NCBI GenBank assembly: GCA_900318065.1
Contig: ONIY01000005.1
Span: forward strand, 34,990-98,989
DNA from: an uncultured Prevotellaceae bacterium
GTDB lineage: Bacteria; Bacteroidota; Bacteroidia; Bacteroidales; Muribaculaceae
DNA length: 64,000 bases
Reading direction: 5' to 3'
Position numbers and translations under genes: made by a program. Position 1 is the stretch's first letter. Each line of letters begins with the position of its first letter. The notes beneath the pieces were generated by a model. The model had not been told where the DNA came from. It worked only from the letters and a program-made list of their open reading frames with translations, and searched no databases. Below are positions 1-64,000 of the stretch, piece after piece.

Positions 1-321
1 GAGTTTAAGACAAGCGACGGCACACAGGCGATGCTGTGGATGACCACAGGCTCGAGTTCCATCTCGGGACGCGACTTCGACTCGCTGTTCTCGCTCACCG
101 ACGTGAGACTTCAGTATCCAGAGATATCCTCCGAGACATGGGCCCGCATTGTCGACGGCAAGGTGGCAGTGGGCATGACAAAGCAGGAATGCCGCCTCTC
201 GATGGGGTCGCCCAAGAGCGTGAGGCAGTTGCCCGACCAGACGGGTCTGCGAGAGTACTGGCATTACGACGGAGGAAGGTATCTGTACTTTGTTGACGGA
301 TTATTAAAGGAATACAGATAA
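1..321 (+). CDS. C-terminal part of an unidentified protein (5' end outside window)
   Basis: The reading frame is open from the first base, so the gene begins before the window; the Met codon at 31 is internal. The visible 106 residues include GMTKQECRLSMGSP followed later by REYWHYDGG and YLYFVDGLL. This layout (a G-M-T/S-x-x-E-hydrophobic helix, a G-x-P turn, then a W-x-Y strand pair) resembles the small BamE/SmpA-like fold often used as a periplasmic or lipoprotein domain. That likeness is inference from pattern, and no function is assigned. The stop is followed after one base by the metallo-hydrolase start, so the two are probably co-transcribed. Confidence 0.6.
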   Translation, partial: EFKTSDGTQAMLWMTTGSSSISGRDFDSLFSLTDVRLQYPEISSETWARIVDGKVAVGMTKQECRLSMGSPKSVRQLPDQTGLREYWHYDGGRYLYFVDGLLKEYR

Positions 322-322
322 A

Positions 323-1126
323 ATGGTGAGCGACGGTCTTAAAATAACTTTTCTGGGCAGCGGCACCAGCACAGGAGTGCCACAAATAGGTTGCCAGTGT
401 GAGGTGTGCCGGTCGACCGACCCACGCGACAAGCGACTTAGGCAGTCGGCAGTAGTGGAGTATCGAGGCAAGCGCATCTTGATAGACTGTGGCCCTGACT
501 TTCGCCAGCAGTACCTGGCCTGTGGATGTCCTCATCTCGACGCATTGCTTATCACCCACATCCACTACGATCACGTGGGAGGCCTTGAGGAGCTGCGAGG
601 ATTTCCCAGCTTGCCCATCTATGCCCGTGCCGACGTAATTGCTGCGCTACACTCACGCCTGGCCTACTGCTTTGCCGAGCATCCTTATCCAGGTGTGCCA
701 CATTTCAACCTGGTGGAGATAGACGATAACACCGCCTTTGACTGCTGCGGCATAACCATTGAACCCATACCGGTGCTTCACTACCGCATGCCTATTCTGG
801 GATTCAGAATAGGCCCATTGGCATATATCACCGACTGCAAAACCATTGGTGATGAGCAGATTTTGCGTCTGCACGGTGTTCCATTACTTGTAATCAACGC
901 ATTGCGGCAGGAAGAACACTTGTCGCACCTCTCACTGCCACAAGCACTTGAAGTGATAAACAAAATCAATCCCGGCAGGGCAGTGCTGGTGCACATGAGC
1001 CACCACATGGGACTGCACGAGCAAGTGGCCAAGATCCTGCCTCCAGGAGTGGAACTGGCCTACGATGGCATGGTATTAGAGATTGATAACACAACTGAGG
1101 GTGTTGCAAACTTCAATAATAATTAA
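323..1126 (+). CDS. MBL-fold metallo-hydrolase, PhnP-like
   Basis: The 267-residue protein has the metallo-beta-lactamase metal motif HxHxDH (H79, H81, D83, H84 in THIHYDHVGG) and the N-terminal FLGSGTSTGVP strand-loop. Three cysteines at 24, 26 and 29 (GCQCEVC) match the structural zinc site of PhnP-type phosphodiesterases. PhnP cleaves cyclic ribose phosphate in phosphonate breakdown, but many Bacteroidota homologues lie outside phn operons, as here, so the substrate is unknown. The length is normal for the family. The protein has no signal peptide and should be cytoplasmic. It starts one base after the upstream stop codon, which implies translational coupling. Confidence 0.88.
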   Translation: MVSDGLKITFLGSGTSTGVPQIGCQCEVCRSTDPRDKRLRQSAVVEYRGKRILIDCGPDFRQQYLACGCPHLDALLITHIHYDHVGGLEELRGFPSLPIYARADVIAALHSRLAYCFAEHPYPGVPHFNLVEIDDNTAFDCCGITIEPIPVLHYRMPILGFRIGPLAYITDCKTIGDEQILRLHGVPLLVINALRQEEHLSHLSLPQALEVINKINPGRAVLVHMSHHMGLHEQVAKILPPGVELAYDGMVLEIDNTTEGVANFNNN

Positions 1127-1224
1127 AACCACAAATTAAACAGATTAATCTGTTTTTTTATCGCTTGAAATACAGAATAACAAAAACATTATGTCATCTG
1201 TTTAATCTGAAAAATCTGTGGTTT
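1126..1224. repeat. Imperfect inverted repeat, likely dispersed intergenic element
   Basis: The left arm (1126-1146) contains AACCACAAATTAAACAGATT. The right arm (1196-1224) contains ATCTGTTTAATCTG followed by AAAATCTGTGGTTT, the near reverse complement with an internal extension. The 12-mer family CAGATTAATCTG/ATCTGTTTAATCTG recurs inside both arms, so the unit is itself partly palindromic. It lies directly after the metallo-hydrolase stop. Copies elsewhere in the genome cannot be checked from this window. Confidence 0.5.
1138..1159 (+). terminator. Putative intrinsic terminator after the metallo-hydrolase gene
   Basis: AAACAGATTAATCTGTTT (1138-1155) is a perfect 18-nt palindrome that can form a 7-bp stem with a TTAA loop, and it runs into a T tract ending at 1158. 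The stem is A/T-rich and therefore modest. Confidence 0.5.
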
Positions 1225-1321
1225 ATTTAGTTTTTGAAACTGCCTCTGGAGGTGAGTATGACAAGCATTTGACCTCTTCGAGGTTGCCACTCGAGTATTG
1301 CAACACTTTTTCAATAAAGAT

Positions 1322-1358
1322 AACTGCCGCAGGAGCAATCAGCACTCCCGCGGCAGTT
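1322..1358 (-). terminator. Intrinsic terminator of the downstream MFS gene
   Basis: Arms 1322-1335 and 1345-1358 pair over 14 bp with one A:C mismatch around a 9-nt loop. The hairpin begins four bases beyond the stop codon of the minus-strand MFS gene. The T-rich stretch after it on the minus strand (TTATCTTTATTG) is weak but present. Confidence 0.7.
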
Positions 1359-1362
1359 TTGT

Positions 1363-2742
1363 TTACTTATCGTTGATGTTGGCCTTTTGCAGACCGTAGT
1401 TCTTGCGCCGGTCAATGATTAGCAGCATCACCGATACGATAATTGCCGCTATGCCAATTCCGGTGAAAATCCACATCGCCTGGGTGTAGTCGACAGTGTC
1501 GCCCGTGGTGTTGCGTTGCAGCACACCGCCAATGACGATGGGAATGAGCATCAATCCAATGTTCTGAATGTAGTAAATGATAGAATAGGCAGTGCCAAGC
1601 TGCTTCATGGGCACAATCTTGGGCACCGCAGGCCATAGCACACTTGGCAGCAGTGAGAAAGCTATGCCCAGAATGAGCATCAGGCTAACAGCGAGGACGC
1701 TTGAATTGAGGGGCAGGGCAAATACCATGAGCACAACAGTGAGCATCACAGTGCCAATAATCATGATGGTGGCACCCTTGCCAATCTTGTCGTACATGCC
1801 GCCAAACAACGGCGTGAGCACAATCGAAGTGTAGGGCAGGATTGCCGGGATGTTGCCTGCAAGCGACGGCTCAACACCATATTTCGCTATCATCATCTTA
1901 GTGGCGAAATCCAGGAACGGGTACAGCGCCGAATAGTAGAGCATGCACAGGATTGTGATGAGCCAGAATCCTGGATTCTTCATCGTGACACGCATGTCGC
2001 TGAAGTGAAACTTCTCGTCGTCATCGCTTGAAGTGTCACTGCTTGGCGCATCGGCTTTGCGATCAATGGAGCAGTACACCAGATAAATGATGAGTCCAAC
2101 GCCCACAGCAAAGAGGCCAACGAGGATTGGCGTGCTGAGCGAGAAATCACTCGCCAGCTTGGGTGCACCCGACAGGGCAAGGCCCGTTCCCAGGCGCGCC
2201 AGTGCCACCTGGATGCCCATGGCCAGCGCCATCTCCTTGCCAGTAAACCACTTTACGACTACCTTGGAGACCGTGATGCCACACAGCTCATATCCCACTC
2301 CAAACGTGGCAAAGCCCAGTGCGGCTACTACCACTTGCAACTTGATGGCAGGATCGTTGTAACCAAGCCACTGAAGATTTAGATTAACCACATGAGATGG
2401 GTCCATAAATGCTATGGCATAGTAGTCGATGGCAGTGCCGCCCAGCATAAGGATGCATGACAGGGCACCTGCGAAGCGCACGCCTGTCTTATCGAGGATG
2501 ATGCCTCCCACAAAGAGCATGAGCAGGAACACGTTGAAGAAACCTCTTGATCCAGCCAGGATGCCAAACTCGCCGCTTGTCCATCCCATGCCGCCTTCGC
2601 CAGTGGGCAACTCCAGGAAGTACTGCAAGGGCGACATCTGCTTAGCCACGATATATCCCATCATCATGGTCACCGAGACTAAGCCCAGGACCGCCCAGCG
2701 CAGGGCAGGGGAGTTGTTGATTTTTTGAGCAACTTTTGTCAT
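1363..2742 (-). CDS. MFS transporter, tandem copy 2
   Basis: Major facilitator superfamily membrane transporter of 459 residues with about twelve hydrophobic segments. The motif GGIILDKTGVRFAG after the second segment is the MFS loop 2-3 signature (G-x-x-x-D-K-x-G-x-R), and GGMYDKIGKGAT is its second-half counterpart. A longer frame reaches 2781, but that start lies inside the terminator of the upstream gene. The ATG at 2742 gives MTKVAQKINNSPALRWA, which aligns with the paralogue MTQTVKKTLRDSAGMRW, so 2742 is chosen. The substrate cannot be read from the sequence; a cytoplasmic-membrane symporter is the family expectation. Its paralogue lies directly upstream. Confidence 0.88.
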   Translation of the reverse strand: MTKVAQKINNSPALRWAVLGLVSVTMMMGYIVAKQMSPLQYFLELPTGEGGMGWTSGEFGILAGSRGFFNVFLLMLFVGGIILDKTGVRFAGALSCILMLGGTAIDYYAIAFMDPSHVVNLNLQWLGYNDPAIKLQVVVAALGFATFGVGYELCGITVSKVVVKWFTGKEMALAMGIQVALARLGTGLALSGAPKLASDFSLSTPILVGLFAVGVGLIIYLVYCSIDRKADAPSSDTSSDDDEKFHFSDMRVTMKNPGFWLITILCMLYYSALYPFLDFATKMMIAKYGVEPSLAGNIPAILPYTSIVLTPLFGGMYDKIGKGATIMIIGTVMLTVVLMVFALPLNSSVLAVSLMLILGIAFSLLPSVLWPAVPKIVPMKQLGTAYSIIYYIQNIGLMLIPIVIGGVLQRNTTGDTVDYTQAMWIFTGIGIAAIIVSVMLLIIDRRKNYGLQKANINDK

Positions 2743-2747
2743 ATCAT

Positions 2748-2789
2748 AAAAACAGGGCGTGGCAGCCACTGTGAGCAACACACGCCCTG
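2748..2789 (-). terminator. Rho-independent terminator between the two MFS genes
   Basis: On the minus strand CAGGGCGTG (2781-2789) and CACGCCCTG (2753-2761) form a perfect 9-bp G/C-rich stem, followed at once by five T residues (2748-2752). It lies downstream of the first MFS gene and ends five bases before the start codon of the second, so it can control read-through into that gene. Confidence 0.85.
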
Positions 2790-2816
2790 AAAGATAAGTT
2801 TCTAATTTACGGTTGA

Positions 2817-4481
2817 TTATGCCTGGGCAGGTTTCTCCTCGGGCTTGATGTTGGGCTCCTCAAGACCGTAACCCTTCTTCTTGTCAACAGCTTTCAGATA
2901 AATAGAGATAAGCAAAGCTGCAATACCAAGAATGGCGAGCATTACAAGTGCCCAAGTGTAGTCAAGTTCGTGAGCAGCAGTGCCCTCGGCGTTGGTCTTC
3001 TGAAGAACTATACCAATAAGAGTTGGGAAGAGTCCCAGACCAATGTTCTGAATCCAGAAGATGGCGGCATAGGCCGAACCAATGATCTTCTCATCTACCA
3101 GCTTGGGAACCGAAGGCCACAATGCGGCAGGAACGAGAGAGAAAGAAGCTCCAAGAACCAGGATTGTGACATAGGCCACTACGGTACCACCAACGGTGTT
3201 GCCCTTGAATTCTGGCAAGATGAAAGCGAATGTCAAGTGGCAAACAACGAGTAGGATAGAACCAAGCATGAGCATAGATGCAGCCTTACCCTTGTGGTCA
3301 ACGTAGTTACCCAAGATTGGGGTGATGGCAACAGCCAGGAGTGGGAACACAGCAAAGATTGTCTCGGCAGTGCCACGCATGTAACCCATGTAGCAGTAAA
3401 TTACAAGTGCTACGATAGCGAGACACATCAAGCCATACTTCATTCCTTTCTTCTTAGAGAAGTTGCTGGAGAACGAGCAAATGGCAACAATAAGCATGAT
3501 GATGTACTGAACAACAGTTACCGAGATTGGGAATCCCTCGGTGCTGCCACCCCAGTAGGTGCTAGGATCGGCAGGGTTAAGTGTCAGGTTGCACTGAAGC
3601 ATGTTCACGGCATACTTCTGGAATGGGAAGATAGCACTGTAATAGAGCACGCAGAGCAAAGCAACAAGCCAGAAACCAAGGCTGGTGAAAATCTTGCCAA
3701 GGTCGCTGATCTTGAATGGGTCGTCTTTCTCCTCGGCCTCACCAGTTTGAGAGTCGAGCTTCTTGTCCATGAAGAAGTAAACGATGAACATTATCAGGGC
3801 GATGCACAGCAGAACTACACCAAACTTAACGGCATTGTCGACATGTACCTCACCACCCAGTTTAGCAAAGAATGGGGCAAAGATCATGCAAGTAGCAACG
3901 CCAAGGCGAGCAAGAGCCATCTCTGAACCCATAGCCAAGGCTGTCTCACGGCCCTTGAACCATTTCACAATACCGCGCGAAACAGTGATACCTGCCATCT
4001 CGCAGCCGCTACCAAAGAGCATGAAACCTATTGCTGCAAGTTTTGCAGAACCTGGCATGCCATCGGCAAAAGGCAGAATTGTGCCAATGATGGGAATGTC
4101 ACCGTCCCAGTTCAGGTTGTTGGTGAACCACTGTCCCAGAGGAGTGGCATCAAAGCCGTCGGTCACAGCATAGAACTTAATGATACCACCAATGAGCATC
4201 ACAGCACCCGAGAGGACGGCAGTGAAGCGCACGCCCATCTTGTCGAGGATGATACCGGCAATGATCAAGAAGAATACATAGACGTTAAGGAATACCTCAG
4301 CACCTTGCATGCGGCCAAAGGCAGCGCTGTCCCAGCCACGAGTCTCTTGCATTAAGTCCTTGATTGGCGAGAGAATGTCCATGAACACATAACTGCAGAA
4401 CATGGCCAGTGCCAATAACAAAAGTGCGGTCCAACGCATTCCTGCTGAATCGCGAAGTGTTTTTTTAACTGTTTGTGTCAT
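2817..4481 (-). CDS. MFS transporter, tandem copy 1 (long form)
   Basis: A 554-residue MFS membrane transporter closely related to its downstream neighbour: both share the LDKMGVRF/LDKTGVRF loop, a PVLGNYVDHKGKAA-like second-half loop and a LWPSVPKLV/LWPAVPKIV segment. It is about 95 residues longer, mainly through an insertion near residues 300-380 that adds a polar stretch and extra hydrophobic segments (NFSKKKGMKYGLMCLAIVAL). The C-terminus ends in a charged tail, EEPNIKPEEKPAQA. A TATCTTTG promoter lies about 58 bases upstream. The substrate is unknown. The tandem arrangement indicates local duplication followed by divergence. Confidence 0.88.
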   Translation of the reverse strand: MTQTVKKTLRDSAGMRWTALLLLALAMFCSYVFMDILSPIKDLMQETRGWDSAAFGRMQGAEVFLNVYVFFLIIAGIILDKMGVRFTAVLSGAVMLIGGIIKFYAVTDGFDATPLGQWFTNNLNWDGDIPIIGTILPFADGMPGSAKLAAIGFMLFGSGCEMAGITVSRGIVKWFKGRETALAMGSEMALARLGVATCMIFAPFFAKLGGEVHVDNAVKFGVVLLCIALIMFIVYFFMDKKLDSQTGEAEEKDDPFKISDLGKIFTSLGFWLVALLCVLYYSAIFPFQKYAVNMLQCNLTLNPADPSTYWGGSTEGFPISVTVVQYIIMLIVAICSFSSNFSKKKGMKYGLMCLAIVALVIYCYMGYMRGTAETIFAVFPLLAVAITPILGNYVDHKGKAASMLMLGSILLVVCHLTFAFILPEFKGNTVGGTVVAYVTILVLGASFSLVPAALWPSVPKLVDEKIIGSAYAAIFWIQNIGLGLFPTLIGIVLQKTNAEGTAAHELDYTWALVMLAILGIAALLISIYLKAVDKKKGYGLEEPNIKPEEKPAQA

Positions 4482-4538
4482 ACTGATTTGTAATTAGTTT
4501 TATGTTGTTTATGTTTATAAGTTTCAGAAATACGAGTG

Positions 4539-4546
4539 CAAAGATA
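4539..4546 (-). promoter_or_regulatory. Bacteroidota -7 promoter element for the MFS pair
   Basis: The minus strand reads TATCTTTG, an exact match to TAnnTTTG, 58 bases before the MFS start codon. No clear TTTG at -33 is visible. Confidence 0.6.
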
Positions 4547-4701
4547 CATTATTTTATTTAAATAGACTAATAAAATTTATGACAAAATGTCGCTTGGAGG
4601 CAAAAGAGTGTGTTTGGCACAGATTGTGCATAGAGTAGGGCAGTGACGATTGAATTGTTACAATATTGCAAATAATATATTAACTTAAAACTTATAATAA
4701 A

Positions 4702-4977
4702 ATGACTATTAAACCATTAAGTGACAGAGTTCTTATCGAACCTGCAAAAGCCGAAGAAGTTACTGCTGGCGGTATCATCATTCCCGACAGCGCTAAAGAG
4801 AAACCCTTAAAGGGAGTAGTAAAAGCCGTTGGTCATGGCACCAAGGACGAAGAAATGGTAGTAAAAGCTGGTGACACTGTGCTCTATGGCAAGTATGCCG
4901 GTACCGAGATTGAAGTGGATGGCGCAAAACTGCTGATGATGCGTCAGAGTGACATTTTGGCAATTGTAGAAGAATAA
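4702..4977 (+). CDS. groES: Co-chaperonin GroES
   Basis: A 91-residue co-chaperonin with the family opening [17 protein letters not shown], the mobile-loop region [15 protein letters not shown], and the C-terminal pattern [17 protein letters not shown]. GroES forms the heptameric lid of the GroEL folding chamber in the cytoplasm. It lies 19 bases upstream of groEL in the usual order. The A/T-rich upstream region has a near-match to the -7 box (TACAATATTG around 4659) but no perfect TAnnTTTG. No CIRCE-type inverted repeat is seen. Confidence 0.97.
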
Positions 4978-4993
4978 AAGAAAGGAAACATAA

Positions 4994-6644
<1,651 letters not shown>

Positions 6645-6673
6645 TCATTAGAAAATTTATATAACCGCTACTG

Positions 6674-6713
6674 CAGGGGTAGACGCCATCGATGGTATCT
6701 ACCCCTGTTTTTT
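6674..6713 (+). terminator. Rho-independent terminator of groES-groEL
   Basis: CAGGGGTAGA (6674-6683) pairs with TCTACCCCTG (6698-6707). The inner CCAT/ATGG extends the stem to a nearly continuous 34-nt hairpin. Six T residues follow at 6708-6713. Confidence 0.93.
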
Positions 6714-7181
6714 GTTTGCCGTTGATTTTAAAACTGATGCCTATCTAAGTAAAATTCATGCTATTGTGAAATTGTGGGCATTTATCGTTGCTGCTGATTA
6801 GGCTGGTTGTGGTTGCTCTTTTGTTGGTTTGTTTGTAATAATTATAAACTATTTTACGTTAAAAAATTGCACAATTATAGATTTATTAGTACTTTTGTAG
6901 GCTTAAAAGGGACCTTTTGTTGATAAGTGACAAGAGGTTTATTTAAGTGAAAAAATGGGCTAAACAATTTAATTCGTTGAGTGACAGTTTTTTATATGTC
7001 ATTTGATGTCCTAGAATTATATGCGTTGGTCATCGGTTGTGGTCTGTAAGGCCAGTAAAAAATCCAAATCAGTCCATTTCAAGTGTTATAGTGGTTGCAA
7101 AGTTGAAAGATTGATTTTCGCAACACATTCACGACAATCAAGAACCATAATCCTGAATAATAACTTTTAAAACCAATTTAT
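6714..7181 (+). other. Intergenic stretch with capsule promoter and long leader
   Basis: No gene is seen. It holds the promoter at 6890-6897 and then an A/T-rich leader of about 280 bases before wza. In the leader, AAAAG (6907) can pair with CTTTT around a GGAC loop, and TGACA (6982-6986) with TGTCA (6997-7001). A long leader before an export operon is the place where Bacteroides capsule loci are usually controlled by antitermination, but no NusG-like UpxY gene is in the window. Confidence 0.5.
6890..6897 (+). promoter_or_regulatory. Promoter of the polysaccharide export operon
   Basis: TACTTTTG matches TAnnTTTG exactly. TTG at 6867-6869 lies 20 bases upstream, near the -33 position. Confidence 0.65.
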
Positions 7182-7976
7182 ATGAAATTCAGAAATTTAA
7201 TCATGTTGTCGGTACTGACTCTGTTGGTAACATCATGTACAGCCCCTAAATTGGGCTATTTCCAGGATGTTCAGTCGGGTCAAGTGCAGCAACTCCAAAC
7301 ACCCGAGCTCGTGACAATTCAGCCTGGTGACAAATTGTCGATTCTTGTTGGCAGTAAAGACCCGGGATTGGCCTATCTGTTCAACCTGCAAATCGTGGGT
7401 CGCTACAGAACCTCACAGTCCGACGCCAATCTGACAACAAGCCAGGTGGCCAGTTACACAGTCGACGGTGATGGTTTCATCGATTTCCCTGTGCTGGGCA
7501 AGCTTCACATTGCCGGAAAGACTCGTAGCGAGATAGCAGCCTTTGTCAAGAATGAGCTCATCAGCCGCCAGATGCTCAAGGACCCAGTTGTCACAGTCGA
7601 CTTCCTTGACCTCTTCTTCTCGGTGATGGGTGAGGTGAACAGTCCTGGCCGCTTCTTGATGGACCACGACAAGACCACACTTATTGATGCCTTGAGCCGC
7701 GCAGGCGACTTGACCATTAACGGCCGTCGCGACAATGTGCTTGTGATGCGTGAGTATGAAGGCAAAAATATGGCTTACCGAATTGACTTGACCAACATGC
7801 AGAGTCTTTATCAATCGCCCGTCTATTACTTGAAGCAGGGCGATATGATCTATGTTGAGCCTAACGAGAAGAAAGCCCGCGAGTCGACAGCGATGGGAAA
7901 CACGCTGCTGCAACCCACTCTCTGGATTTCGCTTGCGTCGTTGCTTACATCGATTTCGGTATTAATATTTAAATAA
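7182..7976 (+). CDS. wza: Polysaccharide export outer-membrane lipoprotein, Wza family
   Basis: The 264-residue protein begins with a lipoprotein signal ending at Cys19 (LLVTSC), so it should be lipidated and sorted to the outer membrane. The N-terminal half carries the poly-export domain (IQPGDKLSILVGSKDP, then DGFIDFPVLGKLHIAGKT). The second half carries SLBB-like strands (FSVMGEVNSPGRFLMD, YLKQGDMIYVEPNEKKA). A hydrophobic C-terminal segment (about 248-263) matches the helix that forms the Wza pore. It should act with the Wzc-like kinase, which starts eight bases after its stop, to export the repeat-unit polymer. It is shorter than E. coli Wza, as is normal in Bacteroidota. Confidence 0.93.
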   Translation: MKFRNLIMLSVLTLLVTSCTAPKLGYFQDVQSGQVQQLQTPELVTIQPGDKLSILVGSKDPGLAYLFNLQIVGRYRTSQSDANLTTSQVASYTVDGDGFIDFPVLGKLHIAGKTRSEIAAFVKNELISRQMLKDPVVTVDFLDLFFSVMGEVNSPGRFLMDHDKTTLIDALSRAGDLTINGRRDNVLVMREYEGKNMAYRIDLTNMQSLYQSPVYYLKQGDMIYVEPNEKKARESTAMGNTLLQPTLWISLASLLTSISVLIFK

Positions 7977-7984
7977 TCAAAATA

Positions 7985-10402
7985 ATGGCTGAAGAAACAA
8001 CCCCCAAACAATATAAGCAACCATCACCCAAAAACGAGGATTTTGAGAAAATCCAGGAGTGGCTGTATCTGTGCCTATCGCGCTGGTACTGGTTTGCCCT
8101 CTCGTTGATTGTTGCGTTTGGTCTTGCGTTACTATATCTGCTGGTAACCACGCCATCCTACACTCGCAAGGCATCTATCCTCATCAAGGATGAAGAGAAA
8201 AACCGCTCGTTGTCTAGCGAGTTTGGACAGTTTACCGATATAGGATTTGGCGTGGGCAAGACTAATCTTTACAACGAGATGATTACGCTTGCGTCACCAT
8301 CCTATATGCTCGATGTTGTGAAAGATTTGCATCTCGACATGAATTACATGACCGATGGCAGGTTCCATGAAATAACCCTCTATGGAAAGACCCAGCCAGT
8401 GGTAGTGTCGTTGCCAGATATCGACCCCGAAGAATATGGCGCTTTCACCATGTATCTCAAGCCTAACAACGTTGTTGAACTGACCGACTTTTTCGATGTA
8501 AATCACGAAACGCCGGTAAACACTCTCATAAAAGGCGAGTTGGGCAAAGCAATACAGACGCCTATAGGCAAAGTCCTTGTCACTCCCACCCAAAATTATG
8601 TGGGAAAATATGACACTCCCATCAGGGTGAAAAAGAACCGCCTCACCGATGTCGCCAATTCCTATGCCAGCCGACTTGTCATAGAGCTTAATCAGGAGCG
8701 TGCTTCGGTGATTGACATCTCATTGACCGATCATTCGGCCGAGAGAGCCGAGAATATCCTCAACAAGCTCTTTGAGGTGTATAACAACAAGTGGGTTGAA
8801 GACATCAACAAGCAGGCAATCAGTACCACCTCATTTATTGATGAGGAGCTCAGGACCATTGAGAGCCAACTTGGAACTGTTGATGCCGATATTGCCCAGC
8901 AGAAGAGTGCCACCCTCACACCCGACCTTGGGGTTGCCACTCAAATTAATCTGGGCCGAATAGAGAATTCTACCACACAGCTGCTTGAGCTTGACAACCA
9001 GATTTATATGGCCAAGATGATCAAGGGCCAGCTCTCGGGCAATAAGATGGAGGTGCTGCCAGCCAACACCGGCATCAGCAATCAAGCCGTGTCGGCACAA
9101 ATCAAGGATTTCAACGAAAAAGTGATCCAGCGCAATAGCCTTATTGAGAACAGTGGTATCAACAACCCACTTATCCAGGACCTTGATGAGCAACTCTCGG
9201 CAACTCGTTCATCTATCATAAGATCGCTTGACAACGAGATCTCCACTCTTACCGACAAGAAAAACAGCCTTGAGACAACAAAGACCGAGGCCACAAGAAA
9301 AGTGGAGAGCAGCCCTATACAAGCCAAAGACTTGCTTGGCGTAGAGCGCCAGCAGAAGGTAAAAGAGCAGCTTTACTTGTTCTTGCTGCAAAAGCGCGAG
9401 GAGAACCAGCTGTCGAAGGCCTACACTGCCTATAACACCAAGATGCTGAATCCTCCATCGGGAAAGCGTTCTCCCTCTTATCCCGTGAAGATCAACGTCT
9501 TGATCATTGCCATGGTGCTGGGATTGTTGATCCCCATGTTAATCCTGTTCATTGTCAACAACATGAGCACCAAGGTTAAAGGCCGCAAGGATATTGAGAT
9601 TCTCACTATGCCATTCATTGGCGAGATACCATTGTCTTATCGCAAGTACAAAGGACTCTTTGCGCTGCTCAACAAGCGCCACGAGGTGCGTGAGATTGTG
9701 GTTCAAGAGAAGAATGGCAACAACATCAACGAGGCGTTTCGCGTTGTGCGCACCAACTTGGAGTTTGTCCTTGGCAAGGACAACAAGGTGATGATGTTCA
9801 CATCTTCCAACGTGGGCTCGGGTAAGACATTCATCTCCACCAACCTTGCCACCAGTTTCGCCATTAAGGGCAAGAAGACACTTCTCATCGACCTTGACCT
9901 TCGCAAGGCATCAATGTCAACATTCGTTGACTCGCCACAGCGAGGCATCTCGGATTACCTTAATGGACAGTATGATAAACTTGAGGACGTGCTTGTTAAA
10001 GGTCGCATCCACAAGGGGCTTGACGTGCTGCCTGTAGGTACCATCCCTCCCAACCCAACCGAGCTGCTCTTCAGCGAGAGGTTGTCTATGTTGATCAAGA
10101 AAATGAGGGATGAGTATGACCTTATTGTGATCGACAGTCCTCCAATCGACATCGTTGCCGATGCCTCAATTATCAATAACCTTGTCGACGTTACCGTTTA
10201 CGTGCTTCGCTCGGGCTTGATGGACCGCCAAATGCTTCCTGAGATCGAGAAGTATTACAACGAGAAGCGATTCAACAATATGGTTCTGCTGCTCAATGGC
10301 ACTACCGTGGAGAGCAACGGTTATGGTTATCGTCGCTACGGTTATGGCTATGGTTATGGCTACGGCTATGGCTATGGCAACGAGAAGAAAAAGAAAAAAT
10401 AA
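7985..10402 (+). CDS. wzc: Polysaccharide co-polymerase with tyrosine autokinase domain, Wzc family
   Basis: An 805-residue inner-membrane protein. A transmembrane segment lies near residues 33-53 (WFALSLIVAFGLALLYLLV), followed by a long periplasmic coiled-coil region and a second membrane segment near 502-524. The cytoplasmic BY-kinase domain has Walker A SSNVGSGKTFISTN near residue 610 and Walker A' LLIDLDLRKAS near 637. The C-terminus is a tyrosine cluster of GYGYGYG repeats (about 778-798), then a lysine tail. In this family cycles of phosphorylation of the Tyr cluster control chain length and export with Wza. It belongs to the same operon as wza. Confidence 0.95.
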   Translation: MAEETTPKQYKQPSPKNEDFEKIQEWLYLCLSRWYWFALSLIVAFGLALLYLLVTTPSYTRKASILIKDEEKNRSLSSEFGQFTDIGFGVGKTNLYNEMITLASPSYMLDVVKDLHLDMNYMTDGRFHEITLYGKTQPVVVSLPDIDPEEYGAFTMYLKPNNVVELTDFFDVNHETPVNTLIKGELGKAIQTPIGKVLVTPTQNYVGKYDTPIRVKKNRLTDVANSYASRLVIELNQERASVIDISLTDHSAERAENILNKLFEVYNNKWVEDINKQAISTTSFIDEELRTIESQLGTVDADIAQQKSATLTPDLGVATQINLGRIENSTTQLLELDNQIYMAKMIKGQLSGNKMEVLPANTGISNQAVSAQIKDFNEKVIQRNSLIENSGINNPLIQDLDEQLSATRSSIIRSLDNEISTLTDKKNSLETTKTEATRKVESSPIQAKDLLGVERQQKVKEQLYLFLLQKREENQLSKAYTAYNTKMLNPPSGKRSPSYPVKINVLIIAMVLGLLIPMLILFIVNNMSTKVKGRKDIEILTMPFIGEIPLSYRKYKGLFALLNKRHEVREIVVQEKNGNNINEAFRVVRTNLEFVLGKDNKVMMFTSSNVGSGKTFISTNLATSFAIKGKKTLLIDLDLRKASMSTFVDSPQRGISDYLNGQYDKLEDVLVKGRIHKGLDVLPVGTIPPNPTELLFSERLSMLIKKMRDEYDLIVIDSPPIDIVADASIINNLVDVTVYVLRSGLMDRQMLPEIEKYYNEKRFNNMVLLLNGTTVESNGYGYRRYGYGYGYGYGYGYGNEKKKKK
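10319..10380 (+). repeat. Hexamer repeat tract encoding the Wzc tyrosine cluster
   Basis: The tract is built from GGTTAT and GGCTAT/GGCTAC hexamers, each coding Gly-Tyr, broken once by CGTCGC (Arg-Arg). Changes in repeat number keep the frame and would change the number of phospho-acceptor tyrosines. Confidence 0.8.
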
Positions 10403-10409
10403 GTTTTAG

Positions 10410-10441
10410 TGGCGGGTACTGTGGGTTTATAGCACCCGCCA
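10410..10441 (+). terminator. Hairpin between wzc and wecC, possible attenuator
   Basis: TGGCGGGT (10410-10417) pairs with ACCCGCCA (10434-10441), and an outer-loop CT/AG pair extends it past one mismatch. Only three T residues follow, so it may reduce rather than stop transcription into the sugar genes. Confidence 0.5.
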
Positions 10442-10471
10442 TTTCATGCAAAAACACAGTAAAATATTTAT

Positions 10472-11677
10472 ATGAAAGTTTGTTTCATGGGATTAGGCTA
10501 TATAGGTCTTCCCACTGCAATTATAGCGGCAAAGAGTGGAGTAGAGGTTGTTGGGGTTGACATCAACACCAAGGTAGTGGAGATGACCAACGCCGGCAAG
10601 ATGCACATCAAAGAGCCAGGACTAGAAGAAGAATTGCAGAATGTGCTCAAGTCGGGCAATTTCAAGGCAACCTCTCACCCCGAAGAGAGTGACGCCTATT
10701 TTATTGTTGTTCCCACCCCTTTCAAGGGCGACCATCAACCCGACATCTCCTATGTTGAGAATGCCACCCGCATGGTTATCCCACTGCTTAAAGCTGGCGA
10801 CCTTTTTGTCATTGAATCGACATCGCCTGTGGGCACTACCGAGGAAATGGCAAAAATCATATTTGACGAACGTCCTGAGTTGAAAGGCAACTTGCACATA
10901 GCCTATTGCCCCGAGCGCGTGTTGCCAGGCAATGTTATTTATGAGCTGGTGAACAACGACCGAGTGATAGGTGGTATTGACGAGGAGTCGACATCTCACG
11001 CAATTGAATTCTATTCTCACTTTGTGCAAGGCCAACTTCATCGCACCAACTCCCGAACTGCTGAGTTGTGCAAACTCACCGAGAACTCCAGCCGTGATGT
11101 GCAGATTGCCTTTGCCAACGAGTTGTCGATGATTTGTGAACACGCCGGCATAAACGTGTGGGACTTGATAGACCTTGCCAACAAGCATCCGCGAGTAAAC
11201 ATACTTCAGCCCGGATGTGGCGTGGGAGGTCATTGCATTGCTGTTGACCCTTATTTCATAACAGCAGCCTATCCCAAAGAGTCACACATAATCGCCAAGG
11301 CAAGGGAGATCAACAACTATAAGGCGCAATGGTGTGCCGAACGCGTAAAGAACGCAATGCTACAATTTGAACTCAAGAAAAGCCGTAAACCCGTTGTGGC
11401 AATGATGGGACTGGCTTTCAAACCCAATATCGACGACTTGCGCGAGTCGCCCGCTAAGCGCATCACTGCCGAGGTGCTTCAGAGCAAGAGCAACAGCGAC
11501 ATCTTAGTTGTTGAGCCAAATATAAAAGAGCACAATGTGTTTAAACTCACTGAATACACCGAGGCCTACGAGCGGGCCGACATTGTTGTGTTCTTAACTG
11601 CTCACAACGAGTTTAAGACTCTAGAGTGGCGAGATGATAAGGTTATTCTAGACTTTTGTGGCATCTTTAGAAAGTAG
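10472..11677 (+). CDS. wecC: UDP-N-acetyl-D-mannosamine dehydrogenase
   Basis: A 401-residue NAD-dependent UDP-sugar 6-dehydrogenase. The N-terminal Rossmann motif GLGYIGLPTA and the catalytic cysteine in GCGVGGHCIAVDPYF (near residue 255) are visible. The HPRVNILQPG segment before the catalytic motif and the overall length fit the ManNAc dehydrogenase branch (WecC) rather than UDP-glucose dehydrogenase, which has GFGGSCFPKD. It oxidises UDP-ManNAc to UDP-ManNAcA using two NAD. WecB, which makes the substrate, lies at 55826, and a WecG-family transferase lies at 19260. Lys and Asn of the central domain (CKLTENSSRD) are present. Confidence 0.92.
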   Translation: MKVCFMGLGYIGLPTAIIAAKSGVEVVGVDINTKVVEMTNAGKMHIKEPGLEEELQNVLKSGNFKATSHPEESDAYFIVVPTPFKGDHQPDISYVENATRMVIPLLKAGDLFVIESTSPVGTTEEMAKIIFDERPELKGNLHIAYCPERVLPGNVIYELVNNDRVIGGIDEESTSHAIEFYSHFVQGQLHRTNSRTAELCKLTENSSRDVQIAFANELSMICEHAGINVWDLIDLANKHPRVNILQPGCGVGGHCIAVDPYFITAAYPKESHIIAKAREINNYKAQWCAERVKNAMLQFELKKSRKPVVAMMGLAFKPNIDDLRESPAKRITAEVLQSKSNSDILVVEPNIKEHNVFKLTEYTEAYERADIVVFLTAHNEFKTLEWRDDKVILDFCGIFRK

Positions 11678-12847
11678 ATGTTACTAAGCCTACTGGTATA
11701 TAGCTTGACTGGTGCTACCCTGTTTTTCTTGGGCTGGCACGTCAACAGGCGAGAGCAACGGCTCCAGTTGCAGAGTGGTGGAGAACTGCCATTCTACAGC
11801 TGGGAAATTATATTGTCGCTGCTCATTTTTGCTGTTGTTGCCGGTGCCCGATATCACACTGGGTTTGACCACAAGATGTATCTTGACCAGTACCTTCACC
11901 TGCAGCAGACGGGTGAGTTTGGCCGTGACAATTTTGAATATGGTTTCGAGTGGATTTCAAAACTCTTCGCTTGGTGCCATATTCATTATTTTTTCTACTT
12001 TGCATTTTGGGCGCTATTGCAGATAGGTTTTCTTTATTTTGCGCTCCGTCATCGCAAGCACCTGCTGTGCTGGGTGGGGCTTGGCATCATGTGCGGTTCT
12101 TATTTCTTGTGGATGATGAACTCGGTGCGCCAGGCTGTGGTGGTGTGCCTCTTTGTGGCACTTATTCCCTTGATAAAAGACCGCAAGTTTATTCCTTATG
12201 CCATCATAGTGATTGCAGGCGCCTTCTTGCACAAGTCGGCACTACTTCTGTTGCCAGTTTTTCTCATAACATTCATTAAAGTAGAAGGCAAAGCACCTAA
12301 TCGCTACGTGCTACTGGCGGTGCTGGCCGCTTTTGTGCTTATAGGTTCATTCCCATTCTGGATTGACTACTTCACTAATTACCAGTGGTTTCTTGATCTC
12401 ACTGGATATAGCAACTATAGCAACATGAACGACCCCAATGTGGCAGGCAAACTGCGCATGGTCAACTGGGGACCTAATCGCATTGCGGGATTGCTGGGCA
12501 ATATAGCCATGATTTGGTTTTATCCGCAGTTGAAGTCGCATTTCAAAGACGACAAGTTGTTGCCCTATTTCTTTATCCTGGCATTCATTGGCATGTGCCT
12601 TAGCAACCTGCTGATGAATACCACTCATTTCATTTTAAGACCAATTGATTACTTCGTGATTTTCTATTTAGTGCTGAGCGCATATATAATGTGTTATTTA
12701 GTAGAAACCAAGAAATATCTTATAGGAATTGTTATGGCATTGATTTTTTATCTGCCATTCATCAATAATGTATTGAAAGCCGTTTACCGACCCATAGTAG
12801 AGAATCAGCCATTTCTTTACCATTTCTTTTTCATGCCAACGCTTTAG
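11678..12847 (+). CDS. EpsG-family membrane protein, probable polysaccharide polymerase (first copy)
   Basis: A 389-residue protein with about ten hydrophobic segments. Signatures of the EpsG/Wzy-like family are visible: GARYHTGFDHKMY after the first helices, then FLWMMNSVRQAVVVCLF, the Asn-x-x-Arg-Gln motif thought to lie at the active face. EpsG-type proteins polymerise lipid-linked repeat units at the membrane. The start codon follows the wecC stop directly, without a gap, so translation is coupled. The sequence is weakly conserved, as usual for polymerases, so the precise role is inferred from context. Confidence 0.8.
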   Translation: MLLSLLVYSLTGATLFFLGWHVNRREQRLQLQSGGELPFYSWEIILSLLIFAVVAGARYHTGFDHKMYLDQYLHLQQTGEFGRDNFEYGFEWISKLFAWCHIHYFFYFAFWALLQIGFLYFALRHRKHLLCWVGLGIMCGSYFLWMMNSVRQAVVVCLFVALIPLIKDRKFIPYAIIVIAGAFLHKSALLLLPVFLITFIKVEGKAPNRYVLLAVLAAFVLIGSFPFWIDYFTNYQWFLDLTGYSNYSNMNDPNVAGKLRMVNWGPNRIAGLLGNIAMIWFYPQLKSHFKDDKLLPYFFILAFIGMCLSNLLMNTTHFILRPIDYFVIFYLVLSAYIMCYLVETKKYLIGIVMALIFYLPFINNVLKAVYRPIVENQPFLYHFFFMPTL

Positions 12848-12862
12848 TATAGACTTTAAACA

Positions 12863-13831
12863 ATGTTAGTATCAATAATAATACCCGTATATAATAGTTG
12901 TAGATACGTTGAGAGATGTATTAGGTCGGTCTTTGACCAGACCTATCAAGACTTGGAAATTATAATAGTTGATGATTGCTGCAAGGATGATAGTGTCGAC
13001 ATTATAAAACGTGTTCTTATTGAGTATCCCAATGTTGCCCCCAAGGTGAGATTCATTTATCACGAGTTCAACCAAGGCTGTGCAGCAAGTCGCCGCGATG
13101 GAATGAAGGAAGCCACGGGCAAATATATCATCCAGGTCGACAGTGATGACTATGTAGAATCGACCATGGTCGAGAAGTTGGCAGCAAAAGCCCAGGAGGA
13201 TGATGCCGACATGGTAGTGTGCAATTACTACTACACAAATCTCAACCGCCGCACCCTTGTTGAGATTGAGCCCCCTCGCGACAACATCGATTTTGTTTCT
13301 AAAGTCTTGCTTGGAAACATTCATGCCGGCGCATGGAACAAGATGATGCGTCGTTCAATTTTGAAAGAGCATGACATATATCCTGTTGCTGGTATTAATA
13401 TGGGTGACGACATGACAATTCTAGTGCAGTCATTGTTTTTCATGAAAAATATCAGCTATGTGAGCGATGCTCTCTACTTTTATAATTGTGGCAACGAGAA
13501 TAGCCTGTCAAGGACTGTTTACCCCATGGTCAATGACTTGAAGCTTATTAATCTATTTACAACTTTCTTTGATAAGATTCAGGTCACCGACGATGAAATC
13601 GTCAAGTCATTCTATCTCTTCCGCCTTGGCAGGTTGGGCCGAAATCTTCTTTATCATGATTTGAATGATGTGGAGAAGCATTTGCCGGTTTTCAATGTCA
13701 CGAGTGTGAATGATGTGTTCAGTCACAAGCGAATGCCACTACATTATAAACTTATAGTATTCTTCTATTTAAAAGGTTTTATGCCAGGCGTGAATATGTT
13801 GCGCAAGCTGATAAGTTTCAAGAAGAAGTAA
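12863..13831 (+). CDS. Glycosyltransferase family 2
   Basis: A 322-residue GT-A enzyme. The N-terminus VSIIIPVYNSCRYVERCI, the nucleotide-binding DDCCKDDS and the metal-binding DSDD (VDSDDYVE, near residue 94) are classic family 2 features. GNIHAGAWNKMMRRS and MGDDMTILVQ fit the acceptor-site region. It adds one sugar to the lipid-linked repeat unit on the cytoplasmic face; donor and acceptor cannot be read. It starts 15 bases after the first EpsG-like gene and shares its layout with the second GT2 at 22092, which suggests common ancestry. Confidence 0.9.
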   Translation: MLVSIIIPVYNSCRYVERCIRSVFDQTYQDLEIIIVDDCCKDDSVDIIKRVLIEYPNVAPKVRFIYHEFNQGCAASRRDGMKEATGKYIIQVDSDDYVESTMVEKLAAKAQEDDADMVVCNYYYTNLNRRTLVEIEPPRDNIDFVSKVLLGNIHAGAWNKMMRRSILKEHDIYPVAGINMGDDMTILVQSLFFMKNISYVSDALYFYNCGNENSLSRTVYPMVNDLKLINLFTTFFDKIQVTDDEIVKSFYLFRLGRLGRNLLYHDLNDVEKHLPVFNVTSVNDVFSHKRMPLHYKLIVFFYLKGFMPGVNMLRKLISFKKK

Positions 13832-13832
13832 C

Positions 13833-15056
13833 ATGTACAGTAAAGGTAGATATTTTTTGTTGCAATCGCTAGTGATGCTGGTGTCACCCATCACAAGTTT
13901 CTTGATTGCATTGCGTTTCTATAAAAGCACAGTATCACAGATTTTCATGTTGGTATTTGCCTTTTATTTTGGAATGCACTTCTATCTGGCGTGGGACATC
14001 TCGAAGCATTATGTCAACATGCGCATGTTCTATTGCGATAAAAGTTTGACCGAAATATTGAACAATCCTTTTGCAATTAGCGACGGATTGGATTTCTACC
14101 ATGTAGCACTCAAGTATATTATATCTCGTTTTACCGATAGCCGAGAAATTTTTGCCGGCGTCGTGTGTGTTATTTATAGCAGTGTATTCTTGTTCTTCTT
14201 TAATCAATTCAAGCGATTTTACAACAACTTCCTGCCCGTGAGCTGTGGCTTGTTGCTGCTATGTGTAGTGTTTGTAGTGGAATTTTACTGGTATCAAGGT
14301 GTTAGATTTTGGCTGGCAGCGTTTTTCTTTGCAGGTTTCTATTTAAAATATGTCAATACTGGAAAAATACAGTTCTTGCTTATATCAACGTTGAGTGTAT
14401 TAATCCATTACACTCTTGTCAATATATTCTTGATATTGGCCTTAAACTGGGTATTAAGCAAGTTCTGGGTTTGGTTCAGGGTAATTCTTTTTGGCATTTC
14501 ATTGTTCTATAGGTCACTCTCCATCGACTTCATGGGATGGATTATTAAGAACGTTCCTGGACTGGATTTGGGTAAACGCACCGACCCTAATGTTCATGAG
14601 AGCCTGGTTCGTCGCGTCCAGAAAATGAGGGCGACAAATAATATATTCTATTCTCATCGCTCAGAAGCAATAATAATTCTTGGAATCTTGATATTGATGA
14701 TACTGTGGAGCCGCAAGGCCGAATTTTCCAAGAAATATCTACAACTCTTATTCTTTGCCTTAACTTTATATACAATCTCTAATTTTGCTTATGCCGAACT
14801 TATTTTCTTCGAGCGATTCATGAAGATCACCGCATTGATGTTCTATTGTTTCCTGTTTATTACAGCATGCCAGAATTACGAGAAAATAAAAGGTGTGAGC
14901 TTAATATTAATGATACTCACGTCTATTCCTCTATCCTTTGAAATCTTAACTCAAGTGGTAGAGATGCGAGAGCACTTGTTCTATAGTGAATTGTGGTTTG
15001 GTAACTTCTTCATAAAATGGACGGGAGGTATGACCGATGCCCACGGTAGATGGTAG
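13833..15056 (+). CDS. EpsG-family membrane protein, probable polysaccharide polymerase (second copy)
   Basis: A 407-residue protein with about ten hydrophobic segments. It contains DISKHYVNMRMFY near residues 49-61 and the segment EFYWYQGVRFWLAAFFF, which corresponds to the Asn/Gln-x-x-Arg-x-x-x-A motif of EpsG proteins. It is clearly diverged from the first copy at 11678. Two such proteins in one operon may polymerise different linkages, or one may be an accessory or acyltransferase-like membrane protein. It begins one base after the GT2 stop. A lower G+C content than the flanking housekeeping genes is evident by eye. Confidence 0.75.
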   Translation: MYSKGRYFLLQSLVMLVSPITSFLIALRFYKSTVSQIFMLVFAFYFGMHFYLAWDISKHYVNMRMFYCDKSLTEILNNPFAISDGLDFYHVALKYIISRFTDSREIFAGVVCVIYSSVFLFFFNQFKRFYNNFLPVSCGLLLLCVVFVVEFYWYQGVRFWLAAFFFAGFYLKYVNTGKIQFLLISTLSVLIHYTLVNIFLILALNWVLSKFWVWFRVILFGISLFYRSLSIDFMGWIIKNVPGLDLGKRTDPNVHESLVRRVQKMRATNNIFYSHRSEAIIILGILILMILWSRKAEFSKKYLQLLFFALTLYTISNFAYAELIFFERFMKITALMFYCFLFITACQNYEKIKGVSLILMILTSIPLSFEILTQVVEMREHLFYSELWFGNFFIKWTGGMTDAHGRW

Positions 15057-15070
15057 CGTGACTTGACGTT

Positions 15071-16120
15071 ATGATATCAAAAGAAATATCCTCACATGTA
15101 GTTACTCTGGGTTGCAGCAACAAGAACCCCAAGGGCGGTATAGCCCAAGTGCTTTACTGCTATGAGCACTATGTCTTTGAGGATTTCAACTTTGTGACGA
15201 TATCTCGCAAGAGCAATATATGGAACAACATTGCGCTCTTCACAAGGGGACTGTTCAAATTCTTGTTTATTCTCCTGTTCAAGTCCACGATCAAGATTGT
15301 TCACATCCACACCTCTCAACGCAAGAGTTTTATCCGCTCCAATGTGTTCATGACCCTGGCAAAACTTTTCAAGAAGAAGCTGGTGCTGCACATCCATGGC
15401 GGAGGGTTTAAAGACTATTACTATGAGGATCCTGACTATGTGACCAAGTGCTTGAAAAAATGTGATGTGATTATCGTTTTGAGTGATGAGTGGAAGCAAT
15501 TTTTGGAGTCAATAGGATTTGAGCCGGTAGTGGTTGAGAATATCATCACAAAACCCATAAAGCGCGAAGTGCCACAAGACGAGAAGGTTCACATGCTGTT
15601 CTTGGGGCTGATAACTCAGCTCAAAGGCATTTACGACCTTGTAGAGGTGATTGCCCAGCACAAAGACGAGCTTAGAGGCAGAATGGTGCTCCACGTGGGT
15701 GGCAATGGCGAGACACAGAACCTTGTGAAGATGATAAATGACCTGGGCGTTGAGGATATTGTGAAATTTGAGGGTTGGGTCTCTGGTGAGAAGAAAATTG
15801 AGTTGATGAACTTGTGCAAAGTTTATGTCCTGCCTTCTTATGTAGAGGGATTGCCATTATCAATCCTCGAGGCAATGTCCTATAACATGGCGATTATCTC
15901 CACCCGCGTTGGCGGTATCCCGTCTCTCGTGGAAGACCAGAAGAATGGTTTTCTTTTCGAGCCAGGCGATAGGGACGCTATCTACATCTCATTAAAGAAA
16001 CTTGTCTTTGACGAGCATTTATTGTCAACAATGGGTAGAGATAATAGCCAGCTTGTCGTTGATTATTATCCCGAGAATGTGGCAAGAAAACTCTCAGATA
16101 TATATAAATCGTTATTCTAA
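15071..16120 (+). CDS. Glycosyltransferase family 4
   Basis: A 349-residue GT-B enzyme. The N-terminal domain shows the HIHGGGFKDYYYEDPDY acceptor loop. The C-terminal donor domain shows GWVSGEKKIELMNLCKVYVLPSYVEGLPLS (split here: VLPSYVEGLPLSILEAMS) followed by ISTRVGGIPSLVEDQKNG, the E-x7-E region that binds the nucleotide sugar. It transfers a sugar with retained configuration in repeat-unit assembly at the inner face of the membrane. It lies between the second EpsG-like gene and the AAC(3)-fold acetyltransferase in one operon. Confidence 0.9.
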   Translation: MISKEISSHVVTLGCSNKNPKGGIAQVLYCYEHYVFEDFNFVTISRKSNIWNNIALFTRGLFKFLFILLFKSTIKIVHIHTSQRKSFIRSNVFMTLAKLFKKKLVLHIHGGGFKDYYYEDPDYVTKCLKKCDVIIVLSDEWKQFLESIGFEPVVVENIITKPIKREVPQDEKVHMLFLGLITQLKGIYDLVEVIAQHKDELRGRMVLHVGGNGETQNLVKMINDLGVEDIVKFEGWVSGEKKIELMNLCKVYVLPSYVEGLPLSILEAMSYNMAIISTRVGGIPSLVEDQKNGFLFEPGDRDAIYISLKKLVFDEHLLSTMGRDNSQLVVDYYPENVARKLSDIYKSLF

Positions 16121-16135
16121 ACAGAGTATATAAAA

Positions 16136-17005
16136 ATGAATTATTACCTGAAATCACTGCTAAAACACCTCTCCACATCAAACCAGAGAAAGGCTGCCAG
16201 AAGATTTAAACGTCATTTCTTGAGTAAAGTGAGCCCAAGACGTAAAATCTCATTAGGCGAGATGAGGTCGATTATAGTAGACGACTTGGGTATAAAAAAG
16301 GGAGACCGCATAATTGTGTCTTCTAGTTTTGGCAACCTCAATGCTAATTTCTCTCCGCAAGAATTGGTGGAAACATTAATGGATATTATTGGCAAGGATG
16401 GGGTTATCATGATGCCTTACTATCCACCTATCAATTCTACAGAGTGGGCCTCAAGACATGAAGTGTTTGACATGAGAACCACTAAATCAGGTATGGGTAT
16501 TCTCACTAATGTGTTCTCAAAGATGCCCGATGTGTACATGAGTAAGCATCCCACTAAGGCAGTGTGCGTGTGGGGTAAAAATGCTGAGTACATCGCAGCC
16601 GATCATGAAAAAGCTACTACGCCATTTTATTGGGACTCTCCTTATGGTAAGTTCTTTAAGTTGCACACTAAATCATTGGGCTTGGGTCTGAAAAACATTC
16701 CCATCTTCCATCTTGCTGAGGATGTCTTTAGCGATTCGAAAGACTTTTATTACCAAAAAGAGAAATATAAATTAGAGATTATTGATAAAGAAGGTAATAA
16801 GAGTGTGGTTGAGACCTACGTCCATGACGATGATGTCCTTGACCATTGCCAGTCTGGTGGTGATTATACTAGGGAATTGAATTGTAAGAGCTACAAACGC
16901 ATAATGCTTGGGTATCGATATGTCTATGTTATTGACAATGATGACTATTTCGAGACTGCCTTGAAGAAGAGATTCGAGAAAGGCGATTTTAGATATAGAA
17001 AGTGA
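16136..17005 (+). CDS. AAC(3)-fold N-acetyltransferase of the polysaccharide locus
   Basis: A 289-residue member of the aminoglycoside 3-N-acetyltransferase superfamily: GDRIIVSSSFGNLN, GKDGVIMMPYYPP, SKHPTKAVCVWGKNA and TPFYWDSPYGKF follow the order seen in this fold. In capsule and O-antigen clusters such enzymes acetylate an amino sugar on the glycan using acetyl-CoA. Its position between GT4 and a deacetylase supports that role rather than antibiotic resistance. The last four bases overlap the GTG start of the next gene (GTGA), so translation is coupled. Confidence 0.85.
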   Translation: MNYYLKSLLKHLSTSNQRKAARRFKRHFLSKVSPRRKISLGEMRSIIVDDLGIKKGDRIIVSSSFGNLNANFSPQELVETLMDIIGKDGVIMMPYYPPINSTEWASRHEVFDMRTTKSGMGILTNVFSKMPDVYMSKHPTKAVCVWGKNAEYIAADHEKATTPFYWDSPYGKFFKLHTKSLGLGLKNIPIFHLAEDVFSDSKDFYYQKEKYKLEIIDKEGNKSVVETYVHDDDVLDHCQSGGDYTRELNCKSYKRIMLGYRYVYVIDNDDYFETALKKRFEKGDFRYRK

Positions 17006-18075
17006 AACCATCTTTACTTCTAACTCTTGACTACGAACTCTATGGTGACGGCTCGGGCGATGTGTTCAAGCACATTGTTGAGCCCACCCAGGAAATCCTT
17101 GTCATGGCTGAGCGCTACAATGCAAAGATTACTGTGTTCTTTGAGGTTGTGGAGTACTGGCGCTTGAAGCAAGAGTGGGAGAGTGGTAATCGCATGGGTT
17201 ACGACCGCAACCCGATTGAGGCAATGGAACAGCAGGTGCTTGACATGATATCCCGTGGGCATGACGTGCAATTGCACATTCACCCACAGTGGGTTGATGC
17301 AAGGTGGGAAGACGGCCACTGGGTTGTAGACTTCAACAACTGGCGGTTAGGCACTTTTTCATCACCGTCAATGACCCTTAAACAACTCATTGCACAGGGC
17401 AAGCGCACTCTTGAAGAGATGATTAGACCTTCGTTCCCTCATTATGAGTGTATTGCGTTGCGTGCCGGCGGTTTCAATGCGCAACCATCGCAGGAGATTG
17501 TTAGTGCAATGCGTGAACTGGGTATGCGATTTGACTCTTCAATAGTCCCAGGCGGCAAGGAGAATGGCCGTTTGTCGGTTTATGACTATTCAGGTGTGCC
17601 TATTGATAAAGGTTACTGGTATGTTGATGACACTCTTGAGGAACCCTCGCAAGGTCGCACCGGGATTGTGGAACTTCTTCATGTGGCATTCCCTATCGTG
17701 CGATTGTTCAAGTTCTTGTCGGTGACAAGAATAAAGTCGATACTTCAAAACTGTAAGTCGGCACAGACCTCTTTTGCTAGCAAAACATCTACAGGAGAGA
17801 ATGGTGGCGGCTTTTTAAAGAAATTATCGTTTTTCTTCAAGACTGAATACCAAACTTGGGATTATTGTCTCTTCCCCACCTGGATGCATGGTTATTTCTT
17901 GCGCAAAGTGCTAAAGCAATCGGGACGAGACATTTTTGTGACAATAGGTCACCCCAAGAGTTTTGTTTCCCCACGGAGCATGGAGTGCATGTTGAAGAAA
18001 ACTTGTTCAAGATTTGATTATCCCACAATCTCTGGAATCTCTAATATATTCTTTGGTGACAAAGCAAGTCAATAA
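17002..18075 (+). CDS. Polysaccharide deacetylase-like protein (NodB-type fold)
   Basis: A 357-residue protein beginning with GTG in the overlap GTGA. LLLTLDYELYGDGSGD at the start corresponds to NodB motif 1 (T-F-D-D region), and GHDVQLHIHPQW (near residue 90) corresponds to the metal-binding H-x-x-x-H/HP motif 2. The family removes N-acetyl groups from glycans, though diverged members act on other substrates. No signal peptide is present, so it probably works on the lipid-linked precursor in the cytoplasm. The gene overlaps the next one (alpha-barrel protein) by 20 bases, and the two may form a functional pair. Confidence 0.75.
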   Translation: MKPSLLLTLDYELYGDGSGDVFKHIVEPTQEILVMAERYNAKITVFFEVVEYWRLKQEWESGNRMGYDRNPIEAMEQQVLDMISRGHDVQLHIHPQWVDARWEDGHWVVDFNNWRLGTFSSPSMTLKQLIAQGKRTLEEMIRPSFPHYECIALRAGGFNAQPSQEIVSAMRELGMRFDSSIVPGGKENGRLSVYDYSGVPIDKGYWYVDDTLEEPSQGRTGIVELLHVAFPIVRLFKFLSVTRIKSILQNCKSAQTSFASKTSTGENGGGFLKKLSFFFKTEYQTWDYCLFPTWMHGYFLRKVLKQSGRDIFVTIGHPKSFVSPRSMECMLKKTCSRFDYPTISGISNIFFGDKASQ

Positions 18076-19267
18076 TTTATTATACAGCTCGCTATCTGAG
18101 CTCAAGAACTATTGCGAACAGGAGCATTATAAGGGTTGGGACCCTTACGACGGCCTGAACTCTAAGGTTTTCATGTCGATTCCTGGGTTGAGGAGAAGCG
18201 GTTTTTACCGGCTTGCTGTCACTCAGCTTTTTAAGCGCAATCCCATCAATCTTAGAAAAATAGCATTAGTCCCTAAAGACTATAATGCTAAGGGGATAGG
18301 ATTGTTCCTGCAAGGGTATTGCAATTTATATCAAGCGGTGCAGAATAATGAGCGACTTGTACCTTTATTTGGATCGCAGCAGGAGATAAAAGATAAGATT
18401 GACGCACTTGCCTCATTGCTTATCTCGATGCGGTCGCAGGGCGACTATCATGGCGCTTGCTGGGGTTATAATTTTGACTGGCAGAACCGCACTGGCTTTC
18501 TGTTTCCTAAGAACACGCCAACTGTAGTGGCAACATGTTTTTGTGCTACCGCATTGATGAGCGCTTGGGAGATCACTCACAACCGGCAGTACCTGGATGT
18601 GGCGCTTAGCTCAGCACAGTTTGTGGTTGAAGACCTTCATCGCACCGAGTGTGATGGTGGTTTCCTGTTATCCTATAGTCCCCTGCAGGGTCATGAAACC
18701 GTGTTTAATGCCTCCTTGCTGGGCAGTAAGTTGCTGGCATGGTGCTATAAATATACTGGAATAGAGCAATATAGAGTGCTTGCACGGCAGTCGGTTGCGG
18801 CATGTTGTGCCGCTCAACGTGAAGATGGCTCTTGGGTCTATGGCATGTTGCCAGTGCAGCAATGGGTCGACAGTTTCCACACCGGTTATATCCTTGATGC
18901 TCTTAATGACTATGAGCAGTTGACTGGCGACACTGCCTTCCATAGCTGCCTTGTGCGCGGATTTGACTACTATGTCAAGAGTTTCTTTGAGGAAGATGGA
19001 TGCCCTAAATATTATGACAACAAGAAATATCCCATCGATATTCACTGTCCCGCACAACTCTTTGTGACACTGGCTAAATTGAAAGAGTTTTCGGCCTTTA
19101 AACCCCTGGCTAGCAAAGTGCTGAACTGGACCGTGAATAACATGCAATCGCCCGAGGGGTATTTTTATTACCAGTTGAAGAAGGGCGTTAGTTCCAAAAT
19201 ATCCTATATGAGATGGAGCAATGCCTTTATGTTTTGTGCTTTAACCTACTATTTGCTTAATGAATAA
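18056..19267 (+). CDS. Alpha-barrel protein of the polysaccharide locus, function unknown
   Basis: A 403-residue protein with repeated helical pairs: GACWGYNFDWQNRTG, PTVVATCFCATALMSAWE, DGGFLLSYSP, EDGSWVYGMLPVQQWVDSFHTG and PEGYFYYQL. This periodicity fits an (alpha/alpha)6 toroid like glycosyl hydrolases, epimerases or terpene cyclases. Related capsule genes are often labelled aminolevulinate-dehydratase-like without proof. A TTG at 18014 would overlap the previous gene by 62 bases; the in-frame GTG at 18056 (MTKQVNNLLYSSL) is preferred. Its placement after a deacetylase suggests glycan modification, perhaps uronate epimerase- or lyase-like. That is inference only. Confidence 0.65.
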   Translation: MTKQVNNLLYSSLSELKNYCEQEHYKGWDPYDGLNSKVFMSIPGLRRSGFYRLAVTQLFKRNPINLRKIALVPKDYNAKGIGLFLQGYCNLYQAVQNNERLVPLFGSQQEIKDKIDALASLLISMRSQGDYHGACWGYNFDWQNRTGFLFPKNTPTVVATCFCATALMSAWEITHNRQYLDVALSSAQFVVEDLHRTECDGGFLLSYSPLQGHETVFNASLLGSKLLAWCYKYTGIEQYRVLARQSVAACCAAQREDGSWVYGMLPVQQWVDSFHTGYILDALNDYEQLTGDTAFHSCLVRGFDYYVKSFFEEDGCPKYYDNKKYPIDIHCPAQLFVTLAKLKEFSAFKPLASKVLNWTVNNMQSPEGYFYYQLKKGVSSKISYMRWSNAFMFCALTYYLLNE

Positions 19268-19958
19268 GATAACCATTAATGGAGTTGAAGTTTTTCCTTT
19301 CTCTTCACGTGAGCAGTTGATGGATTATGTCGACAAGAACAAGTCGATTTTAATAGCCATCAATGCCGAGAAAGTCATGAATGCCACCGACCAAACTCGC
19401 GCCATTATCAATAGCAACATTGGCTATTGCGATGGAGTGGGGGCTGTGTGGGCTCTCAGGCAGAAGGGGGCGAAAAATGTGGAAAAGATTCCAGGCTGCG
19501 AGCTATGGCTCGACATCATTAATCGTTATCACAACGATAAAAGTTTCTATCTGATAGGTGGCAAGCAAGAGGTTATCGACGCTACAGTCAAGAAACTCAA
19601 GCAAGATTTCCCTGGGCTAAATCTTGTGGGCTACAGAAATGGGTATTTGAAGAGTGATGACGAGCGCAATGCCTTGATTGACGATGTTGCGCAAAAGAAG
19701 CCCGATGTGGTGTTTGTTGCCATGGGAAGTCCCAAGCAGGAATTGCTCATGGGCGATATGCAGCAGCGGCACAAGGCTATTTATCAAGGTCTTGGCGGCA
19801 GTTTTGACGTATACACCGGATATGCCCAGCGAGCTCCCAAGTGGTGGCTTGACCATAATTTGGAGTTTGCCTACCGTTTTTTCAAGAATCCCAAGCGCAT
19901 TAAGCGTCAAGCCCCCATCCTTAAACTTGCAATCAAGCTGTTGTTCAGGAAGATCTAA
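19260..19958 (+). CDS. wecG: WecG/TagA/CpsF-family glycosyltransferase
   Basis: A 232-residue GT26 enzyme. Signatures are INAEKVMNA, the catalytic-Asp segment YCDGVGAVWALR, GCELWLDI, FYLIGGKQEV, VVFVAMGSPKQE and GGSFDVYTGYAQRAPKWW, with a basic C-terminal tail (KNPKRIKRQAPI) that anchors the family to the membrane. WecG transfers ManNAcA, and TagA transfers ManNAc, to lipid-linked GlcNAc. With WecB and WecC in the same window, a ManNAc(A) donor is likely. The start overlaps the previous stop by eight bases. No polyprenyl-phosphate sugar-1-phosphate transferase to start the chain is in the window. Confidence 0.92.
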   Translation: MNKITINGVEVFPFSSREQLMDYVDKNKSILIAINAEKVMNATDQTRAIINSNIGYCDGVGAVWALRQKGAKNVEKIPGCELWLDIINRYHNDKSFYLIGGKQEVIDATVKKLKQDFPGLNLVGYRNGYLKSDDERNALIDDVAQKKPDVVFVAMGSPKQELLMGDMQQRHKAIYQGLGGSFDVYTGYAQRAPKWWLDHNLEFAYRFFKNPKRIKRQAPILKLAIKLLFRKI

Positions 19959-19980
19959 TATCATTATAATGCACTAAGAA

Positions 19981-20499
19981 ATGAAAATGCTCAATGCAAT
20001 AGTATTCTATCGAATTGCTCACTGGTTGTACAAGAACCACATACCACTGTTGCCCAAACTGTTCCAGTTGATCATTTTCTTGTGCTATAACTGCAGCGTT
20101 CCTTGCCGCATCAAGATAGGGAAAGGCACGCGGTTTAGCCATGGAGGAATTGGAGTGCTCATCAATAACAGCGTGGAGATTGGTGAGAATTGTGTCATTG
20201 GGACTAACTGTTCTATCGTGGGGCAAACACCTTACAACCACACCCCCAAGATAAAAGACAACGTGTTCATCGCCAATGGGGCGGTGATACAAGGACCAGT
20301 GATTGTGGGCAATAATGTGATTGTGGGTGCCAACGCCGTTGTCACCAGTAGCGTGCCCGATTATGCAATTGTTGCTGGCATTCCCGCAAAGATAATAGGC
20401 GACACTAGAGAGCTTGGCTATGAGATAGGCAAGAGCCAGGCGACCGATTCCACCATAAAGAAAGAACTTAGCTGGGACGATTATAAGAACAATCAATAA
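19981..20499 (+). CDS. Hexapeptide-repeat acetyltransferase, serine acetyltransferase-like
   Basis: A 172-residue left-handed beta-helix protein. Hexapeptide repeats run from about residue 45 to 135: IGKGTRFSHGGIGVLINNSV, IGENCVIGTNCSIVG, IKDNVFIANGAVI and VGNNVIVGANAVVTSSVPD, followed by the usual IVAGIPAKIIG exit. The short N-terminal helical part (MKMLNAIVFYRIAHWLYK) is typical of capsule CysE-like acetyltransferases that O-acetylate a sugar. It is too short for a complete CysE. It is the last gene of the plus-strand operon that begins at wza and faces the wzx gene. Confidence 0.87.
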   Translation: MKMLNAIVFYRIAHWLYKNHIPLLPKLFQLIIFLCYNCSVPCRIKIGKGTRFSHGGIGVLINNSVEIGENCVIGTNCSIVGQTPYNHTPKIKDNVFIANGAVIQGPVIVGNNVIVGANAVVTSSVPDYAIVAGIPAKIIGDTRELGYEIGKSQATDSTIKKELSWDDYKNNQ

Positions 20500-20526
20500 G
20501 TTATACCAATAGCTCCCCACTCCTTG

Positions 20527-21966
20527 TCAAGTAGCCCTGAACTTCTGGGTTACTTTTTTTATTTTTGAGCCTATCTCTTCCTTAAAGTCTTTGGGCAGAA
20601 GCAATAGCAGTATCACTTCGGCAATAATGATATAGATAAAGTCGAAGAAACGGTTTGGATTTAAGTAGAATGGTATTAGGCTGAGTGCAATCATCAGTAT
20701 GGGCACGATGGTGTTTTTCCTGACGCTCAGATTGAAGTATTGCTTTGTGCTGTGCCACAAATACAGTTGAACAAGCAGATTGCCGCAAACGCTAGTCACT
20801 ACCACTCCATAGATTCCAATTCGAGGCACTAACAGATAGTTCAGTACTAGATTTGTGCATAAAATGATAGCTACCGATGGCACCGACGACTTGGTGTCGT
20901 TGGCACACTGATAGGGAATATAGAAGTAGTTAGTTATCGCAATCATTACCCATGCGATGCCCACTGGCAATAAATAGGCGATACTTTGCTGGTAGGCAGG
21001 ACCTATAATGAAAGAGCAAATCTTGATGGTGAAGATATAACCTATCAATACAATGGCGAGCAGGAACACATATCCATTAAAGATGTTAGAGAAAAACTTG
21101 TCACGGTCGCTGCTGTTGTACTGTAGAATTGCATTCTCTTGCCAGGTTTTGTAGAAGATCATTGACAGGATGTTGATGAGTCCTGCCAGTTTCATCGCCA
21201 TGGAATAAATGCCTGCATGCTCAAATCCCAGGAAGTGCTGGATGAACAACCGGTCGCTAACCGGGGGCAACAATCCGCACATCGTCACAGGGATTAGCGG
21301 GAGGCTAAACTTCAAGATATCTTTTGATATTGTCCTGAAGTCGGCCTTAATCCTGAAGAAACGCCTCAAGGTCTTTAGCCTTGCCTCAACAATGACTACC
21401 GCCATGATGCGGGCAAGGATGTTGGCAAGGAAAATGCCTTCAACCTTCATGTCAAGGCACACGACAAAGATGATGCTGAAGATAGTGATGCCTGCCGAGC
21501 CCGAGAGGCCCACAGTGATAAACGCCTTGTTGTTTTCCAGGCCTCTAATCACCTGCGCAACCACTTCATATATTGCCATCACAACCAGCAGCGCCACTGT
21601 ATACCACAAGTATTTGTAAGGGAAAAATAATGATATAATCAGTGCAATAACTGCTGTGGTGACTATTGAGAGGAATAAAGTGCGGTAAACGTAGGTTACA
21701 ACACGGGTGCGATGCTCTTTATCTTTGTTGTCGAGCAGGAACCTGAACGCGCCATCACGCAGTTGCAGTGTCACAACAGGGGTTAGAAGCAGGCATATCA
21801 GCAAGCACAGGTCGAATTGTCCAAAACTGCTCGTGTCTTCAACGAAATAGGAATACAGAGGATACATTGCCGCCGTGAGTAATCTGGAACCCAGATTGCC
21901 TATTGCGTAGATGCCGAAGTCCTTGGCAAACTTCTTGCTGCGACTTTGTTGTTTAACCTCTGCCAT
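20527..21966 (-). CDS. wzx: Polysaccharide flippase, Wzx/PST family (first copy)
   Basis: A 479-residue MOP-superfamily membrane protein with about 12-14 hydrophobic segments. The N-terminus FAKDFGIYAIGNLGSRLLTAAMYPLYSYF matches the first Wzx helix, split by the Gly-Asn-x-x-x-R/K motif. It should flip the undecaprenyl-linked repeat unit to the periplasm. It is transcribed towards the plus-strand operon and ends 27 bases from that operon's last stop, so the two transcripts are convergent. It has its own promoter (21991-21998). A second, different flippase lies at 26663. Confidence 0.9.
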   Translation of the reverse strand: MAEVKQQSRSKKFAKDFGIYAIGNLGSRLLTAAMYPLYSYFVEDTSSFGQFDLCLLICLLLTPVVTLQLRDGAFRFLLDNKDKEHRTRVVTYVYRTLFLSIVTTAVIALIISLFFPYKYLWYTVALLVVMAIYEVVAQVIRGLENNKAFITVGLSGSAGITIFSIIFVVCLDMKVEGIFLANILARIMAVVIVEARLKTLRRFFRIKADFRTISKDILKFSLPLIPVTMCGLLPPVSDRLFIQHFLGFEHAGIYSMAMKLAGLINILSMIFYKTWQENAILQYNSSDRDKFFSNIFNGYVFLLAIVLIGYIFTIKICSFIIGPAYQQSIAYLLPVGIAWVMIAITNYFYIPYQCANDTKSSVPSVAIILCTNLVLNYLLVPRIGIYGVVVTSVCGNLLVQLYLWHSTKQYFNLSVRKNTIVPILMIALSLIPFYLNPNRFFDFIYIIIAEVILLLLLPKDFKEEIGSKIKKVTQKFRAT

Positions 21967-21990
21967 TATACTCTGTTACTATTTTGAATG

Positions 21991-21998
21991 CAAAGTTA
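21991..21998 (-). promoter_or_regulatory. Promoter of wzx (first copy)
   Basis: TAACTTTG on the minus strand matches TAnnTTTG, 25 bases before the wzx start codon. Confidence 0.6.
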
Positions 21999-22062
21999 CT
22001 TGTTTTTTGCTTATTTGTGAAAAAAATGAAGATATAATTGCTTCTTATTGCTCAAGAATGAT

Positions 22063-22070
22063 TACTTTTG
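22063..22070 (+). promoter_or_regulatory. Promoter of the second polysaccharide operon
   Basis: TACTTTTG matches TAnnTTTG; TTG at 22038-22040 lies 22 bases upstream. The element covers the alternative TTG start at 22068, so translation must begin downstream, at the ATG at 22092. Confidence 0.65.
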
Positions 22071-22091
22071 CATAAGTATAAAATAAATCAA

Positions 22092-23051
22092 ATGAAAGTC
22101 TCGGTGCTGGTGCCCGTTTATGGAGTTGAGAGATATATAGGCCAGTGTGCTGAATCTCTCATGGAGCAAACTTACAAAGATGTGGAGTATATCTTTGTGA
22201 ACGACTGTACCCGTGATGATTCAATTGGTCGATTGAACCAGGTGCTCGAGCGTTATCCTGAGCGCAGGATCCAGGTGAGGATAATCAACCATGAGAAAAA
22301 TATGGGGCTTGGCATGGCAAGGCAATCGGGTCTCAATGCCGCCACTGGCGATGCAGTGATTATTGTCGACAGCGACGATTATGTGGCACGAGAGATGATT
22401 GAAAAGCTTGTTGCAAAGCAGCGCAGCACGGGAGCCCACATTGTTGATGCAGGCTATGGCATTGTGAGAAATGGGGTAGTTGATAAAGAACACCTGCCAT
22501 TACCCATTGGCGACAATGCCTATCTGAAGACAATCTTATGCCAGAATGTGGAGCCAAACCGCATCTGGGGGCGACTAATAATGAAGTCGCTCTTTGATGA
22601 GAATGGCATCACCTTCACGCCTGGCGTTGACTACTGTGAAGATTTCTCGGTGTTGCCTCGATTGCTCGTTAACGGCAAGCGTTCGTGGGTTGATGAGTGC
22701 CTGTATTTCTATCGCGACGACAACAGCAACTCCTACACTAACAATATTACCATCAAGAATGCTGTCTCTTTCCTAAAGGCTCAGCAACTGGTGGGGGAGT
22801 ACTTTGTAGCAAGCAGGTATTGGAGTGATTATTCCTGCGCAGCACAAATGGGATGGGTTAACGTGTGGCGGTTTTCTCGTCGCTTCAATGTGGTGAAAAC
22901 GGTTGTTGATGAACATTTTAGCCTGAAACCAGATAACATCATCATCAGTTCTCTATTTGCGATGATGAGAAATTCACGTTTTTCTTACCGAGTGGCTAAT
23001 TTTCTATATCTCACCGCACGCCGCACCTACCTTGCCTTTAACGGCCGGTGA
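22092..23051 (+). CDS. Glycosyltransferase family 2
   Basis: A 319-residue GT-A enzyme with VSVLVPVYGVERYIGQCAES, VNDCTRDDS and VDSDDYVAREMIEK. A late segment VEPNRIWGRLIMKSL and CEDFSVLPRLL follows the same order as the GT2 at 12863. The ATG at 22092 is chosen because an upstream in-frame TTG lies within the promoter box. It heads a second plus-strand operon with the cytidylyltransferase fusion and the cyclodeaminase homologue, separate from the wza operon. It probably adds the sugar that is later decorated. Confidence 0.9.
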   Translation: MKVSVLVPVYGVERYIGQCAESLMEQTYKDVEYIFVNDCTRDDSIGRLNQVLERYPERRIQVRIINHEKNMGLGMARQSGLNAATGDAVIIVDSDDYVAREMIEKLVAKQRSTGAHIVDAGYGIVRNGVVDKEHLPLPIGDNAYLKTILCQNVEPNRIWGRLIMKSLFDENGITFTPGVDYCEDFSVLPRLLVNGKRSWVDECLYFYRDDNSNSYTNNITIKNAVSFLKAQQLVGEYFVASRYWSDYSCAAQMGWVNVWRFSRRFNVVKTVVDEHFSLKPDNIIISSLFAMMRNSRFSYRVANFLYLTARRTYLAFNGR

Positions 23052-23098
23052 CAAGCACAAGAACAAGACTGTAGAAGTAATTAAAAAACAAAGAATAT

Positions 23099-24916
23099 AT
23101 GCAAGCATTGATACTGGCGGCTGGAATGGGGCGCCGCTTGGGAGAGAAAACCCGCAACAACACCAAGTGCATGATTGAGGTTAATGGAGTAAGGCTCATT
23201 GACCGAGTGCTCAATCAGCTCAAGTCGCACGACATAGACCGAGTCGTTATCGTTGCAGGCTATTGCCGTGAGTCGCTGATGTCGCACGTGGGCGATGACT
23301 ACCAGGGGATTCCCATCCACTGGATTATCAACCCCATCTATGATAAGACTAACAATATCTACTCTCTTGCGCTTGCTAAGGATGAGCTTGTAAAAGACGA
23401 CACATTGCTGATTGAGAGCGATTTGATCTTTGAAGATGAATTGCTCCAAATGATTTTTGAAGATCCACGCCCCAATGTGGCACTGGTGGCAAAATATGAG
23501 ACTTGGATGGATGGCACTATGGTGTGTATCGATGACCAGAACAATATCACAAACTTCGTGCCCAAGCAGGCGTTCACCTATGCCAATGTCGACAGTTATT
23601 ATAAGACGGTCAACATCTATAAGTTCAGTAAAGAATTCTCAAGGGGTGTGTATGTGCCTTTCCTTGAGGCTTATAGTGCTGTTATGGGCAATAATGAGTA
23701 TTACGAGCAGGTGCTGAGGGTGATAACGCTGCTCGATAGCGCCAATTTAAAGGCATTGCCCATTGGCAACAAGCGGTGGTATGAAATTGACGACATCCAG
23801 GATCTGGACATTGCCGAAGCATTGTTTGCTCAGGGCACCGACAGGATGAAGCGCTATTTTGCGCGATATGGAGGTTACTGGCGTTTCCCGCAGTTGCTTG
23901 ACTTCTGCTATCTGGTAAATCCCTATTTCCCTCCCATGCGCATGAAAGATGAGCTCAGGGCTAATTTTGATGTCTTGCTCACCGAGTATCCAAGTGGAAT
24001 GCGAGTAAACTCAATGCTGGCAGGCAAGTATTTTGGAGTCTCAAGCGATTATATTATTGTGGGCAATGGTGCCGCCGAACTCATTAAGAGTCTTACCGAG
24101 ACAGCAATCAAGGGCAGTATTGGCATTGTATATCCAACCTTTGAAGAATACCCAAATCGTAAAAATGCCAGTGACATAATTGCCTATATTCCCGAGAAAC
24201 CCGATTGGAAATATGATGCCGATGACTTGATGCGATTCTATGACGACAAGCCCATAGAGGCACTGCTGCTTGTTAACCCCGACAATCCTACGGGCAATTT
24301 CATTGACAAAGCCAGCGTGATGAGACTGCTTGCATGGTGTGAGCAGCGAAATGTGACTCTCGTTCTTGATGAGTCGTTTGTCGACTTCAGCGACGACTGG
24401 GAGACTAACAGCATGCTCGACAATAGTGTGCTGGAACAGCATCCAGGTCTTATTGTCGTGAAGAGCATCAGCAAGTCCTATGGTGTTCCTGGACTCAGGC
24501 TGGGAGTGATGGCAAGTGGCAATGTTGAGCTCATTACCACGATGAAGAAGGATGTGGCAATTTGGAACATCAACTCCTTTGCCGAGTTCTACATGCAAAT
24601 CTTCAACAAGTATGAGCGGCAATATCGAGAGGCTTGTGCACGATTTGTTGAAGAGAGACGTCGCTTTGCTGGACGCTTGCAGCAAGTACCTCACTTGAGA
24701 GTGCTGCCATCGCAGGCCAATTTCTTCACTTGCGTGATTGAAGGTAAATACACGTCGACCGAGTTGACCCAGATGCTTCTGTCAAAATATGAAATACTCA
24801 TAAAGGATGGAGAGACTAAGAAAGGCATGCATGGCACCAACTGTGTGCGCATTGCAATACGCGATCGTGCCGACAATGATTACTTGTGTGACGTTTTAAT
24901 GGAAATTTTTAAATAA
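23099..24916 (+). CDS. Fusion of LicC/PntC-like cytidylyltransferase and CobD/HisC-like PLP enzyme
   Basis: A 605-residue two-domain cytoplasmic protein. Residues 1 to about 240 form a nucleotidyltransferase: LILAAGMGRRLGEKTRNNTK (N-terminal G-x-G-x-R and Lys), IYDKTNNIYSLALAKDEL, LLIESDLIFED and WYEIDDIQDLDIAE match CTP:phosphocholine or aminoethylphosphonate cytidylyltransferases. Residues from about 270 form a fold-type I PLP enzyme: GNGAAELIKSL, LLVNPDNPTGNF, VLDESFVDF, and the Schiff-base lysine in KSISKSYGVPGLRLG. The PGLRLG form resembles phosphothreonine decarboxylase CobD more than HisC. I infer that it makes a phospho-amino-alcohol and activates it as a CDP ester for the nearby LicD. 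An aminotransferase role, as in PntC-AEPT fusions, is the alternative. Confidence 0.85.
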   Translation: MQALILAAGMGRRLGEKTRNNTKCMIEVNGVRLIDRVLNQLKSHDIDRVVIVAGYCRESLMSHVGDDYQGIPIHWIINPIYDKTNNIYSLALAKDELVKDDTLLIESDLIFEDELLQMIFEDPRPNVALVAKYETWMDGTMVCIDDQNNITNFVPKQAFTYANVDSYYKTVNIYKFSKEFSRGVYVPFLEAYSAVMGNNEYYEQVLRVITLLDSANLKALPIGNKRWYEIDDIQDLDIAEALFAQGTDRMKRYFARYGGYWRFPQLLDFCYLVNPYFPPMRMKDELRANFDVLLTEYPSGMRVNSMLAGKYFGVSSDYIIVGNGAAELIKSLTETAIKGSIGIVYPTFEEYPNRKNASDIIAYIPEKPDWKYDADDLMRFYDDKPIEALLLVNPDNPTGNFIDKASVMRLLAWCEQRNVTLVLDESFVDFSDDWETNSMLDNSVLEQHPGLIVVKSISKSYGVPGLRLGVMASGNVELITTMKKDVAIWNINSFAEFYMQIFNKYERQYREACARFVEERRRFAGRLQQVPHLRVLPSQANFFTCVIEGKYTSTELTQMLLSKYEILIKDGETKKGMHGTNCVRIAIRDRADNDYLCDVLMEIFK

Positions 24917-24918
24917 TC

Positions 24919-25881
24919 ATGAAACAAGCTACTTACTATATAGGCCATAGCGAGGTTAAACAATGCGGAATCGGCGCAAAAGATTGTGTTGACATGGTTA
25001 CCCAATCTTTCAAAATGAAGTACCAGTCGCAACTGCCTCCCAAGATTAGTATACATCCACGCAGTGATGATTTTATCAACACTATGCCATGTCTCTTGCC
25101 CGAGAAATATGGCAGGATGGCGGTGAAGGTGGTTACCAGAATTGTGGGTGCCGAACCGGCTCTTAGCTCTACGATTCAGTTATTTGACAGCAACACGGGT
25201 CAACTGCTGGCAATTCTCGATGGTGACTGGATTACTGCAATGCGCACAGGTGCCGTCGCAGCTCTTTCTATAATGACATTCAAGCACTCAACGGCTAATG
25301 TTGTGGGCGTGATGGGGCTGGGCAATACTGCTCGTGCCACTGCTAAATGCCTGATTGCAGCTTGGCAAGGAGGTCCACTCACATTGAGGCTGTTGCGCTA
25401 CAAGGACCAAGCCGAGCAGTTTGCACAGCAGTTTGATGGAGAAAAGGGTGTTGAATGCCAGATTGTAGATACGATTGACAAACTTGTTGACAACTGCGAC
25501 GTGCTGGTATCATGCGTTACTAGTGCTAACGGATTGTTTGTGCCCGACGAGAGTGTATTGAAGCCTGGCTTTTTACTGGTTCCTGTTCACACGAGGGGAT
25601 TTCAGAATTGCGATTTGACCTTCGACAAGATATTTGGTGACGATCGAGGCCATGTGTGTGGGTTCAAATATTTCAACCAATTCAAGAGTTTCCATGAGTT
25701 TAGCGAGGTGCTTCTGGGGCAAGTTCCTGGGCGAGAGAGTGATGACGAACGCATAATATGTTACAACATAGGTTTAGGCCTTCATGATGCGTTCTTTGCT
25801 TCGGTCATCTATGACAGGATTGACAAGACAAATCTTCCTGTTCTCATGATCGACAAGCCGCAAGGCAAGTTCTGGGTTTAG
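24919..25881 (+). CDS. Ornithine cyclodeaminase/mu-crystallin family protein
   Basis: A 320-residue NAD(P)-binding protein. MAVKVVTRIVG, GQLLAILDGDWITAMRTGAVAALS (substrate-site R-T-G-A) and VVGVMGLGNTARATAKCL (Rossmann G-x-G-x-x-A) are family hallmarks. Members include ornithine cyclodeaminase, ketimine reductases, alanine dehydrogenase and SbnB. It starts two bases after the fusion gene and so probably serves the same pathway, for example by handling an amino-acid or imine precursor. The substrate is not known. Its TAG stop overlaps the stop of the convergent licD gene (TTAG). Confidence 0.85.
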   Translation: MKQATYYIGHSEVKQCGIGAKDCVDMVTQSFKMKYQSQLPPKISIHPRSDDFINTMPCLLPEKYGRMAVKVVTRIVGAEPALSSTIQLFDSNTGQLLAILDGDWITAMRTGAVAALSIMTFKHSTANVVGVMGLGNTARATAKCLIAAWQGGPLTLRLLRYKDQAEQFAQQFDGEKGVECQIVDTIDKLVDNCDVLVSCVTSANGLFVPDESVLKPGFLLVPVHTRGFQNCDLTFDKIFGDDRGHVCGFKYFNQFKSFHEFSEVLLGQVPGRESDDERIICYNIGLGLHDAFFASVIYDRIDKTNLPVLMIDKPQGKFWV

Positions 25882-26660
25882 AGCCAGTAGGCCTCGAAAT
25901 CGTGTTGTACCCGTTTCTCTACAGGTGGCAGCGTCATGTAGTCGCCGTAGGTCTTGGTGAGATATTCTTCATATCCCACCATTGTTTTATACAGCTTGCC
26001 CTCAAACTCGATGTCGACATCGCTGGCAATGCACTTTGCAGGGAAGCACCCTTCAATACCAGGGCCAGACTCGCTGAGGTTGCACACTGTCGTCGACTTC
26101 TTGCATCCAGTGACAAGACGCTCAATCTCATTGTTGAGGCTCTTGACTGAGCGCGGCCAGTGCTTGTAGACAATATAAGCAGCCTTGGAATACAATGGGT
26201 TGTTGTTGGAAATCTTGCATCGTCTTATTTTATAGAGTAGATGCTTGCGCTTGAACACCTTTGCTCTTTGCTCTGGTTCATCACTGATGTAATCGACGGG
26301 GAAGATGTCGATATACACACCAATCTCAAATCCGGGCGTCTCGGTCTCAACCATGAGGGTTCTTGTGTCGACCACCTTGGCAAACGTGTAGTAATAATTC
26401 TCTTCATTGTGAGGATTTATTACACGGTAATGTCCTGATTCGCTGGTATAAGACTTAATGAAACGGTCATAGCTCTCGCGAGGCATGTAGAGGTCGATGT
26501 CGTCGTCCCATGGAATATAACCCTTGTGCCTGACGGCGCCAATGAGTGTTCCGCTAGAAAGGAAGTAAGTGATTCCCTTGCGCTGGCAGTATTCATGAAT
26601 GGAATCGAGAATGGATAGTTGTATTGAGCGCAACTCGTTGATGTCGGTGATACGTTTCAT
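25878..26660 (-). CDS. licD: LicD-family phosphotransferase
   Basis: A 260-residue LicD protein with the family core FLSSGTLIGAVRHKGYIPWDDDID, including the metal-binding DDDID. Next come ETPGFEIGVYIDIFPVDYI and the cysteine/basic C-terminal part. LicD enzymes move phosphocholine or a related phospho-alcohol from a CDP carrier to a glycan. The start is set at the ATG at 26660 rather than the in-frame TTG two codons earlier; the ATG lies two bases after the flippase stop. The cytidylyltransferase fusion on the opposite strand is the obvious supplier of the CDP donor. Confidence 0.92.
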   Translation of the reverse strand: MKRITDINELRSIQLSILDSIHEYCQRKGITYFLSSGTLIGAVRHKGYIPWDDDIDLYMPRESYDRFIKSYTSESGHYRVINPHNEENYYYTFAKVVDTRTLMVETETPGFEIGVYIDIFPVDYISDEPEQRAKVFKRKHLLYKIRRCKISNNNPLYSKAAYIVYKHWPRSVKSLNNEIERLVTGCKKSTTVCNLSESGPGIEGCFPAKCIASDVDIEFEGKLYKTMVGYEEYLTKTYGDYMTLPPVEKRVQHDFEAYWL

Positions 26661-26662
26661 GT

Positions 26663-28132
26663 TCAATGATTTTGAGGTTTAAATTTCTTGCCAATGAAAT
26701 CCCAGCACTCGGCAAAGATTTTCACTTTGGCAATTTTCATCACTGCGATATAGAGGACTGCTCCAACAACCACCTTTGCGATGAGAAGTGCCACGTTGCC
26801 CTTAATCCACATGGTTGCAAAGTGAGTGATAGTGAACAGCGCTACTGTGATGAGCAAGAATGGTGCTATGTCCATGATGGCCTCAGTCCATTTCAGATAA
26901 ATCAGGCGACTTGCAACTGCCTGCCATGCTGCCAGCCACACAATAATGAATACTGAATAGACAACAACAATCACGAGGATAGACTGCGAGAAGAAATAGT
27001 AGCACAAGAGGATGAGTCCTATTTGCAACGCTATTTGACCCACGTTGCACCACAGGTAAAGGTCGCTGCGCTTGCAACCAATGGCAAGATTTTGATACAC
27101 TGTGTATAACGGCACAAAAGCACCTGCCACACACAGCACCTGCAACAATGGTATACTGCCGAGCCATTTATCACCAAGCACCACTTCGACAAACTCCCTT
27201 GCCACCAGTGACAAACCAAGCATTACTGGGAATGCCAAGAATGCAGTGAAGCGCAACATCTTGCGAAAGACCCGCTTTTGGCGTTCCTTATCGTCGCTCA
27301 CACTCACTAGCACCGTTTGCACAACTTGAAGCAGTGTGCCGCTCACAAAGGTGTTGGCTTGGGTGTTCCATTTGTTGGCTTGTGTGAAATTACCCACTTG
27401 GGCCATAGGGAAGAAGCGGCCAAAGATGAATGTCAAGATTTGCCCGCACAAGGTGTTGATAATGTTGGTGAAGAGGATGTTCACTGCAAAGCCAAACATC
27501 TGCTTTACTGGCCCGAAATCAATTTTCCACGAAGGTCGCCACTTCACAAAGTAATATCGCCCCAGGTTCAGCATGGTGATGTAAATCACTTGCTGCCAAG
27601 CCAGACTCCAGTAGCGATATCCAGCGAACGCCAGCACTACCCCTGTGCCTCCCGAGCACAGTAAGGCAATGAGATTTATGATTGCCACCTCACGGTTCAT
27701 CATGTTCTTGCTCATGTAGGCAGCATGGGCAATGCCCAGCGACGAAATCAGGAAAGCCAGGAACACAAAACGCGACACGTCAATCAAAACAGGTTCATGG
27801 AAGAAAGAAGCGATTAGAGGAGCACAGAACCACAATATGGCATACAACACCACACTCACAATCACATTAAACCAGAACACAGAGTTATAGTCACGTGCCT
27901 GTGGCGATTTCAAGTTTATCAACGCTTGCGTGAAACCGCTGCTCTGCAGGTTGCCGGCGATGAGAGTGAAAATGGTGAGCACACCCACGATGCCATAGTC
28001 ACCAGGGGTGAGAAGGCGAGCAAGAACCACACCAAACAAAATGTTGAGCACCTGCAGCGTGCCATTGTTTAGCATGCTCCAGAAGAGGCTTTGCTCGGTG
28101 CGTTCTTTTAGTGGTTGTGTGTTATTGTCCAT
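26663..28132 (-). CDS. Polysaccharide flippase, Wzx/PST family (second copy)
   Basis: A 489-residue MOP-superfamily membrane protein. RTEQSLFWSMLNNGTLQVLNI followed by LFGVVLARLLTPGDYGIVGV is the typical first-helix pair of the lipopolysaccharide-biosynthesis flippase branch (RfbX/WzxC-like). It differs clearly from the flippase at 20527. It forms a minus-strand operon with licD and has its own promoter at 28155. A dedicated flippase beside the decoration genes suggests a second, separately exported unit or a replaced Wzx. Confidence 0.9.
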   Translation of the reverse strand: MDNNTQPLKERTEQSLFWSMLNNGTLQVLNILFGVVLARLLTPGDYGIVGVLTIFTLIAGNLQSSGFTQALINLKSPQARDYNSVFWFNVIVSVVLYAILWFCAPLIASFFHEPVLIDVSRFVFLAFLISSLGIAHAAYMSKNMMNREVAIINLIALLCSGGTGVVLAFAGYRYWSLAWQQVIYITMLNLGRYYFVKWRPSWKIDFGPVKQMFGFAVNILFTNIINTLCGQILTFIFGRFFPMAQVGNFTQANKWNTQANTFVSGTLLQVVQTVLVSVSDDKERQKRVFRKMLRFTAFLAFPVMLGLSLVAREFVEVVLGDKWLGSIPLLQVLCVAGAFVPLYTVYQNLAIGCKRSDLYLWCNVGQIALQIGLILLCYYFFSQSILVIVVVYSVFIIVWLAAWQAVASRLIYLKWTEAIMDIAPFLLITVALFTITHFATMWIKGNVALLIAKVVVGAVLYIAVMKIAKVKIFAECWDFIGKKFKPQNH

Positions 28133-28154
28133 TCTCGGTTATTTCAAAATCGTG

Positions 28155-28162
28155 CAAAATTA
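28155..28162 (-). promoter_or_regulatory. Promoter of the second wzx-licD operon
   Basis: TAATTTTG on the minus strand matches TAnnTTTG. A TTTG (plus-strand CAAA at 28183-28186) lies 20 bases upstream, completing a -33/-7 pair. Confidence 0.75.
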
Positions 28163-28196
28163 AGCATTTAATTTGAATAATTCAAACACTCACAAG

Positions 28197-29522
28197 TTAT
28201 TGCTCGCATGCATCATCTTCGTCCTGGTCCAATGGAGCGTTCAACTTTGACTTTGACGGATATTGAGGAAGCATACCTGAATAAAAACGCAGGTGCTTGC
28301 TCTTGGTGTTGAAATGGTTTTGTTGTGGTGCCCACTCGCCCTTGTTGATGCTGGGTGCAAGCATAATTCGTTTGGCGCCATAGCGGTTGTTGATTTTGTC
28401 AATTGCACTCATGAGCCGGTTGTGCCTCACCTCTTGCTCGCCATTGAAGATGTCGAGTTGCAATTCCTTGGCACTCACGATGTCGGAAACCATCACGCCG
28501 GCTTTTCGGTAGGAAAACCCTTCACGAAAAATGCTGTTGAAGGCAATGAGGACATGGCGCACAATCTCGATTGCCGACGAGGTGTGGGTTGCCATCCTCA
28601 CCGTGCATGAGTTGGAGTAAAACGGCAAGTCTTGCCTAAAGTGGTCGCCACGCACATAGACCGTGACAGTGAGTGCTGCCGACTGCTCCTGGCGAAGCTG
28701 CGTGGCACAGGCTTGGGCAAACGTCAACACAGCGTCGCTTATCTCATTTCTCTTCTGAATCACATGACCAAAGGTGCGAGAGCTCATTATCGACTTGTGG
28801 GCTATGGTTACCGGATTGATACTCACCCGGTCAAGCCCCAGCAGTTCCTCCTGGGTTCGCACTAGATTGATGTTGCCTATCTTTTGCAGGAACGACTTGG
28901 GCAGTCTCACAAAGTCGCTTGCATAGTGAATGCCTCTTGATAAGAGTTTGGCATTTAGCCTGCGTCCAATGCCCCATATGTCGTCAATCTTTGTCCTTGA
29001 CAATATGTTGTCGATGTCGCTCTGAATGGTCAATCCCAGCACTCGGTCGGTGTTGGATGGGTCTTTTTTTGCCACATGGCTGGCAATCTTGGCAAGAGTG
29101 CGGGTTGGCGCAAAGCCAATGCTCACAGGCACTCCTATGTATTTGTAAATCTTTGATACAACCTGTGCGAGCAACTTGTGGTTGCGCTCATCGTCGTCAT
29201 AGGGGAGTTCAAAGAACGCCTCATCAACCGAGTAGACCTCGAGGTTGATCGCCACTTCTCCAAGCACTTGCATGATGCGGTTAGAAATATCGCGATAGAG
29301 CACATGCTGTGCCGAGAGCATAATGACATGCTCGGTGGTGTAATTCTTGATCTGGAAAGCAGGACATCCCATGGGTATTCCCAGGGCTTTAGCCTCATTG
29401 CTTCGTGCAATGGCACAGCCATCGTTGTTGGAGAGAACAACGACTGGCTTATTGTTTAGTGTGGGATTGAACACCCTTTCACACGAGACAAAAAAGTTGT
29501 TGCAATCGGCTAACGCATACAT
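28197..29522 (-). CDS. umuC: Y-family DNA polymerase, UmuC (Pol V catalytic subunit)
   Basis: A 441-residue error-prone translesion polymerase. The N-terminus YALADCNNFFVSCERVFNP has the first catalytic Asp, and YSVDEAFFELPY has the S-x-D-E motif with the second Asp-Glu pair. DDIWGIGRRLNAKL is the thumb helix-hairpin-helix, and the little-finger domain follows. It lies 20 bases downstream of umuD, so the two form the standard umuDC pair. Pol V acts with RecA-activated UmuD' during the SOS response. Confidence 0.95.
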   Translation of the reverse strand: MYALADCNNFFVSCERVFNPTLNNKPVVVLSNNDGCAIARSNEAKALGIPMGCPAFQIKNYTTEHVIMLSAQHVLYRDISNRIMQVLGEVAINLEVYSVDEAFFELPYDDDERNHKLLAQVVSKIYKYIGVPVSIGFAPTRTLAKIASHVAKKDPSNTDRVLGLTIQSDIDNILSRTKIDDIWGIGRRLNAKLLSRGIHYASDFVRLPKSFLQKIGNINLVRTQEELLGLDRVSINPVTIAHKSIMSSRTFGHVIQKRNEISDAVLTFAQACATQLRQEQSAALTVTVYVRGDHFRQDLPFYSNSCTVRMATHTSSAIEIVRHVLIAFNSIFREGFSYRKAGVMVSDIVSAKELQLDIFNGEQEVRHNRLMSAIDKINNRYGAKRIMLAPSINKGEWAPQQNHFNTKSKHLRFYSGMLPQYPSKSKLNAPLDQDEDDACEQ

Positions 29523-29542
29523 CTTTTCGGTGCAGTCAACAG

Positions 29543-29974
29543 CTATCGATTAAGTTTCTTGATGATGTGGGAGACCACTCCCCAAATAATGAAATTGCTC
29601 TCCTTGGGAACCTTGATGATGGGATATTTTTTGTTGGCAGGAACGAGTGACACCTCATCGTTGTCAATCAAGATGCGCTTAACAGTGAAATCACCATCAA
29701 TGAAGCACACTGCGATGTCGCCGTCGTTGGGTTCTATCGAACGGTCGATGATGAGCATGTCGCCCTCATTGATGCCCGAGTCAATCATTGAGTCACCTAT
29801 CACCCTTGCGCAAAATGTAGCGGCAGGGTTGTTTATCAATTCATGATTAAGGTCGACCGTGTCGGCAAAGGCTCCTTGTGCAGGACTGGGAAATCCTGCC
29901 TGAATGCGGTTCTCAAACAGCTGAAGCGAGAGGTCGCTGCTTTCTTCTAATTTCTTTATCTCTAATATTGCCAT
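29543..29974 (-). CDS. umuD: UmuD-like S24 peptidase
   Basis: A 143-residue self-cleaving protein of the LexA/UmuD family. The likely cleavage site is Ala26-Gly27 (IQAGFPSPAQG). The catalytic Ser62 lies in GDSMIDSGI and Lys99 in FTVKRI, the correct spacing for the Ser-Lys dyad. No N-terminal DNA-binding domain is present, so it is UmuD and not LexA. It starts two bases after the nspC stop. Induction by DNA damage is expected from the family, but no recognisable LexA operator was found. Confidence 0.95.
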   Translation of the reverse strand: MAILEIKKLEESSDLSLQLFENRIQAGFPSPAQGAFADTVDLNHELINNPAATFCARVIGDSMIDSGINEGDMLIIDRSIEPNDGDIAVCFIDGDFTVKRILIDNDEVSLVPANKKYPIIKVPKESNFIIWGVVSHIIKKLNR

Positions 29975-29976
29975 GG

Positions 29977-31113
29977 CTAACTCATGCGTGATTTGTAGTC
30001 TTGATAGGTGAATTCTCTCAAGGTCTCGATGCTGCCGTCGCTGTGCTGCAATACTATTGCTGGATGGCTTATGCCATTAAACATGTTAGTCTTGACGGTA
30101 GTGTAGTGGTTCATGTCTTCAAAGGTGAGTCGCTCGCCCGCCTTCAACTCATGGTCAAAACTCCAGTCGCCCACGTAGTCACCACTCAGGCAAGAGTTAC
30201 CTCCAATGCGATAGGTGGGGCGGCTAAAGTCAACCTCGGGTAGCGCTTGTGTTATCACTGGCTTGTAAGGCATCTCAAGACAATCGGGCATGTGACAAGC
30301 AAACGACACATCCACAATGGCAGTCTTTATTCCACTGTTTTCCACCACATCGACCACAGTAGCCTCCAGGTCGCCAGTCTGCCAGCAGAATGCACTGCCC
30401 GGTTCAAGAATTACGTCAAGATTGGGATGTCGCTGCTTGAAATCCTGGATGAGAGCGATGAGGTGTTTCACGTCATAGTCCTTGCGTGTCATCAAGTGAC
30501 CGCCACCCATGTTCAGCCACTTGAGTTGTGGGAGCCATTTGCCAAATTGCTCTTCCATAGCGTTGAGCACCCGTGCGAGGTCGTAGGAAGTAGACTCGCA
30601 CAAGGCATGAAAGTGGAAGCCTTCAATGCCCTCGGGCAGCGATTGCAGGTCTTGGGCAAGAATGCCAAACCTTGAGCCAGGGCAGCATGGATTATAGATA
30701 TCGGTTTCTATCACCGAGCACATGGGGTTGATGCGCAGGCCACAACTGATGCGCTCTCCATCGTTCTTGGCATTGTGCTCGATGATATATGGTTTAAATC
30801 TCTCAAACTGGTCTACCGAGTTGAAAGTGATGTGACTGCTGCCAGTGATGTACTGCTTGATGGTCTGCTCGGTATAGGCAGGGCAGTAGGTGTGAGCCTT
30901 GCAATGAAGTTCGTCGTTGGCAAGAAGCATCTCATTCACCGAGCTTGCAGTGGAGCACACACCATATTCTCTAAAGATAGGGAAAGTGCGCCACAGGGCA
31001 TTGGCCTTAAACGCCATGATAATCTTGGCACCACTCTCACGGCTCACATGACTGATGAGGTCAAGGTTTTTCCTCAACTTGTCTTCATAGACAATATAAT
31101 AAGGCGTGTTCAT
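29977..31113 (-). CDS. nspC: Carboxynorspermidine decarboxylase
   Basis: A 378-residue PLP enzyme of the alanine-racemase fold. The PLP lysine is K36 in MAFKANAL. NMGGGHLMTRKDYD, LEPGSAFCWQTGDL and the C-terminal GGNSCLSGDYVGDW are conserved in NspC. It decarboxylates carboxynorspermidine or carboxyspermidine, the last step of the alternative spermidine pathway used by gut Bacteroidota. Carboxy(nor)spermidine dehydrogenase is not in the window. It is placed between the helicase (6-base gap) and umuD (2-base gap), an unexpected position for a polyamine gene. Confidence 0.94.
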   Translation of the reverse strand: MNTPYYIVYEDKLRKNLDLISHVSRESGAKIIMAFKANALWRTFPIFREYGVCSTASSVNEMLLANDELHCKAHTYCPAYTEQTIKQYITGSSHITFNSVDQFERFKPYIIEHNAKNDGERISCGLRINPMCSVIETDIYNPCCPGSRFGILAQDLQSLPEGIEGFHFHALCESTSYDLARVLNAMEEQFGKWLPQLKWLNMGGGHLMTRKDYDVKHLIALIQDFKQRHPNLDVILEPGSAFCWQTGDLEATVVDVVENSGIKTAIVDVSFACHMPDCLEMPYKPVITQALPEVDFSRPTYRIGGNSCLSGDYVGDWSFDHELKAGERLTFEDMNHYTTVKTNMFNGISHPAIVLQHSDGSIETLREFTYQDYKSRMS

Positions 31114-31118
31114 AGTTC

Positions 31119-33482
31119 TTAGAGTATTTTAAACTTAGCATATTTCAGTAATAGAGTTCGCTGGCCCATGACGTCGAAATCCACCACAATCTTAGGATCA
31201 CTGCCACTGGTGTCGACCTTGGTGATTACACCCTCGCCAAACTTGTTGTGGGCGATAGCGCATCCTTCGCTAATTTCGTCGACCGTGTGCTGGGTAAACT
31301 CGGCACTATTAGAAGCAGGCGAAGAAGCGATAGGACGACTGGGAGCAAATGGCCGCGATGGCTGTTGTGTCGACGGCTTGCTCCATGTGGATGTGCCATA
31401 GTTGCCAGTACCACCAAATTGGCTCCTGTTGCGCTCTGCTCTGAAGTCAAACGACTTGGTTCCTCTAGACTCATGACTGCTGGTGGCGCCTTTCGACAGG
31501 TAGTGGCTATCGATGTCCCGGATGAAGCGGCTGGGATGACAATCTACCGTCTTGCCATTCCTGAAGCGTGACTTTGCCAGCGTCAGAACGCAGTTCTTCT
31601 CGGCACGGGTGATGGCAACATAGAGTAGCCTGCGCTCTTCTTCAATAGCAGCCAGTGAGTCCTGGCTCATAGCCGATGGGAAGAGGTCTTCCTCCACGCC
31701 CACAATTATCACGTTCTTGTATTCCAGGCCCTTAGCGGCATGCACTGTCATGAGTGTTACACACTCGCCATTGCTTTTGTCGGTGTCTTGGTCGGTAGCC
31801 AGCGACGCCTGCGAGAGGAAGTCTAGCATTTTAATGTCGCTCGAGCCTTGTTCCTCCTGCTCCTCAACAAAGTCGTGAACTGCAGCAAGCAACTCGTTGA
31901 GGTTCTCCTGCTTGCTTATGTTCTCAACGGTCTTGTTCTTGAGCAATTCCGCCATGATGCCGCTGCGCTCGATGATGGTATTGCCCAGTTCATAGGCATT
32001 GACACCCGTTTGGTCTTGAGCGGCAAAACCGTTGATAAGCTCCACAAACGCCTGCAGTTTCCTTAAAGTGCCATTGTTCACATCGAGGCGATACTCAAGC
32101 GGATTGGTAATCACCTGCCACATACTCACTCCGTTCTCAATGCCACAATGTTGAATTTTTGCCATTGTGGTCTGACCTATTCCTCTTGCTGGGAAGTTGA
32201 TGATGCGTCGCAGTGCCTCATCATCATTGGGGTTGATAGTAAGGCGAAAATAGCTTATGGCATCTTTAATCTCCTTGCGCTGATAGAACGAGAGCCCGCC
32301 ATAGATGCGATAGGGGATGGGACGGCGCTTGTCGCCATGCTTATTCTTAAGGCCTCCACTGCCCAGAGCCTCCTCGAGAACGCGCGACTGGGCATTAGTG
32401 CGGTAGAGCACAGCAAAGTCGTTGTAGCTGCATCCCTCACGCGCTTTTAGCGATGATATAGTGCTTGCCACTACATAGGCTTCTTCGTAGTCGTTGTAGC
32501 ATTCCACAACATTCACCTTGCTGCCCACAGGGTTCTCGCTGTAGATGTTCTTCTTGATTTGACCTTTATTTTTGTCAATCAGCGAGTTGGCTGCGCCAAT
32601 TATGTTTTGAGTAGAACGATAGTTGCGCTCAAGTTTGAAGGTCTTGAGATTGGGGAATGTCTTCTGCAAGTTTAGAATATTAGAGATATTTGCCCCGCGG
32701 AACGAGTAGATGCTTTGAGCGTCATCGCCCACCACACACACGTGGTTGTGCTGCTTGGACAACTGGGTGATGATCATGTGCTGGGCAAAGTTGGTGTCTT
32801 GATACTCATCTACAAGGATATAGTCGAAGCGCTCTTGATATTTCTTCAAGATGTCGGGGTTGTCGCGAAACAGTATATTGGTATACACCAGCAGGTCGTC
32901 AAAGTCCATCGCATTAGATATCTTGCAACGGTGGCAATAGGTGCGGTAAATCTCGCTGGTAGCTGGTCGATTGGCAGCTTTGTCCTGTTCAATAAACTGG
33001 GGGTTGCGCTCATAGTCGGCAGGAGTGAAGAGTGCGTTCTTCATCATTGAGATGCGCGACTGGATAGTTGAGGGCTTGTAGACCTTGTCATCGAGTTGCA
33101 TATCCTTGATGATGAGCTTTATGAGTGAGCGAGAGTCGCTGGTGTCGTAGATGGTGAAGTCGTGTCCAAACCCAATGCGGTCGGCATTGATGTGAAGCAG
33201 TTTGGAGAAAATGGAATGGAAAGTGCCCATCCACAACCTCGAGGCGTCGTCTTGTCCCACCAGTGCAGTGATGCGCTCGCGCATCTCGCCAGCGGCTTTG
33301 TTGGTGAACGTGAGTGCCATGATGTGACCAGGTCGATAGCCTAACTTGAGCAGATGCACTATTTTATAGGTGAGCACACGCGTTTTTCCCGAGCCAGCAC
33401 CGGCAATTACCAGTTGAGGCCCATCGCAGTAGAGCACAGCGTCGCGTTGCTGAGGGTTGAGTTTATTTAAATAGTCTTCCAA
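31119..33482 (-). CDS. pcrA: ATP-dependent DNA helicase, UvrD/PcrA family
   Basis: A 787-residue superfamily 1A 3'-5' helicase. Motif I AGAGSGKTRVLTYK, motif Ia ALTFTNKAAGEM, motif II VDEYQDTNFAQ, motif III GDDAQSIYSFRGA, motif IV NYRSTQNI and motif VI VAITRAEK are all present. The C-terminus carries the Tudor-like extension (GCAIAHNKFGEGVITKVD) that binds RNA polymerase in PcrA. Translation must begin at TTG 33482, because the next Met comes only after the Walker A motif. It unwinds DNA in excision repair and clears RecA or stalled polymerases, which fits its umuDC neighbours. Confidence 0.95.
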   Translation of the reverse strand: MEDYLNKLNPQQRDAVLYCDGPQLVIAGAGSGKTRVLTYKIVHLLKLGYRPGHIMALTFTNKAAGEMRERITALVGQDDASRLWMGTFHSIFSKLLHINADRIGFGHDFTIYDTSDSRSLIKLIIKDMQLDDKVYKPSTIQSRISMMKNALFTPADYERNPQFIEQDKAANRPATSEIYRTYCHRCKISNAMDFDDLLVYTNILFRDNPDILKKYQERFDYILVDEYQDTNFAQHMIITQLSKQHNHVCVVGDDAQSIYSFRGANISNILNLQKTFPNLKTFKLERNYRSTQNIIGAANSLIDKNKGQIKKNIYSENPVGSKVNVVECYNDYEEAYVVASTISSLKAREGCSYNDFAVLYRTNAQSRVLEEALGSGGLKNKHGDKRRPIPYRIYGGLSFYQRKEIKDAISYFRLTINPNDDEALRRIINFPARGIGQTTMAKIQHCGIENGVSMWQVITNPLEYRLDVNNGTLRKLQAFVELINGFAAQDQTGVNAYELGNTIIERSGIMAELLKNKTVENISKQENLNELLAAVHDFVEEQEEQGSSDIKMLDFLSQASLATDQDTDKSNGECVTLMTVHAAKGLEYKNVIIVGVEEDLFPSAMSQDSLAAIEEERRLLYVAITRAEKNCVLTLAKSRFRNGKTVDCHPSRFIRDIDSHYLSKGATSSHESRGTKSFDFRAERNRSQFGGTGNYGTSTWSKPSTQQPSRPFAPSRPIASSPASNSAEFTQHTVDEISEGCAIAHNKFGEGVITKVDTSGSDPKIVVDFDVMGQRTLLLKYAKFKIL

Positions 33483-33506
33483 TTGTAGTTTATGGGTGTT
33501 CTTGGT

Positions 33507-33959
33507 TTATAAAAGCTCGCTATAGCACGGAATTTCTTTCAGGAAACTATAGCTGTTGTTCTCGTAGTCAATCTTGCAGCAGTAGTGGCTCAAGCCGTTT
33601 GACACAATCAGGTATTGTGCCTTGAGCACCATGTTGTATCGCACTATCTGGTCAAACGTCTTCTGCGTAATTTCAATGCTTGGCGCCTTATATTCCACGA
33701 TTACCAGCGGATTGCCGTTTTGGTCGGCAACGAGGGTGTCGCACCGGCGCTTGATGCCATTTTGCGTGAGCGATATCTCGTTGTTCATGAGTGCAGCAGG
33801 AAACTGGCGGTCGTCAATCAAGTATCGCACAAAGTTTTGCCGCACCCACTCCTCGGGCGTCAACGCAACCCAGCGCCTGCGCAATGTGTCAAGGATAAGA
33901 TATCCTTTCTCATTGCTTTTTATATTGAATTGATAATCAGGTAGGTTGAGTTGTTGCAT
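33507..33959 (-). CDS. HsdR_N-domain protein with PD-(D/E)xK-like site
   Basis: A 150-residue protein made of the type I restriction enzyme R N-terminal domain alone. RRCDTLVADQNGNPLVIVEYKAP gives the Asp (RCDTLV) and E-x-K (VEYKAP) of a nuclease-like active site. Members of this short stand-alone family are common next to housekeeping genes in Bacteroidota, and no HsdM or HsdS is present, so it is not a restriction system. It is the first gene of the minus-strand repair run, 24 bases before pcrA. Its function is unproven; a role in DNA handling is inferred from context. Confidence 0.85.
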   Translation of the reverse strand: MQQLNLPDYQFNIKSNEKGYLILDTLRRRWVALTPEEWVRQNFVRYLIDDRQFPAALMNNEISLTQNGIKRRCDTLVADQNGNPLVIVEYKAPSIEITQKTFDQIVRYNMVLKAQYLIVSNGLSHYCCKIDYENNSYSFLKEIPCYSELL

Positions 33960-34050
33960 GATTTTTTTATTTGTCAGTGTGCAAAATATGTTGTAAATTT
34001 ACAAAAAAATTTTTGAACCGCGTGTATTGCCCGCGTTAAAAAACAATATT

Positions 34051-35109
34051 ATGGCTGTAAAAAAAGACAGTGTTACCTATCTGGGGCTCTTGAAAGAGAT
34101 TAAAGCGAAGAAGTTTCGGCCCATCTATGTGCTTCATGGCGAGGAGGGATACTATATCGACAAACTCGAGGAGGCTATAGTGGAGAATGCTCTTTCGCCC
34201 GATGAGCGCGACTTTAATCTCAATGTGATTTATGGCATTGATGTTACCGACATGCGCAACGTCATCAGCATGTGCCGTCAGTATCCTGCCATGTCGCAGT
34301 ATCAGGTGGTAGTGATTCGTGAGGCGCAAAACGTGGGCAAGATGAACAACAAAGGCAATGCCAACGAGCTCAACCAGCTCAAGCATTATGCCGCACAGCC
34401 GCTGGGCAGCACTATTCTGGTTGTGTGCAACAAGAACGGTGCTATTGGAGGCAAGGACTTTGTTGATGCAGTGAAGAAGAACAATGCCGGAGTTGTGTTC
34501 CGTAGCGACAAACTCAGAGAGGGACGTGCCGTTGAGATGGCGGCACTAGAGTATGTGAAGACACTGGGGTGCTCAATCGACGAGAAGGCGCTGTCGATGA
34601 TAGCCTCAAATGTGGGCAACGACATCTCCCGCCTGTATACCGAGATTGACAAACTCACAATTCTTGTCAAGGACGACAAGAGCATCACCCCCGAGCTAAT
34701 TGAGCGCAACATTGGCATCAGCAAGGACTATAACAACTTCGAACTTGAGCAAGCGCTTGCCAACCGCAATGCCAAGAAGGCTTTTGAGATTATCAACTAC
34801 TACGAGAAAAATCCCAAGGCCAATCCCACGGTGATGACCGTGAGCATGCTGTTTGGCTACTTTTCTAAGTTGCTAATCTACCGCACCTTGATGGGCAAGT
34901 CTCAGAGTGAGCTGATGGCAGCACTTGGCACTAAGTCGACCTTTAGGGTGAATAAGATAGCCGAGGCGAGCCGTTACTACAGCACAGCGGCATGTGTCAA
35001 CATCATCACTTGGATTCGCGAGTGTGACATCAAGAGCAAGGGAATTGGCTCACGACAAGATGCCAACGCACTGCTGCGAGAGCTCGTCTACAAAATCTTA
35101 AACGCTTAG
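34051..35109 (+). CDS. holA: DNA polymerase III delta subunit
   Basis: A 352-residue clamp-loader subunit that opens the beta clamp. FRPIYVLHGEEGYYIDKL is the conserved opening, then YQVVVIREAQN, and SMLFGYFSKLLIYRTLM in the C-terminal collar domain. An in-frame TTG at 34027 exists, but the ATG at 34051 (MAVKKDSVTYLG) gives the normal family start and is used here. It is divergent from the HsdR_N gene, with about 90 A/T-rich bases between them. Confidence 0.93.
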   Translation: MAVKKDSVTYLGLLKEIKAKKFRPIYVLHGEEGYYIDKLEEAIVENALSPDERDFNLNVIYGIDVTDMRNVISMCRQYPAMSQYQVVVIREAQNVGKMNNKGNANELNQLKHYAAQPLGSTILVVCNKNGAIGGKDFVDAVKKNNAGVVFRSDKLREGRAVEMAALEYVKTLGCSIDEKALSMIASNVGNDISRLYTEIDKLTILVKDDKSITPELIERNIGISKDYNNFELEQALANRNAKKAFEIINYYEKNPKANPTVMTVSMLFGYFSKLLIYRTLMGKSQSELMAALGTKSTFRVNKIAEASRYYSTAACVNIITWIRECDIKSKGIGSRQDANALLRELVYKILNA

Positions 35110-35124
35110 TTCCTTTTTGCATTT

Positions 35125-35319
35125 TTACTGAAGCGCGTTTTGCTTATCACAATCGTTAAGGAGATTTTTCTTATTACAGGAATCTTTCAACTGACAACTG
35201 TCGCATGGGTTGAGCGCCGATTTCTTGTGATTGATGGCACGGTAGATGCTTCGCAGTGCCAGGGCAAACGCCACCGCCACAACTATCCCCACAATAATAT
35301 ATTGCCAGGTGTCGTTCAT
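35125..35319 (-). CDS. Small Cys-rich membrane protein, FeoB-associated type
   Basis: A 64-residue protein with one transmembrane helix (about residues 8-24) and a C-terminal cysteine cluster C39, C42, C48, C57 in NPCDSCQLKDSC. This architecture matches the FeoB-associated Cys-rich family, thought to bind iron or to help ferrous iron uptake, but no feoB is near. It starts one base after the topB stop, so it is translated from the topB messenger. The short conserved layout and tight spacing support a real gene. Confidence 0.75.
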   Translation of the reverse strand: MNDTWQYIIVGIVVAVAFALALRSIYRAINHKKSALNPCDSCQLKDSCNKKNLLNDCDKQNALQ

Positions 35320-35320
35320 G

Positions 35321-37375
35321 TCACTTGGTTTTAAACGCCTTTTTTATCATTGTATTGAGTTTTGCTGGAGTGAGGTCGGCAGGGTAGCTGTCGAATGGCA
35401 GCAGCATGTCGCACCCGTTACGGAACTCACTGCATCCGTAGGCAGTACGCCCCTTGATGATGTGCCCCTTTCCACACTTGGGACATGCTATTTCCTCAAT
35501 AGACTTGAGCCGTGGCTTGCGTGGTTTTTTCTCGGCTGTGGATTTCTGTTTCTTGGCAGGTTCATCGGCTTGAACCTGGATCATGGTGCTGGAATTGTCG
35601 CGCAACACATTGAGCACGACTTCGTTAACGAGCTCCTTAAGTTCAATGATAAACTGCTGAGCACTAAACTCTCCACGCTCAATCTTGCGCAACTTGTTCT
35701 CCCACAAGCCAGTGAGCTTTGCCGACTTGAGCAATTCTTCCTTGATGGTGTCGATGAGCTGGATGCCGGCTGGTGTAGCCACAAGGCTTTTGCGCTGCTT
35801 GGCTATGTAGTGACGCTTGTGCAGCGTCTCGATAATGGCAGCCCGCGTTGAAGGCCTTCCTATTCCATTCTCTTTCATGGCGTCGCGCAACTCGTCATCA
35901 TCGACCAGCTTACCTGCCGTCTCCATTGCACGCAGCAACGTTCCCTCGGTGTAATACTTGGGTGGTTGAGTAGTCTTCTTGAGTAGAGAAGGCTCATGCG
36001 GACCACTTTCACCCTCAACAAAAGTGGGCATGATGGCGTTCTCTTCCTTGTCTTTCTCGTCGTCGGCAACTTTGTCCTTTGCGAATATTGCGCGCCATCC
36101 ATCCTTGATAATCTCCTTGCCAGTGGCCTTGAAGTCATATTCATTGACCCGTGCCATCACTGTTGTGGTCGAGAACTCACAATCGGGATAGAAAGCAGCG
36201 ATAAACCGTTTTGCCACTAGATCGTAGACAAACTTCTCCTCACGAGTGAGGAACACGCTGGCGGGATCCACATTAGTGGGGATGATGGCATGGTGGTCGG
36301 TCACCTTGCTGTTGTCAAACACCTTCTTGCTCTTGGGCAACTTGGCGGCTGCCAGTAGCGGTTGGGTGAGGATTGAATAGGGCTTCATGGCTTGCAAGAT
36401 GCCAGGAATCTTAGGGTAGATGTCGTCGCTCAGATAGGTGGTGTCGACACGCGGATAGGTGGTCACCTTTTTCTCATAGAGCGACTGGATGAGCCGCAAC
36501 GTCTCGTCGGCGCTATATGAGAACTTCTTGTTGCATTCCACCTGCAAACTTGTGAGGTCGAAGAGCCGTGGTGGCGCTTCCTTGCCCTTCTTCTTGCTTA
36601 CTGAGGTAACAGTGAGAGGGAAATCCTTGATGCTCTCGACTATCTCACTTGCCGATGCCTCGGTCTTGAATTTACCCTTGGTGGAATTGAAAATGGTGTC
36701 GCGGTATTTGGTCTTAATCTCCCAATAATCCTCGGGGACAAAGTTCTCTATCTCGCGCTGGCGGCTCACAATAAGGGCCAGGGTGGGAGTTTGAACGCGG
36801 CCTATTGATAACACATTGCGCGAATAAGATCCACGATATTTAAGGGTGTAAAGCCTGGTTGCATTCATTCCCAGAATCCAGTCGCCAATGGCACGCGACA
36901 GTCCCGCAAAATAAAGGTTGTCGAAATCACTGGCGTCTTTCAACTGCTGGAATCCCTCACGAATGCTCTCATCGGTGAGCGATGATATCCACAGGCGCTT
37001 CACGGGTTTGTCGCAGCGCGCCTTCTGGTAGACCCATCGCTGGATGAGTTCTCCCTCTTGCCCGGCATCACCACAGTTTATCACCTCTTCGGCGCCAGCA
37101 ATAAGAGTCTCAATGACCTTAAACTGTTTCTTTATACCATCATCCTCAATAAGCTTAATGCCAAACCGTTGCGGAATCATGGGCAGTGCTGCCAAGCTCC
37201 AGTGTTTCCAGTTGTCGTTGTAGTCGTTAGGCTCCTTGAGGCAACACAAGTGCCCAAAAGTCCAAGTCACTTGATAGCCATTGCCCTCAAAGTAGCCTTC
37301 GTGCCGGTCGCTTGCGCCAATCAATCGCGCAATGTCTCTGGCCACACTGGGTTTCTCGGTAACACAAACTTTCAT
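35321..37375 (-). CDS. topB: DNA topoisomerase III
   Basis: A 684-residue type IA topoisomerase. The Toprim domain has VTEKPSVARDIARL and GDAGQEGELI, the active-site tyrosine region follows SIGRVQTPTLALI, and MRENGIGRPSTRAA-like (MKENGIGRPSTRAAI) is conserved. The tail has a zinc-ribbon CPKCGKG with a paired GCSEFRNGC. It decatenates and relaxes DNA through a transient 5'-phosphotyrosine. Bacteroidota often carry several TopB copies, some on conjugative elements; nothing here suggests a mobile origin, and the neighbour mazG is chromosomal. Confidence 0.95.
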   Translation of the reverse strand: MKVCVTEKPSVARDIARLIGASDRHEGYFEGNGYQVTWTFGHLCCLKEPNDYNDNWKHWSLAALPMIPQRFGIKLIEDDGIKKQFKVIETLIAGAEEVINCGDAGQEGELIQRWVYQKARCDKPVKRLWISSLTDESIREGFQQLKDASDFDNLYFAGLSRAIGDWILGMNATRLYTLKYRGSYSRNVLSIGRVQTPTLALIVSRQREIENFVPEDYWEIKTKYRDTIFNSTKGKFKTEASASEIVESIKDFPLTVTSVSKKKGKEAPPRLFDLTSLQVECNKKFSYSADETLRLIQSLYEKKVTTYPRVDTTYLSDDIYPKIPGILQAMKPYSILTQPLLAAAKLPKSKKVFDNSKVTDHHAIIPTNVDPASVFLTREEKFVYDLVAKRFIAAFYPDCEFSTTTVMARVNEYDFKATGKEIIKDGWRAIFAKDKVADDEKDKEENAIMPTFVEGESGPHEPSLLKKTTQPPKYYTEGTLLRAMETAGKLVDDDELRDAMKENGIGRPSTRAAIIETLHKRHYIAKQRKSLVATPAGIQLIDTIKEELLKSAKLTGLWENKLRKIERGEFSAQQFIIELKELVNEVVLNVLRDNSSTMIQVQADEPAKKQKSTAEKKPRKPRLKSIEEIACPKCGKGHIIKGRTAYGCSEFRNGCDMLLPFDSYPADLTPAKLNTMIKKAFKTK

Positions 37376-38172
37376 TCTCCTAGTTTTAATGATTTAGCCT
37401 CATTCCACAACTGGTCCATTTGCTCCAGGGTCATATCGTTCAAGTGCTTGCCCTGTGCCTTGGCTTGCGCCTCCACATAATTGAAGCGTGCGATAAACTT
37501 AAGATTGGTCTTCTCAAGGGCGTTGTCGGGTCTCACACCATAGAGGCGTGCGGCATTAACGAGCGAGAAGAGCAGGTCGCCAAACTCCTTCTCAATGTTC
37601 ACCTCGTTGCCAGCCTTAAGCTCAGTTTCCACTTCGCCGAGCTCTTCCTTGACTTTCTCCCACACGTCTTCCTTCTTCTCCCAGTCGAAGCCCACATTGG
37701 CAGCCTTTTCCTGCACCCTCTCGGCCTTGATGAGCGATGGCAGAGTAGATGGCACGCCACCAAGAATGGTCTTGTTGCCACCTTTCTCCTTCATCTTTAT
37801 CACTTCCCAGTGCTCAAGCAACTCCTTGACACCACTCACCTTGTCGTTGCCATAGATGTGAGGATGACGATAAATGAGTTTCTCGCGCAGCGCATCGCAC
37901 ACCTGCGCGATGTCGTAGGCTCCCGTCTCCTCGCCAATCCTGGCATAGAGCAGCACATGAAGCAGCACATCGCCAAGTTCCTTCTTGATAGTCGTGTTGT
38001 CGTCGCCCAGTAGAGCCTCGGCAAGCTCCATTGCCTCCTCAATGGTGTTGGGGCGCATGCTCTCGTTGGTCTGCACCGAGTCCCAAGGGCATTTCTCCCG
38101 CAGGGTGTCGATTACATCAAGGAGCTTGCCAAATGCTTCAAGTTTTTGTTCTCGATTATTTTTCCTCTCCAT
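37372..38172 (-). CDS. mazG: Nucleoside triphosphate pyrophosphohydrolase MazG
   Basis: A 266-residue all-alpha NTP pyrophosphatase with two MazG repeats. The first contains LREKCPWDSVQTNESMRPNTIEEA with E-x-x-E metal ligands (EEAMELAEALLGDD), and the second contains KEELGEVETELKAG and EKEFGDLLFSLVNAARL. It hydrolyses non-canonical and excess NTPs. Its stop overlaps the topB start by ATGA. The start is set at the ATG at 38172; an in-frame GTG at 38187 begins an upstream near-copy of the first five codons. It overlaps the dsbD end by 17 bases. Confidence 0.93.
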   Translation of the reverse strand: MERKNNREQKLEAFGKLLDVIDTLREKCPWDSVQTNESMRPNTIEEAMELAEALLGDDNTTIKKELGDVLLHVLLYARIGEETGAYDIAQVCDALREKLIYRHPHIYGNDKVSGVKELLEHWEVIKMKEKGGNKTILGGVPSTLPSLIKAERVQEKAANVGFDWEKKEDVWEKVKEELGEVETELKAGNEVNIEKEFGDLLFSLVNAARLYGVRPDNALEKTNLKFIARFNYVEAQAKAQGKHLNDMTLEQMDQLWNEAKSLKLGE

Positions 38173-40219
38173 ATTTTTTCTTTCCACGATTCAAGAAGTC
38201 GATGAATCCCTGAATGTCTTCTTTGTAGACAAATGGCCCCGACATCAACTCTCCCTTAGAGTTGAGCACTACATAATAAGGCTGAGAGTTAGAGTTGAAC
38301 TTCACTTCTTGCAAGTAGCTCCACTTGTCGCCCACGGTGTTCAGGGTTCTCTTCTTGCCATTGTGCTCAATGGTGATGGGTTGTGCCAGATTGGTCTTGT
38401 CGTCGACCATGAGACGGATGTGCACGAAATTCTCCTTGAGATTGCGCTTCACCTCTTCAACGTCCATGACAGCAGTCTCCATCTTGCGGCAGTTAACGCA
38501 TCCATAGCCTGAGAACTCCAAGAAAATGGGTTTGCCACTCTGTGCTGCTTGTGCCACACCTTTCTCAAAGTCGTCCCATTCTTGCAACTGTTCAGGATTA
38601 GTGGTATAGTCTTGAGTGTATAATGGTGGTACAAAGGCACTTGTCACGCGCAATGGAGCACCCCACAGGCCTGGCAGCAGATAGGCAGTGAATGCCAGCG
38701 AGATGAGACCCAGCATGAGTCGTACCACGCCAATGGGCTTTTTGTCGCCATCGCCCTTGAGCCACAATTTTCCAATAAGATAAAGTCCCAACAGCCCAAA
38801 GATTGCTATCCACAGCGACAGGAATGTCTCACGGTCAAGGATGTGCCAGCCATAGGCCAAGTCGGCCACTGAGAGGAACTTGAGCGAGAGTGCGAGTTCG
38901 AGGAAACCGAGCACCACCTTCACTGTGTTGAGCCAGCTACCCGACTTGGGGAGTTTCTTGAGCACCGATGGGAACAGTGCAAACAACGTGAAAGGAATAG
39001 CAAGAGCCAGCGCAAAGGCAAACATACCCACAATGGGGCCCATCAGGCTTCCACTACTAGCGGTCTCAACGAGCAGAGTACCAATGATGGGACCAGTGCA
39101 AGAGAAAGACACAAGCACTAGGGTGAAAGCCATGAAGAAGATGCTAAGCAATCCTGTGGTCTTCTCGGCGCGGCTGTCCATCTTGCTCGACCATGAGTCG
39201 GGGAGTTTGATTTCAAATGCTCCCAGGAACGAGATGGCAAAGAGTACCAGCAACAAGAAGAAAATGATGTTGCACACGGCGTTGGTAGCCATTGCATTCA
39301 GTCCGTTAGCTCCAAATATCGCCGTCACCAAAACGCCTAGCAGCACATATATCACGATGATTGAGATGCCATAGGTCACGGCGCTCGTGATTGATTTCGT
39401 CTTGCTGTTGCCTTTCTTGAGGAAGAAACTAACGGTGAGAGGGATAATTGGCCACACGCAGGGGGTGAGCAATGCAAGCAAGCCACCCAGGAAACATGCG
39501 CCAAAGAGGAACCACAGCGAACGGTTGCCGCTGCTCTGGGTGTTTTCGCTTGATTCACTGTCGGTAAACTTCACTGGAGCCCACAAGTCACCGCCACTGC
39601 TGGTGCTTGTTGCAGCGGCATCGATGCTGTCGCCAGCAAGCAGGGTGGTTGTGGCGGTGTCGGTCACAGCAGCATCCTCTGCTTTTTCTTCTTGGGCAGG
39701 ATCTTGGGCTTTATCATCGCTTTTTGCCTCTTCTTCGGTGTTCTCCTTGGGTGGAGTGCCCGCTTTTCCTGTAAAGCTGAAGCTTTCGGTGGCAGGAGGT
39801 GTGCAGGTCTGGTCATTGCAGCTCATGAACTGCAAGTCTCCGTCGATGTTGTATTTGTCTTCTGTCACAGTAAATTTCTGTGTCAACGTCACTTTCCCTT
39901 CCCACTGGCGAACCTTCATCATGAAAGCCTCGTCGTCGATGGTGGTGGGTGCTTTACTTGGCGTTAGTCTTCCCACAAGTTTTACTCCTTTAGTGTTTTT
40001 CCAGTTCACCGACAATGGCGTGGGTCCATCGGCAGGAGAGTCGTTGGAATACATGTGCCATCCGTTGTCGATAGTGGCAGTAAAAGTAATCACTCCGTTG
40101 CGGTCATCGGTCATTTTCACCGATTTAGTCCACTTGACAGGCGTGAGAATTTGAGCCTGTGCAATGATGCTCACTGTGAAGAAAGCAATTAGCAAAAATA
40201 GGTTTTTTGTGGTTTTCAT
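38156..40219 (-). CDS. dsbD: Thiol:disulfide interchange protein DsbD
   Basis: A 687-residue inner-membrane electron carrier. A signal peptide (MKTTKNLFLLIAFFTVSIIAQA) is followed by an N-terminal DsbD-alpha-like domain (CNDQTCTPPATE). A low-complexity acidic/Thr-rich linker precedes eight hydrophobic segments beginning GACFLGGLLALLTPCVWP, with the first redox Cys, and including FSCTGPIIG with the second. The periplasmic thioredoxin domain has the C-x-x-C site SGYGCVNCRKME. It passes electrons from cytoplasmic thioredoxin to periplasmic proteins. It is the first gene of the dsbD-mazG-topB-small protein run. Confidence 0.94.
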   Translation of the reverse strand: MKTTKNLFLLIAFFTVSIIAQAQILTPVKWTKSVKMTDDRNGVITFTATIDNGWHMYSNDSPADGPTPLSVNWKNTKGVKLVGRLTPSKAPTTIDDEAFMMKVRQWEGKVTLTQKFTVTEDKYNIDGDLQFMSCNDQTCTPPATESFSFTGKAGTPPKENTEEEAKSDDKAQDPAQEEKAEDAAVTDTATTTLLAGDSIDAAATSTSSGGDLWAPVKFTDSESSENTQSSGNRSLWFLFGACFLGGLLALLTPCVWPIIPLTVSFFLKKGNSKTKSITSAVTYGISIIVIYVLLGVLVTAIFGANGLNAMATNAVCNIIFFLLLVLFAISFLGAFEIKLPDSWSSKMDSRAEKTTGLLSIFFMAFTLVLVSFSCTGPIIGTLLVETASSGSLMGPIVGMFAFALALAIPFTLFALFPSVLKKLPKSGSWLNTVKVVLGFLELALSLKFLSVADLAYGWHILDRETFLSLWIAIFGLLGLYLIGKLWLKGDGDKKPIGVVRLMLGLISLAFTAYLLPGLWGAPLRVTSAFVPPLYTQDYTTNPEQLQEWDDFEKGVAQAAQSGKPIFLEFSGYGCVNCRKMETAVMDVEEVKRNLKENFVHIRLMVDDKTNLAQPITIEHNGKKRTLNTVGDKWSYLQEVKFNSNSQPYYVVLNSKGELMSGPFVYKEDIQGFIDFLNRGKKKYGEEK

Positions 40220-40257
40220 ATTTTTTTCATATTTATAGTTTGAGAATTTTCAAAGTG

Positions 40258-40265
40258 CAAAGTTA
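40258..40265 (-). promoter_or_regulatory. Promoter of dsbD-mazG-topB
   Basis: TAACTTTG on the minus strand matches TAnnTTTG, 39 bases before the dsbD start. Confidence 0.6.
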
Positions 40266-40340
40266 GTAACTTGAAATAATTTTTTCAATAATATAACTTT
40301 AAAAAAATATAATACAATGTCATTATATGAAATTTATTTC

Positions 40341-40348
40341 TACCTTTG
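40341..40348 (+). promoter_or_regulatory. Promoter of the DHH phosphoesterase operon
   Basis: TACCTTTG matches TAnnTTTG, 25 bases before the start codon. It is divergent from the dsbD promoter, 75 bases away. Confidence 0.65.
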
Positions 40349-40372
40349 TGGTCGCAAAACTTCAATTGAAGA

Positions 40373-41395
40373 ATGATAAAGAGAATTATTGACAGCAGTG
40401 AGATTGAAAAATTCAAAGCTGCGATAGGTGCTGTGTCACGCATTGTAATCACCTGTCACAAGAAGGCCGATGGCGATGCCATAGGGTCGTCGCTTGCCAT
40501 GTGCCGTGTGCTCAGGAACATGGGGAAAAACGCTATTGTGATAATTCCCGACCAGTTGCCAGCATCGCTCAGTTTTGTTGCCGAGGGCGTGGACTACTTC
40601 ACGTTTTCACACAGCGAGATCACTGCAAGCAACATAATAAGAAACACCCAGCTCATAATCTCGCTTGACTACAACGATTTCTCGAGAGTCGACAAGATGC
40701 AGCCATTGCTTGAGAACGCTACTGTTCCCAAAGTCCTCATCGATCATCACTTGAACCCAAGAGGAAAATTTGACGTGATGTTTTCTTTTCCTGAGCTGTC
40801 GTCGACCTGTGAGCTTGTCTATCGCATTGTGGAAGAGGCAGGATGGCAGCAATATCTCGACAAGCAATCAGCGTCCTATCTCTTCGTGGGCATCATGACC
40901 GATACAGGAAACCTTGCCTTCAGTTCGTTCTATCCCGAGGTGTATGAGGTGATGGCACAGCTCATGAGATATGGCATCGACAAGCCCTATCTCTACAAGA
41001 TGGCGATGGACACAGTGCCACTCAACAGTCTGCTGCTTCAAAGTTATGCCTTGCTTAATAAAATGACTGTTATTGACGATAGCATAGCACTTATTACCCT
41101 TGACAAAGAAGACTTGCAAAAATATAACTACCACACTGGCGATACCGAGCGCCTGGTCAACAAGCCCCTCTCGGTAAAAGAGATATATTGGTCAACCTTC
41201 ATGCGCGAAGATCCTAACTACATCAAGGTGTCGATGCGCAGCGAGGGCGACTTTGCAGTAGATGTGTTGTGCTCACGCTACTTTAACGGTGGAGGCCACA
41301 TGCATGCTGCTGCGGGTGAGTTCTATGGCACGATGCAAGAAGCCGTTGAACTGTATTATAAGATTGTTGAAGAAATTAAACAAAACAAACAATAA
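40373..41395 (+). CDS. DHH-family phosphoesterase, NrnA-like
   Basis: A 340-residue DHH/DHHA1 protein. CHKKADGDAIGSSLAM carries the first metal Asp residues, LISLDYNDFSRVD the next, VLIDHHLNP is the DHH motif and VGIMTDTGNLAF follows. The DHHA1 part ends in FNGGGHMHAAAGEF. NrnA-type enzymes degrade nanoRNA and dephosphorylate pAp; a cyclic dinucleotide phosphodiesterase is also possible without the GdpP membrane part. Its own TAnnTTTG promoter lies 25 bases upstream. It is followed after nine bases by a DUF4827 lipoprotein gene. Confidence 0.92.
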   Translation: MIKRIIDSSEIEKFKAAIGAVSRIVITCHKKADGDAIGSSLAMCRVLRNMGKNAIVIIPDQLPASLSFVAEGVDYFTFSHSEITASNIIRNTQLIISLDYNDFSRVDKMQPLLENATVPKVLIDHHLNPRGKFDVMFSFPELSSTCELVYRIVEEAGWQQYLDKQSASYLFVGIMTDTGNLAFSSFYPEVYEVMAQLMRYGIDKPYLYKMAMDTVPLNSLLLQSYALLNKMTVIDDSIALITLDKEDLQKYNYHTGDTERLVNKPLSVKEIYWSTFMREDPNYIKVSMRSEGDFAVDVLCSRYFNGGGHMHAAAGEFYGTMQEAVELYYKIVEEIKQNKQ

Positions 41396-41404
41396 CATAA
41401 CGAT

Positions 41405-41977
41405 ATGAAAATCAAGAAATTATTATTCTTTTTCGCAGCGATGGCCGCAGTGGTGTTCTCGTCTTGCAGCGACAGCGCCAGCTATGCCGACTTGCTCAAC
41501 GACGAGCGCCATGCCACTAATGCCTATCTTGCAGGATGCCGCGTGGTAAACGAGATTCCCAGCGACACGATCTTTGAGACAGGAAAGGATGCTCCATATT
41601 ATAAGATTGATCCTGAGGGAAACGTCTACATGCAGGTTATAAAGGCCTCCGATCGCAAGGCCGACAAGGCTCAGAAATCGGAGAAAATCTACTTCCGCTA
41701 TATGCGCTACAATCTCAACTACTGGCATGAATATGGCGAGATGGTAGGTCAGGGCAATGAGGGCGACATGAATGCTGCTCCCAGCTATTTCCTATATGGA
41801 AACTACACGCTCAACGTCTCATCGCAGTGGGGCTACGGCATTCAGCTGCCTCTCACCTTTGTGGGTGTGAACAGCGAAGTCAATCTCATCATCAAGTCAC
41901 AGTATGGATGGATGAGCGAGATGGCTGCTGTGATTCCTTACTTGTATCACGTGAGATACTTCCGCACTCAGGTTTAA
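41405..41977 (+). CDS. DUF4827 lipoprotein
   Basis: A 190-residue protein with a lipoprotein signal ending at Cys21 (VVFSSCSDS), so it is probably attached to the outer membrane. YADLLNDERHATNAYLAGCRV, DTIFETGKDAPYYKID and a C-terminal pattern resembling FKBP-like proteins (GYGIQLPLTFVGVNSEVNLI, then PYLYHVRYF) fit DUF4827, a Bacteroidota-specific family of unknown function. It lies between the DHH phosphoesterase and glmM and may be co-transcribed with both. Confidence 0.82.
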   Translation: MKIKKLLFFFAAMAAVVFSSCSDSASYADLLNDERHATNAYLAGCRVVNEIPSDTIFETGKDAPYYKIDPEGNVYMQVIKASDRKADKAQKSEKIYFRYMRYNLNYWHEYGEMVGQGNEGDMNAAPSYFLYGNYTLNVSSQWGYGIQLPLTFVGVNSEVNLIIKSQYGWMSEMAAVIPYLYHVRYFRTQV

Positions 41978-42003
41978 AAACGGATTAAACTAAACATAAA
42001 CTT

Positions 42004-43395
42004 ATGTCATTAATAAAATCAATCTCAGGAATTCGTGGCACTATAGGCGGCAAAGCAGGAGAAGGATTGTCGCCACTCGACATTGTGAAATTCACTACTG
42101 CCTATGCAACATTCATTCGTCGCAACAGCGATTGCAAATCTAATGTGATTGTTGTGGGACGTGATGCACGCCTCTCGGGCCGTATGGTTCTCAACATTGT
42201 TGTGGGAACTCTCACCGGTATGGGCTTTGACGTGGTTAACATAGGACTGGCAACAACCCCCACCACCGAACTTGCTGTTGTCGGCGAGAATGCCTGTGGT
42301 GGCATTATCATCACTGCATCGCACAACCCCAAACAATGGAATGCCCTCAAGTTGCTTAACGACAAGGGTGAATTCCTCGATGACGCTCAAGGCAAAGAAG
42401 TGCTGCGCATTGCCGAGGCACAGGACTTTGACTATGCACCGGTCGACAAACTGGGCCGTGAGCAGAAGAACTACACCTACCTGCGTCGCCACATCGATGC
42501 CGTGAAGGCACTCGACCTTGTAGACGTGGAGGCTATCAAGAACGCCAACTTCACTGTTGCCGTCGATGCCGTAAACTCGGTGGGTGGCGTTGCAATTCCC
42601 AAGTTGCTGCAAGAACTGGGCGTGAAAAATGAAAATATTATAAAACTCTTCTGTGACCCAACAGGCAACTTTGGCCATACTCCAGAACCCATACCCGAAA
42701 ATCTCACTGCTATTCAAGACTTTATGCGTCAAGGGAAAGCCGATGTGGGCTTTGTCGTTGACCCCGATGTTGACCGCCTTGCAATAGTGATGGAGAATGG
42801 TGAGTTCTTCGTTGAGGAGTATACCCTTGTGGCAGTAGCCGACTATGTGCTTAGCCACACACCTGGCTCTACAGTGTCGAATCTGTCGTCGTCGCGTGCT
42901 CTGCGCGATGTTACCCGCGCTCATGGCTGCACCTACACAGCGGCTGCCGTGGGCGAGGTGAATGTTACAACCGAGATGCGACGCACTGGTGCCGTGATAG
43001 GCGGCGAAGGTAATGGTGGAGTTATCTATCCCGAGTTGCACTATGGCCGTGACGCTCTGGTGGGAGTGGCTCTGTTTCTCACGTTGCTTGCCAAGAGCGG
43101 CAAAACAGTGAGCGAGCTAAAGGCCACCTATCCTCAGTACAGCATTGCCAAGACAAAACTGCAACTCACTCCCGAGATGGACGTCGACAAGATCCTCAAA
43201 GCTGTTGAGGAACATTATAAAGAACAAGACCTCACAACCATCGATGGCGTGAAGATTGACTTTACCGACGGTTGGGCGCACCTGCGCAAAAGCAACACCG
43301 AGCCCATCATTCGCATCTACAGCGAAGCCCACACTATGGAGAAGGCTCAACAACTTGGCGAGGAAGTGAAGAAAATTGTTGAATCGCTTATATAA
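42004..43395 (+). CDS. glmM: Phosphoglucosamine mutase
   Basis: A 463-residue alpha-D-phosphohexomutase. The phosphoserine loop is TASHNPKQWN, the Mg site is DPDVDRLA, the sugar-binding loop GGEGNGGVIYP and the phosphate-binding loop RKSNTEPIIRIYSEA. GlmM converts glucosamine-6-P to glucosamine-1-P for UDP-GlcNAc, which feeds the cell wall and the WecB/WecC branch in this window. The length and the GEGNGG form fit the Bacteroidota GlmM type; a general phosphomannomutase/phosphoglucomutase remains possible. Confidence 0.88.
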   Translation: MSLIKSISGIRGTIGGKAGEGLSPLDIVKFTTAYATFIRRNSDCKSNVIVVGRDARLSGRMVLNIVVGTLTGMGFDVVNIGLATTPTTELAVVGENACGGIIITASHNPKQWNALKLLNDKGEFLDDAQGKEVLRIAEAQDFDYAPVDKLGREQKNYTYLRRHIDAVKALDLVDVEAIKNANFTVAVDAVNSVGGVAIPKLLQELGVKNENIIKLFCDPTGNFGHTPEPIPENLTAIQDFMRQGKADVGFVVDPDVDRLAIVMENGEFFVEEYTLVAVADYVLSHTPGSTVSNLSSSRALRDVTRAHGCTYTAAAVGEVNVTTEMRRTGAVIGGEGNGGVIYPELHYGRDALVGVALFLTLLAKSGKTVSELKATYPQYSIAKTKLQLTPEMDVDKILKAVEEHYKEQDLTTIDGVKIDFTDGWAHLRKSNTEPIIRIYSEAHTMEKAQQLGEEVKKIVESLI

Positions 43396-43434
43396 AAAAC
43401 TCCTAACACCATAAATTAATCACAAAACACAATC

Positions 43435-44769
43435 ATGAAGAAATTTATCCTTTTCACATGCGCTATCGCAATGCTAGCAAGCACTACACTTAGCGTTAAT
43501 GCCAGAACTACTGGTTTTAAGTTACCCGCTGTGAAAGACGTGGTGATGTATCAAGTTAATCCTCGCGTTTTCGCACCACAGAATTCTCTCAAGGCTGTTG
43601 CCAGCAGGGTTGACGCCATCAGTAAACTTGGTGCCAACGTGATGTGGGTAATGCCCATCTATCCCATTGGCAAAATCAAGAGCAAGAACTCGCCTTATTC
43701 CATTAGCGACTACAAGGCAGTGAACCCTGAATTTGGCACTATCGACGACGTGAAAGCCCTGGCTGACTCATGCCATGCTCATGGTATGGCACTGATTGTT
43801 GACTGGGTTGCCAATCACACAGCGTGGGATAACGTGTGGATTAAAGACCACAAAGACTGGTACACACAAGACAAGGATGGAAACGTGATATATCCTCCCG
43901 GCACCGACTGGACCGATGTCGCCGACCTTAACTATGACAACAAGGACATGCGAGAGGCTATGATTGATGCCATGATGTTCTGGATCAACGAAGTGGGGCT
44001 CGACGGACTGCGCTGCGACGTGGCCGACCAGGTGCCTTACGACTTCTGGAACGACGCTTTCACACGCCTGCGCAAGGCTGCTGGCAAGCGCCAGCTATTG
44101 TTGCTTGCCGAGGGAGCCAACCCAGAGAATCTTATAAAAGGAGGCTTCGACATGAACTATGCTTGGAACTTCATGGGTGCGCTCGACCGCGTGTTTGTTA
44201 AAGGACAGAAGGCAAGCCATTTCCTCGATGTCGACAAGCAAGAATATGACGAGATTCCCGATGGCAAAGTGAAACTTCGCTTTACTACCAATCATGACGA
44301 GGCAACCAAGTATTCTACCGTACAGCAGTTTGGCAGCATTGATGGCGCTCTTGCAGCATTTGTGGCAACCACATTCCTGCATGGTGGAATGCTTATCTAC
44401 GGCTCTCAAGAAGTTGCTTACCCCGACAAGATCAACTTCTTCAACTATGTGCCAGTAGACTGGAGCTCCAACCCCGACGTGCTGAAGACTCACAAAAAGC
44501 TCATTTCTATCTACAAGAAAAACTCGGCATTCCGCAGTGGCGATGTCACTGGTTACCCCGATGACAATGTGCTGGCATTTGAGCGTAGCGACAGCAAGGG
44601 CAAGTTCCTCGTTCTCGTTAATGTGCGCAACACTCCACAGACCTTTACTGGAATTCCTGCCAGCTGGAAAAAAGGCAAAGTCACCAATATGTACAACGGC
44701 CGCCGCCTCAAGCTTCGCAAGTCGGTTAAGCTGCAGCCATTCCAGTACCTTATCCTCAAGAAAAGATAA
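43435..44769 (+). CDS. Secreted GH13 alpha-amylase family protein
   Basis: A 444-residue enzyme with a cleavable signal peptide (MKKFILFTCAIAMLASTTLSVNA) and no lipobox cysteine, hence probably periplasmic. The GH13 regions are visible: region I DWVANHT, region II GLRCDVAD with the nucleophile Asp near 195, region III LLLAEGANP with the acid/base Glu near 226, and region IV TTNHDEA near 287. It should hydrolyse alpha-1,4 glucans or maltooligosaccharides. No susCD genes or regulators are adjacent, so it is outside a typical starch-utilisation locus. Confidence 0.9.
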   Translation: MKKFILFTCAIAMLASTTLSVNARTTGFKLPAVKDVVMYQVNPRVFAPQNSLKAVASRVDAISKLGANVMWVMPIYPIGKIKSKNSPYSISDYKAVNPEFGTIDDVKALADSCHAHGMALIVDWVANHTAWDNVWIKDHKDWYTQDKDGNVIYPPGTDWTDVADLNYDNKDMREAMIDAMMFWINEVGLDGLRCDVADQVPYDFWNDAFTRLRKAAGKRQLLLLAEGANPENLIKGGFDMNYAWNFMGALDRVFVKGQKASHFLDVDKQEYDEIPDGKVKLRFTTNHDEATKYSTVQQFGSIDGALAAFVATTFLHGGMLIYGSQEVAYPDKINFFNYVPVDWSSNPDVLKTHKKLISIYKKNSAFRSGDVTGYPDDNVLAFERSDSKGKFLVLVNVRNTPQTFTGIPASWKKGKVTNMYNGRRLKLRKSVKLQPFQYLILKKR

Positions 44770-44771
44770 AG

Positions 44772-45104
44772 GTGGAGATTGTCAACCTGCTTGATTATAG
44801 CCACAGGTCGCAACTGCGACAATGGCTTGAAGAAAACCACACCACTCAGCGACAATGCTGGGTGGTGTGTTCGCGTGTTAAGCAACCACCCGCTGGAGTC
44901 CTGCAATATATAGAAGTGGTTGAAGAGGCCCTATGTTTCGGCTGGATTGACTCAACAGTGAAACGAATGCCTGACGGCCGTCTTGCCCAGCGACTCTCAC
45001 CTCGCCGCAAAGGCAGCCACTGGACCGAGCTTAACAAGCAACGCTGCGCCCAGCTCGAAAAGCAAGGACTAATGACCGACGCCGGAAGAGGGGCGTTGCC
45101 ATGA
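44772..45104 (+). CDS. Truncated YdeI/OmpD-associated family protein
   Basis: A 110-residue protein starting at GTG two bases after the amylase stop. EALCFGWIDSTVKRMPDG and AQRLSPRRKGSHWTELNKQR are the N-terminal hallmarks of the YdeI family. Full-length members are about 190 residues. Here the frame ends at ...DAGRGALP with a TGA at 45102-45104, and only 77 bases separate it from the next gene, so the C-terminal third or more is missing. It is either a decaying gene or a short family variant. The function of the family is not established. Confidence 0.6.
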   Translation: MEIVNLLDYSHRSQLRQWLEENHTTQRQCWVVCSRVKQPPAGVLQYIEVVEEALCFGWIDSTVKRMPDGRLAQRLSPRRKGSHWTELNKQRCAQLEKQGLMTDAGRGALP

Positions 45105-45181
45105 GAAATGCCCAAGAACTAAACCATTTTCAATAGTCATGTTGCCTCAAGGTTCTTGATAAAACTTTGATTTGATTGTTT

Positions 45182-45856
45182 TTATACCCACACAAAGTTC
45201 TTTTTTCCGGCGCCTATCTCGAAGTGGTATTTCACGATGCCCAGGTCGACTTTAGCATAGGGGCCTATTCCTGCCTTTACACTCACTCTGTTGCCAGGCT
45301 TTAAATCAAACTTGAACTTCTGCTGATTGATGGCCGTGGGGGCGAGTAAGGCACAGGCAACACCTTGCTTGTACCATTGTGGGGCAGTTTTAATGTCGAT
45401 GGCACTCACCTTATTGGGCGATTTTCTCTTGTGATCCACGCCTTGAGTGGCACCGTATCCCACCGAGATGAGGCACACCAGTTTCTCGTCGCTGGCAATG
45501 TCAAGCACACTGGAAATCTTTTTATAGGACAATCCCACCCAGCAGGTGTTCAATCCCATTGTCTGAGCCTTGAGCACCAGTTTCTCACCGTAGTATCCCA
45601 CTGTCTCGGCAAGAGAATCACTTTTGGTGCCAATCATGGCAAAATAGGTGGTCACGCCACTGAACTTGCCATATCGAGCCAGCAGACTCTCGCCAAACGA
45701 ACGTGGCTCATTGGTAATGAGCTGAATGTGGAGTCCGCTCTGTGAATTATATTCTTGAACAAGTTGCTGCAGGTGTTCAATCTTCTCGGGCTCAATTGCT
45801 TGACTGGTGTAATGCCGCACCGAGTGCCTCTCTTTAATTGCTTCAATTAGGTTCAT
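45182..45856 (-). CDS. Nitroreductase family protein
   Basis: A 224-residue FMN-dependent oxidoreductase of the nitroreductase superfamily. IKERHSVRHYTSQAIEPEKI is the FMN-phosphate binding start, ETVGYYGEKLVLKAQTMGLNTCWVG is the central helix/loop, and LVCLISVGYGATQGVDHKRK is the late FMN segment. The C-terminal extension (GPYAKVDLGIVKYHFEIGAG) matches the branch annotated as putative TM nitroreductase. The physiological substrate is unknown. It follows the GNAT gene by four bases on the minus strand. Confidence 0.87.
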   Translation of the reverse strand: MNLIEAIKERHSVRHYTSQAIEPEKIEHLQQLVQEYNSQSGLHIQLITNEPRSFGESLLARYGKFSGVTTYFAMIGTKSDSLAETVGYYGEKLVLKAQTMGLNTCWVGLSYKKISSVLDIASDEKLVCLISVGYGATQGVDHKRKSPNKVSAIDIKTAPQWYKQGVACALLAPTAINQQKFKFDLKPGNRVSVKAGIGPYAKVDLGIVKYHFEIGAGKKNFVWV

Positions 45857-45860
45857 AGTA

Positions 45861-46334
45861 TTATAAGATGGTTTCGAGATAAGTTTTTAGAGGTTTCATG
45901 CCGCAGTTGTCATAAAATGCCCTTGCACCAGGGTTGCATTCCCACACGTTGAGCGTGATGTTGTAGAATCCGTTGCTGCGGGCATAGTCCACCACATGGT
46001 CGTAGAGCCGGCGTGCGATGTGCTGGCGCCTGTATTTCTCGTCAACACACAGGTCGTCGATGTAAAGAGTCTTGACGTCGGTGCGGTTGTTGTCGTTGAT
46101 GAACTGCTCAACGATGCCAAAGCAGTATCCCAACACCATGTCATTGTCGTCGACCAGCACAAAGATAGGGGAGTGCTCTACGTTGGCAATAATCTGCCGT
46201 AGTTGCTCGTCGGTGTACTTGCGGTTTCCACTCTTGAACAGGTCGGGGCGGCCTTTGGCATGAACATTATTTACTTGAGTCAACAGTTGATGAATGCGTG
46301 GTATGTCACGGTTTTGTGCAAAGCGTATTTCCAT
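45861..46334 (-). CDS. GNAT-family N-acetyltransferase
   Basis: A 157-residue acetyltransferase. YIDDLCVDEKYRRQHIARRLYDHV contains the acetyl-CoA motif A (R-R-x-x-I-A), and LNVWECNPGARAFYDNCGMKP is motif B. The frame is open further upstream to 46412, but the promoter box at 46355-46362 requires a start downstream of it, and the ATG at 46334 (MEIRFAQNRDIPRIHQ) gives the normal GNAT beginning. The acceptor is unknown. Confidence 0.88.
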   Translation of the reverse strand: MEIRFAQNRDIPRIHQLLTQVNNVHAKGRPDLFKSGNRKYTDEQLRQIIANVEHSPIFVLVDDNDMVLGYCFGIVEQFINDNNRTDVKTLYIDDLCVDEKYRRQHIARRLYDHVVDYARSNGFYNITLNVWECNPGARAFYDNCGMKPLKTYLETIL

Positions 46335-46354
46335 TATAATCCAATTTTTGGGTA

Positions 46355-46362
46355 CAAATTTA
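46355..46362 (-). promoter_or_regulatory. Promoter of the GNAT-nitroreductase pair
   Basis: TAAATTTG on the minus strand matches TAnnTTTG, and a TTTG (plus-strand CAAA at 46383-46386) lies 20 bases upstream. It sets the GNAT start at 46334. Confidence 0.7.
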
Positions 46363-46435
46363 CATATAATCCACCAAACATTCAAAGAAACGCAACATTT
46401 AACTGTTAACATTTTTTTCTTAAAAAAAAACTATG

Positions 46436-46443
46436 TAATTTTG
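46436..46443 (+). promoter_or_regulatory. Promoter of hisS
   Basis: TAATTTTG matches TAnnTTTG, 39 bases before the hisS start codon, in an A-rich region. Confidence 0.6.
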
Positions 46444-46481
46444 CAAGATTAAAGAAACAACGCAAAAACAAAGACATAAAT

Positions 46482-47843
46482 ATGGCACAAAAACCATCAA
46501 TTCCAAAAGGTACACGAGACTTCTCGCCACTTGAGATGGCGAAACGCAACTATATTTTCGACACTATAAAGAGTGTTTTCCTGCTGTATGGCTTCCAGCA
46601 GATAGAGACCCCAGCGATGGAGAACCTCTCAACACTGATGGGAAAATATGGAGAAGAAGGCGACAAGTTATTGTTCAAGATATTGAATAGTGGTGACTAC
46701 TTGAAGTCTGCTCCCGACGATCTGCTTGCCGCCCGAGATTACAAGCATCTTATCACGCGGGTGAGTGAGAAAGGATTGCGTTATGACCTCACGGTGCCTT
46801 TTGCGCGCTATGTTGTTCAGCACCGCAACGACTTGCAGATGCCCTTCAAACGCTACCAGATACAACCCGTGTGGCGTGCCGACCGTCCCCAACGTGGACG
46901 TTACCGTGAGTTCTACCAGTGTGATGCCGATGTTGTGGGCAGCGACTCGCTACTTAATGAAGTGGAGCTCGTCTCGATGATTGACGAGGTGTTCAAGCGT
47001 TTTGGCATCAACATCGTCATCAAGCTCAACAACCGCAAGATATTGAGTGGTATAGCCGAGGTGATAGGTGCACCCGAGAAAATAGTTGATATCACAGTTG
47101 CCATCGACAAGATGGACAAGATAGGTCTTGATAATGTCAATGCCGAACTTGCCGAGAAAGGCCTGAGCCAGGAGGCAATCAACACTCTAAAGCCATTGCT
47201 CACCTTGAGTGGCAGCAACGAGGAAAAACTCGAAACGCTGAAATCGCTCCTCGCCAATTCCCAGACCGGCGTCAAGGGCATTGAGGAACTGGTGTTTGTC
47301 CTTGATAGAGTGGCAGCGTTAAACCTCAATTCGACAGTAGAGCTCGATGTGTCGCTTGCACGTGGACTGAACTACTACACAGGCACAATCCTTGAAGTGA
47401 AGGCACTCGACGTGGAGATGGGCAGCATTAGCGGCGGTGGCCGTTATGACAATTTGACAGGAGTATTCGGCATGGACGGGCTCTCAGGCGTGGGCATCAG
47501 TTTTGGCGCCGATCGCATCTTTGACGTTCTCAATAGCCTTGACCTTTATCCTGCCGACACTATTGCAACCACCAAGGTGATCTTCATCAACTTTGGCGAG
47601 AAAGAGGCTCAAACCTGCCTAAGCCACATGGCACAATTGCGCGCTGCAGGCATTTCATGCGAGCTGTTTCCCGAGTCGGCTAAGATGAAGAAGCAGATGA
47701 ACTATGCCAACGCCAAGGGCATTCCATTTGTTGCCATGGTGGGCGAGAGCGAGATGGAATCAGGCACTATTGCTGTCAAAGACATGACAACCGGAGAGCA
47801 AAAGAGCTACACTCTCCAAGAAGTAATAGACTTGCTTAAATAA
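46482..47843 (+). CDS. hisS: Histidyl-tRNA synthetase
   Basis: A 453-residue class II synthetase that charges tRNA-His. Motif 2 is [23 protein letters not shown], a form with the RADRPQRGR loop used to bind ATP and histidine; [10 protein letters not shown] and [12 protein letters not shown] are the histidine-specific HisA and HisB motifs. The C-terminal anticodon domain ends in [19 protein letters not shown]. The length is normal. It is followed after nine bases by a Crp/Fnr regulator. Confidence 0.97.
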
Positions 47844-47852
47844 ATTGGAGTT

Positions 47853-48533
47853 ATGGATAACATGTTTGACAAGTTGCTTCACCTGCCGCTTTTTCAGGGC
47901 GTGAGCCACGAGCGCCTGAGCGAAACGGTGGAGAAAGTCCCTTTTCATTTCTTGAAATTCAAGAGGGGCGAAAAGATTATCGACAAGGGTGATGAGTGCA
48001 CTCATGTGAGATTTATCATTTCGGGCGCCGTGAGAATGACTTATGAAAGCCGAAATTTGAAATTCTCCATCTCACACGATTTGAGAGCACCCGAGGTTAT
48101 CGCACCCGACTATCTTTTTGGACTTGACACATCTTATCCATTCACACTCAGGGCCATTGAGGGCTGTGGAATCCTTCAACTTTCTAAGAATGACTACGTT
48201 GAAATGCTTCAGAGCGACAAAGTGTTTCTTTACAACATCTTGAACTACCTGTCGCGAAACTCACAGATGTTCAAGTCGCAGATGCTCAAGGTGGAACACC
48301 TTGCAGTTACCGAGCGACTTGTCATGCTCGTGAGCTCGTTCACTAGCCAGAGGTCGACCAACATCGAGCTGCGCTTCCGCCAGCGTGACCTGTGCCGCAT
48401 CCTAGGCGCTCGCAGGCCCGCTCTCATAGCATCGTTAGATGAACTGTTGCAAAATGAGTTGATTCAAGCACCCGATAATTCGGTGATAATCATCAACGAC
48501 CGCAAGGAATTGCTCAACTGGCTGAAAAAATAA
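47853..48533 (+). CDS. Crp/Fnr-family transcriptional regulator
   Basis: A 226-residue regulator. The N-terminal cyclic-nucleotide-binding-like barrel contains KRGEKIIDKGDECTHVRFIISG. It lacks the conserved R-S-A-T cAMP pocket of Crp and the Fnr cysteine cluster, so the ligand is unknown. The C-terminal winged helix contains LRFRQRDLCRILGARRPALIASLDEL, with the recognition helix in RRPALIAS. It may be co-transcribed with hisS and with the TSCPD gene, which begins 18 bases later. Confidence 0.85.
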   Translation: MDNMFDKLLHLPLFQGVSHERLSETVEKVPFHFLKFKRGEKIIDKGDECTHVRFIISGAVRMTYESRNLKFSISHDLRAPEVIAPDYLFGLDTSYPFTLRAIEGCGILQLSKNDYVEMLQSDKVFLYNILNYLSRNSQMFKSQMLKVEHLAVTERLVMLVSSFTSQRSTNIELRFRQRDLCRILGARRPALIASLDELLQNELIQAPDNSVIIINDRKELLNWLKK

Positions 48534-48551
48534 TTATAAATCAATTGCGAA

Positions 48552-48818
48552 ATGAAGCACACTTATTATACACAAGGCACATGCTCTCAGGTTATTGAAG
48601 TGCAAACAACAGGAAACATTGTCGACGATGTCTCTTTCTATGGCGGTTGCCATGGCAACTTGCAAGGAATAGCAAAACTCGTCAAGGGAATGCCTATTGA
48701 TGACGTGATAACAAAACTGGAGGGCATCAAGTGTGGTTACAAGAGCACCTCTTGCCCCGACCAGCTTGCGCAAGCACTTAAAGAGGTGAAGGCTCAAATG
48801 TCGACCCTTGACGAATAG
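48552..48818 (+). CDS. TSCPD-domain protein (TIGR03905 type)
   Basis: An 88-residue protein consisting of a single TSCPD domain. YTQGTCSQVIEV, VSFYGGCHGNLQGIAKLVKG and KCGYKSTSCPDQLAQAL give the conserved Cys residues and the T-S-C-P-D signature after which the family is named. In ribonucleotide reductases this domain binds metal or redox partners; the stand-alone form has no known function. Its 3' end overlaps the convergent RDD gene by 25 bases. Confidence 0.85.
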   Translation: MKHTYYTQGTCSQVIEVQTTGNIVDDVSFYGGCHGNLQGIAKLVKGMPIDDVITKLEGIKCGYKSTSCPDQLAQALKEVKAQMSTLDE

Positions 48819-49540
48819 TAGCGGTAATCGTTGAGTATTGTGTTAAGGAAAGCCTCATTATTGCCATTGACAAGTGGTGGAATTTTGAGGTGTTCCATGA
48901 TTTTAGCACTCAACTCGTTAACATAATAATCCCTGTTGCTGTTGTTTATCAATAGCGTTTCCCTAACCACCTCGGCCTGTCGCATCGACAGGTTGGCAGC
49001 CTCTGGATAATAGGGCCTATACATCTCATTCACAAAACCAAAGTCATTGAGGTTGATGCGATGTCGCAGGTAGTCGTCGCTCTTTATTACCACAGTTCCA
49101 GCCATCATGTCGCCCAGTCGCTGTCCATTCTTGTTGAAGATGATACACAGCAACCCAATGCCTGGCAAAAGCAAGCACTCAAGCATATACATCATCCACC
49201 TCATCAAGTAGGAACCAAGCGTGGATGATGAACCATCCATGTGCACCACTTTGATTTTCAAGATCTTCTTCCCTGGGCTGGCACCATTAAAGAAGTATTC
49301 ACACACTGGGTGATAGAACACTATGGGCAGCTGTAAAAAGGCGTAAAAGAACATGGCAATCCTTTCGTCACTGGGTGACATATTATAAAATATTATAGTG
49401 AAAAATAACAGTGACAGAATAGACTCATAGCAAATTAGGAAAAACAAATCGAGCATCTGGGCAAAAACACGGTCGCTCACGCTCGCGATTTTTTGCTCAA
49501 TCATTACATATTGCCCAGATGTGATTTTTACATTAGCCAT
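48794..49540 (-). CDS. RDD-family membrane protein
   Basis: A 248-residue protein with three to four transmembrane segments. The RDD core runs from VSDRVFAQMLDLFFLICYES (Arg and Asp pair) through GASPGKKILKIKVVHMDGS to GQRLGDMMAGTVVI, the last being a strongly conserved family motif. RDD proteins are thought to move small solutes or ions. The frame extends upstream to 49597, but the promoter lies in that extension, and the ATG at 49540 (MANVKITSGQYVMIEQ) is the likely start. It is divergent from the SpoIIM-MoxR operon, a conserved pairing in Bacteroidota. Confidence 0.88.
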   Translation of the reverse strand: MANVKITSGQYVMIEQKIASVSDRVFAQMLDLFFLICYESILSLLFFTIIFYNMSPSDERIAMFFYAFLQLPIVFYHPVCEYFFNGASPGKKILKIKVVHMDGSSSTLGSYLMRWMMYMLECLLLPGIGLLCIIFNKNGQRLGDMMAGTVVIKSDDYLRHRINLNDFGFVNEMYRPYYPEAANLSMRQAEVVRETLLINNSNRDYYVNELSAKIMEHLKIPPLVNGNNEAFLNTILNDYRYYSSRVDI

Positions 49541-49564
49541 GTTTTTTAGCAAGAAAAATTTTTG

Positions 49565-49572
49565 CAAATATA
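49565..49572 (-). promoter_or_regulatory. Promoter of the RDD gene
   Basis: TATATTTG on the minus strand matches TAnnTTTG, 24 bases before the ATG at 49540. It abuts the -33 element of the opposite promoter. Confidence 0.7.
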
Positions 49573-49582
49573 GTAAAATTAT

Positions 49583-49590
49583 TAATTTTG
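49583..49590 (+). promoter_or_regulatory. Promoter of the SpoIIM-MoxR-DUF58 operon
   Basis: TAATTTTG matches TAnnTTTG, and TTTG at 49561-49564 lies 18 bases upstream as a -33 box. The start codon follows at 49623. Confidence 0.75.
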
Positions 49591-49622
49591 CACACAATGT
49601 GAGAAGGCAATTTTTCTAGACT

Positions 49623-50588
49623 ATGCGCGAATCGGTTTTCATCAAGCAAAATATCAGCAAGTGGAATAATTATGAGTACATAATTAGCCAGGGAAATCAT
49701 GTATCGCCAGCCGAGAAAGCCAACGTCTACTTTGACCTCTCAAGCGACTTGGCTTTTGCGCAGTCGCATTACCCCCAATCGGAGATAACAAGTTACCTTA
49801 ATGACCTGACGATCAAGCTCCACAACGAGGTTTACAAAGAGAAACATGAGAACTGGCGTCGCATCATCACCTTTTGGACACAAGAAGTGCCCAGGACTGT
49901 GTATCGCGAGCGCAAATACCTTTTCATCTCACTGCTGGTATTCCTTGTTTCGATAGGAATAGGAGTGTTTTCAACGTTGTGTGACCATAATTTCCCACGC
50001 CTGATCATGGGTGATGGCTACATAGAAATGACACTTGAGAATATCAAGAAAGGCATGCCCATGAACGTCTATGCCGGCGATTCCAGGCTGGAGTCGTTCT
50101 TGGCAATAATGTTCAACAATGTGAGAGTGTCGTTCCTGGCTTTCATCTTTGGCATTTTCACAAGCATAGCAGTGGGCTATTTCCTCTTTAGCAACGGCGT
50201 GATGCTTGGTGCGTTTCTCACATTTCTTTACACCCAGAATGTCCTTGCCGAGTCGTGGACAGCAGTAATGCTGCACGGCACGCTGGAACTCTCGGCAATA
50301 GTGATTGCCGGTGGCGCCGGCATAGCCTTTGGCAACGGGTGGCTTTTCCCTGGCACCTATAGCCGCATGGCAGCATTGAAGCGCAGTGCCAAGCGTGGAC
50401 TCAAAATAATAGTGGGCACTGTGCCGGTCTTTGTTGTTGCCGCCTTTATCGAGGGGTTCTATACCCGCCACTTCGAGTGGCCCTACTACCAAAAGATTTT
50501 CATGATTGCAGTGTCGGCTGTGTTCATTATATTCTATTACATAATTTATCCCTACTGGTTGGGGCGTCGCGATGGAAGCAAGGAATGA
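49623..50588 (+). CDS. SpoIIM-like (stage II sporulation protein M family) membrane protein
   Basis: A 321-residue protein with a soluble N-terminal third (MRESVFIKQNISKWNNYE and a helical region) and about five to six membrane segments. NNVRVSFLAFIFGIFTSIAVGYF and ESWTAVMLHGTLELSAIVIAGGAG are the SpoIIM family signatures, including the H-G-x-x-E motif. Non-sporulating bacteria use this protein with RDD and MoxR proteins; its transport substrate is unknown. It opens the operon and overlaps the next gene by 17 bases. Confidence 0.9.
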   Translation: MRESVFIKQNISKWNNYEYIISQGNHVSPAEKANVYFDLSSDLAFAQSHYPQSEITSYLNDLTIKLHNEVYKEKHENWRRIITFWTQEVPRTVYRERKYLFISLLVFLVSIGIGVFSTLCDHNFPRLIMGDGYIEMTLENIKKGMPMNVYAGDSRLESFLAIMFNNVRVSFLAFIFGIFTSIAVGYFLFSNGVMLGAFLTFLYTQNVLAESWTAVMLHGTLELSAIVIAGGAGIAFGNGWLFPGTYSRMAALKRSAKRGLKIIVGTVPVFVVAAFIEGFYTRHFEWPYYQKIFMIAVSAVFIIFYYIIYPYWLGRRDGSKE

Positions 50589-51474
50589 CATAACACGCAA
50601 GATACCGCTTTTTGCCCGGCGCACGGTAGGCGAGAAAATCAACACCTCGCTCGACTTCTTGCGCCAAAACTGGCGCACAGCCTTGAAACTGTCGATTTAC
50701 ATCCTGCTTCCACTTGCCTTGTTGCAAAGTGTGGGCACTTTCACGCTGGTCAAATCCATAGCAAGCGACTACCAGTACAGTTCAACCGATTCAAGTTTCT
50801 TGTTGACGTTGCTGCTCACTATTATAGGAATGTGCCTGTCCTACACTGTTATCCTCACATTGTTCCAGTATTACATGGGCAGTGACGACGGCGACTTGTC
50901 GATGCTCACATTCAGCGACACAAGAGGCCAGTTGTGGCGCAACTTCAAGAAGGTGTTTGTTTCATCACTACCCATCATCACCTTAATGGCTATTATTTCA
51001 TTAGTGATGTTCGTTTTGATGTTTTTGCCATTAGTGTCGATACTGGCACTGCTTGCCTATGCCGTGTTGTGCGCCATCTTGATGATGGTGCCCATTTACT
51101 ATGTGCTGGAAGCAATTCCCCTAGGCGATGCCTTCAATCGCTCCTATGGTCATGCCAAGGAATCATGGGGAAGGATGCTGGGACTGATATGTGCCTTGTT
51201 TTTTGTGATCTCAATCATTCAGTCGGTTACCGCTGTTCCAATTATGGTATATGCTTTCCTGGTCGAGAACCTTGTTCCAAGTGCCGAGACGCTGTTGTCT
51301 ATAAAACTGGGATTAGATGTGATCCTATATATCCTGCTCATAGTTCAGTCCTTCTTCAGCTACCTGACGATGGTGCTGGTAATAACCTGCCTTGTGTTTC
51401 ACTATGGCAGCAATGCTCGCGAGAACGACGACCTGGCAATCGCCCATGACATCGATAATTTTGCAAACCTATAG
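50572..51474 (+). CDS. Membrane protein of the MoxR locus, function unknown
   Basis: A 300-residue protein with about six hydrophobic segments. After a polar start (KIPLFARRTVGEKINTSLDFLRQNW) come a first membrane helix (ALKLSIYILLPLALLQSV) and a series of long helices including LPIITLMAIISLVMFVLMF and FNRSYGHAKESWGRMLGLI. The internal FNRSYGHAKESWG helix is the feature most like glycerophosphodiester phosphodiesterase membrane domains. No catalytic motif is seen. Conserved synteny with SpoIIM and DUF4129 genes implies a role in the same membrane complex. Confidence 0.75.
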   Translation: MEARNDITRKIPLFARRTVGEKINTSLDFLRQNWRTALKLSIYILLPLALLQSVGTFTLVKSIASDYQYSSTDSSFLLTLLLTIIGMCLSYTVILTLFQYYMGSDDGDLSMLTFSDTRGQLWRNFKKVFVSSLPIITLMAIISLVMFVLMFLPLVSILALLAYAVLCAILMMVPIYYVLEAIPLGDAFNRSYGHAKESWGRMLGLICALFFVISIIQSVTAVPIMVYAFLVENLVPSAETLLSIKLGLDVILYILLIVQSFFSYLTMVLVITCLVFHYGSNARENDDLAIAHDIDNFANL

Positions 51475-51486
51475 AGACCGTTGATT

Positions 51487-52173
51487 ATGAAACCACTACT
51501 ACCAAGCGATACTATAGTTTGCGACACTGCCCAATTGAAAAATTATATCAATTGTGGAAAATATAATTATGACTCAGAGTTAGGCGATGAGGCGCCGTCG
51601 TTGTTTGAGAAAATTCAGGATGCCATAGGCGACTGGATCAATGACTTTTTTAAAGACATCTTTGGAGTGAAAGACACAGTGTTTTCTGCTCATAGCGACA
51701 TGCGTTATGTGTGGATAGCGCTGGCTGTTATCGTGCTTCTTGTAATTGCCTATTTCATTTACAAGAAGAAAATGTTCTTTTTCTCTAAGAAAACTAAAGT
51801 GGAAGATGATTATCAGATTGTTGAGGATACAATTTATGGCATCGACTTTGACGCCGACATTGCCACCGCACTCACCTCAGGCAATCACAAGGAGGCTGTC
51901 AGGCTCAAGTACTTGCAATGCTTGAAGATGCTGAGCGATGGCAGCTTTATTGACTGGAGAATTTACAAGACCCCCAAGCAATATACCCAGGAGTTCACGT
52001 CGGCTCAATTTAAAGACCTCACTCGCCGATATGTGCTGGTGAGATATGGCAACTACAATTCATCGCTATCTACCTATGAAGAGATAAACGCTCTTTATGA
52101 GGACATTAAGACACACTTGAGCAAGATTCCTGAGATACCTGTTCAAGAGGAAGGAGGTGACCATGAAGATTAG
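51487..52173 (+). CDS. DUF4129-domain membrane protein
   Basis: A 228-residue protein with one central transmembrane helix (about 75-95, YVWIALAVIVLLVIAYFIY). It is followed by the cytoplasmic DUF4129 part with KEAVRLKYLQCLKMLSDGSF IDW and KTPKQYTQEFTS; the family motif is an R-L-x-Y-x-x-x-L helix leading to T-x-x-E/Q-Y. The ATG at 51487 is preferred over the in-frame TTG at 51481. The N-terminal part faces outside and is preceded by no clear signal peptide. DUF4129 proteins occur with MoxR/DUF58 systems; their role is unknown. Confidence 0.82.
   Translation: MKPLLPSDTIVCDTAQLKNYINCGKYNYDSELGDEAPSLFEKIQDAIGDWINDFFKDIFGVKDTVFSAHSDMRYVWIALAVIVLLVIAYFIYKKKMFFFSKKTKVEDDYQIVEDTIYGIDFDADIATALTSGNHKEAVRLKYLQCLKMLSDGSFIDWRIYKTPKQYTQEFTSAQFKDLTRRYVLVRYGNYNSSLSTYEEINALYEDIKTHLSKIPEIPVQEEGGDHED
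52151..52160 (+). promoter_or_regulatory. Strong Shine-Dalgarno sequence for the DUF4350 gene
   Basis: AAGGAGGTGA is a full match to the anti-Shine-Dalgarno complement, with GGAGG ending five bases before ATG 52163. The alternative GTG start at 52157 lies within it. It sits inside the last codons of the DUF4129 gene. Such sites are uncommon in Bacteroidota. Confidence 0.75.
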
Positions 52174-53416
52174 TCGCGGCTTTATCATTGCACTGCTGAT
52201 ACTCTTTGCCCTGCTCGTGCTCGTTGAGGTAAAGATTCCCAAAAAGTTCTCTTGGGAAGATAAATCCTTCAGTTCAACCGATCCTGACCCGTATGGGTCT
52301 CAGCTTGTTGACAGCCTGCTCATGCATTCGACTCATGGACGTTACAAAGTAAAGCCAGGTGAATTGCAGGAAGCCTATGCCGACTCTCTCGATCTCAACA
52401 AGACTTTTGTCTTTGTTGACAGTTACTCATTTGCTGGTCCTGGGGAGGGTATGGAAAAAGAGGCAGACATGTTCCTTTCTATTCTGGACCGAGGTCAAAA
52501 TATAGTGTTTTTCAGCAGTTGGTCACCAAGTGACTCCGTCCTCAATGAATTAGGACTGTTTTGGGATTATTACAATATACCATTCAATGACATCAAACCA
52601 GGCTATGAAGAAACCGTGCACTGGGTGAGAGACAGTGTATACAAGGGCGCGGCTTTTATCTTTAAGACAAACACCTCAGAGGTCAATTTCATTAAGCATG
52701 ACGATGACGTGATTGCCCCCAAGACAAGAAACTACAGGGTTATCATGCGTGACCAAAACAACAAGGTTATAGGCATGAGCATGGACTATGGTAAGGGCAA
52801 ACTCGTGTTTGTGACCTATGAGAATGTTTTCTATAATTATACCTTGCTGCAACCGGGAGGCGCAATATTATTGATGCGCATCCTCAGCCAGGCAGGTAAT
52901 AGGCCCATTGTGAGGTATGACCCTACAATCAGCGACGAGTACATCGAGGAACACGAACGGTCACAGTCGCCACTGAGGGTGTTCCTAGAAAATCGCTCAC
53001 TGCGCTGGGCGGTGTATTTGGCCTTGATAGCCATAGTGCTATCGCTAATCTTCACTGCTCGCCGCCGCCAGCGAGTTATTCCTGTAGTAGAAGAACCTAA
53101 GAATCAGACCTTGGCAATGGTGAAACACATAGGCTTGATGCATTATCGCCATCACGACAATGCGTCGATTGTGAGGGACTATTATAAGCAGATGACCCAT
53201 GAGTTGCTTCGCAAAGCACTCATCGATGTGAACGATGACAACTTGATTGACGAGAATATAACGTTGCTCGTGTCGAGAACAGCCATGAAGGCCGAGGACA
53301 TTAAAGACAATATCATCAAACTTCAAAACATACAGACCGACACCGATATCGTTCTCAGTGACCAAGAGACCAAACGTCTTATTGATTTCATTAATAATGT
53401 TTTAAAAGAATTTTAA
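52163..53416 (+). CDS. DUF4350-domain membrane protein
   Basis: A 417-residue protein with an N-terminal transmembrane or signal-anchor helix (RGFIIALLILFALLVLVEV). A DUF4350 region follows with SSTDPDPYGSQLVDSLL and FLSILDRGQNIVFFSSWSP, the Rossmann-like part thought to bind a ligand. A second transmembrane helix (about 280-300, WAVYLALIAIVLSLIFTARR) leads to a cytoplasmic helical tail. The start at ATG 52163 follows the Shine-Dalgarno sequence. The gene overlaps the DUF4129 gene by 11 bases. It is a usual member of the MoxR/DUF58 operon and of unknown function. Confidence 0.82.
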   Translation: MKISRGFIIALLILFALLVLVEVKIPKKFSWEDKSFSSTDPDPYGSQLVDSLLMHSTHGRYKVKPGELQEAYADSLDLNKTFVFVDSYSFAGPGEGMEKEADMFLSILDRGQNIVFFSSWSPSDSVLNELGLFWDYYNIPFNDIKPGYEETVHWVRDSVYKGAAFIFKTNTSEVNFIKHDDDVIAPKTRNYRVIMRDQNNKVIGMSMDYGKGKLVFVTYENVFYNYTLLQPGGAILLMRILSQAGNRPIVRYDPTISDEYIEEHERSQSPLRVFLENRSLRWAVYLALIAIVLSLIFTARRRQRVIPVVEEPKNQTLAMVKHIGLMHYRHHDNASIVRDYYKQMTHELLRKALIDVNDDNLIDENITLLVSRTAMKAEDIKDNIIKLQNIQTDTDIVLSDQETKRLIDFINNVLKEF

Positions 53417-53440
53417 GGCAAATTTTATAATACACACTAT

Positions 53441-54409
53441 ATGGAAACTTACAGTAGAATAGACTTAACCGAGTTTCAGTCGAGAGTAGACCAGTTGCGC
53501 AATGCCATCACTGAGGTGGTGGTAGGGCAGGAGAGGGCAGTAGACCTAATCTTGACAGCCATCCTTGCCAACGGCCATGTGCTTGTTGAGGGAGTCCCTG
53601 GAGTCGCCAAGACACTTCTCACCCGACTTATCTCTAAACTCATTGATGCCGACTTCAAGCGCATCCAGTTCACCCCCGACTTGATGCCAAGCGATGTGCT
53701 GGGAACTAATGTGTTCAACATCAAGACTCAAGAGTTTGAGTTCCACAAGGGTCCTGTATTTGCTCAAATTATCCTTGTTGATGAGATAAACCGTGCACCA
53801 GCCAAGACACAGGCAGCAATGTTTGAGGTGATGGAGGAGCGACAAAGCACAATCGATGGCGTTACTCGTCGAATGTCGCCACTTTACACAGTGCTCGCCA
53901 CTCAAAATCCCGTTGAGCAAGAGGGCACTTACCGTCTTCCTGAAGCCCAACTCGACCGCTTCATGATGAAGGTTAACATGGGCTACCCAAGCTATGACGA
54001 GGAAGTTAGAATACTTGAGCGTCACCACACTAATTCTAATTTTGTAAAGCTCGATGACGTTAAGCCAGTGCTGAGTGTTGAGCAATTGTTGCAAATGCGC
54101 AACTATCTTGATAATGTGCTTGTCGACAAGTCGCTAATCAATTACATCGCACAGATAACTCAACAAACCCGACTCAGCCAAGCCATCCAGCTTGGAGCCT
54201 CGCCACGTGCTTCGATATGCATCCTCCAAGGTTCCAAGGCCTATGCTTTGCTCCAGGGTCGCGATTTCGTCACCCCCGACGATATCAAGACCATTGTGCC
54301 AGCGGTGCTTGAGCATCGACTCATCATCAGCGCCGATGCCGAGATGCAAGGTTTCACCGTTGAAAAACTTGCCCAGTCGCTTCTCGACAAGATTGAAGTG
54401 CCCAAGTAA
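53441..54409 (+). CDS. MoxR-family AAA+ ATPase
   Basis: A 322-residue AAA+ protein. Walker A is GVPGVAKTLLTRL, Walker B ILVDEINRAPAKTQAA, sensor 1 lies in LATQNPVEQEGTYRLPEAQLDRF, and sensor 2 in LGASPRASI. MoxR ATPases act as chaperones that mature or load metal-cofactor or von Willebrand-domain partner complexes, here the DUF58 and membrane proteins of the same operon. The length is normal, and the domain set has no extension. Confidence 0.95.
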   Translation: METYSRIDLTEFQSRVDQLRNAITEVVVGQERAVDLILTAILANGHVLVEGVPGVAKTLLTRLISKLIDADFKRIQFTPDLMPSDVLGTNVFNIKTQEFEFHKGPVFAQIILVDEINRAPAKTQAAMFEVMEERQSTIDGVTRRMSPLYTVLATQNPVEQEGTYRLPEAQLDRFMMKVNMGYPSYDEEVRILERHHTNSNFVKLDDVKPVLSVEQLLQMRNYLDNVLVDKSLINYIAQITQQTRLSQAIQLGASPRASICILQGSKAYALLQGRDFVTPDDIKTIVPAVLEHRLIISADAEMQGFTVEKLAQSLLDKIEVPK

Positions 54410-54431
54410 TCACTTTTTTCAGTTATTATTT

Positions 54432-55742
54432 ATGTTTCTCACTCGTCGCTTTTATTTGGTGATAACGTTTATAGTCCTGCTGTTCCTGGCAGGATATAAG
54501 TTCGACTGGTGCTACGTGGCAGCCATTGCTGCCACCGCCTTGCTCATAATGGCAGTGCTGGTTGAAGCCATCATGCTGTATCACAAGCGTGGAGTAGAAG
54601 CAAGCCGCTTGTGTGCCGAGCGTTTCTCTAATGGCGATGAGAACAAAGTGGAGATAAGGGTTGAGAGCCAGTTCAAGTTTCCTCTAAGTCTAAAAGTTAT
54701 CGACGAGATACCTTTCGTTTTTCAGCGCCGTGACGTGAATTTCAAGTTGTCGCTGAAGCCACTGGAGGGCAAGACTATCATATATCACTTGAGGCCAACT
54801 AAGCGTGGTGTGTATGGATTTGGGAAGATTCGTGTGTTTGTGTCTACTGTCATTGGCCTCATTCAGCGTCGTTTCTCCTGTGGCGAGCCCCAAGAAATAA
54901 AAGTCTATCCCAGTTACCTGATGCTCAACCAGTATGAACTCATGGCAATCAGCAACAATCTTTCGGAACTGGGAATAAAGAAGATTAGGCGAATAGGAAA
55001 CAACACCGAGTTTGAGCAAATCAAGGACTACGTGAGTGGTGATGATTACCGCACTATCAACTGGAAAGCTACTGCAAGGCGTAACAAGCTCATGGTCAAC
55101 GTATACAGCGACGAGAAGTCGCAGCAAGTTATTAATGTCATTGACAAGGGCCGAGTGATGCAGCAGGCCTTTGGTGGAATGACATTGCTTGACCGTGCCA
55201 TCAATGCATCGCTGGTTTTGAGTTACATTGCAATGAACAAGGAGGACAAGGCAGGCATTGTGACATTTGAGAAACAATTTGACACTTATGTGAGACCTGA
55301 ACGCAGTGCTGGGCACATGCAGGAAATCCTTAACAACCTCTATCATCAAGAGACCACATTTGGCGAGAGCGATTACTCGTCGTTGTGTGTCAACATCAGG
55401 CGGTTTGTGACCAAGCGAAGCCTGCTGATTATTTACACCAATTTCTTTGGGCAGAATGCGCTGCAGCGACAACTGGCATATCTTAAGCAACTGAATAATA
55501 ACCATGTGGTGCTGGTAGTATTCTTTGAGGATGCCGAGCTTGAGGAATATAGCAAGGAACCCTCGCGCGACATGCAGGACTACTATTGTCATGCAATAGC
55601 GCGAAATGTTGCTTATGAAAAGCAATCGGTAGTTGCAACGTTGCGACAACATGGCATTTACGCCCTTCTCACAAAGCCTGAGAATCTTACAGTAAACGTA
55701 ATTAACCGCTATCTTGAAATGAAGGCTGCACATTTATTCTAA
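54432..55742 (+). CDS. DUF58-domain protein
   Basis: A 436-residue protein with two N-terminal transmembrane helices (about 8-45) and a soluble part. The DUF58 signature lies in GDDYRTINWKATARRNKLMV, followed by a von Willebrand-like segment VINVIDKGRVM with a MIDAS-like Asp and ASLVLSYIAMNKEDKAGIVTF. The frame is open back to 54192, but that overlaps MoxR; the ATG at 54432 (MFLTRRFYLVITF) is the natural start, 22 bases after the MoxR stop. It is the standard partner of MoxR. Confidence 0.92.
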   Translation: MFLTRRFYLVITFIVLLFLAGYKFDWCYVAAIAATALLIMAVLVEAIMLYHKRGVEASRLCAERFSNGDENKVEIRVESQFKFPLSLKVIDEIPFVFQRRDVNFKLSLKPLEGKTIIYHLRPTKRGVYGFGKIRVFVSTVIGLIQRRFSCGEPQEIKVYPSYLMLNQYELMAISNNLSELGIKKIRRIGNNTEFEQIKDYVSGDDYRTINWKATARRNKLMVNVYSDEKSQQVINVIDKGRVMQQAFGGMTLLDRAINASLVLSYIAMNKEDKAGIVTFEKQFDTYVRPERSAGHMQEILNNLYHQETTFGESDYSSLCVNIRRFVTKRSLLIIYTNFFGQNALQRQLAYLKQLNNNHVVLVVFFEDAELEEYSKEPSRDMQDYYCHAIARNVAYEKQSVVATLRQHGIYALLTKPENLTVNVINRYLEMKAAHLF

Positions 55743-55785
55743 TTGCAGTTGCAAGCATTTATTTGTCTAACAAAATATTTTTTCG

Positions 55786-55793
55786 TATTTTTG
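55786..55793 (+). promoter_or_regulatory. Promoter of wecB
   Basis: TATTTTTG matches TAnnTTTG, and TTTG at 55762-55765 lies 20 bases upstream. The start codon is 32 bases downstream. Confidence 0.75.
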
Positions 55794-55825
55794 CACGATA
55801 TTTGTAAGAAAAATATTTTTTAGCA

Positions 55826-56986
55826 ATGAAGAAAAGAGTAATGCTTGTGTTTGGGACACGCCCAGAGGCGATAAAAATGGCACCTCTGGTAAAATGTCTC
55901 AAGCAACAGGACGAAGATTTTGAGGCTATAGTTTGTGTCTCGGGCCAGCATCGTGAGATGCTCGACCAGGTGCTGCGAATCTTTGAGATAAAGCCCGATT
56001 ATGACCTGAATATCATGAAGTCTGGTCAAGACTTATATGACATCACAACACGAGTGCTCCTGGGCATGAGAGAAGTACTGGATGAGGTGACCCCCGATGT
56101 GGTCCTCGTTCATGGCGACACGACCACCAGCACTGCTGCTGCGCTTGCAGCCTTTTATAAGCAGATTCCAGTTGGCCATGTTGAGGCAGGTTTGCGCACT
56201 CACAACATCTATAGCCCGTGGCCCGAGGAGATGAACCGTCAAATCACAAGCCGCATCGCTACTCTCGACTTTGCTCCTACACCATTGAGCCGCCAGAACC
56301 TTCTAGATGAAGGAGTGCCCGACGACCACATATATGTTACTGGCAACACTGTGATTGATGCCCTGCACATTGTTGTTGACAAGATTAAGAGTGATGCTCA
56401 CCTTGACGTGACTCTCACAGCAAGCCTTAAAAAACAAGGTTATGATGTGACACGGCTTAGTGGTGAGCGCAAGTTGGTGCTTATTACTGGCCATCGTCGC
56501 GAAAACTTTGGTGACGGGTTCCTCAACATTTGCAATGCTATTAAAGACCTGAGCAGGAAGTATCCTAATGTTGACTTTGTTTACCCCATGCACTTGAACC
56601 CCAATGTGCGCCGGCCCATCCACAAGATATTTGGTGAAAATCTGGAGAACTTGGGAAATCTATTCTTCATCGAGCCCTTGGAATATCTTGATTTTGTGTT
56701 CCTTATGAACAAGTCAACTATTGTTCTCACCGACAGCGGAGGCATTCAGGAAGAAGCCCCAGGACTGGGCAAGCCAGTTCTTGTGATGCGTGACACTACC
56801 GAGCGTCCCGAGGCTGTGGATGCCGGAACGGTGAAACTAGTTGGAACAAATTATCAAAAAATAGTAGATAGCGTGTCGATGCTCATCGATGATGAGAAGG
56901 AATATAACCTCATGAGCCGGGCAAACAACCCTTATGGCGACGGCAAAGCATCAATGCGCATAGCCGATGCTCTTAGAAAATTTTGA
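55826..56986 (+). CDS. wecB: UDP-N-acetylglucosamine 2-epimerase (non-hydrolysing)
   Basis: A 386-residue GT-B-fold epimerase. FGTRPEAIKMAPLVK, HVEAGLRTHNIYSPWPEE, GNTVIDAL, ITGHRRENFG and LTDSGGIQEEAPGLGKPVLVMR follow the WecB order, with the catalytic Asp, Glu and His regions present. It converts UDP-GlcNAc to UDP-ManNAc. It is the source of substrate for WecC at 10472, although it lies about 45 kb away and outside the capsule locus, next to galE. Its own promoter is visible upstream. Confidence 0.95.
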   Translation: MKKRVMLVFGTRPEAIKMAPLVKCLKQQDEDFEAIVCVSGQHREMLDQVLRIFEIKPDYDLNIMKSGQDLYDITTRVLLGMREVLDEVTPDVVLVHGDTTTSTAAALAAFYKQIPVGHVEAGLRTHNIYSPWPEEMNRQITSRIATLDFAPTPLSRQNLLDEGVPDDHIYVTGNTVIDALHIVVDKIKSDAHLDVTLTASLKKQGYDVTRLSGERKLVLITGHRRENFGDGFLNICNAIKDLSRKYPNVDFVYPMHLNPNVRRPIHKIFGENLENLGNLFFIEPLEYLDFVFLMNKSTIVLTDSGGIQEEAPGLGKPVLVMRDTTERPEAVDAGTVKLVGTNYQKIVDSVSMLIDDEKEYNLMSRANNPYGDGKASMRIADALRKF

Positions 56987-57011
56987 ATAACAATAAAACA
57001 ATATCATTTCA

Positions 57012-58046
57012 ATGAAAGGCAAAATATTAGTAGCTGGTGGAATGGGATTTATAGGATCTCATACCACAGTCGAACTTCAGAATGCAGGTTATGAAGTAGT
57101 AATTATCGACAACCTGTCTAACAGCAACATCGATGTTCTTGACGGTATCGAGAAAATCACTGGCATCAGACCAGTGTTTGTTAAAGGCGACTGCACCGAC
57201 ATCAGTGTACTGCGCAGCATGTTTGAGAACAACCCTGGCATCAATGGAATCATAGATTTTGCGGCCAGCAAAGCAGTGGGGGAGAGCGTTCAGAAACCAA
57301 TCATGTACTACCGCAACAACCTCAACATCCTTCTCAACCTGCTTGAACTCATGCCAGAGTTTGGCGTTAAGGGATTTGTGTTCTCGTCGTCATGCACCGT
57401 CTATGGCGAGCCCGACAAAAACCCTATTACCGAGGATGCTCCCATCAAGAAGGCAACATCGCCCTACGGTGCCACTAAGCAGGTATCGGAAGACATTATT
57501 GCCGATGTCATCAAGAGCGGTAGCCCCATCAAGGCAACGTTGCTGCGTTACTTCAACCCCATTGGCGCGCATCCCAGTGCCGAGATTGGCGAGTTGCCAA
57601 ATGGCGTGCCAGCCAACCTTGTGCCTTATCTCACTCAAACTGCCATTGGCGTGCGCAAGGAGTTGAGCATCTTTGGCGATGATTACGATACCCCCGATGG
57701 CTCGTGCATTCGCGACTTCATCAATGTTGTGGATCTTGCTAAGGCACATGTGAAGGCTTTGGAAAGAATGCTTGAAGACAAGAGCGAGCAGCCACTGGAA
57801 GTGTTCAACATTGGCACTGGTGAGGGAGCCTCGGTATTGCAGTTGCTGGCAGCCTTTGAGAAGGCTACCGGCGTTAAGGTGCCACACAAGATCGTGGGCC
57901 GCCGTGAGGGCGATATCGTAAAGATTTGGGCCGACCCCAAGAAGGCCAATGAAGTGCTTGGCTGGAAAGCTCAAGAATCGCTCGAAGACACTATGCTGAG
58001 CGCCTGGAAATGGCAACAGCGCCTGCGTGAGAGGGGAATTATGTGA
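57012..58046 (+). CDS. galE: UDP-glucose 4-epimerase
   Basis: A 344-residue extended short-chain dehydrogenase. The NAD-binding motif is GGMGFIGSHTTVEL, FSSSCTVYGEPD carries the catalytic Ser, and SPYGATKQ the Y-x-x-x-K catalytic pair. YFNPIGAHPSAEIGELPNG and DYDTPDGSCIRDFINVVDLA are GalE-specific. It interconverts UDP-glucose and UDP-galactose (and possibly the N-acetyl forms) for glycan synthesis. It lies 25 bases after wecB, probably in the same operon. Confidence 0.94.
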   Translation: MKGKILVAGGMGFIGSHTTVELQNAGYEVVIIDNLSNSNIDVLDGIEKITGIRPVFVKGDCTDISVLRSMFENNPGINGIIDFAASKAVGESVQKPIMYYRNNLNILLNLLELMPEFGVKGFVFSSSCTVYGEPDKNPITEDAPIKKATSPYGATKQVSEDIIADVIKSGSPIKATLLRYFNPIGAHPSAEIGELPNGVPANLVPYLTQTAIGVRKELSIFGDDYDTPDGSCIRDFINVVDLAKAHVKALERMLEDKSEQPLEVFNIGTGEGASVLQLLAAFEKATGVKVPHKIVGRREGDIVKIWADPKKANEVLGWKAQESLEDTMLSAWKWQQRLRERGIM

Positions 58047-58115
58047 TAAGCACTTGTGTCACATTCAGTTCAATCACTCCTTTAACCCTTTTAATTTTTA
58101 ATTCTCTCAAGAACA

Positions 58116-59903
58116 GTGAAAAATATCAGGAACTTTTGCATCATAGCTCATATCGATCATGGCAAGAGCACTCTTGCCGACCGATTGCTTGAATTCACCA
58201 AGACAGTGGGTGGCAAGGATATGCAGAATCAGGTCCTAGACGATATGGACCTGGAGCGCGAGCGTGGCATCACTATCAAGAGCCATGCTATCCAAATGGA
58301 TTACTCACTCAATGGCGAAAACTACACTCTAAACCTCATTGACACACCGGGACACGTCGACTTTTCCTACGAGGTGTCGCGCTCGATTGCGGCATGCGAG
58401 GGGGCATTGCTGGTGGTGGATGCCACTCAAGGAGTGCAGGCACAGACCATCAGTAATCTCTACATGGCAATTGACAATGGCCTTGAGATAATTCCCGTCA
58501 TCAACAAGATAGATATGGACAGTGCTCATCCCGATGAGGTGGAAGATGAGATTGTTGAACTTCTGGGCTGTGATGCACAGGATATAATAAGAGTGAGTGC
58601 ACGCACTGGTGAGGGCGTTCCTAAGGTTCTTGAGGCAATAGTGAGTAGGGTGCCAGCACCCACTGGCGACCCCGAGGCACCACTGCAGGCACTCATCTTT
58701 GACTCGGTGTTCAATCCTTTCCGTGGCATTATTGTCTACTTCAAGATTGTGAATGGCAGCATTCACAAGGGCGACCTCGTGAAATTTGTCAACACCGGCA
58801 AGCAGTATAATGCCGACGAGATTGGTGTGCTAAAGTTGCAGATGGCGCCGCGTGATGTGCTCACTACAGGAACCGTGGGATATATCATCTCGGGCATCAA
58901 AACCTCGGCCGAGGTTAGAGTGGGTGATACCATCACCCATGTTGCTACACCTTGCGACAAGGCGATAGAAGGATTCCAAGAGGTAAAGCCTATGGTCTTT
59001 GCTGGCGTTTATCCCATCGACCCCGAGGATTTTGAGAACTTGCGCACCTCACTGGAGAAACTTCAACTCAACGATGCCTCACTCACGTTCACTCCCGAGT
59101 CGTCGGTGGCCCTGGGATTTGGTTTCCGTTGCGGATTCTTGGGACTGCTTCATATGGAAATTGTGCAAGAACGCTTGAGCCGTGAGTTCAACATGGAGGT
59201 TATCACAACTGTTCCTAACGTTTCCTATAAGGTCTATGACAAGAAGGGCGTGATGACCGAGGTTCACAACCCCGCAGGATTGCCCGACCCAACTCTCATT
59301 GAGCACATCGAGGAACCATATATCCGTGCCTCGATTATCACTCAAAGTGAGTTTATGGGACCTATTATCACGTTGTGCCTGGGCAAGCGTGGCGAACTCG
59401 TTAAACAGGACTACATCTCGGGAAACCGAATGGAACTCACATTCGATATTCCTCTGGGTGAGATTGTTATCGACTTCTACGACAAACTCAAGAGCATCTC
59501 AAAGGGATATGCCTCGTTTGACTATTACATCCATGACTTCCGCGACTCTAAACTCATCAAGATGGATATCTTGTTGAATGGACAACCTGTTGATGCGTTG
59601 AGTTCGCTCATCCATGTGGACAATGCAGTGTCGCTGGGACGACGCATGTGCGAGAAACTCAAGGAACTTATTCCACGTCAGCAGTACGACATCGCCATTC
59701 AAGCCGCCATTGGTGCCAAAATCATTGCACGCGAGACGGTGAAACAGGTGCGCAAAGACGTGACTGCCAAGTGTTATGGCGGTGACGTGAGCCGCAAGCG
59801 CAAACTCCTTGAGAAGCAGAAAGCCGGTAAAAAGCGCATGAAGCAAATTGGTACCGTGCAAGTGCCGCAAAAAGCGTTCTTGGCAGTGCTGAAACTAGAT
59901 TAA
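58116..59903 (+). CDS. lepA: Elongation factor 4 (LepA)
   Basis: A 595-residue translational GTPase. The G1 motif is [15 protein letters not shown]2 lies in [14 protein letters not shown]3 is [12 protein letters not shown] and G4 is VINKIDMD. Domain IV and the LepA-specific C-terminal domain end with [18 protein letters not shown]. LepA acts on stalled or mis-translocated ribosomes and in ribosome assembly. Translation begins at GTG 58116 ([16 protein letters not shown]), since no ATG precedes the G1 motif. The length is normal. Confidence 0.96.
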
Positions 59904-59943
59904 CGCTGGCACGAATACCACAAAGACATTTTTGTATAATGCA

Positions 59944-59972
59944 AACGCCAATTGCCTCGAGCAGTTGGCGTT
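59944..59972 (+). terminator. Rho-independent terminator of lepA
   Basis: AACGCCAATTGC (59944-59955) pairs with GCAGTTGGCGTT (59961-59972) over 12 bp with one G-T pair and a 5-nt loop. CTTTATT follows. Confidence 0.85.
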
Positions 59973-60190
59973 CTTTATTAAGCATGACAATAAGACCTTC
60001 ACAGAGCTGTTTTGTGGGCTTTTTGTCAATAGTTCCGCGCCATTTTTATAAAAAAATCGCATTTTTTTCAAAAACAAACCGTATTACGCAAAAAGACTGC
60101 GTAATCGTGGTTTTACTTTGCAGCGTGAAACGTAAAATGCGTTCTTTGAGTAATTGAATTAACCCAAATCGGTTATTAAATTGGGTATAA
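59973..60190 (+). other. Intergenic stretch before the RNA array
   Basis: No gene is seen. A perfect palindrome lies at 60083-60105 and a near-match promoter at 60113-60120 (TTACTTTG). ACCCAA (60162-60167) can pair with TTGGGT (60181-60186) just before the first RNA, and TATAAT occurs at 60186-60191. Confidence 0.5.
60083..60105. promoter_or_regulatory. Perfect 8-bp inverted repeat, candidate operator of the Ro60/RNA array
   Basis: ATTACGCA (60083-60090) and TGCGTAAT (60098-60105) are exact reverse complements with a 7-base spacer. The next element, TTACTTTG (60113-60120), differs at one base from TAnnTTTG, so the dyad would sit over the -33 region. A poor U-tract makes a terminator unlikely. 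Confidence 0.5.
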
Positions 60191-60290
60191 TGGTGGAGAT
60201 TGCCGTAGTAAGGAGTTACTTCGCGATTATCCGGAAAGGTGCGGGAACACAAATCCTGATTACCACTGGAGTTTTATATAAAAGTCTCCT
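60191..60290 (+). ncRNA. Putative Y RNA-like RNA, copy A (divergent 3' side)
   Basis: The core TGCCGTAGT-N9-CTTCGC (60201-60224) folds as a hairpin with CGUAGU paired to ACUUCG and a purine tetraloop (GGAG). The flanking sequence can close by GGUGGAGAU (60192-60200) with AUUACCACU, one A-A mismatch. A second hairpin GGAGTTTT-ATAT-AAAAgtCTCC follows (60268-60289). The bulged-U terminal helix seen in the other copies is not clear here, so the 3' limit is uncertain. Confidence 0.45.
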
Positions 60291-60328
60291 TGCGCTTGTC
60301 ACATCACACCTTATTGTTATAAAGATAT

Positions 60329-60480
60329 AAAGCAAGTGCCGTAGTAGAGGATTGCTTCGCAGTGGTTAGAACGTCGGGACTTATTACCCCGAAGGTCGCT
60401 GGTTCGACTCCGGCCACCAGATTACTGGTGTAGTTCATAAAAAAAGAGCCTCCGCGCCTGTTGCCTTGCTTTGTTTAGAA
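60329..60480 (+). ncRNA. Putative Y RNA with tRNA-like domain, copy B (YrlA-type)
   Basis: The terminal helix is AAAGCAAG (60329-60336), bulged U, GC, pairing with GC-CTTGCTTT (60463-60472) over 10 bp. The Ro-type core (60337-60360) is TGCCGTAGT-N9-CTTCGC with the AGGA loop. A tRNA-like part follows: a D-loop-like GGTTAGA, an anticodon-like arm TCGGG/CCCGA (60374-60378/60388-60392) with loop ACTTATTAC, the variable-loop-like AAGGTC, and a T arm GCTGG-TTCGACT-CCGGC (60398-60414). CACCAG-ATTA-CTGGTG (60415-60430) then forms a perfect hairpin. Standard acceptor-stem pairing and CCA placement are absent, so it is not a tRNA gene. Known YrlA RNAs have this architecture and bind Ro60. Confidence 0.72.
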
Positions 60481-60485
60481 TAACA

Positions 60486-60580
60486 GCAGAATGCCGTAGG
60501 GCAACGGATACTTCACATCGCCTCATAGGGGAATATAATGGTGATTCCCGGCCGTAACCCGCCTGTTGCTTCTGCAATTT
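60486..60580 (+). ncRNA. Putative Y RNA, copy C
   Basis: The terminal helix GCAGAA (60486-60491), bulged U60492, GC pairs with GC-TTCTGC (60568-60575), so the helix sequence differs from copies B and D but the bulge position is the same. The core is TGCCGTAG with CTTCAC and keeps GUAG/CUUC (60496-60499/60511-60514), with a longer loop. An inner hairpin GGGAAT/ATTCCC (60529-60549) is strong. Confidence 0.6.
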
Positions 60581-60584
60581 ATAA

Positions 60585-60680
60585 ACGGTTGCCGTAGTGT
60601 AGAGATACTTCGCTAGTAAAAGCACAAATTTCATCCTTCGGGATATAGGCTCTTCACGACTGTCGCACCGTTTTCTTTTA
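60585..60680 (+). ncRNA. Putative Y RNA, copy D
   Basis: The terminal helix ACGGU (60585-60589), bulged U60590, GC pairs with GC-ACCGT (60665-60671), followed directly by the U-rich 3' end TTTTCTTTT. The core is TGCCGTAGT-N9-CTTCGC (60590-60613) with loop AGAG. The internal stem ATCC-TTCG-GGAT (60633-60644) has a stable UUCG tetraloop. The RNA ends 36 bases before the Ro60 start codon. Confidence 0.68.
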
Positions 60681-60716
60681 AAAAATTGATGTTTAATTAT
60701 TTATGATGTAACGAAG

Positions 60717-62240
60717 ATGAATTACAACGCAAAACTAAAGGAAATGACAACTAAGAAGAATTATGAGGGTGCCAAGGCTTATGCCATGGCTCCCGAGTTG
60801 GAGCTTTACACTGCTGTAGTGACTGCATCGCTCAGTGACACTTTCTATGAGAAGCAAGACGAGCGCACCGACCGTATTGCACAGCTCATAGGAAAAGTTT
60901 CGCCCGAGTTCGTTGCGCGCCTCGCAGTGTACACTCGCACCGTGATGCATCTTCGTAGCATCCCCTTGCTGTTGCTTGTGGAGCTTGCGAAGGTTCATAA
61001 TGGTGATAACTTAGTGGCTAGAGCCGTTGAGAAGACTGTGCTCCGAGCCGACGAGATTATGGAATTGCTCATGTGCTACCAGTGGCGAAATCCATCAAGT
61101 GACCCACGCAAGAAGCTCGGCAAGCTTTCGCGACAGATTCAGAATGGACTGCAACGGGCGTTCAACCGATTTGATGAGTATCAGTTCGCCAAGTACGACC
61201 GCGACAACCTTGAGGTAAAGCTTCGTGACGCTTTGTTCTTGGTTCACCCCAAGGCTAAGGATGAGCAGCAGCAAGCTCTTTTCGACAAGATTGTTAACCG
61301 TGAACTAGAGGTCCCTTACACATGGGAAACAGAACTCTCGGCACTTGGACAGCAACAGTTTGACACTGAAGAGCTGAAGCAGGCTGCCTTCCGCGAGAAG
61401 TGGGAAGAGCTCATCAATAGTGGCAAGCTGGGCTACATGGCACTGATGCGTAACTTGCGCAACATGTTACAGATTGGCGTTTCGCCTGCTGAAATGCAAG
61501 TGGTGGCAGGTCGTCTCGCTGATGCCGAGCAGGTGGCTCACTCAAGGCAGTTGCCTTTCCGCTACCTCGCGGCTTATCGAGAGCTGGAAAAGGTAAACTC
61601 TGCTAATGTGGCCGAACTGATGAATGCTCTTGAAACTGCCGTGAAGCACTCGGCGGCCAATATCGATGGTTTTGACGAGAACACTCGTGTGTTGCTGGCT
61701 TGCGACGTGAGCGGTTCGATGAGCACACCCATCAGCCCAAGAAGTAGTGTTCGCAATTATGACATAGGCATCATGCTGGCGATGTTGCTTCGCAACCGCT
61801 GCAAGCAAGTTGTCTCTGGTATTTTCGGTAATGAGTGGAAGGTTGTGAACATGCCCAGCGACAACATCCTGATGGCTACTCGTCACATGGAGAGCTTGTG
61901 CAATAGCGTGGGCTATAGCACTAATGGCTACAAGGTCATCGACTGGCTCATTGAGAACAACATGGTTATAGACAAGGTGATGATGTTCACCGACATGCAG
62001 ATGTGGGACAGCACTGGCCGTTATAAGAATTTTGAGAATTCGTGGAAGAAGTACAAGAAGATGGCTCCCCATGCCAAGCTTTACCTCTTCGACCTCGTAG
62101 GCTACGGCCAGTTGCCCATGCGGCTTACTAAGCCCGATGTCTACCTTATTGCCGGCTGGAGCGACCGCGTGTTTGACGTCCTTTCATCCATCGACAAAGG
62201 CGAAGACGCTCTAGTAGCTATTAATAGCATTGATGTTTAG
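60717..62240 (+). CDS. rsr: Ro60-like TROVE-domain RNA-binding protein with vWA domain
   Basis: A 507-residue orthologue of the Ro60 autoantigen (bacterial Rsr). The N-terminal two-thirds is the TROVE domain, a helical-repeat ring: YEGAKAYAMAPELELYTAVV, DRIAQLIGKVSPEFVARLAVY, FRYLAAYRELEKVNS. The C-terminal von Willebrand A domain has the MIDAS motif LACDVSGSMSTP, with VMMFTDMQMW as the later Asp site. Ro60 holds misfolded or Y RNAs in its ring; in other bacteria the Ro60-Y RNA complex joins polynucleotide phosphorylase for RNA decay. Four RNAs with Y-like elements lie just upstream in the same direction. Gut Bacteroides Ro60 orthologues have been linked to lupus autoimmunity. Confidence 0.95.
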   Translation: MNYNAKLKEMTTKKNYEGAKAYAMAPELELYTAVVTASLSDTFYEKQDERTDRIAQLIGKVSPEFVARLAVYTRTVMHLRSIPLLLLVELAKVHNGDNLVARAVEKTVLRADEIMELLMCYQWRNPSSDPRKKLGKLSRQIQNGLQRAFNRFDEYQFAKYDRDNLEVKLRDALFLVHPKAKDEQQQALFDKIVNRELEVPYTWETELSALGQQQFDTEELKQAAFREKWEELINSGKLGYMALMRNLRNMLQIGVSPAEMQVVAGRLADAEQVAHSRQLPFRYLAAYRELEKVNSANVAELMNALETAVKHSAANIDGFDENTRVLLACDVSGSMSTPISPRSSVRNYDIGIMLAMLLRNRCKQVVSGIFGNEWKVVNMPSDNILMATRHMESLCNSVGYSTNGYKVIDWLIENNMVIDKVMMFTDMQMWDSTGRYKNFENSWKKYKKMAPHAKLYLFDLVGYGQLPMRLTKPDVYLIAGWSDRVFDVLSSIDKGEDALVAINSIDV

Positions 62241-62260
62241 AATGTTACTGCTATAAAGTA

Positions 62261-62296
62261 GAGTAGGTCGGGAAAAGAAAGTTTTCTGACCTACTC
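62261..62296 (+). terminator. Terminator after the Ro60 gene
   Basis: GAGTAGGTC (62261-62269) pairs with GACCTACTC (62288-62296). The inner GAAAA/TTTTC adds to the stem. GATTTATTTG follows. Confidence 0.85.
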
Positions 62297-62407
62297 GATT
62301 TATTTGTTGAAACTTGTAGTAATACATGTAATGTGGAAATAATTGGCTGAATGATATTTGTTGATAACTTTTGATACTTTTTATTTCAATAGCGATTACT
62401 AATATTG

Positions 62408-62415
62408 TATCTTTG
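62408..62415 (+). promoter_or_regulatory. Promoter-like element before a short coding fragment
   Basis: TATCTTTG matches TAnnTTTG; no clear -33 TTTG is at the right distance. Confidence 0.45.
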
Positions 62416-62422
62416 CTGATAG

Positions 62423-62629
62423 ATTTCTCTCACCAAGCAAGTAAAGGATTATGAATTGGTGAACGTGTTGCAGGGCAATATGCTGGACATTCAAGGTCTG
62501 CGTGACATCGTGGATCTTATGCGAAAGAATGAGGAATACTTTGCCGAGTTCGCCAACAGCGACACGGCGAAACTGTTCACGCCACCTATCTTTGAGAATA
62601 AAAAGAAAGCACATGGGTACTGGTTCTGA
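62423..62629 (+). pseudogene. Short coding fragment, probable gene remnant
   Basis: After two successive stops (62417-62422) the frame is open to TGA 62627-62629. It encodes KDYELVNVLQGNMLDIQG, then RDIVDLMRKNEEYFAEFAN, then TPPIFENKKKAHGYWF. The composition is that of a normal protein and richer in G/C than its A/T-rich flanks. The first ATG (62480) leaves 49 residues. It is preceded by a promoter-like box and not followed by a clear terminator. It could be the C-terminal remnant of a lost gene or a very small protein. No family was recognised. Confidence 0.4.
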
Positions 62630-62639
62630 AAAAAAGTAG

Positions 62640-62647
62640 TATATTTG
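62640..62647 (+). promoter_or_regulatory. Promoter of the RhuM-like membrane protein gene
   Basis: TATATTTG matches TAnnTTTG, 68 bases before the start at 62716. The -33 element is not evident. Confidence 0.6.
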
Positions 62648-62715
62648 CATGTTATAAATTAGCGTATCGAGTCAAAAACAACTTCAAATTAAAGCCAATT
62701 CATGACTTTTAAGCT

Positions 62716-63543
62716 ATGTGTGCAATGAATAAATACAAAGACGGCGAGTGGGAATACATTGATTATTACCCATTGGAACAATCAATAGTCCCATGCTCTG
62801 TAAAAACACGTTACGTTCGAGGTATGGCATGGTTTGACAAGTTTGAATTGGCAAAATTGTTGGGATGTGAAGTACGTGACATCAGGCGCTATCTAGATGA
62901 GTCAGAAGCAAACGGTGAATTGTCACAAGAGCACATAGCAATTTTAGAGGATAAGACACAAGGAGGGAGAAAGTTTGACATCAAGTGTTATGATGCAACT
63001 GTCGCTTTAAAGATTGCTGACTATGATACTGTTCCCGACAAACAATTTTTATTGTGGATTAAATCAAAATCAAGTCTTGACACAGAACATGAATATGAAA
63101 AGCATGTACTTAAACTGATGAAAGAGAATGATGAGATTGAAAAGAAATACACTTACAATATCTTTGACTTAATTTGGTATAACGGAGAATGGGTAGAAGA
63201 GGAAGCATATTCTGCTAATATATTTACTCACACTGATGGCTATATGCGGTTCTTTGTTTTTTTGTTACCAATAATCGTTACTTCTATATACTGTGTTAAA
63301 ATATCTTTGGCATTTTTATTTATACCCATTATTATTTTTGCTGCCTATTTTTTGCGCTTTATAAATAAAGAACGCAGATGGGCAATAAAAGTTCATTATG
63401 GCCTCAATCGTTATCCTGGTAGTCCTTTCTGGACTTCGGCATATAATAAGGGCTTATGGAATTGGAAACAGAATGTTCTCATTTATACATGGTTCATTTG
63501 GTCTGTTATAGTCAGCTACCTCTTCCTGCTAAAATATCTCTAG
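62716..63543 (+). CDS. Membrane protein with RhuM-like N-terminal domain
   Basis: A 275-residue protein. Residues 30-115 follow the order of RhuM-family proteins: FDKFELAKLLGCEVRDIRRY (compare the LSQAQMAELF helix), NGELSQEHIAIL, then GGRKFDIKCYDATVALKIAD and DKQFLLWIKSK (compare KYYNLDMIIAVGFRV and FRTWATK). The C-terminal half has three transmembrane helices (about 178-218 and 252-274), with NKERRWAIKVHYGLNRYPGSPFW between them. RhuM proteins are linked to mobile elements and toxin-like functions. The fusion of such a module to a membrane anchor is unusual. An alternative ATG is at 62725. Lower G+C than its neighbours suggests acquisition. Confidence 0.6.
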   Translation: MCAMNKYKDGEWEYIDYYPLEQSIVPCSVKTRYVRGMAWFDKFELAKLLGCEVRDIRRYLDESEANGELSQEHIAILEDKTQGGRKFDIKCYDATVALKIADYDTVPDKQFLLWIKSKSSLDTEHEYEKHVLKLMKENDEIEKKYTYNIFDLIWYNGEWVEEEAYSANIFTHTDGYMRFFVFLLPIIVTSIYCVKISLAFLFIPIIIFAAYFLRFINKERRWAIKVHYGLNRYPGSPFWTSAYNKGLWNWKQNVLIYTWFIWSVIVSYLFLLKYL

Positions 63544-63569
63544 CAATTTGTGTCTTTTAAGTATAGAAG

Positions 63570-63605
63570 CGGTTATCGTACATTTGTGGCACGATAACCG
63601 TTTTT
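63570..63605 (+). terminator. Rho-independent terminator after the RhuM-like gene
   Basis: CGGTTATCGT (63570-63579) pairs perfectly with ACGATAACCG (63591-63600) over 10 bp; TTTTTA follows at 63601. The loop holds a TAnnTTTG promoter box. Confidence 0.9.
63579..63586 (+). promoter_or_regulatory. Promoter element inside the terminator loop
   Basis: TACATTTG matches TAnnTTTG, 22 bases before the ATG at 63609. Its T63579 is also the last base of the terminator's left arm. Confidence 0.5.
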
Positions 63606-63608
63606 ATT

Positions 63609-64000
63609 ATGGGCATAGATACTAGAACTATCGACATCAAACTTCCCACACGATGGGAAGATTTGACTCAAAAGCAACTGCGCTATTTGTTCACCCTCAT
63701 AGCGCAGGGGTATTCCATTGATGAAGTCAAGGCATTCTGCCTTTTCCGATGGAACAAGATCACTATCCTTCATCGCTATGGCGAGAAGGGATATATGTGC
63801 AAGAAAGGCAAGCAGCGGTTCGTGATCACTGCGCTACAAGTGGCGCAGGCAGTCGCTGCGCTCGACTGGCTCAGAACGCTGCCGTCATATCCCATACGTC
63901 TGCAACGGATAGGCAGACTCCATGCCATACCAGCAGACTTCCAGGGAGTGCCGTTTGAGACATTCATCGTGTGCGATAACCTCTATCAAGGTTATATCTC
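63609..64000 (+). CDS. Conserved-type protein of unknown function (3' end outside window)
   Basis: The frame is open from ATG 63609 to the window edge (at least 130 residues): MGIDTRTIDIKLPTRWEDLT, QLRYLFTLIAQGYSIDEVKA, FCLFRWNKITILHRYGEKGY and a later PADFQGVPFETFIVCDNLYQGY. It is soluble, has no signal peptide and shows no catalytic motif. The E-D-L-x-x-x-Q-L/F opening with an F-C-L-F helix is reminiscent of Bacteroidales accessory-region proteins of unknown role. I recognise no family name. It has its own promoter-like box. Confidence 0.7.
   Translation, partial: MGIDTRTIDIKLPTRWEDLTQKQLRYLFTLIAQGYSIDEVKAFCLFRWNKITILHRYGEKGYMCKKGKQRFVITALQVAQAVAALDWLRTLPSYPIRLQRIGRLHAIPADFQGVPFETFIVCDNLYQGYI

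What the first reader, a model, noticed from the sequence alone, without database searches (positions are those of the whole stretch)
60191..62240. Ro60 (TROVE) gene preceded by an array of four Y RNA-like RNAs
Seen: four copies of TGCCGTAG(T)-N-CTTCRC between 60201 and 60613, three of them exactly 24 bases long with a variable 9-base middle that keeps the same hairpin (loops GGAG, AGGA, AGAG). Three copies have a terminal helix with a single bulged U followed by GC: AAAGCAAG(U)GC, GCAGAA(U)GC and ACGGU(U)GC, each with a different but exactly complementary 3' strand. This covariation shows structured RNAs and not a simple repeat. Known: Ro60 binds Y RNAs through a conserved helix with a bulged base. 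A multi-copy array in a gut Bacteroidales Ro60 locus is uncommon and could have a human-health link, since commensal Ro60 proteins have been proposed as lupus triggers.
Basis: partly seen in the sequence, partly recalled or inferred. Interest (0 to 1): 0.88.

Follow-up and report, generated by a model that had tools for sequence, protein, structure and literature searches.

The report
Ro60 gene with four Y RNAs
A bacterial Ro60 gene is preceded by four small structured RNAs that share one probable Ro60-binding handle but carry different heads, one of them a rearranged tRNA with an anticodon arm, and some relatives carry heads that resemble ribosomal RNA.

Summary
Four Y RNAs (60192-60672) precede a TROVE/vWA Ro60 gene (60717-62240). 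Related loci show the same architecture with strong covariation: terminal arms pair 82% against 53% when shuffled, and the bulged base is U in 67 of 67 unique cases. Multi-copy arrays are not uncommon: 42 of 72 related loci have at least two upstream cores. I found nothing that supports a human-health link. Copy 2 is a complete tRNA, circularly permuted in the D-loop, acceptor closed by a loop, with an anticodon arm whose anticodon varies between relatives. A review I could read describes YrlA as similar to the D, T and acceptor arms. Copy 1's class resembles the 16S rRNA 3' end (tentative). In relatives, Y RNA heads match the 23S GTPase-associated centre (3 loci, two above Rfam's threshold) and, more marginally, 23S helices 69-71 (2 loci). 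I read these as swappable adaptors or baits on a common Ro60 handle. Identity as Y RNAs is close to certain; the mechanism is inferred. New variant of a known kind.

The parts
60113..60122 (+). TTACTTTGCA, promoter-like element, one mismatch to TAnnTTTG
   Evidence: Sequence. TAnnTTTG followed by GTTCTTTGA or GATCTTTGA is found upstream in 19 of 85 loci examined; the window itself does not meet that full pattern. The promoter meaning of TAnnTTTG is recalled knowledge.
60141..60149 (+). GTTCTTTGA, rRNA-leader-like element (boxA-like, function inferred)
   Evidence: The same word stands in the rrn leader and in the 16S-23S spacer of a genome of the same order (L100); the word, with or without the -7 element, is upstream in 25 of 85 loci, the window among them.
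60192..60310 (+). Y RNA copy 1, class A; module resembles 16S rRNA 3' end (tentative)
   Evidence: Interrupted terminal helix with bulged U; CM R1 (built from class B) finds it, E 4.4e-5; 16S similarity of the class.
60329..60472 (+). Y RNA copy 2, class B; circularly permuted tRNA with anticodon arm, acceptor closed by ATTA
   Evidence: Rfam YrlA 29.6 bits, below gathering 69; un-permuted copy called tRNA-Ile(TAT) by ARAGORN, calls in 10 of 28 junction variants; covariation. It is itself one of the 12 training sequences of R1.
60486..60575 (+). Y RNA copy 3, class D; rod-like module, no mimic identified
   Evidence: Exact terminal helix; CM R1 E 0.0011; class D in related loci.
60584..60672 (+). 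Y RNA copy 4, class E; short module
   Evidence: Exact terminal helix with bulged U; class E in related loci; not found by R1 up to E 10.
60673..60679 (+). T-rich stretch after copy 4, possible end or processing site
   Evidence: Sequence only.
60717..62240 (+). Ro60 (TROVE + vWA) gene, 507 aa

Best explanation
This is a Ro60 ribonucleoprotein locus. A leader resembling that of rRNA operons probably drives one transcript of four Y RNAs and then the Ro60 mRNA. Each Y RNA has the same Ro60 handle: a terminal helix, one bulged U, GC:GC, an internal loop with CGUAG opposite UGUYGC, and a long-range upper helix followed by ACUUCG. Each carries a different module. Modules mimic pieces of the translation RNAs: in the window a whole permuted tRNA with anticodon arm (copy 2) and, less surely, the 16S 3' end (copy 1). 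In relatives they also mimic the 23S GTPase-associated centre and, more marginally, helices 69-71. I propose that the modules are interchangeable adaptors that dock the Ro60 ring to, or compete for, the enzymes that bind or act on damaged tRNA and rRNA (PNPase, modification enzymes, RtcB-linked repair, anticodon nucleases). Shown here: genes, structures, covariation, module similarities, association with RtcB, WYL and RlaP genes in relatives. Inferred: co-transcription, Ro60 binding, adaptor or bait function.
For: Handle covariation. Class B structure: 99.0% of cells paired, 16 of 33 pairs with change on both sides, none of 500 shuffles as high. Un-permuting test: 14 of 15 parsed modules called tRNA in at least 2 of 28 junction variants, shuffled pieces 0 of 900. 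CM R1 at E<=0.001: 23 of 27 phylum-sampled Ro60 loci and 0 of 33 control loci; 59 of 69 other Ro60 loci; most best hits are not tRNA genes. GAC modules: L061 73.6 bits and L051 63.9 bits, both above LSU gathering 50; L052 34.7, below it; 5 of 15 pairs changed on both sides. Helices 69-71: L067 and L080, 91-92% over 23-25 nt. 16S 3' end: rank 1 of 8,699 windows, 0 of 300 column shuffles as high. Neighbour clusters among 82 loci: RtcB in 28, WYL in 34 (representatives confirmed). PMC8394870 passages: YrlA binds PNPase and is modified by DusA and TruB. PMC7790460 passages raise the possibility that YrlA competitively inhibits an anticodon nuclease.
Against: No transcript, binding or phenotype data. 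Folding energies of the window copies are ordinary. The rRNA mimics with strong statistics are in relatives, not in the window: none of 27 phylum-sampled loci had an rRNA BLAST hit at E<=0.005. The helix 69-71 matches score 31.7 bits, just above the best of 1,640 shuffles at 30.1. E. coli's own 16S 3' end ranks only 54th for class A. By eye the helix 69-71 mimics lack the UUCCU of loop 70 and class A lacks CCUU after ACCUCC, so they are not simple copies of the toxin sites named. Class D and most of E match no known RNA here. RtcB lies on another contig in the window's genome.
Confidence: 0.55

Rival explanations
1. Decoys in a conflict: the modules imitate targets of RNA-cutting toxins or phage-encoded nucleases (anticodon arms, 16S 3' end, 23S loop 70) and absorb or inhibit them; anticodon variation reflects an arms race.
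For: Anticodon position 34 is the most variable column of class B while the D-stem hardly changes; 6 of 12 class B anticodons are NCG (alignment A2). Toxins cut the anticodon loop, the 16S anti-SD and 23S loop 70, and RtcB re-ligates 16S (PMC5408214 passages). Competitive inhibition proposed as a possibility for YrlA (PMC7790460 passages).
Against: Cleavage motifs are missing from the rRNA mimics; YrlA fragments were not detected in Salmonella; no toxin pairing shown here; PADLOC finds nothing for the Ro60 protein and the two ORFs after it; a T-loop column and a T-stem pair are nearly as variable as the anticodon.
Confidence: 0.25
2. Gate and tether only: all Y RNAs do the same job (block the Ro60 surface, tether PNPase) and module differences are drift from an ancestral YrlA tRNA-like domain.
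For: Known role in Deinococcus (PMC4726728, PMC7790460 passages); tRNA-like modules are the common type among the phylum-sampled loci printed.
Against: Drift would not be expected to give 82-89% identity to the 23S GAC (L051, L061) or compensated pairs; classes recur in a similar order across loci.
Confidence: 0.15
3. Leader RNA of the Ro60 mRNA: the array is a cis-acting 5' region through which Ro60 controls its own expression.
For: The array ends 45 nt before the ATG; upstream position in 54 of 72 loci.
Against: 27 of 82 loci have core-pattern matches downstream of Ro60; tRNA genes lie between the first Y RNA and Ro60 in 16 of 72 loci, which suggests cutting into separate RNAs.
Confidence: 0.05

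Closest known systems
YrlA / bacterial Y RNA (Rfam RF02553; PDB 6CU1, Salmonella)
   Same: Encoded beside Ro60; base stem for Ro60; permuted tRNA-like domain with T arm, acceptor hairpin and D arm (alignment; PMC8394870 and PMC11472068 passages). Class C in relatives is of this type.
   Different: Class B (window copy 2) keeps an anticodon arm because the break lies in the D-loop; other copies carry other modules; the window copy stays under YrlA's gathering threshold; several classes in one array.
Deinococcus Rsr / Y RNA / PNPase complex (RYPER)
   Same: Ro60-family ring protein plus Y RNA.
   Different: Several Y RNAs per locus; PNPase tethering not tested; protein only distantly similar to Rsr (NCBIfam Rsr 39.4 bits against a 900 cut-off).
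Vertebrate Y RNAs
   Same: Terminal helix with a single bulged base for Ro60.
   Different: Bulged U here, bulged C there (PMC4726728 passage); no Rfam hit to that family.
rsr-yrlBA-rtcBA RNA repair operon
   Same: Ro60, Y RNAs and RtcB linked; an RtcB cluster lies within about 4 kb of Ro60 in 28 of 82 related loci.
   Different: In the window's genome RtcB is on another contig; the recurrent regulator-like neighbour in relatives is a WYL protein (34 of 82), where Salmonella uses RtcR.

Membership tests
Ro60 / TROVE protein | TROVE domain plus vWA domain | tested here: met
   Pfam PF05731 E 2.9e-28 and PF25045 E 4.1e-9, both over cut-off; Foldseek to 9kop, 9l5y, 2nvo, 1yvp (model pLDDT 72.9).
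Ro60 / TROVE protein | NCBIfam Rsr equivalog cut-off | tested here: not met
   39.4 bits against 900: Ro60-family, not called Rsr.
Bacterial Y RNA | Encoded next to a Ro60 gene | tested here: met
   Copy 4 ends 45 nt before the ATG; 54 of 72 related loci have at least one upstream core.
Bacterial Y RNA | Base helix with one bulged nucleotide for Ro60 | tested here: met
   67 of 67 unique arms have T at the bulge; 82% of pairs form against 53% shuffled; at least 5 of 6 pairs in 47 of 67 (shuffle mean 12, maximum 22).
Bacterial Y RNA | At least one Y RNA with a tRNA-like domain (criterion recalled from Chen 2014; paper not held) | tested here: met
   Copy 2.
Bacterial Y RNA | Rfam YrlA gathering score | tested here: not met
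   Copy 2 29.6 of 69 bits; copies 1, 3 and 4 no YrlA hit up to E 10.
Bacterial Y RNA | Bound by Ro60 in cells | not testable with these tools
   Needs pull-down.
tRNA | Open acceptor stem, canonical order of arms | tested here: not met
   Acceptor closed by ATTA, order permuted; ARAGORN finds no tRNA in the window, only after rearrangement.
23S GTPase-associated centre mimic (relatives only) | Match to LSU rRNA model above gathering score inside a Y RNA scaffold | tested here: met
   L061 and L051 above 50 bits; L052 below it; scaffold around them (R1 hits in L061 and L051).
16S 3' end mimic (class A, window copy 1) | Specific similarity beyond chance | tested here: inconclusive
   13 class A sequences: rank 1 of 8,699 windows and above all 300 column shuffles. 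But nhmmer with 9 sequences gave an empty table, E. coli's 16S 3' end ranks only 54th, the likeness was first seen by eye, and the match is split by an insertion.

The most novel reading that the evidence does not exclude
Bacteroidota Ro60 loci encode a modular display system: one Ro60 handle carrying a swappable set of mimics of the vulnerable sites of the translation machinery (tRNA anticodon arms with variable anticodons, 16S 3' end, 23S GTPase-associated centre, 23S helices 69-71), working with RtcB-type repair to sense, sort or shield cut tRNA and rRNA.
Probability: 0.35. Interest if true: 0.9.

Novelty: new variant of a known kind. Interest (0 to 1): 0.72.

Why it matters
What the heads of bacterial Y RNAs do is an open question; the papers whose passages I read know a tRNA-like head. 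Arrays with several conserved head types, including anticodon-bearing tRNA mimics and rRNA mimics, make that question testable: each head predicts a set of proteins. They would also link Ro60, an autoantigen, to tRNA and rRNA damage and repair.

Tried and rejected
Local hairpin in the core: rejected as the conserved structure. Class A against rRNA by nhmmer: empty table; seen only with an alignment that allows an insertion. Class D against rRNA: best mean score 4.8, no identity. Class E as D-arm plus anticodon arm: strict form in 5 of 30 (shuffle mean 0.5, maximum 3); the window's copy 4 is not among them. Loose DNA pattern across 295 genomes of the order: counts like those of its reversed control, useless. 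More rRNA-type Y RNAs in the genus of L061: 11 of 200 genomes match Ro60; of 13 loci checked, only those of genomes already known gave 23S-type heads. A 5S-like hit at the edge of L147 was seen and not pursued. Prophage context: two ORFs after Ro60 have no family hit. IMG/VR gave two loci 84% identical to the window protein (L089, L090; same upstream core, L090 dropped as a duplicate) and a distant one, L091; whether they are truly viral was not tested. First count of tRNA genes in arrays (18 of 72) was lowered to 16 after ARAGORN calls that contain a Y core were removed.

Literature limits: Chen 2014, Sim and Wolin 2018 and Wang 2018 are not held. Multi-module arrays may be described there. 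My statement that I saw none in print rests on the search listings, and on passages (not whole texts) of PMC4726728, PMC7790460, PMC8394870, PMC7824862, PMC11277228, PMC5408214 and PMC11472068.
Full report
What is there. The window carries, after lepA, a promoter-like TTACTTTGCA (60113-60122; one mismatch to TAnnTTTG), a GTTCTTTGA word (60141-60149), four Y RNAs (60192-60310, 60329-60472, 60486-60575, 60584-60672) and a 507-aa Ro60 gene (60717-62240). GTTCTTTGA also stands in the rRNA operon leader and 16S-23S spacer of a genome of the same order and upstream in 25 of 85 loci examined, 19 of them with the full TAnnTTTG...G(T/A)TCTTTGA pattern. An rRNA-type leader is therefore plausible, but it was not tested. 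In the window's own genome six matches to the loose core pattern occur: three in this array and three elsewhere, about the chance level (reversed control pattern: 2).

Chance. The exact 24-mer pattern gives 0.41 matches per shuffled window at two mismatches; five were seen, three of them exact and in the array. A covariance model of class B (R1) finds only three places in the 64 kb up to E 10: copies 2, 1 and 3 (E 6.6e-31, 4.4e-5, 1.1e-3; copy 2 was in the training set). Copy 4 is not found by R1, but its terminal helix is exact and it has class E relatives. Folding energies are ordinary.

Relatives. A scan of genome contigs gave 431 relatives of Ro60, of which the best 80 were kept; three more came from IMG/VR. 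Of 72 of these loci with more than 1,000 nt upstream (L003, L004 and L090 left out), 54 have at least 1 core in the 1,500 nt upstream, 42 at least 2 and 20 at least 3, against 2 cores on the reverse strands. In 27 of 82 loci core-pattern matches also lie downstream of Ro60; at least one of them (L050) is in a tRNA T arm. In 16 of 72 loci a tRNA gene lies between the first Y RNA and Ro60 (one search had 18 before calls containing a Y core were removed). In a phylum-wide draw 28 of 395 genomes, the window's own among them, have TROVE. R1 finds hits at E<=0.001 in 23 of the 27 fetched loci and in 0 of 33 control loci; the controls hold 97,810 bases against 209,225. R1 contains a tRNA body, so some hits are tRNA genes: for 20 of the 23 a listed hit lies off any ARAGORN call, for L201 and L203 the best hit overlaps one (further hits not checked), and in L209 both hits do. 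R1 also finds hits in 59 of 69 other Ro60 loci; 56 of these 59 best hits lie off any ARAGORN call. In the window's genus Ro60 is sporadic: 6 of 61 genomes. One of these, in L008, has two stops inside the match and an array with tRNA genes.

The handle. Taking the last TGTNGC before the next copy without looking at pairing, 127 of 163 segments gave arms (L090 dropped), 67 of them unique. The six terminal pairs form in 82.3% of cells, against 52.6% (maximum 60.0%) in 1,000 shuffles; at least five of six form in 47 of 67 (shuffle mean 12, maximum 22); the base before GCCGTAG is T in 67 of 67. In 106 unique 22-nt cores with a paired terminus the upper strand pairs with the strand five bases before TGTYGC in 83.6% of cells (shuffle maximum 69.0%), with compensatory types; this register was the best of eight.

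Copy 2. In class B (12 aligned sequences) terminal helix, upper helix, D-stem, anticodon stem, T-stem and acceptor hairpin are kept: 99.0% of cells paired, 16 of 33 pairs with changes on both sides (shuffles 5.6, none of 500 as high); the number of further pair types is less striking, 27 against 23.9 (33 of 500 as high). Rearranged into tRNA order, 14 of 15 parsed modules are called tRNA by ARAGORN in 2 to 28 of 28 junction variants. The window's is called in 10 of 28, as Ile(TAT) in those shown; others come out as Arg, Pro, Leu, Asn, Cys, Lys and Met, one undetermined. A 16th module could not be parsed, and one of the 15 was misparsed and gave no call. The modules alone in natural order give 0 of 15, shuffled pieces (three junctions each) 0 of 900. 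In whole loci ARAGORN does place calls on four class B RNAs as they stand: Leu(tag) through the scaffold in L016, L022 and L038, and Arg(tcg) in L017; in the window it places none. The first anticodon base is the most variable column (1.96 bits), but a T-loop column reaches 1.89 and a T-stem pair is also variable. YrlA in the passages I read resembles the D, T and acceptor arms and superposes on tRNA by a circular permutation. A break in the D-loop with the anticodon arm kept was not mentioned there. The anticodon loop of the window copy has two extra bases or an A.C mismatch.

Other heads. Class A (copy 1): 27-nt windows of E. coli rRNAs and of a Bacteroidales rRNA operon stretch were ranked by mean score over 13 class A modules. 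The Bacteroidales 16S 3' end (helix 45 plus anti-SD) came first of 8,699, at 8.41; the next unrelated window scored 6.67; E. coli's 16S 3' end scored 4.64 (54th); 300 column shuffles reached at most 7.88. I had seen the likeness by eye first, and a plain profile search gave nothing, so I hold it as likely, not shown. In L061, L051 and L052 the head matches the 23S GTPase-associated centre: LSU model 73.6, 63.9 and 34.7 bits (gathering 50). BLAST gives 87.7% over 65 nt for L061, 82.5% over 63 nt for L051 and 71% over 62 nt for L052 against E. coli 23S. In the segment test the best of 1,640 shuffles scored 30.1 bits, against 66.6 for L051 and 33.3 for L052; the L061 segment was not in that test because its core escaped the pattern. 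Five of 15 pairs show changes on both sides among the three heads and two rRNAs (4 of 500 shuffles as high). L067 and L080 match 23S around helices 69-71 over 23-25 nt at 91-92%; 31.7 bits each is only just above the shuffles, but both match the same rRNA place directly after the core. By eye both continue with a helix 71-like hairpin and lack the UUCCU of loop 70. None of the 27 phylum-sampled loci had an rRNA hit at E<=0.005. Heads appear to move between scaffolds: the CAGCAATGGCCC module sits in the first scaffold of L017 and in the last of L011.

Neighbours. Among 82 related loci, ORF clusters of a WYL regulator occur in 34, of RtcB in 28, and two RlaP clusters in 6 and 5. Clusters are single-linkage, and one representative of each was confirmed by Pfam. 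The window's own flank falls in none of them; its genome has RtcB on another contig.

Mechanism. Established for other bacteria, in passages read: Y RNA tethers Ro60 to PNPase and gates it; YrlA is modified by tRNA enzymes; competitive inhibition of an anticodon nuclease was raised as a possibility; RNase toxins cut the anticodon loop, the 16S anti-SD and 23S loop 70, and RtcB restores 16S. The heads found here touch these same regions, so I favour adaptors or baits. The missing cleavage motifs speak against simple sacrificial decoys.

Verdict. Y RNAs beside Ro60: near certain. Multi-copy array: common in this group. Anticodon-bearing permuted tRNA head: well supported and, as far as I could read, a new variant. 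rRNA heads: well supported in two relatives and supported in a third (GAC), marginal in two (helices 69-71), tentative for window copy 1. Function: inferred.

Noticed in passing
L061 3562-3733; L051 3811-3969; L052 around 3500-3670: Y RNAs whose head matches the 23S rRNA GTPase-associated centre.
   Followed up: yes
L067 and L080, upstream of Ro60 (about -808 and -761): Y RNA heads resembling 23S helices 69-71, without the UUCCU of loop 70.
   Followed up: partly
L008 (reverse strand): Ro60 frame with one TGA and one TAG inside the match, beside an array of Y RNAs interleaved with tRNA Glu, Gly and Asp genes.
   Followed up: no
window 62716-63543 and 63609-64000: Two ORFs after Ro60 with no Pfam, PHROGs, NCBIfam or PADLOC hit; the second runs off the contig end.
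   Followed up: partly
L012, L022, L025, L060, L067 and others, between Y RNAs: tRNA genes (often Met-CAT, also Lys, Ser, Tyr) between the first Y RNA and Ro60 in 16 of 72 loci; they may serve as processing signals.
   Followed up: partly
L070, L082, L187, L200: A recurring GGGGAGGAATAGCG...TCCGGTTCGA...GCC(C/T)C head that may be the longer ancestor of class D (window copy 3).
   Followed up: no
L089, L090 (IMG/VR contigs): Ro60 84% identical to the window's, with Y RNAs upstream, on contigs classed as viral; not checked whether they are host DNA.
   Followed up: no
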